Shown here: piece after piece, positions 1-64,000 of the stretch
How the letters are laid out: every line of letters begins with the position of its first letter
Position numbering within the stretch: position 1 is the stretch's first letter
Source: Brugia malayi
Lineage: Eukaryota; Nematoda; Chromadorea; Rhabditida; Onchocercidae
DNA length: 64,000 nt
Direction: 5' to 3'
Assembly (NCBI RefSeq): GCF_000002995.4
Contig: NW_025062479.1
Location: 1,251,221-1,315,220 of the forward strand
Notes under the pieces: model-generated
Told to the model about the DNA's origin: nothing
Database searches by the model: none
The model's input: the letters and a program-made list of their open reading frames with translations, nothing else
Position numbers and translations under genes: made by a program

Positions 1-1
1 A

Positions 2-853
2 CGTGGATATCCAAAATTAATATTAAGCGATAATGTAAGCCAATTTCAACTGGTATTCAAAACCATTATGGAAGAAAACGCTAATTTTTTGGCGACAAAG
101 GGTATGGTATGGCAAAATACTACACCAAGAGCACCATGGAGTGGTGGTGTATATGAAAGACTTATAGGACTCACAAAAAGGGCATTAAGAAGAGCAATAG
201 GAAGAAAACTTCTAAAGGAAAGAGAATTAATAACATTAATAGTTGAAATAGAAGGAATCCTTAATACTCGTCCATTAACTTATGTAGGGTTTGACGACTA
301 CAGAATCATACGCTCAATTGATTTTATATCACCTATCGCCTCATTAGATCTACCAATCAATTATGATAGTGATCAAGACGAATATACTCCTTATACAATA
401 AAGACTAAAGATAAACTAGTCAAGTATTGGATCAGTACTCATATCACATTAAATGTCTTTTGGAAGTTGTGGAAAGAAGAATACCTTATAAGTCTTAGAG
501 AACGTACACAAAGAGAATTAGCATCACCTAGAATAGTGGAAAAAAGAATACCACATGAAAATGAGATAGTATTATTAAATGAAGGAGAAATACCTCGTGA
601 TGAATGGAAATTAGGAAAGATAATAAAAATTAAACGAGGATGGGATGGAAAAATAAGAAGCGCAACAATAGAATCACCAACTGGAAAACAAATTGACCGA
701 TCAATAAATATGCTTTATCCTATGGAAATAGATGCTGCTGAAGATATAGAAGACAAAGTGGAAGATAAACCGGAAGAATCATTGCTAGACGAACCAGAAG
801 TGCTAAAAAATTACAAACTACGGTCGATTCAAAGGATAAGTCTAATCTTTTGA
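2..853 (+). CDS. BEL/Pao pol fragment: integrase core end plus C-terminal DUF5641-type domain
   Basis: The frame is open from base 2, so the true start is upstream. Integrase inserts retrotransposon cDNA into the genome. The second catalytic Asp is visible in LSDNVSQF near the start, and the catalytic Glu region in APWSGGVYERLIGLTK, as in BEL/Pao integrases. A basic C-terminal domain typical of this family follows, with tryptophans around WKLGKIIKIKRGWDGKIR, then an acidic tail. The stop is at 851-853. No internal stop was found, so this part is fairly young or conserved. The integrase zinc-binding domain and reverse transcriptase would be upstream. Family assignment rests on recognisable motifs, not a search. 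Confidence 0.88.
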   Translation, partial: RGYPKLILSDNVSQFQLVFKTIMEENANFLATKGMVWQNTTPRAPWSGGVYERLIGLTKRALRRAIGRKLLKERELITLIVEIEGILNTRPLTYVGFDDYRIIRSIDFISPIASLDLPINYDSDQDEYTPYTIKTKDKLVKYWISTHITLNVFWKLWKEEYLISLRERTQRELASPRIVEKRIPHENEIVLLNEGEIPRDEWKLGKIIKIKRGWDGKIRSATIESPTGKQIDRSINMLYPMEIDAAEDIEDKVEDKPEESLLDEPEVLKNYKLRSIQRISLIF

Positions 854-1089
854 TAAAAACTTTATCATTGATAACGATGATGTCGTTAATACCAAGACAG
901 GTATTAACAGCTGTAATTGAATTTCTGGAGTACCCTTTAATATTCCTGAAAATGGAATTGTGAAGAAATTATTAACAAAGATGCTACATATCACAAAGTG
1001 GATGTGTACACACGCATCCATGTAAGAAAAACAGCTATAAAATGTAACAACATTACACGGACTTTTTTTTTTTAGAATATTACTATGCA

Positions 1090-2328
1090 CGAAAGCTTTT
1101 TTTAGAATATCACTATCTGTAGTATCAGACCATACGTCTACTACTGCAACTTCCTCACAATTCTGCAGATATTTAAATGTTCGAAAACAAATGAATGGAA
1201 TTGGACTAATTCAATCTTCTCCTAATCAATGGATAACGAATAAGGAAATACAATACTCCTATGGATGTTTAGGAGTCAACTGTCAATCAACATCAAATTT
1301 CATATTAACCCAAGGAGAAATTCTCCTATACGATGGAAGAGGATTAGTCTCTAACCTTAACGATCCTTAACGATATAAAGGATTGTTTGACACAAAAGGG
1401 GGAATGTATAACAAATACTAACATTATCATATGGAATAACAACGATACAACCAATCATTGTTTGTATCGAAAGATCGGAAGATCTAAGGCTACAAAGTAT
1501 AACAAACACTTCATCATCGACGAGCTACAAGCATCGCTTATAATTAATGAAAACCCCCATATATTAAACATCAAAAATTGTTGATTCACCTCTCCACTTT
1601 TAATGCAAGGTGATATAGTTATTGAGGTAGACGTTGAAGATGATTCGAACTCTACTACAAAATTCAAACGAAGGATTATAAATAAACTATTAATGATGGA
1701 AAAGTTTCCTGACAAAAAGTTCGATCCTGAAAACGTAAAACTTCAATACCTTTTCGATTCACAAGAATTCATTCAACAACTCAAACAAACGCATCAAAGA
1801 AGTTGCCAAAACAGAAATAACTTATTACTGTTGATCAAATGGTTATCAATCAACAACCCTACACTTTCCGCGAAACTAATAATTCAAAGAAACGATGTGA
1901 TAGCTAAAAGAATTAACGGAAATTTGATGGTGGCTCCTTGCAAATCAGAACGACCGACAATCGAAAATATCGAATTCAAAAGAGATTTAATAAGTAAGTT
2001 TGAAATTGAAACAATTAACGCAGAATTAGAAATCCTGACTCAAAACCACGAAACAATCAATTCAATACCACATCAAATGAAGAATGAATTCTTTTGGCAA
2101 GAAATTTCTGAAGAAGGAGAAAAAATTATTGAACAAATGGAAAGGAAATTTAACGAAATTGTTCTACCGATAGAAGAAGAATTTGAAGACGTGATGATAA
2201 CACATTGGAAATTGATTTTTGTCTGTATAATTATCGTGACAATATTAACTATTTTAGTTATTATTAAGTGGAAATTTAAATTAATTCAATCTCTCCTTTG
2301 TAGTACTCCAAAACAAAGTTCAAATTAA
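1090..2328 (+). pseudogene. env-like glycoprotein gene of the BEL/Pao element, interrupted
   Basis: Between pol and the 3' LTR lies a region with open stretches in more than one frame, broken by stops near 1368 and 1581. Cys-containing segments such as YGCLGVNC occur near 1260-1285. The last open stretch (1603-2328) ends with a long helical region, a hydrophobic membrane segment (about 2209-2269, rich in Ile, Val and Leu) and a short basic tail of about 20 residues. That is the layout of a class of envelope proteins with a C-terminal anchor. Nematode BEL/Pao elements such as Cer7 and Tas are known to carry env-like genes. Stops and frame changes make this copy non-functional. The name is inferred from position and the anchor. 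Confidence 0.6.
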
Positions 2329-2482
2329 ACTACTATCATTACTCTCGCTATGGAATCATCACATACTCAATTCCTAACTAAAGAAGAAATCCCACCCATT
2401 AAACTCCATACATTTAGCTATATACCTCAAAATCACTCTCTCAAAATTACATCTTAAAACAATTTCTCTCCCGCTTTGGGTG

Positions 2483-2996
2483 TGTCGCGAATTATAATTT
2501 CGCGAAAACTTCTAACCAATTTTATAATATTTTATAATATCATAAATCATCTCTCCTTTTTAAATTGTAAACAATCTTACGTTTCAAAAACAATCTCTTC
2601 ATAAATTTGGCTTCTTAAGATTTATTACTCATGTTATTTTATGTGAAATTAGCCCTTATCATAATCTCTTATTTTTAAATTCCTTGTAAACACTACCAAT
2701 CCCTCTTCACTTTAATCTCTTCTTTGTAAACACTTCAAATTCTTCACACATGTGATTTTTATCTTAGACACACCCAATCCTCACTCATATAAATTCAATT
2801 CTAATAAACAAAAGGATTCATTGTCATTATTGTCAACTATTACTCTGATAACCAACCTCAATTTCCTCTTTTTATTATAAATTTCCTTTTTTATTGCTCA
2901 GATTATTAATAATACGTTTTCGTAAAAATAAAGATTTATTAATCTTACTGCTGTATTACAATTATTCGAGTATCCATCGACAAACCTTTCACGAGA
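2483..2996 (+). repeat. 3' LTR of the BEL/Pao element (LTR family A, short form)
   Basis: It begins TGTCGCGAATTATAATTTCG and shares long stretches with the LTR at 4356, for example TTTGGCTTCTTAAGATTTAT and the segment CACCCAATCCTCACTCATAT. The right end (CCTTTCACGAGA) is a decayed version of CCTTTCGCGACA seen at 5952-5963. It is about 0.5 kb, against 1.6 kb for the copies in the palindrome, so it lacks their SL1-containing insert. The exact right border is uncertain by about 10 bp. Confidence 0.75.
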
Positions 2997-4355
2997 GTCT
3001 TCTCATTTACTCTTCTCATGATATAAGAAAAATATCATCAGAAATGATAAATATTTAGCCCACAGTATCATTTTTTATGACAAGAAACTATATTGTAATA
3101 TAGCTAAACTTTAATTTCTGTATGAAAAAGGCTCATTAAACATGCTGGAAAAATAAGTAAAATGTGAATTGGGTTTTGTTGCTAATATCACTAAGAAGCA
3201 AAGTTATATAAAATATAATTAAAAGAACTAAACCCAGGACTGTTCGTTATAACAATAAACAGCCACTGGTACATAACATTTAGGAAACTTATTTTGTTAA
3301 AATAGTACACAGTTATTTTGTTTAGTTTACTCCTTAGTTCAAAAGTTGGTAATATTTACAGCAAAAAATTTAAGTACTTCAAAACAATAAAAATTCTCCA
3401 ATAACTTACACTGTAAGCCATCTAATGATGCACTCATTAGCTGGTAAAATTTTAATATCTTCATTTGTTTCATTAATTGTTCTACAATATTTTGAATAAC
3501 AAATGAATATGATCATTTAAATTGTGCATATAATGAATGCATCAAAGCTAATCAAACTTCGGTGTTACATTCGCAGCCAACTTATTAGCTTAAAATCTAA
3601 ATAAGCGATGAATGTACCTGAAATGAAGAAATTAATCAAATTACGACTGTGTGATACCTCACCAGAAAACGTTGTTTTTAAACAAGGTTCTACTTAACAT
3701 AAACCAAGACAAGCACAGATATTGAAAAAGCATTTATTATTTCAAACGGTAGAGAAGCAGTCGATATTTTTCAGTGCAATTCAAAGTTTATGAAAAATTC
3801 TCAACACCAATAACTTCAATATTTATGTCGTAAAATCTCATCTTGAGTAACTAGCTTTCAAAAATGAATAAATCACTGCTACCTGTAAACATGCACGTAT
3901 GAATCTGTATCACTTACTGTATATGGCGATATGATTTCCGATACGGTCCAGTTCGTTGCAAATCACTAACACCGGATGGATCAGTTGCACAAAGAAAGTG
4001 AACAATAGCACATGCTCACAACCACTACAATTTCGAACTAACTTCTTTAACACTTCTCTTAGTCATTATTATTCAAGCCAAGAAGTGAAATTTGATGAAA
4101 AAGAAAAAAAAATTCCATGGAGAAAAAATAAAATTTGTCAGACAATGCCCGTTGATTTGAAGCATTAGATGTTCTCAAATCCACAGCATGAATGGTCGAA
4201 ATCAAATCTTTTTCCAAATGGAATGTTTCTAAAAGATCGTAATTCCAAGCATAATAATGAATCAGAGTTTAAGGAATTATTAAAATTTCAAAAAAAAAAA
4301 AAGACGAAAATCTTACCATATGCTCTTTTTTGGATGGAATCCTAGTTTTACCACC
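2997..4355. other. Intergenic spacer between two LTR structures
   Basis: AT-rich DNA of about 1.36 kb. The open frames present are short, lack codon structure and match no family I recognise. I see no LTR, tRNA or exon series here. Confidence 0.5.
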
Positions 4356-4788
4356 TGTCGCGAATTATAATTTCGCGAAAACTTTGACCAAAATAATAAG
4401 ATAAATAAAAAAATAAGGTTAAAAGAAGAACTATTAAAAGTAATCAATCATTTTTAAATTGTAAACAATCTTACGGCATCATAAATCATCTCTCCATAAA
4501 TTTGGCTTCTTAAGATTTATTACTCATGTGATTTTATGTGAAATTAGCCCCTATCATAATTTCTTATTTTAAATTCCTTGTAAACACTCCCAACCCCTAT
4601 GTAAAAGCAAATTTAGAATTTCTTTCTTAATGCCCTGTTTCCATGTGAAACAAAATAGGTTTTCTTTCTTGATAGTTCAGATCGTTGACTTCTTTGTCTT
4701 CGATACTGATAGATTCTCGAATCTGTACTGGTACCGTTCTGTGTACGTGTACTGTGGGAGTCTTCGTAAAACACTTTATTATTCAAAC

Positions 4789-4810
4789 CTCAAACTTGGG
4801 TAATTAAACC
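4789..4810 (-). other. Exact nematode SL1 spliced-leader sequence, copy 1
   Basis: The minus strand reads GGTTTAATTACCC followed by AAGTTTGAG, identical to the conserved 22-nt SL1. The next bases are GTTTGAATAATAAAG, not the SL RNA body, so it is not an obvious SL RNA gene. It lies inside LTR A in antisense orientation. Confidence 0.93.
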
Positions 4811-5325
4811 ACAGATTAACATTAAAAATTATACAACATTACAATAATGAATTGATAAATAACACACAAATGTAACTTAATTATAAAACATTTAAAGATA
4901 TAAGCAAGCTAGACACCTCACAATCAAGCCATACCAAACAAGGAACTATAATGAATGGCTTTATAAGGAAGAAAATTGGGAGGGATTTTATGAATGCTAA
5001 GGTTACAAAGCGGATTAAAATCACTTAAAACACTAGCCTTTGTTCATTACGTTATAGCTTCCCATTGTGGCGACACCCTCACATATGTGATTTTATCATA
5101 TACACACTTAACCTTCTACATGTATGATCTTATTGTAAACACTTCAAAATTCCTCACATATGTGATTTTATTATAGACACGCCCAATCCTCACCCATATA
5201 AATGCAATCTTGATAAACAAGAGTTTATTGTCGACTATAACCTTCATAATAAAACTCTATTTCCTTCAATTTTATAAATTCACATATGTGATTTTATATG
5301 TGATTTTATTATAGATTATTCAAAC

Positions 5326-5347
5326 CTCAAACTTGGGTAATTAAACC
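5326..5347 (-). other. Exact SL1 sequence, copy 2
   Basis: Same 22 nt as copy 1, in the second unit of the LTR duplication. Sequence upstream of SL1 is shared with copy 1. Downstream only about 12 nt (GTTTGAATAAT) are shared before the copies differ. Confidence 0.93.
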
Positions 5348-5971
5348 ACAGATTAACACTAAAAATTATACAACATTACAATAATGAATTGATAAATAAC
5401 ACACAAATGTAACTTAATTATAAAACATTTAAAGATATAAGCAAGCTAGACACCTCACAATCAAGCCATACCAAACAAGGAACTATAATGAATGGCTTTA
5501 TAAGGAAGAAAATTGGAAGGGATTTTATTGAATGCTAAGGTTACAAAGCGGATTAAAGTCACTTAAAACAATAGCCTTTGTTCATTACGTTATAGCTTCG
5601 CCATTGTGGCGACACCCTCACATATGTGATTTTATTATAGACACGCCCAATCCTCACCCATGTGATTTTATCATAGGCACGCCCAATCCCCACTCATATA
5701 AATGCAATCTTGATAAACAAGAGTTTATTGTCGACTATAACCTTCATAATAAAACTCTATTTCCTTCAATTTTATAAATTCTATTTCTACTGATCAGATT
5801 ACTGTTTTGTAAGAATAAAAAATTACAATAATTTCTCTGCTATATTATAAACAACAGCGTATTTCACCTTTTACTATCTTTAACGCTCCGAGCGGAACAC
5901 AACAATCAACGTAAGTCCATTTAACTTTTATATTTCACGAATTAAAGACAACCTTTCGCGACAAAATTTTT

Positions 5972-5989
5972 TGGTGCCAAGAGCCGGGA
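5972..5989 (+). other. Primer-binding site A (left arm)
   Basis: TGGTGCCAAGAGCCGGGA begins 8 nt after the end of LTR A. The TGG start and position fit complementarity to a tRNA 3' end (CCA), the primer for minus-strand cDNA. I do not assign the tRNA species. Confidence 0.75.
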
Positions 5990-6028
5990 TTGTATCCTTT
6001 TCCTTGCTCAGGTTTGGTAATTATAGGT

Positions 6029-6813
6029 TTAATATTGATTTGAGAGTGAATGTTGGCAGTTTCTAATCTGCTCATTCACATTAACTAAGTTTGTCAAAAA
6101 GTTTCTTAATTTGAGAATTGACCAATGCATATCCTTTTTCTTTCGTCTATATATTTTATTTGATATCCATGATGGTAATTTACTCTCGATCAAAATTTCG
6201 ATATTTGAATGTTCGAGGCTTTCTCCTAAAGCTTCTCGTTCTATTTTCTCAATAGTTCCAATCCATTCTTGTTCATTTCTATTAATTGACTGGAGCTCAT
6301 TGTATAGTAATGTCGTTTTCCTTTGAGGCATGAGTACAAATAATTCAGTTTTTGGACTTCTGGAATTGCTTGTGTGTGGACTGTTGCGTTAAAACTGCTC
6401 CAAAATTGTCGCCATTGTCTAGCGTCTCCATCGAAAGTAGGGAGCGATAAATGAGGAAGATTTACATTAATATTTGAAGGAATAAATTTTACCTCTTCTT
6501 TTGCCTGTTTGCTTGTCAACTCCTTTGAGAGTTGCGTTAAGTTTTGGTCAGCTTCATCCTTGTGCATTATTAGTGTTATTATCGCTCCCCTTCCTTCGTG
6601 CAATAATTGAAATATTCTTTGGTCGCCTTCTGTTACTGCTTTGTATTTTTCTTCTTCTTCTCTTCTTTTCATTGTGACGATTTGTTGAGTGTATGTGAAC
6701 CATTTATCATTGATAGAATTAAGCGTAGTTACGCATAATTGGATTCCTCGAAGTTTATCTTCGAATAATTTTTTTCTTATTATATAAAAATCTTCTTTTT
6801 CTTCTATTGTCAT
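6029..6813 (-). pseudogene. BEL/Pao gag fragment (left arm, mirror of 7908-8692)
   Basis: Reads from 6813 down to 6241 in one frame and continues in another frame to 6029. It is identical in translation to the right-arm copy, where the domain description is given. It runs head-on into LTR A and its PBS, an arrangement that cannot produce a normal gag-pol. Confidence 0.85.
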
Positions 6814-6918
6814 ACTTGATTCTGGAGATTTGATCTCCAGTTAATTTATTTCTTTAAGAAGATTGACTAACTTTTCTTTTGCCGGTTAAAGGCTTGCAAT
6901 AATGTTGCTTGACATGAT

Positions 6919-6936
6919 TCCCGGCTCGTGGCACCA
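6919..6936 (-). other. Primer-binding site B (left arm)
   Basis: The minus strand reads TGGTGCCACGAGCCGGGA, 5 nt after an LTR end CCACGACA. It differs from PBS A at one position (C for A). It faces PBS A, about 0.95 kb away. Confidence 0.75.
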
Positions 6937-6941
6937 AATTT

Positions 6942-7061
6942 TGTCGTGGAAAATTTGATCGTTTAATTACTAATTTTGGGAGAGGTTTTGATCGCAGGGA
7001 GATTCGTTGGATGTGTATACATACGTGAGATAACAGAGAAATAAACCAATTTCTTTACTAG
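6942..7061 (-). repeat. LTR family B, 3' portion (left arm, minus copy)
   Basis: Minus-strand LTR end with GCGATCAAAACCTCTCCCAA and the terminus CCACGACA, next to PBS B. A second, slightly diverged copy in opposite orientation lies at 7165-7277, so a small inverted repeat is nested in the arm. Confidence 0.7.
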
Positions 7062-7164
7062 CAGAAGTGACAGGACAATACGTTGATGGAGAACAATTGA
7101 AATTGAATTCGTCTGGTTCTTGATAACAAATTACACACACACACATTCTTTTAACAAGGATAAT

Positions 7165-7277
7165 AAAGAAATTGGTTTATTTCTCTGTTACCCCACGTAT
7201 TTACACATCCAACAAATCTTCCTGCGATCAAAATCTCTCCCAAAATTGATAATTAAACGATCAAATCTTCCACGACA
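7165..7277 (+). repeat. LTR family B, 3' portion (left arm, plus copy)
   Basis: Resembles the mirror of 6942-7061 with scattered substitutions (ACCCCACGTATTTACAC against ATCTCACGTATGTATACAC). Its last ~44 bp, including the CCACGACA terminus, lie in the unique spacer. The mirrored copy on the right lacks them. Confidence 0.7.
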
Positions 7278-7487
7278 ACATACACTAGAATATTATAGTA
7301 GGCACCCGTCACAATGTCATTGTAAAACCTATTGTTAAAGTAACTCATTATTATATCTAAACAATTTATACTTTGTACAAAAATGTCTAATTATAAACCA
7401 CTCGTCTAATTATAAAACACGTCTTAACACATATAATGTAAGATATAATTGCTGTATAAGGGTCACTCTTGTTAAAAGAATTTAAGG
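7234..7487. other. Asymmetric spacer of the palindrome
   Basis: About 254 bp that do not mirror each other. The left part finishes LTR B. The rest is AT-rich sequence without a recognisable gene. The right end carries CTTGTTAAAAGAAT (7468-7481), also present in the right arm at 7563-7576, a possible footprint of the rearrangement. Confidence 0.8.
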
Positions 7488-7556
7488 TTTTGATCGCAGG
7501 AAGATTTGTTGGATGTGTAAATACGTGGGGTAACAGAGAAATAAACCAATTTCTTT
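7488..7556 (-). repeat. LTR family B fragment, truncated (right arm, minus copy)
   Basis: Mirror of 7165-7233. It stops at CCTGCGATCAAAACC, where the spacer begins, so the LTR terminus is missing on this side. Confidence 0.65.
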
Positions 7557-7659
7557 ATTATCCTTGTTAAAAGAATGTGTGTGTGTGTAATTTGTTATCA
7601 AGAACCAGACGAATTCAATTTCAATTGTTCTCCATCAACGTATTGTCCTGTCACTTCTG

Positions 7660-7779
7660 CTAGTAAAGAAATTGGTTTATTTCTCTGTTATCTCACGTAT
7701 GTATACACATCCAACGAATCTCCCTGCGATCAAAACCTCTCCCAAAATTAGTAATTAAACGATCAAATTTTCCACGACA
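7660..7779 (+). repeat. LTR family B, 3' portion (right arm, plus copy)
   Basis: Ends in CCACGACA at 7779, then 5 nt, then PBS B. Mirror of 6942-7061. Confidence 0.7.
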
Positions 7780-7784
7780 AAATT

Positions 7785-7802
7785 TGGTGCCACGAGCCGG
7801 GA
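7785..7802 (+). other. Primer-binding site B (right arm)
   Basis: TGGTGCCACGAGCCGGGA just after the LTR B terminus. Mirror of 6919-6936. The gag start codon follows about 105 nt downstream, the normal LTR-PBS-gag order. Confidence 0.75.
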
Positions 7803-7907
7803 ATCATGTCAAGCAACATTATTGCAAGCCTTTAACCGGCAAAAGAAAAGTTAGTCAATCTTCTTAAAGAAATAAATTAACTGGAGATCAAATCTCCAGA
7901 ATCAAGT

Positions 7908-8692
7908 ATGACAATAGAAGAAAAAGAAGATTTTTATATAATAAGAAAAAAATTATTCGAAGATAAACTTCGAGGAATCCAATTATGCGTAACTACGCTT
8001 AATTCTATCAATGATAAATGGTTCACATACACTCAACAAATCGTCACAATGAAAAGAAGAGAAGAAGAAGAAAAATACAAAGCAGTAACAGAAGGCGACC
8101 AAAGAATATTTCAATTATTGCACGAAGGAAGGGGAGCGATAATAACACTAATAATGCACAAGGATGAAGCTGACCAAAACTTAACGCAACTCTCAAAGGA
8201 GTTGACAAGCAAACAGGCAAAAGAAGAGGTAAAATTTATTCCTTCAAATATTAATGTAAATCTTCCTCATTTATCGCTCCCTACTTTCGATGGAGACGCT
8301 AGACAATGGCGACAATTTTGGAGCAGTTTTAACGCAACAGTCCACACACAAGCAATTCCAGAAGTCCAAAAACTGAATTATTTGTACTCATGCCTCAAAG
8401 GAAAACGACATTACTATACAATGAGCTCCAGTCAATTAATAGAAATGAACAAGAATGGATTGGAACTATTGAGAAAATAGAACGAGAAGCTTTAGGAGAA
8501 AGCCTCGAACATTCAAATATCGAAATTTTGATCGAGAGTAAATTACCATCATGGATATCAAATAAAATATATAGACGAAAGAAAAAGGATATGCATTGGT
8601 CAATTCTCAAATTAAGAAACTTTTTGACAAACTTAGTTAATGTGAATGAGCAGATTAGAAACTGCCAACATTCACTCTCAAATCAATATTAA
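7908..8692 (+). pseudogene. BEL/Pao gag, truncated and frameshifted (right arm)
   Basis: Starts with ATG at 7908 after LTR B and PBS B. The first frame runs 190 residues to 8480 and includes LPTFDGDARQWRQFW, the signature of the DUF1759-type gag region of BEL/Pao elements. It is followed by a conserved NYLYSCLKGK stretch. The domain then continues in the +2 frame (about 8390-8692, with LLYNELQSINRNEQEWIGTI). A small deletion or frameshift near 8400-8420 therefore broke the gene. No zinc knuckle, protease or pol follows: the reading frame ends at 8692 and the DNA runs into PBS A and LTR A in reverse. Gag would form the capsid in an intact element; here it is a remnant. Confidence 0.85.
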
Positions 8693-8731
8693 ACCTATAA
8701 TTACCAAACCTGAGCAAGGAAAAGGATACAA

Positions 8732-8749
8732 TCCCGGCTCTTGGCACCA
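8732..8749 (-). other. Primer-binding site A (right arm)
   Basis: Mirror of 5972-5989, next to the LTR A end at 8758. Confidence 0.75.
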
Positions 8750-9373
8750 AAAAATTTTGTCGCGAAAGGTTGTCTTTAATTCGTGAAATATAAAAGTTAA
8801 ATGGACTTACGTTGATTGTTGTGTTCCGCTCGGAGCGTTAAAGATAGTAAAAGGTGAAATACGCTGTTGTTTATAATATAGCAGAGAAATTATTGTAATT
8901 TTTTATTCTTACAAAACAGTAATCTGATCAGTAGAAATAGAATTTATAAAATTGAAGGAAATAGAGTTTTATTATGAAGGTTATAGTCGACAATAAACTC
9001 TTGTTTATCAAGATTGCATTTATATGAGTGGGGATTGGGCGTGCCTATGATAAAATCACATGGGTGAGGATTGGGCGTGTCTATAATAAAATCACATATG
9101 TGAGGGTGTCGCCACAATGGCGAAGCTATAACGTAATGAACAAAGGCTATTGTTTTAAGTGACTTTAATCCGCTTTGTAACCTTAGCATTCAATAAAATC
9201 CCTTCCAATTTTCTTCCTTATAAAGCCATTCATTATAGTTCCTTGTTTGGTATGGCTTGATTGTGAGGTGTCTAGCTTGCTTATATCTTTAAATGTTTTA
9301 TAATTAAGTTACATTTGTGTGTTATTTATCAATTCATTATTGTAATGTTGTATAATTTTTAGTGTTAATCTGT

Positions 9374-9395
9374 GGTTTAATTACCCAAGTTTGAG
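9374..9395 (+). other. Exact SL1 sequence, copy 3 (mirror of copy 2)
   Basis: Reads GGTTTAATTACCC then AAGTTTGAG on the plus strand, inside the inverted LTR A. Confidence 0.93.
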
Positions 9396-9910
9396 GTTTG
9401 AATAATCTATAATAAAATCACATATAAAATCACATATGTGAATTTATAAAATTGAAGGAAATAGAGTTTTATTATGAAGGTTATAGTCGACAATAAACTC
9501 TTGTTTATCAAGATTGCATTTATATGGGTGAGGATTGGGCGTGTCTATAATAAAATCACATATGTGAGGAATTTTGAAGTGTTTACAATAAGATCATACA
9601 TGTAGAAGGTTAAGTGTGTATATGATAAAATCACATATGTGAGGGTGTCGCCACAATGGGAAGCTATAACGTAATGAACAAAGGCTAGTGTTTTAAGTGA
9701 TTTTAATCCGCTTTGTAACCTTAGCATTCATAAAATCCCTCCCAATTTTCTTCCTTATAAAGCCATTCATTATAGTTCCTTGTTTGGTATGGCTTGATTG
9801 TGAGGTGTCTAGCTTGCTTATATCTTTAAATGTTTTATAATTAAGTTACATTTGTGTGTTATTTATCAATTCATTATTGTAATGTTGTATAATTTTTAAT
9901 GTTAATCTGT

Positions 9911-9932
9911 GGTTTAATTACCCAAGTTTGAG
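9911..9932 (+). other. Exact SL1 sequence, copy 4 (mirror of copy 1)
   Basis: Exact 22 nt, followed by GTTTGAATAATAAAGTG and about 200 nt that are not found after copies 2 and 3. Confidence 0.93.
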
Positions 9933-10340
9933 GTTTGAATAATAAAGTGTTTTACGAAGACTCCCACAGTACACGTACACAGAACGGTACCAGTACAGAT
10001 TCGAGAATCTATCAGTATCGAAGACAAAGAAGTCAACGATCTGAACTATCAAGAAAGAAAACCTATTTTGTTTCACATGGAAACAGGGCATTAAGAAAGA
10101 AATTCTAAATTTGCTTTTACATAGGGGTTGGGAGTGTTTACAAGGAATTTAAAATAAGAAATTATGATAGGGGCTAATTTCACATAAAATCACATGAGTA
10201 ATAAATCTTAAGAAGCCAAATTTATGGAGAGATGATTTATGATGCCGTAAGATTGTTTACAATTTAAAAATGATTGATTACTTTTAAGTTTTTCTTTATA
10301 TTAACCTTATTATTTTGGTTAGAATTTATAATTCGCTACA

Positions 10341-12247
10341 CTATCACTAGCGACAACATTTTGTGCATGATCACAACAATTAGTGTTGATATTATACACT
10401 AAGCCTTCCTAACAAAAGAATAAATGTTGATTACTGTTGACGCAGAGGACAAATTTTCTTGAACAACCTTTTGACATTACCCAATGAATCCATCGCCGTA
10501 TTTCCATTGTTTGAGTGCTTAGAAATTAAGGAATCAATCAATAATTATATTATTATAGCCAAAAGAAGAAAATAGGTGGTATAGTGAATGCACTTACGAA
10601 TTGAATGATACGATGGTTGAGCAGTGATAGAGGTTGTTTCCAGCGATAGAGGACAATGTAGTGGAAGAGCTACTAACGAGATCAGTTCCTTTACAAGATG
10701 CAATATATTCTTTCTGGTCACAAAATCCTATTTCGAGATTGAAAACTAATGCATCCTGGCATACAATCCGGTTATGAAATGTAAAAATGCTAATGTGATC
10801 ATTATGGTCCAGTTCTTTTCTCGTTAATTTCATATGTCATACTATTTCATGTTTGTTATTAATTCATTCCTGGCTTACAAACTACCTTATATCTTGCCAA
10901 GTAGATCTTACACAGGTATGCATAGACTAGACTGTTAAAGGACTTCCAAGGTCAAATGGTGTATAAGCATTGGTTAATGATAAGTTCCTGTACGTTCATG
11001 ATAGTTGAATCCTTATTTATTGTTCATTAAACTTTTACCGCAAATGCAACTAGTATATGACGCAGGTCTCCGCTACCTTTGTTCAGTTATGAAATCAGTA
11101 ATGAACAACAAATCATTCCATTCAATTTATGGTAATCTGGTTGGAGTATTAACAGTTCAACCAAAAATTTCAAATGATTTAATGGCAAATTAATTATAAT
11201 AAAATTATTTGTGTTAAACTTTTGCAAAACGATACTTTCAAAATGGTCACAAATTTTTCGAACGACTTTAATTTCATATTTATTTCAATAGAGGCACCAG
11301 TTTCCATTTACATTATACAATTTCCTTTAGCGCTTCTTCTAGCAAAGTCACTGCCAAGCATCAAAACATGTTATAAATACCGGAAGTCGTGCGAACACGT
11401 TAAAAGAGATGTAAGATCCAAATGTTTCAAATTACCGACACTTCTATTTGAAATCAGAATTTGTTTAAATGCACAAGTTTGCTGATATAATTTTGATGAG
11501 AAATATATTGTATGAAATGATAAGATAGTTCGAATCAATTCTTAAAGATATTGCACATTATATTGGCTTACTAAAACGATGCATAAAATTTCGAGACGAA
11601 TTTTTTATGTCGATGTTTCCACTAATTTCTAATTATAAAACCCTTTTTCTTTTTTAAATCATTGTCATCATTCAATTACTACTTCCATATTACGAGGAAT
11701 CATATCAGTAATAATTCGTAGAAATGTGATCAAAAAAGCACTCAGAAACTATAATTTGCAACATTAATTATCCAAAAATTCTCGTCAATTTAGATAACCC
11801 AACTCTTTACAAAATGTTCACAACCAACGTTACTGCCATGACGTCCGAGGGATTTGACGTGACGATCCTCTCACCAACAATAAATGCAATATGTAAAAGG
11901 AAATGAAAGCTATACAGAAAGAATAGTAAGCTAAAAAGATTCACGAAATCATTTATTCATATTTTATGTTACAACTACCTTCGTTCACTTTAACCTTCTT
12001 TACAAAGAGTCGTAAAAAACTTCCTATTACAATAATTTATTGGAGCAAAACTGATCCGTAAACAGCTGAATCAGTTCTCTCAGGGCGAAATGACTAAATT
12101 CATTACTTCCTCATACAATCTTCCTTCAGTGCACACAGACTATACCCGAAAGGAAAAGGAAAGATACATTAGTAAGTGAAATTTGAAAGAATTTTTCATG
12201 GTGCGGAAAGTCATGATGCATTCTCTATTTTTGAGGTGCATATGACT
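10341..12247. other. Intergenic DNA right of the palindrome
   Basis: AT-rich, with short chance reading frames on both strands. No exon series, tRNA or LTR seen. Confidence 0.45.
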
Positions 12248-12520
12248 CCAATGTGGCCTGAAAGACTAGCAGGTTTCAATAAAGTGTGCCCATGGGTAAA
12301 ATGGACTCATTTGCTTTAAGGCAACTCATTCCGAGAGAAAAAATGTGACCCGGGCAAATGGAACTCATTAGCCTTGCAAAGTCACAAGTCTACAAGGAAG
12401 ATACAATAAATAAGCCCACAACATGAGGATTTCGCTGCCACAATTACGCTTGCTAGGCCCGCTAGAGATAAACCACAACTTAGGATGTGGCCAGTTTCGT
12501 GTGCGATCGACCCAAAGGAT
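12248..12520 (+). repeat. Dispersed repeat, copy 1
   Basis: Resembles 17058-17225. Shared blocks include ATGGAACTCATTAGCCTTGC and CTCCAAT(G/A)TGGCCTGAAAG, with indels between. Similarity is partial, as expected for an old interspersed repeat. No coding capacity recognised. Confidence 0.6.
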
Positions 12521-12706
12521 ATACTCGGTTTCACAAATTCAGTAGCGACAGGTGGAGGCAAAAGTAAGTAAAACTCGCATTGAGAGCTGCGTATAATTAT
12601 TCTAGGAGATTATTTTTCAAAACTATTTCAATTTTTTGCTTCATCGATCGATTAAAATATGCTACTTTGGAAATACAAGTGGAAATGACATAAATCACTC
12701 TCCAAT

Positions 12707-13190
12707 CACAATGAGTTAAGTGAAATTCCGAAATGTTCCGTGTGATCCTTCCAGTAATTCTTAAAAGCTAACCACAGCCCATAATACCTAAGATGGTCCA
12801 TAAGATGTTTGGGAAATGAAGTAAGTGCAAACCGGCTAGTTCGCAACAGAAATACGGATAGACTAACACCGAATTCAGGAATACTGCCCGTTTTTAACAC
12901 TGAACCACATTAAGTAGTTCGTTTTCAATTATGCGCTAAATTGCTGTGAGAAGTGCCACACCCCATTACGACGTTAAAATAGTGAGAGAACCACAATGAG
13001 TTAAATGAAACTTCGAAATGTGCTATGCGATCCTTCCAGTAATTCGTAAAGGGGATATAATGGAAGAGATTAGCAACAGCCCATAATACCTAAGATTAGC
13101 TATAAAATGTTCGAGAAATAAAATAGAGAGAAACCAAACCGGCTACTTCGCAACAGAAATTACTGAGAGATTAATACCAAATTTAGAAAT
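12707..13190. repeat. Diverged tandem duplication (~285-bp offset)
   Basis: 12707-12895 and 12991-13190 share CACAATGAGTTAA, GATCCTTCCAGTAATTC, CAGCCCATAATACCTAAGAT and ACCGGCTA(G/C)TTCGCAACAG. They differ by many substitutions and small indels. The short frames inside are not conserved between copies. Confidence 0.75.
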
Positions 13191-13352
13191 GAGTTCACAA
13201 AATTTCACCGAAGGAAAAAACTGCTGGATAGAGAAATTGTAACATTATTTATCATAAACAATATTTTAGTAGCACTTACAATTTCAGGTATGCTTAAAAA
13301 GAAATGTTTAGATTTACAAAAAAGGGAAACCCATGAAACAAATAAAGGGTAA

Positions 13353-13800
13353 CTACTGATGATTTTGTGCATCCGCTGCATTAGCTGCATCCACTGCATC
13401 CGCTGCTTCCGCTGCATTCGTTGCATTCGCTGCATCCGCTGGTGATAGTCCGCTCGGCCCCGTTTCGCCGTTAAATGCGTACAACTCATGCAGGAATTCT
13501 TCAATTTCTTCATCCGAATCACTACCATCCGACTGATTTTGCTGCATCTAAAATTAAGTTTTCGGAATAAATCTCAATTTTCCATGCAAATTCTGATTTC
13601 TAGCACTTAAATTTTTTTTTAAAATGACTTACGTTTTCCGGTGTTTCTTGGTTATTCGGTACATCCATTCTGGCGCGTTGCTCAAACTCCGATATCTTTT
13701 CTTCAAGCTCTTCGTTTTTCGCATCAATTTCAACAATGTGTTGCTGAATAGTTTCAAGCAAGGACGGTATTGAGTTAAAACCGAAGTTTTCGAATGCCAT
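13353..13800 (-). CDS. Small acidic/coiled-coil protein, two exons, function unknown
   Basis: Exons 13800-13633 and 13547-13353 join in phase 0 and give 120 residues. Exon 1 starts MAFENFGFNS and forms a heptad-rich helix (about residues 11-45, LLETIQQHIVEIDAKNEELE). Exon 2 has an acidic serine stretch (SDGSDSDEEIEEF), then an Ala/Asp/Asn tail made of repeats close to DAANAADAANA, ending in QNHQ. The acceptor-like TTCTTCAG 6 nt before the ATG could be a trans-splice site. It points away from the coiled-coil gene at 15247. I do not recognise a family. The repeat tail comes from GC-rich nonamer-like units, so that part may be fast evolving. Confidence 0.7.
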
Positions 13801-14936
13801 CTTAAACTGAAGAAGCCATCACGTCTTTCTTTCATAATTCTTCCAAATTAATTCCAAGAAGAAATTTGTTACTTTCTTAAGTTACAAATACCACTAATAC
13901 TTCTTCAGAAAATAAATCAAACAACGATGTTATCCTCTAGAATTGTCCAGCAAAGCAGTTGCTAAGGAATGTGTTGTCAAATTTGATAAGTTCGGAAAAG
14001 AATGAGTGGAACTTAGTCTAAGTTGGATTTAGGCGGCGATACATAAAGGACTACTCAATCACATGAAAAGATGAAAATTTGATGTAAAGCGATATAAACC
14101 ACAGAAAAGCTCTCTTAGACTTCAACCATTTCTACCCAGATCTAATGAACAACCAGATGGCGGGCAAATTTTGAACTCTCTATTCTCAATAAATCCCAGT
14201 TCATCTCCCCTTTTCACTTCCTCAATAAATACTTTTATTTACACGCAAACCATTTACTTGACAACTCGAAACCCACGTGATATGAAACAAAAGAAAGACA
14301 ATTCGAAAAGACACCCACCTCACTCACCGAGAAAATAATGAAGTGAATGACTACTGGAGCTTGTTATATACTATTCTAAGAAGACGGAACATATGCAAAT
14401 TTTCATTGAGTAATCTGTTTTGTTTCCTAATTTGATTGTTACCCGAATACTTGCCCACCCCCTTTGTGGCTTTTCCTGCCCAAAAGATTTTCTTGTATTT
14501 ACCGGGATGAAATGACCTGTCGGAGTGTGTGCACGTATTTTAGCATTAATATTGGCAGAATGATTCGTTCGCTCGCTAATTTCTTCACATGAGTTCTCAA
14601 ATGAGACTTTTTTAATTGATCATTAATATGAAATTAAATAGATGGCACATATAAAGAAGAAAAGTAATTTGCTGAGGTAAGAAAGAAGTCTTGAAAAAGT
14701 CAAAATTTGCATATGTTCCAGAAGTTTCTCCCTGACTATTTCCGCAGCTTCATGGAGTACTGTATAAAAAGGCTCTCACAGTTGTTCTTTTCATCTCAGT
14801 TATTTTTGCTGCGCTCGAACTCTCTCTCCAAGGCGCTTTTCGTTTCGTACCGCGTGGTCTCAGGGTGTTTAGGGGTTATAGAGCTTCAAGATGTTACAAG
14901 AAATAGTCGGACGCTTATGCTACACACAAACATACA
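13801..14936. other. Intergenic region between divergent small genes
   Basis: Likely holds upstream sequence of the genes at 13800 (minus) and 15247 (plus). No gene recognised. The frames at 14707-14967 run into the repeat and look accidental. Confidence 0.45.
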
Positions 14937-14940
14937 TTTA

Positions 14941-15090
14941 CCCACGTACATGCCATGCCCAAACTGAACACATGCACACACACACACATACACTTACCCA
15001 CGTACATGCCATGCCCAAACTGAACACATGCACACACACACACATACACTTACCCACGTATATGCCCACACACACACACACACATCTCAT
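14941..15090 (+). repeat. 56-bp tandem repeat with CA microsatellite core
   Basis: CCCACGTACATGCCATGCCC begins at 14941 and again at 14997. A third, degenerate start is at 15053 (CCCACGTATATGCCC), so the period is 56 bp. Each unit includes a (CA)n run. It ends about 160 bp before the start codon at 15247. Confidence 0.85.
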
Positions 15091-15246
15091 TCATTTTGAA
15101 ACTTCTAGACAATATAGAGATAATATTCCATTTGATTCACTTCCTAAGCATTAATTATTGGCGGCATTTGTAACCGGAAAAAGTAGCCAGCTTATGGGAT
15201 CAAATTGTGAGAGTTATAAGAAGTAATTTAATGATATTTATTTAGA

Positions 15247-16357
15247 ATGGCATCTGAAAACAATACGGGGAGCAATCGCGACGATCAGAATGCTACACAA
15301 ATTCAACCAATGAAGAAATGGAAATCCGTTTCCGACATTTATGAACCAAGAAGACTCACAGTAACTCTCAGTGAAGGTTAATTTACAATTATGTTTTCTT
15401 TACCTTCAACTGAAGTGTGATAACTTTTCTCATTTTACCCATAATTGTTCTTAAGTACTGCTTCATTTGCTGAAAAATTTAGGCACACTATCGCTTCCGC
15501 ATCGCCTTGTTTGCAACGAAACTATCGGAGTTTTGGAGGAGAACGAAAAACTTAAGGCAGAATTATTTAACTTGAAGATACAACTGCTGTTGGTTAGAAA
15601 AAAATACCCATTAATGCTGGACGGAAACGGAAAAAATATGACCAAAAAAGTAATTCATACTGATTTGCTACCCATTCCTGATTATTTGCTGTTTTGAAGG
15701 AAGAGGAAGACGGAAAAGCAGGCTTATTAAAGTTGTCTTGAAAGCTGTTGATACTACTTTTTTAAAAAAAAACGTTACTTTTTTTCAAGTGCATTTAATA
15801 TTGAAGCATTTTGTAAAGAAGAAAAAAACCAGTCCATAATTTTCTCTTTGATATTTCAGTATATAGATGCAATGATCGAACTGAACAATGCGAGAAATGA
15901 ACGAATCAGACTGGAAAAAATGTGTTACGCACATGAGAAAAAGCTCAATGAACAAAGACGGAAAATGCGACGTGAACGAATCATTCACAAGAAGGAACGC
16001 AGAAATCTACTTAAGCAAAAGAGAATACTTAAATCGAAACTGAAAAATACCCTCCAGAAATTAGATGACAAATATGATAAGCACATGTCGCCGATACCGA
16101 ACAAGGACACGTAGGTTCAAAAACTAAAGTAGCCTTATCATTTATTGCTATTTGCTAAGGTCCATTTGAACTTTTTTTCTTACATCAAAAAGCTGTAGTT
16201 GGCGTTCACTAATTATTCCAAATATTACAGAAAAACCGAAGAATTGAAATTGCGATTGTCGCTTACTAATCTTATTTTGGAGGAGGGGAATCTAACACCC
16301 TGTGAGATAACTGAACAAACTGGGAAAGACGAAGATGAGCAAGAAGAAGGATCATAA
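15247..16357 (+). CDS. Basic coiled-coil protein, four exons, function unknown
   Basis: Exons 15247-15376, 15483-15649, 15860-16110 and 16231-16357 join in consistent phase to give 224 residues. Acceptors are AATTTAG, ATTTCAG and ATTACAG. The N-terminus is polar and disordered (MASENNTGSNRDD). Residues about 60-85 form one coiled coil (IGVLEENEKLKAELFNLKIQ). Residues about 100-175 form a long, very basic helix (EKKLNEQRRKMRRERIIHKK). The tail is acidic and ends EDEQEEGS. An acceptor-like ATTTATTTAG sits 1 nt before the ATG, so the mRNA is probably SL trans-spliced there. Coiled coil with basic helix suggests a scaffold or nucleic-acid-associated protein, but no family is recognised. Confidence 0.8.
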
Positions 16358-16708
16358 AGAATCAGGTTTAATTTCTTTTATCAGTGCGATATCATTGTCC
16401 TGAAATGCGCAAAATTTAATTAAATATAAAGTAAATTACAGAAGAGTATTTGAATTGATTTTAAAATGAGCCAAATGCTATCATAAAGATTTTATATACA
16501 GAGTAAGATATTGAAATTGTCATTAGACGGGATGTTACAATTTCTCTTACCATAGTACTTTCACAATTTTCCGCATTTAAAGAACAGAGAAGTATTTATG
16601 AAATGAACAATGATATTTTCAAATTCATAATGCTGTGTTCTTCCTTGCTTAATAAAATTATATAAATGATATTGTCAAAGTGATGAAGACTGCATCGTTT
16701 ATTTCTGA

Positions 16709-17030
16709 TCAAATATGTTGCTGTCGTATGATTGCTACTTTTGCTATTGTCACTTCTACCATCGGAAATGATCGAAATTCTGCTTGAAGTATTGCTTCAT
16801 CACAGCAAATATCACCGCTGACAATGTTTGCGGTATAGGAAACAATGAAGTGAGCGGAATCTTCGTGGATCATCTTCCACAATGTATTCTTCCGGTACGC
16901 GGACAACATTCTTCACTATTCTCGGTCGTCCACCGGCACTGAAGCTAATCTGAAAGAGTTTCTCATGCTGCTACAACGCAATCTGGAACGTTATCATTCG
17001 GACATCTACACATATGTCCTCTGCTGACAT
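16709..17030 (-). pseudogene. Decayed gene fragment with one in-frame stop and a frameshift
   Basis: From 17030 the minus strand reads MSAEDICVDVRMITFQIAL, then a TAG, then continues in the same frame with GGRPRIVKNVVRVPEEYI and EDDPRR. The protein-like sequence then shifts to another frame (HFIVSYTANIVSGDICCDEA) and ends at 16709. There is no intron signal at the breaks. The composition looks coding-derived and unlike its AT-rich surroundings. It could be an old processed pseudogene or a remnant exon. The parent family is not recognised. Confidence 0.4.
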
Positions 17031-17057
17031 TCGCCGTGGAAGATGAGCTTGCACGGC

Positions 17058-17225
17058 TCCAATATGGCCTGAAAGGAAAAATTTGACTCGGGCAGATGGA
17101 ACTCATTAGCCTTGCAAAGCCATAAGTCTACCAGATACAAGAAACAAGTCTATAACATGAATATTTCGCTACCTTTAAGCTTGCTAGTTCTAGAAAACCA
17201 CAAGTTGTCAGATGGACAAACAAAA
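17058..17225 (+). repeat. Dispersed repeat, copy 2
   Basis: Partial match to 12248-12520 (see that entry). It begins 27 bp beyond the decayed gene fragment, so the two may have inserted or decayed together. Confidence 0.6.
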
Positions 17226-20104
17226 GGACGAACGTTAGGCCTAGTCTAAAAAAGTCTTTGCAAACACCCGAAGGTTATACCCTGTTTCATAAAGATGAGA
17301 GAAAAAACTAGGTGAAACTCGCATTCGAAGCTACATGACAGTTTTGTTCAGGAAAATCCTGCATGACTAAGCAGCTTTCTTCAAAAACAGCATTGTTTTC
17401 TCCGTATGGAGAGGAGCCTAGAGAAGATAGCCTAGCCAAGACTCATCTCCACGTTCTAGACTTAAACATACGACTAGCCAAACAACACTCATTTGTAGTC
17501 AGTGATGTATTTTTTAAGTATCATCGCATCTCAACGGCAGACATGAAATTCAGTCCATTATCTGACTTGAAAAAGGGAAGAACACTTAGCATGTAAGCCT
17601 ACATCGACAGGTTCCTGAAATTTTCCCTTGACCACCACCACCTTCGAGAACTCATTATATAAGAAAGTTCCAGCAGTCATTTTCTCTAGTCGCGTCGTTC
17701 CACTATCCAACAGAAACATACACGCACACACGTAAGCAAGTATACGCATATACACGTGCACTTGTACACACGTATGTATATAAATTACTGAAAAATACGA
17801 GAAAAAAACCAAATATAAAAAAGTTTTTTGTACATATTCCAGAGAATGGTATGGAAATATCTTATTTTTCCTATTTATAAAATAGATTAACCACAAATGA
17901 AAGTAATAAATTCAAGTAAAAACAACAATTTCTGTAAATTAATACATTCCTTTCAACTTATGTTCCTGTCGATATTAAATGATAAATAAGAAAAGTAAAA
18001 ACTAACATTTACATTTCACTTTCCTCTTCGTATGTTCTATCTGTTCCATTCTGATTCTTACATCACTTGGAATTTAATTTTACTGCTATTCATTGCATTC
18101 AGTAAACAGTTAATAAATTTTCTATGCTCTTTTTGATAAAAAAAGATAGGCCTATCACTTTTGATCAATGCTGATAGTCACATTCTCAGTTCAGATTTGC
18201 TTATCTTATTGATTCGTTGAATAAAATTTTGCAAAAGTTTACAGCAATATATCATTTGTGATAGAGCAGCTAAAGATGAACGTAATACTTCCACTGAAAT
18301 CTGCTAAAAATCCGATTTTTTTTGTATCATTTAGTAGCATTATTTCGCAGACAAGAGCGCTTTTTATAATCGTAAGAATTAAATATGCTTTCGAGTAAAC
18401 AACAACAAAACTTTATCAGAAAAAAGAACAAACGAGTTCGAAAAAAATTGACTCCTGGTCGTATAGCGAGCAGTTTTTTGCGTAAACAATAATGACACCG
18501 ATAAAAAAAACACCAAGAAAACAAAAAAAAAAAAAATGTTTTTTTCACAATTTTTTAATGATATAATAAATAAAAGGCACAAAATACTTCATAAACAATA
18601 AACATACTAATAAAGAACACCAACAAAACAAAAAAAAAAAAGAAAGACTGTTTACAACTTTTTCTTTTATAATAAAATAAATAAAAGAAGTTAGAAATGA
18701 ACAATAAACATAAAACACTGCTAGAGAAAAATATTTTTCATATAGAAAAACGAATAAACGTTCCACATAGCTAATGCAATTACCTTTCATTTTCCTCACT
18801 CTATAAATGTTCAATTGTTTCATGTTTAGCTCAAAATCTTCATATTTACTCATCCTATCGTTTCGTTTTTATTTAAATATCTCCCACACTTCTAATCACA
18901 CTAACTTCTTCCACACTTTTCCTAGTCATTAACATTCAACATCGATGGATAACAAGCCAAGAAGTGAAATTAAGAAAAATTTTTTTTTCATTATGAGCAT
19001 TCCTACAGTATGAATGTTGATCGACGCTGATTTGATAATAGAGCACAAATATCCGTTTGTTATCGATCACGTGATTGTGAGATTAACAGCTCCCAACAAT
19101 TCACACAATGCACACTTAAGAGTAAAAACCTAAAGCCAAAGTCGAAGTGGACCAAAAAGTATGAAAAACACAAAATGTAAATTAAAAAGAAGAATTAAAG
19201 TTTTGCAGTGAATCCTCTTTAACCTTGATTATTTTTCAGTTTTTACAAGTGTTTCTTTTTAGAATTTTAATTAGGATATCAGTGTAATTTTTCAAATATT
19301 CAAAGGTGTTTTCATTAATTTTTATTTTTTCTAGGAGTCCTTTTTGAATTTCTTGAGTTCCAGTTTTATTTTTAACTGTCCAGCTTTTTGCAAGCATATG
19401 TTTAAAAGTTTTTCCATTTTGATGTTTGATAAGTTAAATGTAAAAATTTAATTTCCTATGATTTATAGTATTAATAGTATTTTTTAATGATGAAACTCTT
19501 CCTGCTGCTTTTTTTTCTGAAGGATAAATTTGATAAAATAATGAACTTAAAAACTTAGTACTTTATCATTCTTACTGGAAAGCCAAATTGTTGAATACTG
19601 GAGCTGATTTGTCCTACTATAGCAATGTATTCCAAATACTAAAATACATGAACCACAAAACAATATTTGCACTAAAATAGATGAAAAACAAAAAAAGGAA
19701 AAAAAATTGCTATGAAAAAGATAAAAAATACAGTACGTAGATAGTGAACCTAAACAGAGGAAAACAAAACCGAATCTCATCCATTAAATTTTTTTGACCT
19801 TCGAGAGAAAAAACCAACTGTCCATAGACATAATATAAGATGTTACATAAAATTAATTTAACAATTCACTAATGCAACTCTCACAAGTGCGATTCCTTGT
19901 TAAAAACAGAAATAGCTGCTCCTTTGCTGATGAATCATAAATTTGATGAAATAATGTAAGTCAAAGAAAATTGAAAGAAACCAAATACAATTAGTGAAAA
20001 TACTATAAACAAACAGAAAAATTGCTATAAAATAAAACTGCTTGATATTTCTTATACAAAGAAACACAGTTAAAACACAACGAAACGAAATTTTAGTAAC
20101 TGCA
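17226..20104. other. Gene-poor AT-rich region
   Basis: Contains A/T runs, a CA/TA-rich patch near 17720-17780 and chance Phe/Lys-rich frames. No exon series found. Confidence 0.45.
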
Positions 20105-20390
20105 ATTAATAATTATAATTCATGAGTAATAATTATTTAAAAAATCTTTTTGAAATTTAAAAACAATTGCATAATAAATCGTCAAAAACAGACATAAACA
20201 AAAAAAAAAACAATAAACAATTAATGCAAATATCTAGTGAAACAAAATATATATCAATATTCTTCACTTTCACTCAAAAACTTGCTTGAATCAAAATATC
20301 TAACGTACGAATATAATCAGTGATGAGGTTTATACACGAAAAAGAAATTAATAACTCATCACATATTACTCATGAATTATAATTATTAAT
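20105..20390. repeat. Fold-back element with 26-bp perfect arms
   Basis: 20105-20130 (starting ATTAATAATTATAATTCATG) is the exact reverse complement of 20365-20390, with a 234-bp loop. A MITE-like or hairpin-forming element is possible. No target-site duplication was identified. Confidence 0.6.
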
Positions 20391-20799
20391 CGCAATTGCT
20401 AAACATGCATAAACTTTCTTAACATGTATAAATTCCTTGCCCAATAACTAATTTTTTTGTCTTTCTAATTTCTTTCTAATATGTAATTATTTTAAATTGT
20501 CATTTGTGCCAACTTCATTATTTTTTACTTTTCAAATTATTGTGTCCAAAGCTTTATTGGATCACTATACTAGCTTCATTCATCACTCAGTTTCGATTTT
20601 TTTCCTCAGCGATAAATAATTTTACTACGATTTTTAGCACTGTAGATTATTTTCTGTTTTTGTTTTTAATGAGCTTTGTGTTTTGTATTCCGATTCACCT
20701 TTCTCTACCTATTGTTTCATTTCAACTATTGCATATATTTATGATAACCTCACTTATTCAATTTTCAATGCATTTAATTCAATTTATTTCATCATTCAT

Positions 20800-22230
20800 T
20801 ACAACTTATAATTTGTGCATATGTTTTTCACACGTTGAGTTTTACATCCATTTCGAGTTCTTCACTTTTATGCATTTTATAATTACCTTCTAGTTTGGTT
20901 TTTTCCTTAACTGAAGATATTTCTTCCCCACAAATTTTATGTTTATACATTACATACACTACTAGTAATTTCATATGCTCATTCACTTTTTTTTTTGTAT
21001 TATTTTTCTTTCACTTCATATTTCTCAAATTACTTTTATATGTCTTTTCTTAATGTCTCGTTTTTCATGCTTACTAACTGCATGTATTTTTGCTAACTCA
21101 TGTGTATTTCATATTTTGCTTTTTATGTCTTCTTTCTATTCTGCAAACAGTTTTGCATGGTTCGTAGACATTCTATTTATACATATTTTATTACTGACTT
21201 TATTTTTCATGTTCTTTTTCCTCAACTCTATGATTCTCCGTAGTTGCTTTTGCATGGTTTTTCTAATATTGCATTTTTTTATTAACTGCATATCTTTTAT
21301 GTTATATTTACTGTATTTTATGCTATTCATTTCAAATTCATTGCATTTTTTCTTAAACATTTTCCTTAATCTACTCATCTGTAATTTGTGCCTTTTGTAA
21401 CCTTTGATCTACTGTGTCAACAATTTCACATGCATTTATCCTCATTCTATTTGCAGGTTCTTTATCCACATGTGACTAATAAGTGACTTCACTTTTGACG
21501 TTCCTTTGTGATTTTAATGCATTTAATCAAAGATATTTCACTTCCCAAAAAAGATGCACATAAATTGCACTTCTTGCATGTTTATAGCCACCTTCTTTAT
21601 TTGATTTTTGCATACCTTTTCCTAACTGCATGTTCAATTCAATATCTGCATGCTTTTCTGATAACTTTTATGTATTTCATATTTACTGCATTTTGTGTGA
21701 TATATTTCAGATTCAATCCATTTTTTTAAAATTAAATATAATGTACCTCGCCATAATCTGCACTTTTTATTCATGGTCTTCGTAATTTACTTCTGCATGT
21801 CCCTTTCTTAATTGCAAGTGCAAGTGTTTCTACTAACTGCATTCTTTTCTGCTAACTGCATGTGTTTTTGCTAACCTGTATGTAATTTACCTTTACTAAA
21901 TTTTATATGATCCGTTTAAATTCAGTGCATTTCTTTAAATTGAAGATATTATGCCTCCCCATAACCTGTATCGTTCACCCCAATTTACTTTAACATCTTT
22001 TCCTTAACATTGTGATTTGCATGCATTTTTGCTAACCACATGTGTTTTTTATTTCATGTTTTTTGTATGTCTTTTTTTTTCACTCTGCATTTGACTTACT
22101 TTTGCATGTTTTTTCTTAACATTGCATTAGCTTTACGCATATGTTTCTACTAGCTAATTGCATGCTTTTCTACTAACTCAATCCGTGTGTATTTCATTTG
22201 GTTTCATTACATTTTCGGTTTCCACTTTAT
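20800..22230 (+). repeat. Degenerate TGCATG / TTGCTAACTGCATG repeat tract
   Basis: More than twenty TGCAT words occur in a T-rich background. The clearest units are CTAACTGCATGTGTTTTTGC near 21850 and TGCATGCATTTTTGCTAACC near 22020. The hydrophobic Phe/Leu-rich frames here (20504-20893, 20975-21400) follow from the T-richness and are not treated as genes. Confidence 0.6.
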
Positions 22231-23436
22231 TATATTTTATCTTACTCAAAAATATTTTTTCTGATTATTTTTCTATTATTCCGATTTTCTAAATTCTAAT
22301 TTCAAATTTACTCCTAATTAAAAATGAAATTTCCCCATAGTGAATTTTAATGAATATTTTTAAATTAGTTTAGAGAGCATAAAAAATACTAGTTTTTTTG
22401 AATTTATTTTTCACTCCTATTTTGTTTTTTTAGGAATTTGATAAAATTATATAATATAATTAATGTCAGTTTCCAACTCCTAACAAAATATATATTTTCA
22501 ATATTTGATAGGTCATGTTGGAACTTTTTTTTCTGCTTATGATGAATTATTTTTTCACTATTTGGTAGTTATTTTCTAAAACTCGCGATTTTTATTATCG
22601 ATGTGTTATAGTGCAATTTTTTAATTATCTAAAGACCAGATTGATATTTGAAAACTTTTTCCTTTCAATTATTGAAACTAAAACTTTATTTATTACAAAT
22701 GCTTCTCATAATTGTTTGTTGGTTTTTCCTTTTTTACCTCAGTCTACTGCTTTTCATATTGTCGGAGTAGGTCAAAAAAAAAAAAGTATTAGCGCAAAAA
22801 AAGTGTTAAAAATGCCTAATGCTAATTGTATTTTTTCATTCTGTTATTTAAATTAATGTTGCATCTCGCATATCTATCAAAATTAATAAAATTTAAGGAA
22901 AATTAACTTTAAAACGAAGCAATAAATGAATTGGATTAGAATAAGTAAAGGTAAATTTTGCGTCAATTTCATAATTTTTTCAGCATATTCGGTGGTAGCA
23001 TTAACTTCAAATAAACTGCTAGAAAACTGAAACATTATTTTACAGTTATTTGTCAATCTCAAGATTTTTAATCTTTTTTTCTTGAGAATTTTAAGTGAGT
23101 AAAATTCTTAAAAAAGTCACAATAATATCGAGACTGGTAACAGTATTAATTAATAAGTTTATATAAGAAAATTGTCTTTTTTTAAAACTTTTTTCTTTTG
23201 TCTTCATAATATTTAAACTTCATCAAATATGTCGAAGATTAAAATATCTTTCAAATTTCAATTTCACATGTCATGTATGCTATCAATTTTAGATATTAAT
23301 CAATTTAAGATATCTTGATTATTATTTCACAGAAATTTTTAGTTTTTGTAACAGAAAATTTTTCTTTTTTTCGTTCGAGTCTATTTTGAGCAGCTTACTG
23401 TTTCACTTATTATCATTTGATTTTATCTGCTCTCAC
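22231..23436. other. AT-rich intergenic DNA
   Basis: No gene, RNA or ordered repeat recognised. Confidence 0.4.
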
Positions 23437-23612
23437 CTGGTACCACCTGCTACCAATTACTTATAACAACCATTTGCAACCACTTGATACTATCTACTAC
23501 CACTCACTACATGCTACCACTTGCTATCACTTTCCACCACTTGCTGTTACTTGACACCACCAAGCACATCAGCTGATGCTATCTACTACCACTTGCCACT
23601 GTTTGCTTGGTA
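23437..23612 (+). repeat. Degenerate ~10-bp tandem array, consensus near CTACCACTTG
   Basis: Units such as TACCACCTGC, TACCAATTAC, CAACCACTTGATACTATC, CTACCACTTGC, ACCACTTGCTGTTACTTGAC and TACCACTTGCCACTG follow each other. The array is C-rich on this strand, in sharp contrast to the flanks. Confidence 0.7.
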
Positions 23613-24399
23613 AAAGGGTAATAATGAAGGCTTATCAGAAATTTGCAACAACACTTTTACATAAAGCAGAGAGGGGGAAAATTCTTACCAACTTGTTCGT
23701 CCCTCGATCTGCACATTATTAATAATTTAGCAACTATAACTGAATAAAATTGAACACTGTTGATTGAAACCAAAAATTAAATTTGATTACAAGTGGAAAT
23801 TTCAAATTAAGTTACGATAGATCCAAACAACACTTTCAAATTAGATCTGAAAGTATGCATATGACAATAATTAATTTAAAAAAGTAGAACTATAATCGAT
23901 TCTTCCAACCTGTGATTATATGAGCTTTGCCAAACGTGAGCAGTTGATAAAATCAATTTGAAATTTGCTTGAATGATTGTTGGAATAGTTAGTATCACAT
24001 CTTTCTATTGAAAATTAATATATATATATTTAATTTAAGATTGTTTCATGCAGAAGATGTGTAAAACTGTTTAATTAAAAATTTCCTAAATACTTGTTCA
24101 CTGTCCGATAGTAATAACTATATCAATCATATTTTTAATGTCAATAAGATGAAGTACATAAATAAGTAAATACATAGGGTAAATGGTTTTCTGTCTTCAT
24201 AGATGGATAAATGACTGAATGAATTGATAGCAATTCATGAAAGTGATCTCCTTTTTCGATAATATAAATTGCCTACATTTTGAATATATTAGGAAAGCAT
24301 TCTGCTAAGTAAAAATTTCCTCTGTGCTTTATATTAAACCACATGACAAGCATGATCAAATTATTTTCACCCTCCTTTCAATAATTCTGTTTTCCTGTA

Positions 24400-24591
24400 T
24401 TAAAGAAAAGTGAAAAAGTACGAAAACAAAAAAAACGGTACCTTTCATAATTTATTTTCTCTCTGTCACCTTTAATAATATTTGAGTATTGGATTTTAGA
24501 TATCACAAGCATCGTTACAAATGTGAGAAAATTTAATAAAAATTACTTTATTATAATCGTTAAAGAAAAGTGAAAAAGTACGAAAACAAAA
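24400..24591 (+). repeat. 32-bp exact direct repeat, 160-bp period
   Basis: TTAAAGAAAAGTGAAAAAGT and the following 12 bases occur at 24400-24431 and identically at 24560-24591. The sequence between the copies is not itself repeated. Confidence 0.8.
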
Positions 24592-25151
24592 TCATTTAAT
24601 ATCTTATGATACTAAGAAAATTCCTTCTGATTAAATATAAGTGAATTTTGCAGAAGTTGTGTTTATCAAATTGGATTCAATGCGATTGAAAAATGACTAT
24701 AATTCAGATTTAACAAAATTTGTCAACATACTTGACATATATTATTGTTTTGTGTATAACATTGAACCATTCTTTCCAGTTACATTTGTTTTAATTTCAA
24801 ATTATGATAAATGATGAGAGAAATTTGATATTATTGTAATTCTTGAATCGATCATCGTACTTTTTATAAAAAGTACAAATGCGGAAAAATTTCGCCCATC
24901 ATAATCACCAATACTGTGTTTTCTGATTGATACAGAAAATCTACTGACTGATGGCATTCGTTAAAATAGACTTTTAGAGAATGATTAAAATGTTTCGAAC
25001 ATATTTTCTCTTTAATTATTAAAAATTATAACTGAAAATGATTCAATTCGAAAACTGCATTTCTTCTAATTCATAAATAATTCAACTTAGACATCATAAT
25101 ACATTTGCAGTATGATGACAGTAGATTTGATGAAAAATTTCTCGCCAAAAG

Positions 25152-25190
25152 CAAAAAAAGAAATGGGTAATTCACCCATTTCTTTTTTTG
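25152..25190. repeat. Perfect 17-bp hairpin
   Basis: CAAAAAAAGAAATGGGT, loop AATTC, then the exact reverse complement. Confidence 0.85.
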
Positions 25191-26491
25191 ATAATAGAAA
25201 AATCACCCAGAAAAGCACAGTATTTTTATTAAAAAAATCATAACATAGAAGTAAAAAGGAAAAAAATGCGGGAATAATCAATAATTATTATGGCATTATT
25301 ATTATTGCTGAGCAACAATAGGTAAACCTTGTATAAAATGAAAAACATTTTATCCATTATAGATAAGAATTTTTAAAAATATATGTATTTAATAAGTATA
25401 TTAATGCATTCTTGTTTTTTTTTTTTTTTTTTGTTTTTGTTTTGTTTTGTTGTTTTTGTTCAAATTACCTATTTGATTATTTATTTATTTACTTTTTTCT
25501 TACAAAAAGTCATTTATTTGATGTCGTTTTTTGAGAGATAGCGTTTGTAAAAGCCTTAATTTCGTGGTATGACTTATTTTTCCTCTTTTTTTTTTTTAAA
25601 ATCTCTTTGTTGATAAATTGATGATGTTTAGTGAATGGGCAATAATTAGAGAAAAAATGAGCTAAAACAGCAAAACAAACAAATAATTCGACCTTGTTTT
25701 GGTATGTTTTGAACAAAATCTAAAAGTTGAAAATTTCACTTTCTTCCGTCATCCATTCATAATAATAAATGTACGCTATAAATGTTTGAAAGAAATTGAA
25801 AAAGAAGTGGAAAAAATCATAAAATACCGAATAAAAATTTTTACATTTGAATGGAGAAAAACATTAAGGGACTGCAGTAATGTACGAATTTAAAAATTCA
25901 AAAGAAAACGAAAAAAAAAAAAAAAAAAAAAACAGCGAAACTGCAGATTACTAATAAATGGCACTGACGAAGAAAATCATATGTTTGAAATATAAATATA
26001 CATTCTTAAGTACCGGCGATCTTGATTACAATTGGACATTCAAGATTACGAGACTTGTGGTTTTGTGAAATTTCCAAAAGTTTTCGTTATTAAGACTGTC
26101 GAAAGAACACAAACCTTCAGCAAATACGATTCTTGATATTTTTGAAATAAAAGTAAATGTCATGAATAGTTAAGTGAGATACGATTGTTTTGAGCTATTA
26201 GATACAAGCATTTGCTTATAGTACAATTAAATAAGTGTTTGCTGAAACCAATTAAATCATCCCTTTCGTCCCTTTAAATGCTATTCAATGATAAGTGACC
26301 TCTTTTTAGAAGTTTTCGCCCCTTTAAACGACGTATCATCAACGTATCAATGGAATTTTATATTTCTACATATTTAAATATACTTAAAAGTAAGAAATTA
26401 TTTAGAATAGCTTACTTTTTAATCAAGTTTAATTAGAAAATCTTACTTTTCTATTCCATCTTAATAATTACCCTGTCACGTGAAAAAAAAA

Positions 26492-26514
26492 ACACACACG
26501 CACACACACACACA
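26492..26514 (+). repeat. (CA)n microsatellite
   Basis: CACACACGCACACACACACACA, interrupted once by CG. Confidence 0.85.
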
Positions 26515-26691
26515 AAATATCGCATCAATTTTCCCTTTTGTCATTTAATTTCTAACTGAAAGGGGAAAAAAAGTGTAAGAGATAAATCACTGAAACGATA
26601 AAAGTAGCAAGTTGAAAATTTTTGTAGATTATTACAAATGTTAATGAAAAGAAAATGTGAAACCCGAATCATATGACCTAGAAACAACTTA

Positions 26692-29600
26692 TTACGTAGT
26701 GGATGATACACAAGATAATGATGATGATGTTGATGATGATGATGAAGATGATGATAATGACGATGATGATGACTGTGGTGATGATTGCAACACCGATGTT
26801 GATGTGGATGATGGTACTGGTGGCGGAGGTGATAATGATAATGTTGTTTGCACAGCAACTGCAGTAGCAGTTCCAAATCTTTGTTGTCGTTTTGATCGCC
26901 GTGGTAATGATTTTTTAAGCATCAAATCACTGTTTGGAAAAACAGCATAAGCTTTCCGCCGACCGCTATATAATCGATTACGACATGATGGTGGCGTACT
27001 TGGTGGAGTAGTTTCAGGTAAGGGTGGTGGCACGTTATTCAGAATACGTTTCAGATTTGGTGGTTCACGTTTTATTGATACCAAATTTGGTAATTTGGAT
27101 GCAGTAGATGAAATGGCATTTTCCATTAATGCATTCGCACCATTTTGTCGATCATAAATTGCTTTGGATAAATCAGTAGATAAAAAAGGTTTTGGATTAA
27201 GCCGTTGTGTTGTTGTCACTAAGGTTACTCGAGATGGTGATGTGGTAGTAGGTATCCTAGAAATTTGTACAACTTTAGTGACTGGTCGTGGCATCAAATT
27301 GTTGACTTTATTTGGTATTATTGTACATTGCCGGACTTTTTGATGACAGGAATTCGGTTGCATGTTTTCATTTTCTTTTCTTTTTCTTTCTGACTCATTC
27401 TCATTCCACTTTCCATCCTTATCCGTTTTCCGTATTTGCTCTGATTCTTGTTCCTGATCTTGAGTTAATACTTTTTGATTTTGAACATCTTCATCACTCA
27501 TCGAGTCACATCCAGAATCCACTGAATTTAGAGATTTTGGTGAAAGCTCATCAATACGTTCATTCATTCGACTTGGTGGTCGAGGTATTTCTAAATATTC
27601 ATCGCTTTCGCTATCTTCTGAAATGGTTGTTAGAGTCGGAACATGTCGTTTCATCCGAATACGATCCTTGGCTATATCAATCATCTTCCGTAGTTCGTAT
27701 ACAAATTGCACAGCTAACACCGGGGGATTAGCCATTAGCTCAGGTTCGAAGAAATCTGCAATAATTATTTTAATCAAAATTGAAGTGTAATGTTAAATCA
27801 ACATTTCAGCATGCCATAGTTTATGTTTCAAATCTCTGAAAGATCCATTTTTCCCATATTTATTGCGATTATTGAAGTATTTAAAAAGAGGAGTTGCAAT
27901 GAAAAATGTATGTAAATTTGTATTAAATAGATCAAATTTCCCAATTTATATCAGCAGAAATACTATTTTAATATTTGTTGCAGGATGCGGGTAAAAATTA
28001 TCACAAAACATTTCAATTTTAAAACTAAATTTCGATTTTAAATTATACATGTAAGAATATGAAAATGACTAAAAAAAAAAAATACCAGCACTAAAGTATA
28101 GTTTCCTCTTCTGTATTCCAACATTTGTTGGACACTGATCAGTTTCATTTTCAAATGTTGGATGTCGTTCAATGCTTGCTTTTATTGAAGCTATTTGCTC
28201 TTGCATATATACCTGAAAAATATGTATTTTCAATAATTTCATATTGTAAATTACAAATATTATTTAAATGTAATGAAAAATCTAAAAGCTAAGAAAAGAA
28301 TTGCCTCTTAAAATTTTTCTTAAATTTTATCACTTAAGTTTTAGGTTTTCAAAGAAAAAAAAAAACTTGAACAAAATCTAAATTAAGAAACTGAAAATGC
28401 AAAGGTAATACAATTATCATTAGACTTATCTCCAACTAATCAAGGTAATCAAAAAAAAAAAAAAAATACAAAATTGATTTTATTATACTAACATAACCAT
28501 TTCTGTCCTAATATTTTATACACATTTATTATTAATTCCTTGATTAATTTGATGACTGGCGATATATAAATTATTTCACATCAGTTAATTTTAATTATTA
28601 ATCATTAAATAATATTATAACAATAATAACAATTATTATCACTATCATTTATAACCTGATAACTGGTAAGTATAACTTATCAGTTTGAAAAAATAAAAAT
28701 GAACATACCTGTTGCTGTTTCATATGATAGAGGAATTGCATTTGCATCGTTGAGACGAGTTTACTTTTTTCCTTTTTCCAACATACTTTCCATAATGCAA
28801 TCCCACCAAATAATGTTATGCCAAGCAATGTTGTAAGTAATACGCATATGATTAATTCAACTCGATTCCATTGCATATCATTAAAACGATGAGTCAAATT
28901 AGCATTCACTAAAAATCTCTTTTTAATTTGAATTTTTTCATTTTTCAAATTAGCTTCTATTTTTTATTTAATGCTAACATTGGTTATATTTACTATGCTA
29001 TATATTATTTAACATAATTGGCAATAGTTTGAAAAGTATTTTATAATCTTATCTACCACATTATTTTTATTTCATTCATTTACATTCACTACTTACAAGA
29101 AAAATTAAATTGCTTCAATTTAATCCGATAAAAAGATAAACAATTATAAATTCTATTCCATTTCCTTTTATCAATCATTCAAATTATCAATAAAAATTTT
29201 ACCATGTATGCCAGCAATTCGAAATGCAATGCAATATAATTCAGAAATAGCATTGTTGCAGAATATTTTTAGCTGTATAATACTGCCTTCCATTCTTTTA
29301 GCATCTGTTTCGCTTCCTATCCACTAGAAAAAAAAATGGAAAATTTAAAAATTTTTCATTAAAAAATGATTTTCTATTTTTTCATCCAAAATATTTTCCA
29401 TTTAAAGCTGTTAAAACTGGGAATAAGTGAAGCAAAAAAAAAAAAGAAAAAAGCACTATTTTTTTGAACTAACAAAAATATTATTTACCAAAAATGATTA
29501 CTAAATGGTTTGAAGTAAATGTTAATTGAAGGATTAGTTAATATATAGTTTAATTAATTTAATTATTAGGATAAATTTATTTGCTGCTCAACAAACAAGC

Positions 29601-31899
29601 ATAAGAAATGTTAAATAAATGAATGTAATAATACCAATTGCATACAATAAGATAATTAGTGTAATTGTAGTTTTCCAATTTAAACAATTTACTATCATTG
29701 TGTAATATCCATAGATCGTCGGTTTGTACAAAAGTATCCCTTACAAAGCATTTTAATTCATCTTCAGCAATATCTTTTCTTCGTTTTATCACTTCTGAAA
29801 TAATTTTTTTTTTCGCTTTTTTTTTTTTCAAACCTTAAAAAATTTAATGATTAGTACGAATATTTGATATATTATTTATACTCTTACACATAACTATCAT
29901 TATGAATACAAATACCAGAATTAAAAAGTAATATATTAAAAAAAAAAAAAGTTTACCATTCCAAAGAATAATATGTGAAGGAGCAAAAATGCTATTTGTT
30001 GCTGGTATGCTAAAAGTTGGTAACCATCGTTTAGAATTATCATTGATAGATTGAAACGGTATTTGTTGACGGCATTCATCTGAGATTTTAAAAGATAAGA
30101 TATAATTGAAGGAAAATACAAGTCATTATTGTTCATTATTGAAAGAGTTCGGAAAAAATTACAAATTTCATTATAATGCATCTCATTGACTTAGAATTTA
30201 TATTTGATTTTAGTTAATTTATTTTAGTAATAATTTTTTTTTAGTTCTTTAATTAAAATAGAAAATAAACTTTTCTTCTTTTTTTTTTTTCGTTATAATT
30301 AAAATAGTGTTATTGATATTATTATAATCATAGTTTAATTAAAAACATAAAATGTTAGCAAGTAGAAATTGAAGAAAAATTGTTATTTTATAAGTATATT
30401 TAAAGAAATGCAAAGACTTAGACTAAAAAGTGTTGAGTAAATGGTATAATATAATGCCTTATTGAGTGATAAATTTTAACATAATTTCTGGCTATTATTA
30501 TCAAAAATTTAACTTTTTTTTATAGACTTAATTATCCTATGGTAAAATTAAGCTTTAATATTATACTAGACAATAATATATCATCTGTAGCTTTTATTTT
30601 GCAAAAATAAAAAAAAAAAAGGAAAAAAATATGCGGCCATTTCAATGAGTGGAATTTTTGCGCATTGTTTAGAAGAAAGGAAAAATGTAGTAAACCGAGG
30701 ACATTCCACTTCTTCTTTTCCTCTTTTTTTGTCACCTATTTTCAATTTGCTGATGTCTTAACTAATCGATAGATAAACAAAAAATTTTTGAAATAAATGT
30801 TTAGTATAAAATACAAAAGAACAAGATCATCAATTAGGGTTTGGCAAATAAAGTAGCAAAAACAAGTGAACCTAAATTGGCCAATTTCATTTTTGTATAT
30901 TACAATTAAAATAATTAACAAAATTTTACTAAGCGAAATTTGCACCTCAATTTTGCTTTTCAAAATGATTTGTAACAAAAAGATGAGAAGAGAAGATTTA
31001 TAATGATTCCAATTTTCGAATTTGCTGGTATAATTAAGAGTTGATTCTATATATGGATTAATCCGAACAAATGATCCATATGATTGGAAAGAATTTTTTC
31101 TCTTTTTCATTCTATTTTTTTTAAAAAAGTCTAAAAAATAAGTGAACTTCTTCATTAATTGATTTAATTTATTTATTTGAAAATTTTTATTATTAAAGAA
31201 TTATTTATTAGAAAATTTTCAAACTAGTATTTATAAGGGAATATTATCGTTGGAGGTAATCATTTATTATAGTTCCATTGCATTGAATAAGTAATGTAAA
31301 AGATGCATGCATATTTTCACATTATGTTTTATTTTCCATTTTCCAGAAATTTTTCCTAATTTTAATTCTTTCTTTAAATTCTTTTTTTTTTTTTTTTTTC
31401 AAATTTAGCAAATTTTGAATAAGTTTCTAAGAAATTATTAAGAATGATGGCAACAAAAAATACATAATGTGCAATGTGCATCAAACAATAAATGTAGAAA
31501 GAATTGTTGAATTGGTAGAAAAATTAGGTTATGCGAAATGTAAAATATACAATGACAAAATTATGTAAATGTACCAAGTTTATTGATACAGCTCCGAGTA
31601 GAAGGCAAAAATACAGCAGCATCTGCTTTACATTGACAGGAGCATTGTTGTTTTGTAACTAGTCCAGGTTCTTGATCTGGGACAATAGATGAGTCGAGAA
31701 TTGTTGAGCATGTTGTTATAGGTGATGAGCATTTGGTAAAATGGATGATATCCGGTGCATTTAAATGACGATGTACCGATATCCAATCATTTTCGGGATG
31801 ACCCAATGGATAGGATGGATAAGCATATGTTCCAAGATATTTACGATTCAGTATGTTAACGATCAATAAATCTAGGAATAATGATATAACAATAATCAT
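26692..31899 (-). CDS. Shavenoid-like single-pass membrane protein, seven exons
   Basis: Exons 31899-31575, 30079-29957, 29794-29646, 29323-29203, 28908-28709, 28212-28086 and 27755-26692 join in consistent phase to 702 residues. The N-terminus is a hydrophobic signal-like segment (residues 1-17). The outside part has a Cys cluster (CSCQC, then CINKLDEC) near residues 90-112 and a conserved-looking region with VQTDDLWILH and MEGSIIQLKIFC. A transmembrane helix follows at about 256-279 (VELIICVLLTTLLGITLFGG), stopped by CWKKEKSK. The cytoplasmic tail (~420 residues) is disordered, with EDSESDEYLEIPRPPSR, Pro-rich runs and a poly-Ser end. The order resembles Drosophila Shavenoid, an epidermal cell-shape protein with nematode relatives. 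The gene structure is firm; the family name rests on memory of domain style. An acceptor TACAG lies 7 nt before the ATG, a possible trans-splice site. Confidence 0.72.
26700..26800 (-). repeat. Trinucleotide repeat encoding the poly-Ser tail
   Basis: Imperfect GAT repeats on the plus strand read as Ser codons (TCA, TCG, AGC types) on the minus strand in the last exon of the gene above. The antisense poly-Asp frame is a by-product. Confidence 0.8.
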
Positions 31900-34800
31900 C
31901 GGCTAACTGTAGCAGTTTAAGTTGTACCAATAATGTTGACCGTTGCAGCATGTACGAAATTCACAAGACGACGAGATAACCTCGCCCAAAAAGTTGCCCG
32001 TTAACTTGCCAATGAGAGCTCGTTATTCAGACGACAGCATCGATGACGATAACCATGGCAATGATGTTGGGCGACAGCAATAGCGATGCACTGGCGACAA
32101 CGATAGTAACAACGGTGGCGACAGTCCTTTCACAACTGCGATTGTCAATTGTCCCATTACAACTGCGATGGTGATTATGGTCATCAGGACGACAATAAAA
32201 ACTTATAGCTATAAAATATTAATAATTTCTGGCATACTATCATTATTCTTGTATTCATATATTTAGATATATCATATACATATTGATTATTGATATATTA
32301 CATAGAAATATGTAAATATAAATTCTAGTAAATCAATTAATGCACACCAATATATCATCAATCAGTTCTTCATCTCATCTTTTCCTTAACATGTTCAAAC
32401 GACAATAAAATGATTTGAAGTTTTGGAGAGTAAAAGAAAACGTAACGATGATAACGATAAGGTTGGCGACATCATTCCTCCGGCATTATTTTGCTGTAAC
32501 ACAGTTATGCGCTCGGGTATCTTTACTATATCATTTATATTTGACAATCGTTGATATGCACTGTACCAAGTGTTCCACTTTGAAAATACATCTAATTTTA
32601 GGTGTAATTTATGAAAAAGGAAAAAGAAAAAAACATTCTCTTGAATAATTATTGTTAATTCTAACATTAGTAAGAGATATATCAGTCGAACTATTATTTA
32701 TGATAATTTCATATTATTAGTTATATATGATATTTTCATATTATTAATTATATAACCTAATATTATAATATTTTTGAAGCAGGTAATATTTCTATTATCA
32801 CATACATATGTATTAAGTAAATTCATATATTTTGTTGTCGGTTTCTTTCTTCTTTGAAAGTTTTTTTTTTTTTTTTTCATTATGCTTGTATTATTAAATA
32901 ATAGTTTCGATAATTTTAAATTTATGATATGAAATCATATACTGAGCAGAAAAGAGCAATTACAACATGTACCCTGTAAGTTTACGGCCTTGTAAGTTCA
33001 AATTTGGAAAAAAAAAAAAACAATTTTATTGAATGAGAAGAGATTTTAAAACTTGGAAAAAAAAAGAAAAAAAAATTGTGAACAATTTCTATTCGTATTC
33101 CAAATTTTTAATGAAAGTTTGACCAATTATCAGCATAAATTTCTTTATTTTCCTGCACAATTTCAATTAAGTGTAAATTTCATTTCGAACATCGATTTCC
33201 TCCCTAATCGTTCATTAAACTTAGCCTTATAGGACAGCAACTTCTTTGTCATCAAAACTATTCTTGTCAATTTCTCCATTTTTTTTTTTTTTCTAGCAAA
33301 ACTTCTAGTGGTTTTATTTGTGTCATCAGCACTTAAGACTACACTTTCAGGCAAGAAAAAAAATGTCCAAAAAATACAAAATATATTGATTGAGAATGCA
33401 AAACAAGTTATTTTTATCAGCAAACTAACTGATTAATGGTAAGCAAGAGAATAAATTTTCTTTAGTTGGTTGCAATTTACAAAAAACATTTCGTATAATT
33501 TGTAAAAGAAAAACTTTTGCATCTTTTATAATTCATTTTTAAAAGAATAAGTAAAAGTTCTTTTTTTTTTTTTTTTTTTAAATGATAAATACTGCAAGAA
33601 AAGAAAATGTTGGTAACAATTTTCAAGATATTACCTTGGGAAAATGATTCTGTTTATTCATCGTCGTACATTATTTTTCAAATTTTATTGTTTATTAAAA
33701 ATAATGATGCAGCAAAAAAATTACAAACCAAAAAATTTCACATATCAGAAATATATCTGGTGATATTTTGAAAACAAAATTACGTCTTACAAATTCATAA
33801 CAAACGAAATATCAAAAAGTTTCAAACAGCTTTATGCTAATTAAAAATAGCAATATTAATCTGTTTAAAGTTTTTAAAACAACACCTTTGAACTATTAAT
33901 TTTTATTGGATTATCTTACATTCCTTTTCAGCATAATAATGTTTTATTTGTTGATTGACATTACTTTGTTAGTTTTATTCCAATTCAAAATTATTTATTA
34001 AAAACACTCTTTATTATATTTTAATGATAAAAGCTTTGATGTTATTTTTTGGCGTCCAGATTACATTCCTTTGTTGTACAAAAATAATGAACAAATGAGC
34101 GATATGTCGATGAAAAAAAAAAAAAAAAAAAAAATTTAGAACATTTGAATTTGTGCATAGTGTAATCGATGGAGTGATAAAACAATTCATTCAATCTTTA
34201 CCGATTATCACTTCACATACATTGCATTGAAGAAGCTAAATTTCAATACATTCATATATTTATTTTTGCTGAAAAAATGAGAATTTTTTTTTCTTTTCTT
34301 TTTCTTTTGTTTTTATTTTCAAAAAGAACATTGATTAAATGAAACTTCTTAGGAACAAAGTAAATGACAATGAAAAGTTGGTAAAAGATAATTGAAAATA
34401 GTTTTAAATGCAATAATAAAATAATAACGTGTGTAGAAGACAAATTTTACAGTTTTAACATTAAAAATTTTTTCCTTTGAAGCATATTATTAGTTCAGTC
34501 ATTGCAATTTGCACATGTTATATTTCCATTCAATAAATATCAACATTCTAAGTATAAAAGATTCATTCAAATTTTAGACTCTAAACTAAAATTTTTCGCC
34601 GTTACTTTTTTGTCAGAATATATCTTTTTATTTATTATTATTATTAATTTTTTCAATGTATTTCTTTATTGTTAGCAAAAAAAGCGTATGTTTGCAATGT
34701 GAAAATTGTTTTCTTGGTGGCTTTTTTCCTTTTCTTTTTTTTTTTCTTGGGAAAAATGAAATTGTTATAAATTTGATCGAAATTTAAGTAGATTTCAGAC

Positions 34801-36399
34801 CATCTCGTTAATGTAATTCATTCATTAATATCGAGCTGTTAGGCCGACAATAAATTACGGAACAGCAAACAAATTAAAACGTGATGGATTAAAATTGAAT
34901 GAACTTACTAGAGAATGTTGCAGTTTAGGAATTAACAATATCAAAATATAGAATATCTATAAGTTTACGCTTCGAAAAATAAATGTTTCATTGAAGAATC
35001 CTAAATACCTCGTATTGATATGACCCGCTTAATTGGATTACTCTTTCTTTTTCTTTGAGAACATAGTTTCTTCTCTTCTGTTACTTTTTAGGAATGGTAC
35101 GAAATGAAAATTTCTTTATGCTCCACATTGTTCATTATAATGTATTCTAATGTAATTGCTACAAACTATGCCATTTTACTGTTTGTTATATCAGAGTAAC
35201 TTAAACTGCATCACCCGCTGTGGCAAGTACTTAGGAAATTTACCTTAAGGACACTGGTACATACCTTTGCTATACCCGGTGTCGAAGCACAGTGATGTTA
35301 ATGACACTCTCAGTGTGCCTTGATCAGTGAGATAAAACGGTTTGACGTGACCTCAATTGTAACGGTGCCATAATTTCGAAATATGATGTGCTAAATGGTA
35401 AAAAAGTCATAATTGTAAAGTAACTCATAAATAAAAAATTACGGTCTCCTCGACAAAAAAACCTCTACAAACTGATAAGTGCAAAAAATTTGGAAAATAA
35501 GACTTCAAAAAGCACCCAACCATTTCAAATGAAGAATTGTTCATCCACAGCAACATCACCTCAACATTCAAGATAAATTAGAATTTGAACATGAAACAAT
35601 GGAACCGTCTCACTAGGGATAGTCTCACAAAATCATAACTAAAGGAACAGTTTGCAAAATGCATGTTTCCTAAGAACTGCTTGAATGATGAGAGACAAAT
35701 AAGCATTTTGAAGTCAAAACCCGATGCTGTAATCATACAAGATCGTAACACTCTTTTGGATGTATAAGTCCTGTATTTAAAACCAAATATCAAATTAAAA
35801 TAAGTTCGAGATGAGGAAACGTAGCACTCCCAACCTATTAACTCCATCATCCACATTAATATACAAAAGTTTCATAACAGCTACAGCAGCTCAATTTGTT
35901 CGGGAAAGAAGCACTTGTTGCTTTATTAAATTCCTTAACTCTGAAAACTGAGTATTAAATAAATCTCGGAACATCCCACTACACTTCTGATCTGCCCTAT
36001 CTTTCCTCATATGACTATTCCAAATCCAGAAATTTCTTGAAATACACAATGTTCCGCAATTCAGCACTTGCTCCAGCTTAGTGAATTATGACCCAATGAA
36101 AATCAAACTCGAAGTGAGCAAACATAACGTACTCTCCTCTATTGCTACCCGTTTAAGCCACACCTCTCGGATTAATTACCACTTTTTGCAGTTACTATTC
36201 TAACATCACCTCCACATTAGATTATGTGAGAAGTTATTGGAAATAACACGTAATTTTAATATACCTTTGACTGTTTACAATTTTCTGTATACTGATTCAG
36301 AATTTTATGCCTTTATACTTTATGAAATAATATAACAGTATCCAGTTAAAAACAAACTGACAGAAATTAAGAACGCTTGTAGGAATTGGAACAACATTT
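31900..36399. other. Intergenic region, AT-rich
   Basis: Includes a GC-richer block at 31960-32170 with repeated GGCGACA/CGATGACGA words. This lies just upstream of the membrane-protein gene and may be its regulatory region or an unrecognised 5' exon. The rest holds long A/T runs and no recognisable gene. The open frame at 35578-35856 has no supporting signals. Confidence 0.45.
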
Positions 36400-37644
36400 T
36401 TAGTTTCTGTATCCACGAGACTTTCTACGTCCACGAGCCTGAAACATATTTCTTTGTAGCAAAACAGAGAATGAACCAGTCACGAAAAATATTTTCCTAA
36501 AAAAAAAAACCTGACTTACTAAACTGTTCACTTGCTAATAGACAACTGCAAATTTCTATACATGACTGAATACCTTCAAATAGATAATCATAGATTGAAA
36601 TAAACTTACTCTTTCAAATTTGCGTCCTTTAGAACGAACAAGTGGTTTGGTATGACTGTGAGGTACACCTGGTGCTGGACCGAAATGTCTTTCAGCTAAG
36701 CGGTGTTTTCGCGGTCCTTGCAAAAGGAAGGTATTTTCTCCACGTGGTGCACGCAAAGCGAGTTGGTCGAGTGTAATTATTTCACCACCTGCTTTAATTA
36801 TCCGTGCGCGAGCTCCTTTAGTCACATGCAGTGCAGCAACCTTAAAAATTTAAATTAACGCATCAAATGACATTTGTAACGACAATTTAACGTGGGAACA
36901 AGTTATCTTTAAGTCACCAACAAACTTTAAAGTTTCAATTATCTTTCCCAAAACAATACAAAGTACAATAAAAAACAAAGACTGGAGTGATGAATTAAAC
37001 GAACCGTAAGCTTGGGAATTTCAAAAATCCGATTATCATCTGTGATCGTCCCAACTACGACCGCTATTTTCGTTATATTACCACCTCTTTTCATGTAACG
37101 TACCAAACGAGCAAGTGACATCGGTGGACGATGGCGACGAGCCATCATTAATCTTTTCGTGATAATATTGTTGAATTTTTCACCGGTTTTCCGAGTCAAG
37201 TATTTGTATAACTAAGTTATTGAAACCAACAATGAACAATAATTTTTTTTTTATAGACAAAAAAAAAGAACTATAATCTTCTTTAACACACTAATGTGGA
37301 TGGAAAATTGGCCGCTAACTTATTGTGTTTTATAAATCAAGAGAATTATTTTTCAATAAAATTAACCACAAGCGACACACACAAATATCTAAGCAATTAA
37401 AAAGCATAAAAACATACCAAAGATTTTTGTTTACATAGCAAAACTTCAGGTAAAACTTAACATTGAGAATTTTTAAAGACACATACCTTTACTAGGACTC
37501 GAAGATACGGATCTTCACTTTTTGGTGCTTTACGCCGTACTTTACGGTCATTTTTATGATTTATATCGATACCCTGAAGATATATGTGATTTTTGCAATA
37601 AATGTGAACTTGTTTGTAATTAACCTTACCCATAATTCAGTCAT
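36400..37644 (-). CDS. rpl-18: 60S ribosomal protein L18 (eL18), five exons
   Basis: Exons 37644-37630, 37573-37487, 37211-37005, 36840-36610 and 36438-36400 give 192 residues; C. elegans RPL-18 has about 188. It is a structural protein of the large ribosomal subunit. Hallmarks are [20 protein letters not shown] at the start, [54 protein letters not shown] and [20 protein letters not shown], ending [12 protein letters not shown]. The first exon is only 15 nt (ATGACTGAATTATGG, then GTAAGG). It gives an N-terminus MTELWGID instead of the usual MGIDI. Splicing from the nearer ATGG would be out of frame. Introns are 56-275 nt. Confidence 0.96.
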
Positions 37645-39630
37645 AACATTGGCAGCATAAAAATAAAAGTTAAAAAGAATTCGACGCAACTTCAGACTTT
37701 CAATAATTCCAAGTTATCACTTTTGAAAAAATTCCCGAAAGCTACTCCTTGTGTTCGAAAACTTCCACCCGCCAATACCACATACTACTCAGGTACTATA
37801 CTCCTGGATGATATATAAGACCATAAAAACACAGACTGATAACTTGAAGGAGAAAATAAATTTTAAAAGAATTGTAAAAATTACCATTTTTAATACTGGA
37901 CTGCTCCCCCTCGCTAATCCTGCACTGAAACGAAACGAATTTACACATGTAGAAACATTTACATAAAAACAATGCAAACAGATGACAACACTAAAGAATT
38001 TATACAACACATCAGATTTATAACCGGAAAAAAAATTCCTGGAAACGTACTATCTTTTTCCAAGATCTCCACAGTACTATCTCCACCTCGACCTTATTAA
38101 GAGTTAAACGGGTAAAGTCTACTCAATGAATGGTAATTTCTAAAAAAGGATTGAAGTACATTCAGACAGAGCAAACGGCCATTTTATCTCAGACTGCACC
38201 ACAACGCTCATACAATACCGGAAATCCCAAAAGCTCAAGAAGCAAAGAGTCGGCAAACCCAAACAGCATTTCTGCCAAACCATTCACAACATTAAATAAG
38301 TGGATTGATAATGTAGACAGAGAGAGAGGTGATACGTCTAAAGTACAGCATAACGTCTAGGTCATACAGCTCTTACGTGGGAGGTGCAACTGTGACACCA
38401 CGTATCAAAGACACTCGTTACACTTCCACCACAGCCAATTACCACCTACAATCTTCTGAAGAATGAACAACCCTACCATTTCAAAGAAAACAAAATGACT
38501 GTCCCGCTATGACACTGTTCCTGCTACACTGACTGCACCACTTATGAAAAGTTTAGATCCCCAGGGCAGGATAAGCTCTTTGCATTCCCTCCACTGTTAG
38601 TTGTAGCTAATTATTATAGTGTTATTTGAGCAGAAAAAGTGAGTGGTTTTGTGATTTTAAGATAAAAATAGAGAGGAAGGGATTAAAGACAATTTTCTGA
38701 AATATTACAGGTAGTCAAGGATAGAGGGAAAGAGTGGGACACATTCCATGATGATAGATATTCTTCTCAGAGTTGTATATTCTTTCTTCACTTGTCATCC
38801 TTTGCATCTTTTTTTCATTTAATTCATTACAATTTTGATTTTAAGACAAATCACCAGTAGTAACTCATAGATTCCAGATAACCGGAACAGTCTGGTTACT
38901 TCACTATTTACTGTAGAATATAGCAGTAACTTGAATTCTTGCATAATAAAATTAATGAAATTAGGAAGCAGATTTCGCAGATTATTAGTTCTTTTCGCAG
39001 TGCCTTTTGCTAAAGATAAGTGAAAACTGAATAGTGGTAAAATCAGTTCGCATTATACGACCTTCTTACTTTATCTTACTTTATGGTGACACTGAAAGAT
39101 AAGTAGTCTAGTTTTGAGGAGGAGTAAAGATTTCTATAATTAAGATAAAGAGATTGAGAGCTATAAAATATCTTATTATTAAAGAGAGGCCAACGATCAT
39201 TGATTATTGCAGTTTGCGAAGTGTAGTATTATGAAAAATTAAAATATTAGGTAGGTAGACGAGTTATTTGCATACAGCTATACAAGTTATTTGCATATAG
39301 CATATGAGTTACTTTCAGAGAAAGGTATTGTTTCAAGTTTAATATAGATAGGTGGGTTTGCGGACGGAGTGAATTTGGAATTTTCTTTATTTATGTTCAT
39401 TTTGGGATTTTTCTTTTTTTTTTTATTTTGCAAGGTTTTAGATTATTTGCTTTATTTTCCTTAGCAAAGTGAAGATTTTCACAATTTCCTATTTCGCATG
39501 CTTTTTTTTTCCTGTCATTACTACTTTTACTGGACTGCTAACTGTCTTTTCTAACGTTTGTGGCAAAATCGACAAAGTTTATGCAAGATTCTTTCGGATA
39601 TTTTCAGAAATCCGATATCTGGTGTACGAC
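37645..39630. promoter_or_regulatory. Divergent intergenic region between rpl-18 and the ALY/REF gene
   Basis: About 2 kb between oppositely oriented genes, so it likely contains both promoters. A five-codon upstream frame (ATGCTGCCAATGTTATGA, minus strand) overlaps the rpl-18 start codon by ATGA. A TTTTCAG acceptor at 39602-39607 precedes the ALY start. No other gene seen; the 77-codon frame near 38130 has no splice or homology support. Confidence 0.5.
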
Positions 39631-42076
39631 ATGAGTTTGATTAATTTGTCGCTAGATGAAATTATTGCGCGTCAAAGAGTAAGTTTTGACATTTTATCTT
39701 TGCTTATTTATATAAAGTAGCGCAGGTGCTTTTATAACGCTACAGAAGGAAATAGTAATTTCGTTTAATTAAACGCTTCTGGATAAAAATGCATGATTTT
39801 CGTTTCACCCATCTTCTTTCATACATCATACATGCGTGTGTTTATGATAGCAATAATGATTCCTATATTGTAACTAACTTTGCTGCATATAATAGATATT
39901 AGGCATAAGAAATCGTAATAAAAACAATATTTGATAAAGCAGGAAAATGCAAAGGCATATCATATCATCTAAAACATAAATTTTGCTTAGAAAGATAAGT
40001 AATACGAATTCCATGTTTACTTCCTTTATCTTCTTTTCAAAATCTAATTTTTTACTCGGTTTACCACTTTTCTTATTTGTTTTTATACAATCTTTAACCG
40101 TCTGATGGAACATTGTATCTCTTTTCCAGGGAGCAAACAAGAAACCAAATAGTTCCAGCAGTCGTTCCCGTAACAGCAGAAAGAAAAGGAGTTTTGTTTC
40201 GGAATATCCCATTACCCATTCATCATTCACGAGACCGGAGGCAAGTTTACTAGTAATTTATAATTTTATTGCTTCTAAAATACAAGACTCGTTACGTTAT
40301 TAGCATGTATTCGCAAATTTTCAACCAAATAAAATCTTGCTGATTGTTAAAGATTTCAGGGATTAAATTTTGATTTTTTCTTTAAGTTTTCATTTCCTTT
40401 TATCGTTAAGTACTTTAATCTTATGTAGTTACTCTGTTAAAGTGGCATATATCATATATTACGGAGATATTTCAACTAAACATAACATAAGTTGTGCGCT
40501 GATGAACGCTAACGATATAAGGACGACGATGAACGTTTATTTCCATTATTCTTGTGCGGTGGTTTCGCTTTATTCCATAATTTGTAGGATGTACCGTCGG
40601 GTAAATGGGATCATAGTGGATTTGAGGAGATGTATGGAAATAGATCTGATGATTTATCTCCACATCCAGGAGTACAACGAGGTGCACGATTCAACCGTGT
40701 TGATTTAACAAAAAAAGTGCGACTTCACATCACAAATCTGGCGCCAACAGTTAATTCAGCCGACCTTGACGTATGTTTTGGTGTTAGTGATGTAGGTAGA
40801 CCTGAGAACAGTTGTGGTCCAAGGTTGAGTTTGTTATGCTGTGAGGTGGTCTGAGGTTAAGGTCATTATGTGATGATCAAGCACAATATTAATCATTACG
40901 GAATTATGACCACTCATCCTCTTTAGGGCATTTAACGACATGGTTTAACACCGCCGCTTCTTTCGGGTTTTCCCATTTTCATCTTTTTCTACCGTCAACG
41001 GACGATGCACTGGATGGTTGATTGGATCTCATATGACAAGTCTCTAAGATTAAAGTAAGAGTGTGGATAGACCAGTCAAAGCAACACGAACAAGATGAAC
41101 CAGTTTTGTCGTTATAGGACAGATTTTGTTTTCAATTTTTCAGAGGGCTTCCTGATAGCATTGTTACGGTTTGATCTTCCAGGAACTTTTCGAGAAATAT
41201 TCGGTTATCTCAGTCAATGTTAATTACGATGAAATGGGAGCATCGGTAGGTACAGCTGATGTAGTGACTGATCGAGTTAGTGCTACGGAAATTGTCGCCA
41301 ACTTAAATGGTGTTGCACTTGATGGTAAGTAGGATATTTATTTTAGTTTATTGGAGTGTTTCATGTTTAGAGCAACCTATCACTGTAGCTATGGAGAAGA
41401 GCTCCTGTATGCCTTTAAGACATGCGCTGCAAGATTGCTAAATTTTTCAGTCACATTGATCAAACGATAGAGCTGCTAGTGATCTTTTCTTTCGACCAAT
41501 TTCTGAGCTTACATGTGCTTTTCTTTTGTATAAAATTCATATGTATTGTTGATTTGTTACCATCATATTTTTAAGTTGTATTTTACAGGTAAGGTAATGT
41601 CCTTTCATATGATTGATGACCAGACTGTCCCGGCCAGCCGTCATCTTCGTATTAAGAATCGTTTGGGTCCTCGAGAACGCTCATGGAATATAACTAAAAA
41701 GCAAAACCTTCCGTCGAAACGTAAGGTAAACGAGTTTTTAATAGGCTTTACTCTTAACTTCTTAACTGCTGGATAGGTTAATTGAACAATTTAGAGGTTA
41801 TATAATTATTTCTGAGTGTGTTTTAAACGTGTTCTCAAATCATCAGCAATAGATCTGCTGAAGAACTGAATGCTGTTTCATTACGAGGTATAAATCAACG
41901 ATTTCCATTTGCACATGTGTATTTGAAAAACTTTATAGCACGCAGCGGTCAGCATTCGTCATAAGATTGGTACAAAACGTTGGCAAATGACGGACGAAGA
42001 ACTGGATCGAGAGCTCGAAGAATATATGAATAAGCGTAACTATCATAAGCAAGATGAGCAGAAAATGGAGATTTGA
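39631..42076 (+). CDS. ALY/REF-type mRNA export adaptor (THO complex subunit 4 family), six exons
   Basis: Exons 39631-39678, 40130-40240, 40588-40770, 41183-41324, 41589-41725 and 41939-42076 give 252 residues in consistent phase. ALY/REF proteins bind spliced mRNA and the helicase UAP56, then hand the RNA to the export receptor NXF1 in the nucleus. Residues 1-16 (MSLINLSLDEIIARQR) are the N-terminal UAP56-binding motif. A Ser/Arg/Lys-rich stretch follows (24-36). The RRM spans about 97-172 (VRLHITNLAPTVNSADLD, then ELFEKYSVISVNVNYDEMG, GTADV, NGVALDGKVM). The C-terminal UAP56-binding element is at about 224-237 (MTDEELDRELEEYM). Intron 2 appears to use GC at its 5' end (GAG|GCAAGT). An acceptor TTTTCAG 23 nt before the ATG suggests SL trans-splicing. 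Confidence 0.93.
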
Positions 42077-43128
42077 TTTACTGTTTCGTTTCCTTTGCTA
42101 ATACCGCCACTTAAACTGATTTTGAAATTATCATACTAAGAGCTTAACTAAACCTTAAACTACTAACTACTATATACGTACATTACTGCAAGAAGGAATT
42201 TGGAGGATGAGGAAAGGAAGATAGTTTATCTGTAATACTTGAACTGGTAGTTATAAGGAAAAAGAATGAATTAATTTTCAGGAATATTTAAAATAACTAT
42301 TTAAATTAACTTTCTAAGAAATCCACTATGTAAGCGTTGGTCATCCATTAATTTCATTGTATGTTTCTATAGTCCCTTGCCAAAAAGCTATGATGTTATG
42401 TGCATTATGCATTGAGAGAAAAAAGAAACTATTCATGAATATCATGAATAGTTTTTTTTTTCGCCTCATACTTTTACGGTTCATGCATGTTGTATGCCCT
42501 TGTTTCATACCGCTCTTATTTTTAAATGTCTTTTCTGCAAGAATTTTAAATTCACTTCCACTGATTTTAACTTATCTTTTAATACTTAGATAAAATACAT
42601 TTTTATCTCTGTTAACCAAGAGGTAGAGTTTTGTTTTAGTCTTATGGAAGCTTTTTCTAACTGATTGCCAAGATCAGTATGCATATAGCGAGTAACAGCA
42701 ATATAGCTATTTTGCGTAATGTTTCAATTATGTGATGTCTTCAAACAGTATTATAAGTTAGTATGTTGTTGATTAATTTTTGAAACGAGACTATTTCATT
42801 GTTCCTTACCTCGTTCATCTTGACCCATTATTCGACTGGCAACAACGTTTTAGATCCGTTATCTGGATCGCGTGATTTTACGAAGAATTTCATTCTATTT
42901 TGTGTGTTTTTGGAAATAAAGCCAAGCATTTACAAAATAAAATTTTGTTGACAATTCCGGAAATTAATAGTTTTACCAGACATTTCTTCCAGGCTATTCA
43001 TTTAGGTTACTTCTGCTGGCAAGTTCAAGTCGAGCATTTTCTCACTACAAGCTTAGGTTCTATGAATTTATCCAACATAGTTTATTCAGAGTTTCCATGT
43101 TGAAAACTTTCACCCAGTTACATGTTAG
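42077..43128. other. Intergenic region between the ALY/REF and PIP-box genes
   Basis: About 1 kb. Holds the ALY 3' UTR side and a 13-bp hairpin (42426-42454) ending in a T run. Acceptor-like TTCTTCCAG (near 42993) and CACCCAG (near 43117) lie upstream of the next gene. The frame 42900-43103 is probably untranslated leader. Confidence 0.5.
42426..42454. repeat. Perfect 13-bp hairpin followed by a T run
   Basis: AAACTATTCATGA, loop ATA, TCATGAATAGTTT, then T7. It lies 350 nt after the ALY stop codon on the same strand. Confidence 0.8.
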
Positions 43129-46100
43129 ATGGAGAGACAATGTATGGAATTTATTGATGTTGACGAAATGGAACTGTTTATGAGCAGATATCTGGTAACG
43201 GTTTATGACGATCGGCTTTATATTAGGAGGGATCATATGCAAACTTTATCTGCGATAAATAAGGTCAGTTAAAGGAAGATTTGGTGAACCGTCTTTAAAA
43301 CTTTGGTTCGTGATTTGAAGTGAGGACAAGTAATGGGAGTTGTGGTACTAGACATTAATAAAAATTGTTCTCAATTGGAGGTAACAGTCTAGTCAATAGA
43401 ATGCGTTGGTATGTCTATCATTTTGGACCGTTTAATTCTGTGCTTTTTGCAGTTGTCAAATGTATCGTTTGATTCGATTTTGCCTGATGATTTCATCTCC
43501 ATTGTATTTGAATATATGAAAAGACAAGATAAGGTTAATTTTTGCTTTAAAATGAGTAATTCATTACCAACGAGAAAAACAAAAAAAATCTGAAATATCA
43601 GTAAAAAAAAATTACACTTTAGAAATTATTGCATACTCCCGAGCAGTCCTCATCAGTCTTATCAATAAAATGTGGTGGCTGTAAACGGTTAACATTACTT
43701 GATAGTTTTCCATACATCACTGTATGTTTTCTCGATGATGACGCATCCGATACACTTTCACCTTCATTGGTATTATTAATTTTACCAAATATTCCAGTTG
43801 TTCATTTAAATGGTTTTTGTATTTCGTTTGGTCCAGAAGGGTTTTTAGATCGTTTGTAATGCTTATTCTAACATTCTTAGTGCATAATGTAATTCATCTT
43901 TTTGATGAAAGTTATGAGTTGGTATAGTTTTCTGTGACACTTATAATTTTTTTTTTAATTTACTATATGTGATATTAGTTATAATATCCTATATTCCGAA
44001 AATTTGAACTATATATTTTAGAAAAGCTGTTTAAATGTGATGCATTGCTTGTTATCATTAGCAGTTTCGCTGCATGATCCATGGAGCACAACGCGATTGC
44101 TCAACAAAGTGTGTCCTAAAGTCTTACCAGCTTTACGGCGTAGTGCACAAGCATCGATGGGTTATCTTGATATTATGTCGGTAAGGTCTTGTCATATGCT
44201 TATGTTTTGACGACTTGCGAAGATTATTTAATTTGCAGTATAAAGCTGTTTTTTTTTTCTTTTTTTTTTGCTGTCATCACTTTTCAATAACATGTAATGA
44301 ATCTCATTTTATTGTAAGGTACTGATTTCGTATGTTATGACAGCACCGGTTGAAGGTGATTGCAATGTTGATGTCGAGCTTCATGCTAATTTTCCAGTGT
44401 TGAAAAAACTTGTTGATACAGTGATAACAATGAATGAGACGCTACAGAGTGGTACACAGTCGAAGTAAGTGTTCAACTGCAGTGAAAAATACCTAATATC
44501 TACAAAGTTTCTCTTGTTTAAACTTCACTCCACAAGTCTCATCGCAAACCAGCAGCAGTGAGTTTGGAGCATGTTGTGATGAGTAGTTCTGAGATTTCAT
44601 ATGCACGAAAGTAGTATTAACAGCTTAAATTAGGTAGTTAAGACGTAGTAGTTTGAAATTTGGTATCTTGTGTTATTTAATACAGATTATATAAATTATT
44701 AAGTAGTCATAGGTTACAAATTTTATTCATTTTTCTCCAGCTGTTCAAAAAACGCATTTTTATAAGGTCATACTGCGTATTTCTACCGGTCAGCACAATT
44801 TAAATAGATGAAGCATTCTTAACTTATTCTATGAATCCATGACCATTTCCAAATTCGTAAACTGGATTTCATTCTATTATCTATTTGCTTTGCTTTTAGA
44901 CGAAAATTTTCCATGGGCTTTGAATTTTGAATGTTTGACAAGTTATTGGGACTTGGAAACTTTGTTTTATCTTCATTATGGCTTGAGAATATAGAGCTAA
45001 TTCTCTGATTTTTTCATAGCTTGTTCTATACTGTGCATTGCAGATGAAAAAGGAGAGGAGGTTTTGGGGATTTTTTGGTGATTTCAGTTAATGCTGTTTA
45101 TATCATAGTCTATTTTGTGAAATTTAATTTTTTATTACAATATCCAGTCAAGCAGTTAAATCTGCACTTCAAATAGCTGCTGAATTCATGGTTATCATAC
45201 CGAACTACACCAATCCCTCTGTTATTAATAAAATGATCATTTATCTCAATAAGAATATTGAACAGATATCAGCTAATTTCGCAGCGATAAGTTCTACAAT
45301 TTGGAACAATGAATATCAAGTGAGTTGTTTCCTATGTAACTCATTATTCCAACTAGCTATAAAGCTGTTTTCAGCAATATTTCTGAAAGAAAATTAGTTA
45401 CAGTTTGACCTTCTTCATTTGCAGACGAAAACACCCAATCAAACAGATGCGTATGTGATAGCTGTTTCTCTTTGTGATCGGCTTACATGTCTCAATGTTG
45501 CTGAAGATATCGGAGTTGTTTCACCATTGTTTAAGTAATTTTTTCTTGAAACTGTTATTTATAATTATGGAAGATGATAGCAAATATGCAAAGCATTTAT
45601 GAGGAAAAGAGATTAATTGAATTTAAGCTGCACATTTGTTAAATTACGTAAGAAATTTCTGCCTAATACATAATCATTTTCATCCAGTAAATTAGATTAG
45701 TAAATATCTAATGGAAGAAAAATGATTACAGAGACTATTGAACATTTCCACCTTAGATAGTCATTATTTTCAATACTTTCTTTTTTTTTTTTCAGAACTC
45801 CAAACAATAAAGCTGTATCGAATCCATTGACTCCTCTTAATCAAAAAGTAGTTGCAGAAGAAACAACTCCAGACATGCAGGAAAGGCGTATTGCTAATTT
45901 TATCAAGTAATTATTCTTTTTTCTCTTCTGCATCATAATGATTTTTACTATACTATCATATTATATTTATTAGTTTTGTTTGGAACTGTCATAATAGTGG
46001 AATGATTTGTGAATGAATGAATTTAGCTTTATCACTAGATTCAGAATTCTCGAAAACAGTTTTCTCCAATATTTTTTTAATCGTCCAAGAAATTTGTTTT

Positions 46101-46522
46101 TTTCTTAAAGCATCGATACACCAATATCTCGATCTTTGGATAAAGTGGAAATGTTTAACAATCCTACTGCTTCACTAAAGGAAAATATTCTTGCTATTCC
46201 GAAAAACTCGGAAAGGAAAAATTTCCCTAAAGTTAGTTCTAATTATGATATAGATATATAACATAAATGGCGGGATGTATAGGAGGACCGAACTTGATTT
46301 ATGTTATTTGTGATTTTTTTGTTGGTTACTACTTAATTCTAAATGATCTGATATCTGATGTTATTCTCATTTAAATTTTAGGCTTTGATATCGATATCTA
46401 AGAAAAAAGAATTGCCATGTGGGAAATTGAATCCTTTTACTGATGTAAAATATCGAAAATGTAAGAAGAAAGATGTCAAGGGTCAAACAAAAATTACTAA
46501 TTTTTTCAAAAAATATTCATGA
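43129..46522 (+). CDS. Unrecognised 467-residue protein with a C-terminal PCNA-binding PIP box, ten exons
   Basis: Exons are 43129-43263, 43453-43533, 43623-43855, 44027-44180, 44319-44464, 45148-45319, 45425-45534, 45796-45906, 46111-46231 and 46382-46522. The start MERQCMEFIDVDEM is chosen because a TAG precedes it in frame. Most of the protein looks helical with hydrophobic repeats (LPALRRSAQASMGYLDIMS, AALQ/AAEF-like segments around residue 260-300), followed by a basic, polar tail. The last residues are KGQTKITNFFKKYS: Q456-x-x-I459-x-x-F462-F463 is a textbook PIP box, which docks on the sliding clamp PCNA. A role in DNA replication or repair is inferred from this. The exon 3/4 junction is uncertain: TTT|GTAATG with GAAAAG|CTG keeps frame, and TTG|GTATTA with TTTTAG|AAA is a shorter alternative. 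No family recognised. Confidence 0.78.
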
Positions 46523-49500
46523 TTTGTTTTAGAAGTTTTATCTGAACTATTCATTTTACAAGATATCTAATTTAATTTAATGATCTCATTTTTCTATCTT
46601 GTTGCAGATAGACTCTATTTTTTTATGAATACTGTAGCATGAAAGTGCGTCATGATAATAGGCTTGTTTTGATATGTAATTGTCTGTTCAGTTGCTCAGG
46701 ATATAATACATATTGAAGAAGTGAAATACGTAGGTTTTAGATGAAAACCTGATATTAGCCTCTCATCTAGTACTTAATGTGATTATTGAAATATTAATCG
46801 TCCAATATGAAAATGAAAGAAGTTATTATTTCGAAAATTGAAGGATTTAATTCTTCACCTTGTAAATGTTCATTATTATAAATCATATAATGAAACTTTT
46901 CACATAAAAGTATTTTTTGTTTTTCTTACAAATTATAACGAAGGCGAGTAAATGTAAAGCATCTAGAAAATCTCATATGTAGTAAGTCATGCATGATTTT
47001 TATGTCCACAGAAAAAAAAAAAACAGAAAATTCTTTTAATTTGGAATATTTGAAATATTTTTGATTTTTTAACAATATTGTATTACTATTGGTGGGCAAC
47101 ATTCAACATTTCTGTTACTATCAACCTAAGTTTTCTCATGTATTAATAGCTATTATGAATATGTTTGATTGTTCTTGTTTGAATTCTTGATTAATGAATC
47201 TAGCAGTTATCACTGCTAGTCTTATATTTGTTTTGTTTGCCACGATTTTACGATATTAGTCAGATTGCATGTTGAGGTTTTCTATTTATATATAATATAA
47301 AAATTAATATTGTATTGAATGCTTCCATTTTTAAGATAGTTATATGTATATATGTGGCCGAATAATTCAGTAAGTTTTGTTTACTTGTGATGCTTGAGAA
47401 ATATCTAAGATTGTGCCAAAATTTCTACCTGTAATTCTTACATTTAAATCGCGATGCAAATTATATATGTGGATCTATAGTAAATCAATGAACATCAATC
47501 ATATGCTTGTTTTTGCTATTTCAATTTTGATTTCATTTTTCAGTTTTGTTTTCAGAATATTTCATTCTTTTTTTACTTCAAATAAATCAACACTATAAAA
47601 GCACCGTAAACCTATTCATTGGAGAGAAATATTTTAACAAATGCAAAAAGAAATGTTTTCGGATAGTATATTTTGCCCATTTCTTTTTCTTTACTCTAAT
47701 TAAATCCAATAAATATGACTATGATGAAAGTTAGTGCAATCTTGACAATAATTTATGTTTTAGATGATATGATATGCCTTTTTCTGCTTTATCAAACATT
47801 GTTATTATTTATTACAATTTCTTATGTCTAATATTTATTGTATGAGACAAAGTTAGTTAATAACAATATGAAAAATCATTATTGTTATCATAAACACATG
47901 TATGTGTGATATGTGAAAGAGGGTGGCAAATCTCAAATTGTGAATTCTCTAACCTCTCGGCTAGATGGATGCTCTTAAAGAAACAACTTTTTAATTATAA
48001 TTTTCTCAAAGCTGAAACAAATGGTTAAATGAAACCAGATTTAATAGAAAGCAAAAAGAATAATTTGACAACAAACGATTTCATTACATGTCATTCAATT
48101 TTAATTTTCTCAATTTTTTCTATCCTAATTTTTCCTTTCCTTATCTTAATCCACTTCTGAAACTAATTTCTCTGCTAGACTATTCTTTTAATTAGCTGTA
48201 CATTAATATTATCAAAACTGTAAAATTAATTTATAGGAATTATTGAAATTAATTTTGAAAAGGAATAAATTGACATTTAAAACCAAAAATTATCACTGAA
48301 TAACTATGGTAAATCCATATATGATGTGCATTAATTTTATTTTAATAGAAATTGATAAGTAAAACAAAATGGATGAGAAGTTAGTCCAATAAATTTAGCT
48401 TAATTTATTTGAATTCATTTAAGAATCGAAAATGTGAGGACTTTGAAGTCGAATTGTTAAAAAATTATGGTTGAAATTTATCGAAAGCAATTGACAGCTA
48501 TCAACCAATAATTTTGCAGTTTTAATAGAAAATACCTAACAAAAGACGGTATAATTTCATAGAGTTTATAAAAAAAAAAAAAAAAAAAAAAAATGGAAAC
48601 ATTGTTGATCGTTTCATAAATACATTAAGATAAATGAAAATTTAATGATGGTAAAGAATATAGCGTGAATTAAATCGAAGATATCATGGAAGTTTTCGAG
48701 CCAAATATTTCCGAAACCTTCCGAGATATCCCAGAGCTTAATACGCTTTCGTAAGCTTTTTTTTTTTTCTCTTTTCTTTTGCTTTTTTCTAAAAAAAAAA
48801 AGGATAAATTTTCCAGAGATAACAATGAACAAACTTTATAAATTGTAGTCTATTTGACGAAATGATTCGAAATTTTACTGTTAAGTTAGCAAAAAAGATT
48901 TTAATTTTGTTAATTTTTTTCAGGTTAAAAATTATTGAACAATTTGATTGTCCTCACAATATGCAACATTCTACTATTGATATATTTTCACATACTTTGT
49001 TCATTCCTACTTAGACAATTAATGATTTGAATAATTTAATTTTAACTACTCAACATGTAATAGTTAATTTTGTCTGGCTTACTTAAAACTTTAACAAATA
49101 TGTTGATTTGGATGATAAACAATAAATAAATGAAATAAGAAAAATGATTGCAAACGTAATGTTGAAAATGTAAAATTAACAATGGATAAAACATTGCATG
49201 AGTAAGCTAATCGAAATAAAAAGAAATGAAAGGAATGAAATAAAGCATTTTTGTAATTGAATCATAAATGTATGTTATGACTGTCAAAACGCAATTTGAC
49301 ATTAAAATCTATTTCTTTTCTTTTTCTGCTCTTTTTTTTTTGAAGGATATGTATGATATAATTGATGTATTGGTTTGGAACTTTTTAATTAAAATATTTT
49401 TAATTTTCGACTGATAGCAATATGACAAAAATTTTTACGTTAGCTTGATAATAATCAATAATTTAAACTGAGCTTCATTAATTCAAATTTTCCATCATTT

Positions 49501-52500
49501 TCTTTATTTTTATACATCTAACAAAAAATTAATTAAAAGAAACATTTCATATCTTTCTCGTTGATTACTGTTTGTTTATTCAAAATGATAAAATGCAAAC
49601 AAATAATGCATTTGAAATTCTATGGATAATTGATTGGATATAATCGAGCAACTTTTGATGAATTAATAAATCATGCGACATTTTCAACTAAACTCTCATT
49701 GATCGGTAAATATATGGTAAAAATCACGAAGATACGAGGTGAGAAAAGTTTAAACAAACAAACATTAAAATATGAATTGAAAAAAAAAAGTGTCAAAAAA
49801 ACCAGAATCAAATTTCAATGATAGTTCCATTTCTATCATTCAGGAATAAAATCATATTTATCAGCATTTTATAATAAGCAGTAAAGTATTGAAATGAATA
49901 AGGTATGCAATTTTCTTGGAATCAAAATTTATCGTAGTTAAACGAAAGAAAATATGATTGGGATGAAAATGAAATGAATTGTTCCTATCATTAATATGAT
50001 AATCGTCATCCTTAACTTTTGTTTGCAAAAATTTGTGAAATGGATAAGTTAAATATGATAAATAAGACAATCAGATGACTGTCAAATTCCTTATCTTTTG
50101 GTAATGAAACTTCTTATCATTTTGTTATGCTTTAGCATTGACAACTTTTTCCTCCTCCTTCTTCTTTTTTTTTTTTTAATGATATTAAAACTGTTAGCTA
50201 AAATAATTAATCACGTAAAGCAAAAATTATTCATGCGCTATCACCAGAGTGAATATGTTGTTAGAATTACAATCAATAGGAAGAATTATCATAAAATTTG
50301 TAAATTCTTATTTAATCCAAAATTTGACTAACCTAAAAGTAATCGATCGAAATATTTGATCAAAATTTTAAAACTATAAAAAATAATATAAATTTTTTTT
50401 TTTTAATTTTCACAACACCTAATGAATATAATTTATGATGTACGAGCAAAGAAAAAAAAAATAAAACAAGATTATAGTGAAATTTTTTTTTTTCATAACA
50501 AAAAAAAAATTTTGTTTTGTTTTCAACAATTTTTTTTTAATTCTTCAAAAAAAAAAAATAAAAGAGAAAATGCATCAAAAAGGGAGCATATTATTAGCAA
50601 AAAACAATATTGTATATATCATAACGGAGAAAAAAAAAAAACGAGAAACGTAACATTTTAGCATAAACAATAAACGCTTGGTCAATTGTTGCAGAAATTT
50701 TGAAGTCAAAATAAAAAATTTCTTTTCCAGACGAATGTATTTTTGAAATGCAGGTCGTTTTCATGAATGGTTTTGTTAAGCGATGATGCTCGACAAATTT
50801 TCAACATTTTTATAATCCTCAATCCATATTTCATTCCTTTCATTTGTTCGTTTCAAGCAATTTTCAATATTTCCCTTTCTTCTTCGTTTCGTTTTTTTTT
50901 TTTTTTTTTTTTTTTTCTTTTTTTTTACGACACCCAACGGATACGTTACAACATAACAACAAAAAAATATTATCAAAAAAAAAAAAAAAAAGAAAAAACG
51001 ATTTCATTTTTATTCACTCCAATTTTGCTAAACAAAGAAAAAAGCAATCTAAATTCAAAAATGTTAATACTGAATCAATCGGTAACTAACAAAGTTGTCA
51101 AGTGTTTCCTTTTTCATTTTTTGCTTGAGAATTTTCATTTCATTTTAATCAAATATTGCCTTGTTCACACTTTTCCTCTTTCTCTTCCTTTTCATTGTGT
51201 TTACTTGTAACAAATAAATTTTTAATCAACTTTCATGCACATACAGATAAAATTATCAGTTTCAATATGATAAAGAAATAAACAAACAAACAAATCTAGC
51301 GGAAATCTTCTTTTCCCTTCATTTACAAATGATATAAAAGGAAGTAAAGCGAGATTATAAGATGATAAAATCATACACCAATATTTCGGCTAATCAATCA
51401 TCCACTATGGCAATTCATTTTCTATGCATGTATCAATCAATTGATATATATATATATATACGATGAATAAATATTTTTAAACAGTTGTAAAAGAAAAAAA
51501 AAGGCCAAACTGAAATGAAATGATTGAGATAAATTGGAAAGAAAATCAACATTTCGTCTAATAGATACAAACTCATATAAACAAAAAGAAATAAAAATAT
51601 AGTTGTTCGTTTTCATTAACCCAATTAATTTCAACAGTAATAATTGCTATAAAACCGAAAAAAAACTCCAAAATTTAGTGTCTCCAGCAAAAGTAGAGCT
51701 CGAGAAAGAAAAAATTCAATTTGGAAAAAAATCTTATTGTTTTCCCGAGAAATTTCCTAAGAATTTGTTCCAAAATAGTGCATATCATATAAATATTGCC
51801 AATATATGAGTCAAATGCGAAGAATATAAATTTATTGGCTTTTAATTGACTAGCTTAATTAAAAAAAGAAAAAAAAAAAGGAAAAAAGGAAAAACTCCAC
51901 GAGGATATGCATTTATTGATATGACATACTAAATATGTTGATACCACTTCTAATGTTGAAAACTGGCATAATGACGCATTAAATGGAATGCATCTATAAT
52001 GGACTTGAGTAAATAGTGATAAAGTTTATCAGTAACGATATTAGTATCAATCCGTATTATTCGTATGGAATCGTCCTTGATGCGTAAATGCAGGTTTATG
52101 CGATTATTAACGATGCAATTTTCATTCAGCACATTTCAGTATTTCAAATTCAACAAATTTTAAGAAAACTACACTTCCATATCTATTTTATTTGCTAAAA
52201 TATATCGGTAATAATCTGATATGCATACATTAATTTGGAACAGTAAACAAAAAGAAAAAAAAAAAAACATATTCATCACTACTATGAAATAATTTTGAAA
52301 CGAGAGAAAATTGAAAAGAAAAAAAAAACAAAAAAAAAAAAATGAAAGTACATCTCATGAAGAATATGAAATTTCAGTAAAAGAAAAAAAAAGTAAACAA
52401 ATCAAGTTTTGACAAGAGGAGGAGTAATTATAGTTCGGAATTTCAGTAAAAGAAAAAAAAAAGGTAAAACAAATCAAATTTTGACAAGAGGAGAAGTAAC

Positions 52501-53396
52501 TTGCAGCTCGATTTTTTTTTTTTTTTTTTTTGTCGAATTGTACTACTAAAACGATGAACATGTATACCACATATGCCATAATGTCTGCGATTTTCCTATA
52601 ATTTTAAAACAAGAAATCTTTAATTTTACCAGAGTTATAATTTCAAATTTAAAATAATAGTTTTTAATAATTTGTAAATAGTAATATTATTAGAGCCGAT
52701 TCCTTCTCAAATAAATATATTCTCACTTTACGAAAGAAATATTACAAAACTGCATGAACAAATTAGTTAGGGAAAAAAAAGGAAGGGAATATTTGCCGAA
52801 CTAGTTTAGTTAATGCCCTAAGATGAATCTTCATTTCATGTGAATCATTCAAGCCTTACATAAAAAACATTTGTTTCCTTTTCAATCTTAAATCTTACTA
52901 ATGCTAAATGCTAGCACAGGTGTTAGATCATACAGATGAACTAATAATTTAAACCTAAAAAGATGACGAATGACCCAACAAAATTTACTATTACTCGTTC
53001 GTTATTCAGTAAATTCTTATTAACAATTGAATTTATAGATTTTTTAAAAAAAAAGTACCTTTGTATGAATTGAATAACCTAACAGTATATATTACTATAC
53101 ATAATCTGCACGCTGCCATCCCAAATTTCCCTTACAGTCACCTGGCGAAATGTCCTAAATTTTAAACAGTTTGAACGTTTTAATCAAAAATGAACAATGA
53201 TAATTAGTGGTATTGATAAATAATTTGATAATTATCTTTTTGGAACTCTAGTTCCCGTCTTATCAGTGTGCATTTTGATTTTGCAGCCAGTAAAATGATT
53301 AGTTTTGACAAAAAAAGAATGAAAATATGGACAAACATATGATTAATAAATGTCAAAACACTTCATTCTGTTACATAAGAAAAAGAGAAGTCTTGA
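46523..53396. other. Long AT-rich intergenic region
   Basis: Nearly 6.9 kb without an exon series. It holds many A/T homopolymers (for example near 48571, 50890 and 50979), a (TA)n tract near 51446-51460 and a 70-bp duplication at 52370-52508. The short frames in it are poly-Lys or poly-Phe rich and not supported as genes. Confidence 0.5.
52370..52508 (+). repeat. ~70-bp tandem duplication
   Basis: Two units share AATTTCAGTAAAAGAAAAAA, AACAAATCAA(G/A)TTTTGACAAG and AGGAG(G/A)AGTAA, with a few substitutions. Confidence 0.8.
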
Positions 53397-56300
53397 TTAG
53401 AAGGATTTCAAAAAATGTCGTACTTTATCACTGGAAACTGTTGACGTATATAGTGTAGGAATTTTGGGCGCATTCGAATCGATCAGCGTCAATTTTTTGT
53501 CTGTATCACGCATTTCCGGAGTAGTTTCCTAAAACCATCAATGATAATAATCAATAGAGTTTTTTTCTTGACTGCTCCTTTATTATCTAGATCAAATAAC
53601 TCAAAATTTTTACAGAACACCTGCAGCTCGATAAGTTTGAAACTGTATAGATTTAAAAATTCAAATTAGCATTAATAAAATATAATATGCCTTATAAGCC
53701 TACCTTCCTCAAAAATTCCGGAATTTCAAACATCTTCTCTCTACCATCAATATGTTCTCGTTTATTTTGTTTTCTCGAACCAGTACTTCTCATAGTTTCA
53801 GGTAACCTAAGATTCTCAACGGCAGTATCTTCACCACAATATGGAATATCAGCCATAGCTGTACTGGGCGTTCGTTGAAATGTTCCTAACGATTTCCGCC
53901 TACAATATATATATATATATATATAACAAATATGGATCATAGCATTTCGATTCTTGTTTAAAAGAATTAAAAGTAAAATCGTAAATTCTTACACATCAAA
54001 GTTACCTTACTTTCTTGATCTCATTTTCGTATATATACGATGAGATCAAGCTAAAGCGCTAATGACAGAAAAGGAAATACAAAAATTAAAATAGATATTT
54101 TGTTATATTGATTTCAATCGTCAGTAAGTTATGATCATTTCATGTAATTCTTACTAAAGTATATACATGAAATAGTCTGAATGATTAAAAAGAACAAACA
54201 ATATTTTGCAAACCTTATTTCATCAGTATAACTGGAAGGTGCTAATTGAGAATTATTTTGACTTCCAGAATGGTGTCCACGTTGTTGCTGCAGTGATGCT
54301 GCATGATGCTGATGCGATGATGATGAGGATCCAGTATTATCGGATGACGATGGCTCACGATTTGTTACTGCATGACTCGCTTTTCGAACAAATTTCAACA
54401 AGCCAGACGTGTGATCGGTCTGAAATAGAGTACGTTTCTCCTTACATCACGCATTGTTTCTTCAATTTATCTGCATTTATATTATTATTATGCTTTTCAA
54501 GAGCGACTGTGATTAGTTTGCTTCACTGAAATTACTAAAATACTATGTAAAGCTATTAAAACTCTCTTCATCTATTTTATGCAATTTTAAATTTAAAAAA
54601 GTAACCTTAGCATTAGAATAAGAACGTGCTGCATTTGTCTTGCCCGTACGTAAATCGAAATCAGCTGGTAGTTCAACAAACGCAACATCACCATGCTGAT
54701 AGAATGGTAAATTCATTGCTGGCGTTGAAAACTGTGTTGAATGAAATTCTTTTGCAATTTCACGTTTCGGTGAATGCCTTCTTTCTAAAAAAAGAAAACC
54801 AGAGTTATACAGAATTATTATATAAATTTTCATGCAAGTAAACGAGCTTGAATTTTATCTTACCAAAATATGTTTTCAAAAAAAAAAAAAAAAAAACTAA
54901 ATCGCAGAAAGTAACCTTGATATTTTTGCTGAGTCATCACTAAAACAAATCGTTGTCGTATTGTACCAACAGTTGTCTGCCAGCTAACAGCATCGAAGGA
55001 GCTTGGAAGAACAACAACACATGAATCATAATCAATTAAATACTTGGCCAAAACTGGCCTTAACACAGCATTCAATGAAAGGCCATGTCGGGCTCGCAAT
55101 AGTACGATTCTGAAGAATCAAAGATTCAGAAATAATGTGAAATTAAGCTTGATCAAGCTATCAAGTAATAATCTCGTAATATTCGGGACTTGAACACGAT
55201 ATTTTATAAAACTTCAAGTAAAGTCCAGTTTAAACATCACCTTGGTTGGATAATGTCATGATTTCATTATGACTCAGAAATTTTGAATTAGGCTAGAAAA
55301 AAATATTGTTTCGTACTAATCGAATAAAATACGACAATTTGAAGCAGTAATAATAATCTAATCAGTAATCACAGATGGTACATTTATCAATAATTAATTC
55401 AAAGAAATATTTAGTCACACGATTATGAGCACAAATCATGATTGCATTATTGAATAATCTAATCATTACGATTGACAACTTTTAGAGGTAAAAATATTAA
55501 CCTTGAATTTGTGGATGTACCCGTTTTATTTGAAGCATTCGGAATCATTATTTCAGCGGCAAAAAGTAGCACAGGTAACAAACGTACACATCGATTATTT
55601 AATGCATCGATAGCTTGTCGAGCTGGGTCAATCGTTGCACCCGACTAAAAAAAAAAATTCCATGATTTTTACATGTTCCATAAATTTCCAAACAAATTTG
55701 AATATTTTAAAGGAACCATATTCTATTACTTAAAAGAAAAAGAATGACTGAGTCCGGTATAACATTGAAAATTTTCAAGAAATTTCATGCCCAATAGTTA
55801 ATATTACAGAAGAAAACTTTCATAAAAATGTTTAATGTTTAAAATGTTCAAAGTCAAAAGAACAAACGACTCTAAAGTCATATTTTCGTGTTCTATTGCT
55901 AAAAAAATATGTGAACAAATTAACGTGTCAAAATTCTATCCCAAAAGCAAATTCACTGATAAATTAACCTGTGCATCAACAACTTCGGTAGCACGTGGAT
56001 CCATACCACGTTGAACAGCAACTGTTGCTGTCCATTTGCCCACTGACTCCGTCTGAAATATTACTCAACAAATAAATAAACATCAACTATATAAGATCTC
56101 CTTTTTGTACTATTTTTTGGTCAATTTTATTGAAAAGAACCAAATTTTCATAATTTAATTCAAAAAATTGAAAAATAAGTAAAAAAAATGCTAACTGGAT
56201 CATGAAGAGCGATTTGTTCCACACATGGTGCATCGTTAAGCATTAATGTGCAAAACTTTGTACATACTTCAGTAACTCTTGAGCTAGAAGTACTTGGTGG

Positions 56301-59300
56301 TGGAGCACCAGAATGGGCCGTCTAAAGATTGAATTTATTAGTATCAAAATTGTTTCATAAAATGTTGTTTGTAACGTTCAAAAGAAATTATTAAAACGAT
56401 TAGTTTCATAAATTGCTTTATTTTTAATTAGTTCATGATTTATATTTTTTTTGTTAAAAGACAAATTTATATAGGTACAATTTTCCTTTTTTTTTTTTTT
56501 TTTAAAAAAAAAGTGAAGGTAATTAGATTTAGAGGAATGGAAGAAGTCAATGGAAATAAACAAATTATGTTAATCAGAAGAAATATATAAAATAGGGATT
56601 TAAAAATAAAATGATTAGTCCGATCAAATACTGAAATCTTTATAGGAATTCAATAGATGCAAATTCATTCAAGCAAATGTTTCAAATGAACGATTGATAT
56701 TCAGGTTAGCATGACACCTACTAGTAAACTTGCTATGATCAGAACTAACCAATCGTCCTGGTAATAATTCGAATCAGAAATAACTACAGTTTAACTATCG
56801 AACAAACATGTAAATAGACAATCCACACACAACGTAAATTATAGGAAGAAATGCACAGTACTATTACACTTCACAAACAATCACAGTGACAATCCAAAAA
56901 ATTTCAAAAACTACCGAAATATTCCGAAAATTTTCGCAATTTTTAGTTTGAAAAAAAAAAAAAAAAAACGAATAGCTGGATCAGAAAACTATTCTGAATG
57001 TAAAGCATTTCTATAAAAGCCACTGAAAGCGTTCAACAAAATTCAGCATTTGCAAGAAATGTCTGAAAAATGTTGAAAGAATAAAATATAAAACAAAACA
57101 AAAAACAAAAAAACAAAAAAAAAAAAAGGCGGAAAAAGAGACCTCTGTGAGCAATAAACGTTGCTTCCCGGTAACAGTGAAGCCACGATGTCGCAGCGAA
57201 TCGTGTTTACTTAGTGTTCCAATTCTTAGTTCAGTGTCAGACCTAGCAAACAATGGATCTCGCATACTTCCCGCATAACCTGATGAACCCAACTGTTCCT
57301 GTGTTAAAGATCGTCGTGAACTGGGATGAGATCTGGAAAATCGAGGTGACATGTATTGCTCAGTTGTCTCGTGCACCAGTGAGCTACCATGATCGTAGTT
57401 TTGTTCCAATGAATCACTGCCATCTGACCAAGCTTTTTTCCATCGTGAAAATCTGGGCTTGAGACCATGCCAGATTAACGACTTACGCTTCTTATCTCCG
57501 CGACGCTTCTAGAAACGAAAAACAAACAAACTGAACAAACAAACCAAACTAAATCATTCATTGCATATAGTTAGTTGCTGCATACTCAACAAATTTAATT
57601 TTACATATGGAAATCAAAATTTTCATTTTGTTTTTTTTCATTACGATTATCCGGATAATCAATGCAATACGTCTTCGTATGCTGACGCGACTGCACGCTG
57701 CATATTAGCTTTCGAAAGCGCTCATGATACCAACCATTAAACTTCCCCATTTTATTTTCGCCGCTGGCTGATCATCAATGATGGATTATTTGACTTTCAG
57801 CGGCAAACATTTGACAATGTATTGTTTAAGGTCATGCTTCGACATAGCCGAATATTGTCCCATTTTTCGTAATGAGATGAGATGCCTTCGTTGAATTTTG
57901 TGAAAGTTATTTTATAAAACTGAAGTAAAATGAAAAATCCAACATCTGCATTCCTTGCTAATTGTAACTATCAATTACTTTCTTTTCTTTTTAAATTTTA
58001 TTTTCATAATTTATTTAAGAAGATACTAAACAATTTTTATCACGACATGCAAGAAGGATCAGAACGATTAGTTTCAAAAGTATACCATATTTCCTGTTTT
58101 TCAAAAAACATGCCAACTTTTGTTAAGAAAAAAAAAGTGAAATTTAAACAAAGAGAAGCAGAAAGAAAGAGTGAAGAAGGAGGAGAGAGAGAAAGAGAGC
58201 GCAAAAAACTAATTCATGCGTTCAAACAATTATAATAAGATTACTACCTAAAAAGCAAGTTTACTGTTTCGTTTATCAGATATTTGTTATTGCACTTTGA
58301 TCCAAAGCTTTTTTCCAGCACCTTCTATTTGAATGAACAATAGCAGTTAGATTTGTAGAAAAAGAAATGCAAAGAGACAGAACATAAGCAATTAATTACA
58401 GTCTTTTTTTTTCTTTTTTATTTATTTACTTATTTTTGAGATTAATTTAAATAAAAAGACAAACTTACCCGAGAAGTTAATTCACTTGTCGTTGGAGTTC
58501 CGGATATTTCATCGGCGCCATCATCGAATGTTGGTGCTATGCCACCAGCACGCAGATAACGTGGCCAACAATCATATTTTAACAAATGAAAAATCTGAAA
58601 TATTTAAGTATATCGAATCAAATGAAAACAGTATGGAAAATATTAAATAATTTTCATTGAAACTGGCATGTTCATTATTGCCTTTAACAAAATGATTGCA
58701 TGTTGAATAGGTAAATATAAGAATTTCTCAAAGAAGATTATGTGTGTCGGCTGCTAACATTTAATTCATTTTACTCAGTAAGTCAATCAGGATTTGAAAT
58801 ATTTCTTAATTTCACAAATCTATTAAAGTTTACTTTTTTTGAAATGTGATACAACTCCATAATGCGAAATAACCCATCTCTTCAATAAAGAAACATCATG
58901 TAAGCTAACCTGATATTGTGCGACATCATAAAGTTGAGGTGTAAAGTCTCCTGACATAACTGCATCTCTGATGCTTTTGCTTGTACTATTATCAATATTC
59001 ACCGGTTCTATACTATTTGGTGCAAAATATCGCTCAAAAATCTCACGGCCAACTTCTACTCTTTTTTCCAACTAAAAAAAAGATAAGTGAATGCAAAATT
59101 CATGCATGTTATAATGTTCTTATTTTTAAAATTTATTGGTATCAAAAATAAAAAAAGATCACTTCTTGATTTTTAAAATATTCTATTTATTGTTACGATT
59201 ATCAAAAATGAAAAAAGAACTTTATCATCCGTTTTTTACAATAAACAAATTTAGCATTGAAAACTTGCCAAAAATAAGAAACAATAAAAATTATCAACAA

Positions 59301-60871
59301 AGTGGAAAAAATCAAAGAAAATACGAAGAATTTCAGAAAAAAAAAATTCGTTTTCAAATAAGTTAAAAATAAATGATACAAACATACATCTGAATCAGGA
59401 ATAGAACGATAATCCTCCACAGCCATATAAAAATTAATATTTTCAGCACAAAATTGCTGCTCAAGAAATTGCTGTAAAAATATGGTAAAAATTTAATTAG
59501 GAAATTATTTTATGTTAAATTAATTTAGAATTAATAATTGAAGTATGGCTATTTTATTAGAGAATATTGAGATTTATGATAATATTTAACCTGAAATGGT
59601 TTTCTGTATGATTCGTTGTGCAATATCCTTTCAACATCAGTGCAAGTTCTATCACTTGTTTGATTGCTATTGCTACGCGTTTCACTATCACCATTCGCCA
59701 TTACCATTGATTCAACTACCTTGTTAACTTGGCCTTCCGCCTTTATCGCTTTAAATTTTATTATGATCAAAAAAAAAAAAAAAAAAAAAAAAAAAACAAA
59801 TAAATAAAATCCTTTTCGCAAGATTAGTTTTTTTCTTTTTTTTTTCAATTAAAGATATCATTAAAGTTCATTAGTCTTATCATTCCAAATATTTCATTTC
59901 CTTTCTGGGAAATTAAAAGACAAATTCATTTGATGATATTTCTTCTATGGCTAATCTTTTCTTGGATGCTAATTAATAAGTAAGAGTCCGGAAAGGAAAA
60001 TAATTTGAATGTTATTATATGTCAAATATAAACTCAGCATATTTTTAACTATAAAAAAAAATTTTTTTTTCAAGTCGTACTGGAAATAACTGCGTGCTGT
60101 TCTGTTTTTGGTGGAGACGATTGAATTACTTTGCAACATTCAGGGCAAGAAGAGTATTTTGTATCTGATGAACGGAAAACATTTCTGAAATACCATTCCT
60201 ATTTGCAACATTTTCATTTATAATGAATGAATGACAGATAACATGATTATTTGATCAGGGAGTGTAATATGTTTGAAAAAAAAATAACCAATTACCTGGT
60301 CAGCTGGTATGTTACAATCGAATGACTCAATTATTGAAATAATAAGATTGTATTGAAAAATTAATCAATAACTCGATAATTATCAGATGAACAGAAAACA
60401 TACTATGTATCATTGGATAATTTCTTATTATTATAATTTAAAATTGTTTGATATGGAAGTGAGAAACTTGAGCAATCTTACTTGAATGATTCATTATGAC
60501 ATTCGTCTTTTAGTACACCACTGAAGACGGCATCGGTCGTTTTGTCACAGAAACCTTCAAAGAGATTTAGCAATAACATGAGGAAAGTTTTTTTTTCAAT
60601 TAATTTTAGCTTAAGCAAACAATGTTAATTTGGAAGAAAACTACACACACACACACACACACACAATTATGACACTTTAAACAAAAAAAAAAAAAAATGA
60701 AGAAAAGCAAAATTTGAACTGACCTTCTGCTGAACAGTAATTGCCGGAATTGGTGAATAACGCATTGCATCCATGCCCGGTAGTACGGAATTGTTCAAAT
60801 TTTGTCGAACCAATACACTTCACTGCTTTTTTCTTTCCTTCAACTTTAGCTGGCGTAAAAATACTATCACC
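53397..60871 (-). CDS. RGS12/14/LOCO-like protein: RGS domain plus Raf-type Ras-binding domain (5' end not found)
   Basis: Sixteen exons join in phase (826 residues). They start at 60871, 60554, 60184, 59748, 59471, 59071, 58594, 57508, 56321, 56052, 55644, 55109, 54784, 54419, 53899 and 53528. They end at 60724, 60482, 60081, 59591, 59388, 58910, 58469, 57143, 56196, 55969, 55502, 54916, 54606, 54214, 53704 and 53397. RGS proteins speed GTP hydrolysis by G-alpha subunits. The RGS domain is at about 147-265 of this partial chain (QFLEQQFCAENINFYMAVED, PVNIDNSTSKSIRD, IFHLLKYDCWPRYL). A basic Ser-rich linker follows, then a Ras-binding-like fold at about 526-585 (RARHGLSLNAVLRPVLAKYL, later W and RQRFVLV). 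The C-terminal third is low complexity. The N-terminal exons are Cys-rich (CPECC) and unrecognised. No GoLoco motif is visible. The junction before 59748 is the weakest. Confidence 0.88.
53905..53926. repeat. (TA)n microsatellite next to a splice acceptor
   Basis: About eleven TA units lie within 10 nt of the 3' splice site before the exon starting at 53899, where a pyrimidine tract would normally be. Confidence 0.85.
54014..54050. repeat. Intronic hairpin in the RGS gene
   Basis: CTTGATCTCAT and ATGAGATCAAG form an 11-bp stem around a self-complementary CGTATATATACG, with a TTT bulge. Confidence 0.75.
60643..60664 (+). repeat. (AC)11 microsatellite in an RGS-gene intron
   Basis: Uninterrupted AC dinucleotides. 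Confidence 0.9.
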
Positions 60872-61217
60872 CTATAAATATCCATAAAAATTCTATTAAA
60901 TTGAAAAAGAAAGCTAATATGCACACAAATCGTATTATATCCAGAAAAGAAAAATGAACTGCGTAAATTATTCTATTTTTTTTTTTTTGCATATCATTCC
61001 TACTATCCAATTTTCTTCCATCATCTATCTTATCTTTATAAAATTTTCCATCTATTTCTTTCCCTGTTTCCTAACTCCTATAAGTTTGACCTTTCTGTAA
61101 CCTTCACTGTCTCTTAAATGTTCGATTAGAAGTAATATTAATCATTGAATCATCTCCTAGAAACGATCTCATTAATTCTCGAAGAAATGATTCCACAACA
61201 GCTTTGTGTAGAAAAGA

Positions 61218-61250
61218 AAGGTGGGGGAGGAGGGGGAAGGGAGAAGAGAA
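61218..61250 (+). repeat. Guanine-rich purine tract 1
   Basis: GGTGGGGGAGGAGGGGGAAG within an all-purine stretch. The G runs are long enough for quadruplex or triplex structure, and this is unusual in such AT-rich DNA. Confidence 0.7.
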
Positions 61251-61934
61251 ATTCACTTAGTAGTGCAAAAATCCATTAAACTAGCCGCCTAAATATCGAT
61301 AAAATAGCTTTGCCATGGATAGGCTATCGTTTATAAATGAAGCATAACAGATGCTTTGCTTGGAGTACGGGGGAGAATAGTGGAAGTAAATGAGGAGAAA
61401 ACTTTGTTCTCTAAAATATTTCCCAGTAAAGGTATTTTCTTTTTTCCTCGCTATTAACCCTTAGTTATAGTTGAAAAATTGAATCTTTCATTTATGCATT
61501 AATAGCTACAGCCAATAATCAACACTTCAAACGATCATTCTATTGTATCATGATGGATCAAATGAATGAACCATCATTAGCACTTCAATCGATTTAAACG
61601 GCGACATTGACATATTAAATTAAGTATGGAATGTTGCGCACCTGAATGTAATACTAAAATTAATATTATGTCCTCTCTACACCAGTCCTGTCTTTTTCTT
61701 TTTTTTTTTTTTGATGATATAAAGGAAATGATTGAAATTTGAAAGAGAAGAATTTCTTTTCGAATAAAAATAGCTACTTTAAATGAATGCGTCCGTGATT
61801 AATTTACAGAATAATTAAACTAATATACCAAACAAAGATAATAAAAAGGAACTTTTCTTCATGGCCAAGCTATTTGGCATTAGTATGGTAATACCCTCCA
61901 GGATTAATGAATGGATCAAACGAAACGGTAAAAG

Positions 61935-61990
61935 GGGAAAGGAGAGGAGGAGGAGGGGGTGGTGATGAGTGGGTGGCAGGGGACGGTGAG
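61935..61990 (+). repeat. Guanine-rich purine tract 2
   Basis: GGAGAGGAGGAGGAGGGGGT followed by GGTG, GGGTGGCAGGGGACGG. Similar character to tract 1. Confidence 0.7.
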
Positions 61991-62240
61991 ACTGAGACAT
62001 GAACAGCAAAACTAAGGGAAATTTTGTTTGAGCGGCCATCATAAGAGCTTTTAAGCTTAAAAAGATTAGAAAAATCAATTAAGCCTTTTTGGCCATTATG
62101 TGTGTCGTTTTTCTCATATCGCTTGTCCATCCTGTTGCCCATTCTTCGGGTCGATCCTCTCCCTTTACCCTTCCTTTTTGCAATGTCTTTTTTTCATCAC
62201 TCATCCTCTCTCTTCTTCCCTTTCCTTTTTCTTCTCACCT

Positions 62241-62350
62241 GACACACAAACACACACATATATATATATATGCTCACACACACACACATACACAATTACT
62301 ACAACAACAACAATTCCTACTACTGCTACAATAACAACAACGACTACTAT
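62241..62350 (+). repeat. Compound CA/TA/CAA microsatellite
   Basis: (CA)n, then (TA)n, then (CA)n, then an imperfect ACAACAACAACAATTCC region of A-C-Y triplets. Confidence 0.85.
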
Positions 62351-64000
62351 AACTCATCATTTATTGTTTATGGTCTAGTTCCTGATTGAACATGAAATGT
62401 CACTATCAGTAATATATGCACTTACTTTACCCATCATCCTGTCCCGGATGATTCAGCCAGCTTAACATACTTCATTTAGCTGATATATGTCCAAAACGCT
62501 TCCTCCATTCATTTTTATCTTTCCTTTAAAGTACTTCTATCTCTTTCTCCTTTACTTTTCCATTCCGTAGTTCTTGACAATAAAATTAATTGTACATACT
62601 ACCAACAATTCCTTTTGCATATAAACTTCTATCTTATCTATTACTACTCACAATTCCCGCTTTCTTCTTTCTCTGGCTTCTTTCAAAACAAAAAAAGGAA
62701 AAAAAAAAAAACCCTCAAAAGAGTAAGTTAGTTGTTCTCTTTTCTTCTATCCCTTTTTCCTCTCCTCTTTCAATTTGAAAGTTAGCCAGTTTTCAAGGTT
62801 TCCCTGATTTAGCAGAGTTTTTTTCTCTCCCTCTATCTCCCTCCCTCTTCCCTTTTCCCTTTTCTTCTCCAAAACTTCACTTTGTTAACTTGGACAAGTC
62901 AATATGAACACATCAGTCTTGCTGTTCAATGATGTCAACTCGACAAAATAGTTGATTGAAGATTAAGATAACTTATGAGTGATATTCATTCTTCTTGGTT
63001 TTATTTATTTACTTCATTAATTTCAATATCCCTAAGCTAATACTACTCATTTTGTTGCACGATAAGAAAATGAGGGAAATATTCTAGTATGAATGGCTGA
63101 GATAAAACGATAAAAAAAAAAAAAAGGAAAAAAAAAGAATTGTAAAATTAAGAAATTTCAAGAAAGTTTCAGATTATAGATGTGTTTGTAATTGATTAAA
63201 TGTCACTAAAATGAATATCTGTAATTATTAATTCAGATAATGAATTTCAGCTTTTTTTCCTCCTAATCCTTCATTTCGCCAGTAAAGCATTTAAATAATT
63301 AATATATGCGGGATATATTATTACCAACTTTTCTTTTTTTTTCCCAATTTTAATCTAATACAAATTATGCGATACAGACTTATTCCTTAATCTGTTTATT
63401 AGATCATTAAGTTTTTTTGAAGTGATCATAAGTAATAATTTCAACTTATTCAAAATTTATCGAATTTAACGAAAAATTACAAGACCACCTTGTAATTACG
63501 CAAATTAGTTTAATTGTTGAGTGCAAAACGATGCACAGCCAATTTTTGCATATGAGAGGCAGGTTTATTAATAGTATCCAACTAAGTATTATATAACAAT
63601 GGAACAACACTTCTAGAAATCCTATCATTGATATGCATCTAATTTCAAGGAAATTATCATGTTCTACACTTCTTTCATTAATTATTTAAAGGAAAAAAAA
63701 AAACAGAAAGCTTATCTTTTCGTAAAACAAAATCTAATTAATGACAAAAAAAAAAAAGAAAAAAAGATAGCCCTGCAAATTAAGCACAAAATATACCAGC
63801 GCTAATCTCAAACTTCTTTTTAATTCCCTCAAATATTGCAATTCAAAGATAGTGTTTAAAACGAAAAGAGAGAGAAAAACAAAGATTGAATCAGACAAAG
63901 TAGAAAAATAATAAAGCATTATACATAATGGAGCATACCTAAACAAAAGATACTAGTGACGTTAGAATTTACAGAAAAATTTCATTACAAAAAAAAAAAA

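What the first reader, a model, noticed from the sequence alone, without database searches (positions are those of the whole stretch)
4434..10287. Nearly perfect 5.9-kb palindrome made from retrotransposon parts
Left and right halves mirror each other with no net indel: coordinates of matched features always sum to 14721, and all blocks compared are identical. Arms are about 2.8 kb with a ~254-bp spacer. Such arms are unstable and rarely survive unless recent or homogenised. A transcript through it would fold into a long double-stranded RNA, a possible source of small RNAs.
Basis: seen in the sequence. Interest (0 to 1): 0.88.

Follow-up and report, generated by a model that had tools for sequence, protein, structure and literature searches.

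The report
Self-copying retrotransposon palindrome on worm X
In the X chromosome of the filarial worm Brugia malayi, a 6-kb insertion built from broken Pao retrotransposons forms a mirror image whose two halves are identical over 2,800 bases, apparently because one half was copied onto the other long after the pieces landed there, and further such mirrors lie on the same chromosome.

Summary
The palindrome is in the assembly as described: 4434-7233 and 7488-10287 are identical over 2,800 bp, spacer 254 bp. The interval 4356-10341 is absent from a paralogous site at C139:932277. It consists of BEL/Pao LTR, primer-site and gag pieces plus an SL1-bearing repeat. Just outside the perfect arms the LTR tips are homologous but diverged (6/53 substitutions plus indels). 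Arm gag differs at 1/887 bases from an old neighbouring Pao element whose LTRs differ at 34/452; the likeness stops abruptly (8/55 beyond). So arm identity is younger than the insertions: DNA-level copying (gene conversion or template-switch repair) rather than fresh cDNA. A second X palindrome (4.7-kb arms, TSD ACCTA, own LTRs 11/257 diverged) shows the same pattern; a third was sampled at 4.24 Mb. Without reads, assembly error is not excluded. A hairpin-RNA trigger for Pao silencing is the boldest open reading, untested.

The parts
1..2994 (+). 3' part of the upstream BEL/Pao element 'P1' (its 5' LTR begins near C139:1246353, about 4.9 kb left of the window); open frame 1585-2328 ends in a hydrophobic stretch (env-like by position and by eye, no Pfam hit); 3' LTR aligned over 2483-2994
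   Evidence: LTR pair aligned (34 substitutions in 452 aligned bases, 16 gaps); Peptidase_A17, and RVT_1 below its cut-off, in the part left of the window; ORF, no Pfam family
4351..4355 (+). left copy of a possible 5-bp target-site duplication, CCACC
   Evidence: boundary fixed by the empty-site paralogue C139:932277; right copy CTATC agrees at 3 of 5
4356..10341 (.). the whole inserted interval (5,986 bp), TGTCGCG...CGCTACA, absent from the paralogous site
4356..4433 (+). left outer tip: 5' end of LTR-A, diverged from the right tip
   Evidence: 47 matches, 6 substitutions, 26 gap columns
4434..7233 (.). left arm of the perfect inverted repeat (2,800 bp)
7234..7487 (.). spacer (254 bp): end of an LTR-B 3' fragment to 7277, about 37 bp unassigned, then 5' part of an LTR-B from about 7315 to 7484, then the first 3 bp of the near-match to the left arm
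7488..10287 (.). right arm of the perfect inverted repeat (2,800 bp)
10288..10341 (-). right outer tip: inverted 5' end of LTR-A, diverged from the left tip
10342..10346 (+). right copy of the possible target-site duplication, CTATC (two C/T differences from CCACC)
4356..5966 (+). LTR-A, lengthened to about 1.6 kb by nested repeats (P1's two LTRs of this kind span 471 and 512 bp); mirror copy 8755-10341 on the - strand
4600..5075 (-). interspersed repeat of about 476 bp carrying an exact SL1 22-mer at 4789-4810; partial second copy 5315-5614 with SL1 at 5326-5347; mirrored SL1 at 9374-9395 and 9911-9932
   Evidence: (38 further places among the 40 candidates scored of 179)
5972..5989 (+). primer-binding-site-like sequence TGGTGCCAAGAGCCGGGA fused directly to the 3' end of inverted gag; mirror 8732-8749 on the - strand (recognised by eye; not compared with a tRNA)
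   Evidence: read; junction pattern found at only 4 places in the genome with up to 3 mismatches
5984..6948 (-). gag fragment (left arm); open frame 6241-6840
7773..8737 (+). gag fragment (right arm); open frame 7881-8480, DUF1759; 7773-8660 is nearly identical to P1 gag
   Evidence: (1 substitution in 887 aligned bases, 8 in 55 beyond)
6942..7158 (-). 3' part of LTR-B in the left arm, next to an inverted LTR-B 3' fragment 7159-7277 (head-to-head LTRs)
7315..7779 (+). LTR-B of the right arm: own 5' part (to 7484), inverted LTR fragment 7485-7562, then 3' part 7563-7779; CTTGTTAAAAGAAT occurs on both sides of the inverted fragment

Best explanation
Pieces of BEL/Pao retrotransposons, in inverted order, occupy one interval of the X chromosome of Brugia malayi. 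Long after they arrived, one arm was copied onto the other at the DNA level. The same kind of copying passed gag between the arms and the old Pao element P1, whose gag lies about 9 kb from that of the left arm. Shown: arm identity, diverged tips, abrupt end of identity with P1, an empty site, and a second X palindrome whose arms are more alike than its own LTR pair. Inferred: the direction (left to right), the repair pathway, and whether it happened once or repeatedly.
For: Arms 2,800/2,800 identical, while the adjoining homologous tips differ at 6 of 53 aligned bases plus 26 gap columns. The arms share nested repeats and the gag|PBS junction. P1 gag versus arm gag: 1 of 887 substitutions, then 8 of 55 beyond 8660 (Fisher p=7e-10, treating sites as independent), whereas P1's own LTRs differ at 34 of 452; the other gag copies scored are at most 91% identical to the arm (40 of 61 candidates scored). 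Inner edge: the right LTR-B carries an inverted LTR fragment between two copies of CTTGTTAAAAGAAT, as if copying overran the homology. Palindrome 2 (C139:2832842-2843477): TSD ACCTA on both sides, no substitution between its arms from 2833245 to 2837963 and one 1-bp gap in a G-run, yet its left LTR(-) and right LTR(-) remnant differ at 11 of 257, and perfect identity ends about 21 bp inside the inward-facing LTRs. A third mirrored pair on X at sum 8485034: 400/400, and a 300-bp piece matched at 100% with one base fewer on the partner.
Against: All from one assembly (PacBio RSII, HGAP, manual grafting; PMC7181701); no reads could be examined. The tip homology tested alone is modest: in a free local alignment of the two flanks 8 of 500 shuffles reach the observed score, so its weight comes from lying directly at the arm ends. 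The TSD of this insertion matches at only 3 of 5 bases. The inner junction has no homology, unlike a textbook conversion tract. The LTR-divergence argument assumes that the two LTRs of an element were identical at insertion. A single late inverted duplication would look the same as ongoing homogenisation.
Confidence: 0.6

Rival explanations
1. Assembly or library artefact: a fold-back read or a hairpin path in the assembly graph made one arm appear twice.
For: Perfect identity; RSII-era reads; the assembly was manually grafted (PMC7181701 section 17). Reads cannot be inspected here.
Against: Both outer edges are precise: LTR-end termini, an empty-site paralogue, diverged tips. Three separate X loci show near-identical mirrored arms, two of them with a 1-base difference. 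Palindrome 2 has an exact 5-bp TSD. The right inner edge has its own LTR-B 5' part.
Confidence: 0.13
2. A fresh reverse-transcription by-product: plus-strand DNA misprimed on a primer-binding site or snapped back, gave a palindromic cDNA with two U3 ends, and integrase inserted it.
For: The gag|PBS(-) junction lies at CCCGG and recurs at two other loci; one of them (C135:13881945-13884093) is a 2.1-kb unit with inverted LTRs and exact TSD AGGAA. So inverted-LTR units do integrate, and this may explain the first layer of the window element.
Against: Diverged tips beside perfect arms, near-identity with the old neighbour P1, and the 4.3% LTR divergence in palindrome 2 all put arm identity later than insertion.
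Confidence: 0.12
3. A one-off inverted duplication by replication template switching (break-induced replication) between inverted LTRs, with no later homogenisation.
For: The non-homologous inner junction with a short flanking duplication; no need for repeated conversion.
Against: The separate, sharp tract shared with P1 needs at least one further copying event involving the same locus.
Confidence: 0.15

Closest known systems
Mammalian X/Y palindromes kept identical by arm-to-arm gene conversion (PMC8981503, PMC5997626: search listing with start of abstract only)
   Same: Sex-linked inverted repeats with near-identical arms held alike by conversion
   Different: The mouse ones are described as >10 kb and carrying testis-expressed gene families; these arms hold only retrotransposon and repeat sequence; conservation between species untested here
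Mu killer of maize (PMC3440606: search listing with start of abstract only)
   Same: Partial inverted duplication of a transposon that could yield a hairpin RNA of several kb
   Different: Mu killer is reported to silence its target; here neither transcript nor small RNA was tested, and the source is an LTR retrotransposon in an animal
BEL/Pao LTR retrotransposons of B. malayi (PMC7181701: sections 7 and 17, and part 1 of section 6, read; PF03564, PF05380)
   Same: LTRs, primer site and gag of this superfamily; Pao elements are reported enriched on the ND part of X and on Y contigs
   Different: LTRs inverted instead of direct, no polymerase found inside, primer site fused to inverted gag

Membership tests
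Gene-conversion-maintained sex-chromosome palindrome | Inverted arms >99% identical with small spacer | tested here: met
   2,800/2,800, spacer 254 bp
Gene-conversion-maintained sex-chromosome palindrome | Lies on a sex chromosome outside the pseudoautosomal region | tested here: met
   C139 = 24,943,668 bp = published X; palindrome at 1.26 Mb, PAR starts at 22.3 Mb
Gene-conversion-maintained sex-chromosome palindrome | Arm identity younger than the structure | tested here: met
   diverged tips, P1 tract, palindrome 2 LTR pair; indirect, one assembly
Gene-conversion-maintained sex-chromosome palindrome | Arms carry genes, conserved between species | tested here: inconclusive
   The only open frame of 120 aa or more in the arms is the truncated gag; no related species' genome could be searched
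BEL/Pao element | Pao-type gag/pol | tested here: inconclusive
   DUF1759 in arm gag; Peptidase_A17 found only in the neighbour P1; the arms have gag alone
BEL/Pao element | Direct LTRs at both ends | tested here: not met
   LTR-A copies are inverted; so it is derived from such elements, not an intact one
BEL/Pao element | Short (about 5 bp, recalled) target-site duplication | tested here: inconclusive
   CCACC/CTATC here; exact 5 bp at palindrome 2 and at the C135 inverted-LTR unit
Hairpin-RNA silencing locus (Mu killer type) | Inverted transposon copy able to fold as RNA | tested here: met
   stem around the centre, MFE -967.9 kcal/mol for 1,322 nt, as any palindrome would give
Hairpin-RNA silencing locus (Mu killer type) | Transcript and Dicer siRNAs that act on the element in trans | not testable with these tools
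   no RNA data held

The most novel reading that the evidence does not exclude
Pao palindromes on the Brugia X are a natural 'Mu killer': inward-facing LTR-A copies drive a hairpin RNA whose Dicer products start the RdRP/22G silencing of BEL/Pao elements in an animal without piRNAs, and gene conversion with neighbouring elements keeps the hairpin matched to its targets. This would name a source for the double-stranded RNA that Sarkies et al. 2015 inferred behind the 22-23-nt RNAs of B. malayi and left open between two routes (PMC4323106, passages read).
Probability: 0.1. Interest if true: 0.88.

Novelty: new variant of a known kind. Interest (0 to 1): 0.55.

Why it matters
If the copying is real, a nematode X homogenises inverted repeats made of transposon debris, so near-identical sex-chromosome palindromes need not be kept by selection on genes. 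It also warns that retrotransposon ages on this X can be reset by copying. And it supplies named loci at which the open question of the dsRNA source for transposon silencing in piRNA-less nematodes can be tested with small-RNA data.

Tried and rejected
Considered and rejected: (1) a simple fresh cDNA palindrome. (2) The inverted gag pair at C135:462-471 kb as another palindrome: it looks like a short element with two LTRs in one orientation, nested in the pol of a larger one, and its arms are 98.7% alike. (3) tRNA or known RNA genes in the window: none at the default thresholds. (4) A host-protein search to name the organism: not answered; the chromosome lengths named it instead. (5) The C137 inverted gag pair 29 kb apart: a 500-bp probe chosen between the two gag copies occurs four times at 100% in both orientations on chromosome 3, but not at the mirror place predicted, so it is an amplified region of another kind. 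(6) X-specificity: of the 40 scored hits, 12 are on X, 12 on the four autosomes and 16 on small contigs; six of the X hits lie in the three palindromes and none of the autosomal ones in a perfect close pair, but hits come in pairs and only the best 40 of 53 candidates were scored, so I make no claim.

Searches found no paper. Judged by the titles and abstract starts listed, none is about Pao palindromes in Brugia. The search that named Brugia malayi and Pao together timed out, and most subscription papers are not held, so absence from print is not shown.
Full report
WHERE IT IS. The window is G000:C139:1251221-1315220. The lengths of C139, C135, C136, C137 and C138 equal those printed for chromosomes X, 1, 2, 3 and 4 of Brugia malayi, five of five (PMC7181701 Table 1). 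The locus lies at 1.26 Mb on X, outside the pseudoautosomal region that starts at 22.3 Mb; that paper reports most of X as single-copy in males.

THE OBSERVATION. With mirror sum 14721, 4434-7233 and 7488-10287 agree at 2,800 of 2,800 bases; 7234 is a T/C mismatch followed by two matches. The tool's figure of 2,803 nt and 248 bp includes that mismatch. There are no Ns in the window.

ONE INTERVAL. The left flank (4113-4355) and the right flank (10345-10774) match adjoining stretches of a paralogous site on the same chromosome at C139:932277, which lacks what lies between (89% and 92%). The inserted interval is therefore 4356-10341, TGTCGCG...CGCTACA. The flanking 5-mers CCACC and CTATC could be a decayed target-site duplication (3 of 5), which alone is weak. 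Whether everything inside came in one step is not known.

ANATOMY. From outside in, each arm holds: an LTR of the kind called here LTR-A, with its 5' end outward; a primer-site-like sequence; then gag in the opposite direction; a second primer-site-like sequence; and the 3' part of another LTR kind, LTR-B. The LTR-B pieces meet head to head around the spacer. gag carries DUF1759, which with Peptidase_A17 in the neighbouring element places the source in BEL/Pao. LTR-A is stretched to 1.6 kb by repeats of about 476 bp, found at 38 further places among the 40 candidates scored (a lower bound). The direct fusion of gag to an inverted primer site occurs at four places in the genome: both arms, C135:13883449 and C136:783143. 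At C135 it lies in a 2.1-kb unit with inverted LTRs (8 substitutions in 427 aligned bases) and exact duplication AGGAA; the C136 unit is truncated at its left end and I saw no duplication. So units with inverted LTRs do integrate, and the window element resembles two such units joined head to head.

WHY THE ARMS ARE YOUNGER THAN THE INSERTION. First, homology does not end where identity ends. Tips 4356-4433 and 10288-10341 are the same LTR end, but with 6 substitutions in 53 aligned bases and 26 gap columns. A shuffle control for free local alignment of the two flanks reached the observed score in 8 of 500 cases, so the argument rests on position as well as score. Second, the old Pao element P1, which ends in the first 3 kb of the window, has LTRs differing at 34 of 452 aligned bases. 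Its gag nevertheless differs from the arm gag at 1 of 887 aligned bases up to 8660, then at 8 of 55 beyond. P1 and the arms also both lack about 96 bp at which most of the other long gag hits are split into two blocks. Copying between P1 and the arms thus postdates P1's insertion, if P1's LTRs were identical at the start; its direction is open. Third, the right LTR-B keeps its own 5' part but has an inverted LTR fragment between two copies of CTTGTTAAAAGAAT, which fits copying that ran from left to right and overran the homology. That polarity is inference.

A SECOND AND A THIRD CASE. Hits with mirrored coordinates led to C139:2832842-2843477, a 10.6-kb unit flanked by ACCTA on both sides. Its arms (about 4.7 kb, spacer 358 bp) have no substitution between 2833245 and 2837963 and one 1-bp difference in a G-run; four mismatches lie in the outermost bases of the aligned block. 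The left LTR and the right LTR remnant of that insertion differ at 11 of 257, and the inward-facing LTRs differ after their first 21 bp (22 substitutions and 64 gap columns against 145 matches over the aligned part). At C139 4.24 Mb, two probes found their mirror partners at 100%, one of them a base shorter; the other copies that span most of these probes reach 93% and 95%, and one 213-bp partial copy 97%. Only 0.7 kb of that third pair was read, and its spacer (up to about 5.5 kb) contains other repeats. Not all near-identical inverted copies are on X: a 500-bp piece of chromosome 3 has four identical copies in both orientations.

MECHANISM. The best-supported account is copying between inverted, already diverged pieces: strand invasion at the outer LTR tip, synthesis inward, and joining at the centre. 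Repeated gene conversion and one late template switch are not distinguished by these data, though the P1 tract requires at least one extra event. A fresh reverse-transcription palindrome is disfavoured for the arms but may explain the inverted-LTR building block. An assembly fold-back is disfavoured by the exact outer edges and by recurrence, but no reads were seen, and the assembly method (PacBio RSII, HGAP, manual grafting; PMC7181701 section 17) leaves room for it.

RNA. The centre folds into one long stem (1,322 nt, -967.9 kcal/mol; no shuffle control at that length, and the result follows from the palindrome). Both LTR-A copies point inward. Of 933 22-mers of arm gag, 817 occur in P1 and 37-75 in each of the other 13 gag loci compared (14 loci were compared in all), so small RNAs from the arms could meet many Pao copies. 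Sarkies et al. (PMC4323106, passages read) report that nematodes outside clade V, B. malayi among them, lack piRNAs, that 22G RNAs target transposons in B. malayi with a BEL/PAO element as the example shown, and that 22-23-nt monophosphate RNAs there are likely made by Dicer from dsRNA. Whether this locus is transcribed is unknown.

NOVELTY. Sex-chromosome palindromes with arm-to-arm conversion are known in mammals and, as palindromic repeats, in willow (PMC8981503, PMC7023750; listing and start of abstract only). Here the arms consist of retrotransposon debris in a nematode, and I saw no report of it in the searches named under Tried and rejected. I rate it a new variant of a known kind.

Noticed in passing
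window 4789-4810, 5326-5347, 9374-9395, 9911-9932; L003-L008: Exact SL1 spliced-leader 22-mers lie inside the 476-bp interspersed repeat; in 6 of 6 other copies examined, of 38 found, SL1 (0-2 mismatches) sits at the same internal place with similar flanks. The published idea that SL1 copies near Pao came from trans-spliced Pao RNA (PMC7181701 section 7) may instead reflect this repeat.
   Followed up: partly
L039 (C135:13881945-13884093) and L038 (C136, about 782.6-784.7 kb): Short units of LTR, primer site, gag, inverted primer site, inverted LTR; the first has an exact 5-bp duplication AGGAA, the second is truncated on its left. The shared junction is at CCCGG, which gag and the primer site have in common.
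   Followed up: partly
C139:2832842-2843477 (L079-L083): Second Pao palindrome on X, 4.7-kb arms, exact TSD ACCTA; its right LTR is a fold-back of two LTR parts in opposite orientation.
   Followed up: yes
C139:4236901-4248132 (L085, L086): Third mirrored, near-identical Pao pair on X, sampled only at a few points.
   Followed up: partly
C137:4709148-4788398: A 500-bp stretch occurs four times at 100%, in both orientations, on chromosome 3: an amplified region or an assembly duplication.
   Followed up: no
window 4113-10774 and C139:931988-932722: A diverged (about 89-92%) duplication of the flanking sequence about 0.32 Mb away on X, without the insertion.
   Followed up: partly
window 26692-27792 (-): A 366-residue open frame rich in serine and proline with no Pfam match up to E 0.1 and no solved-structure match up to E 0.1.
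   Followed up: no
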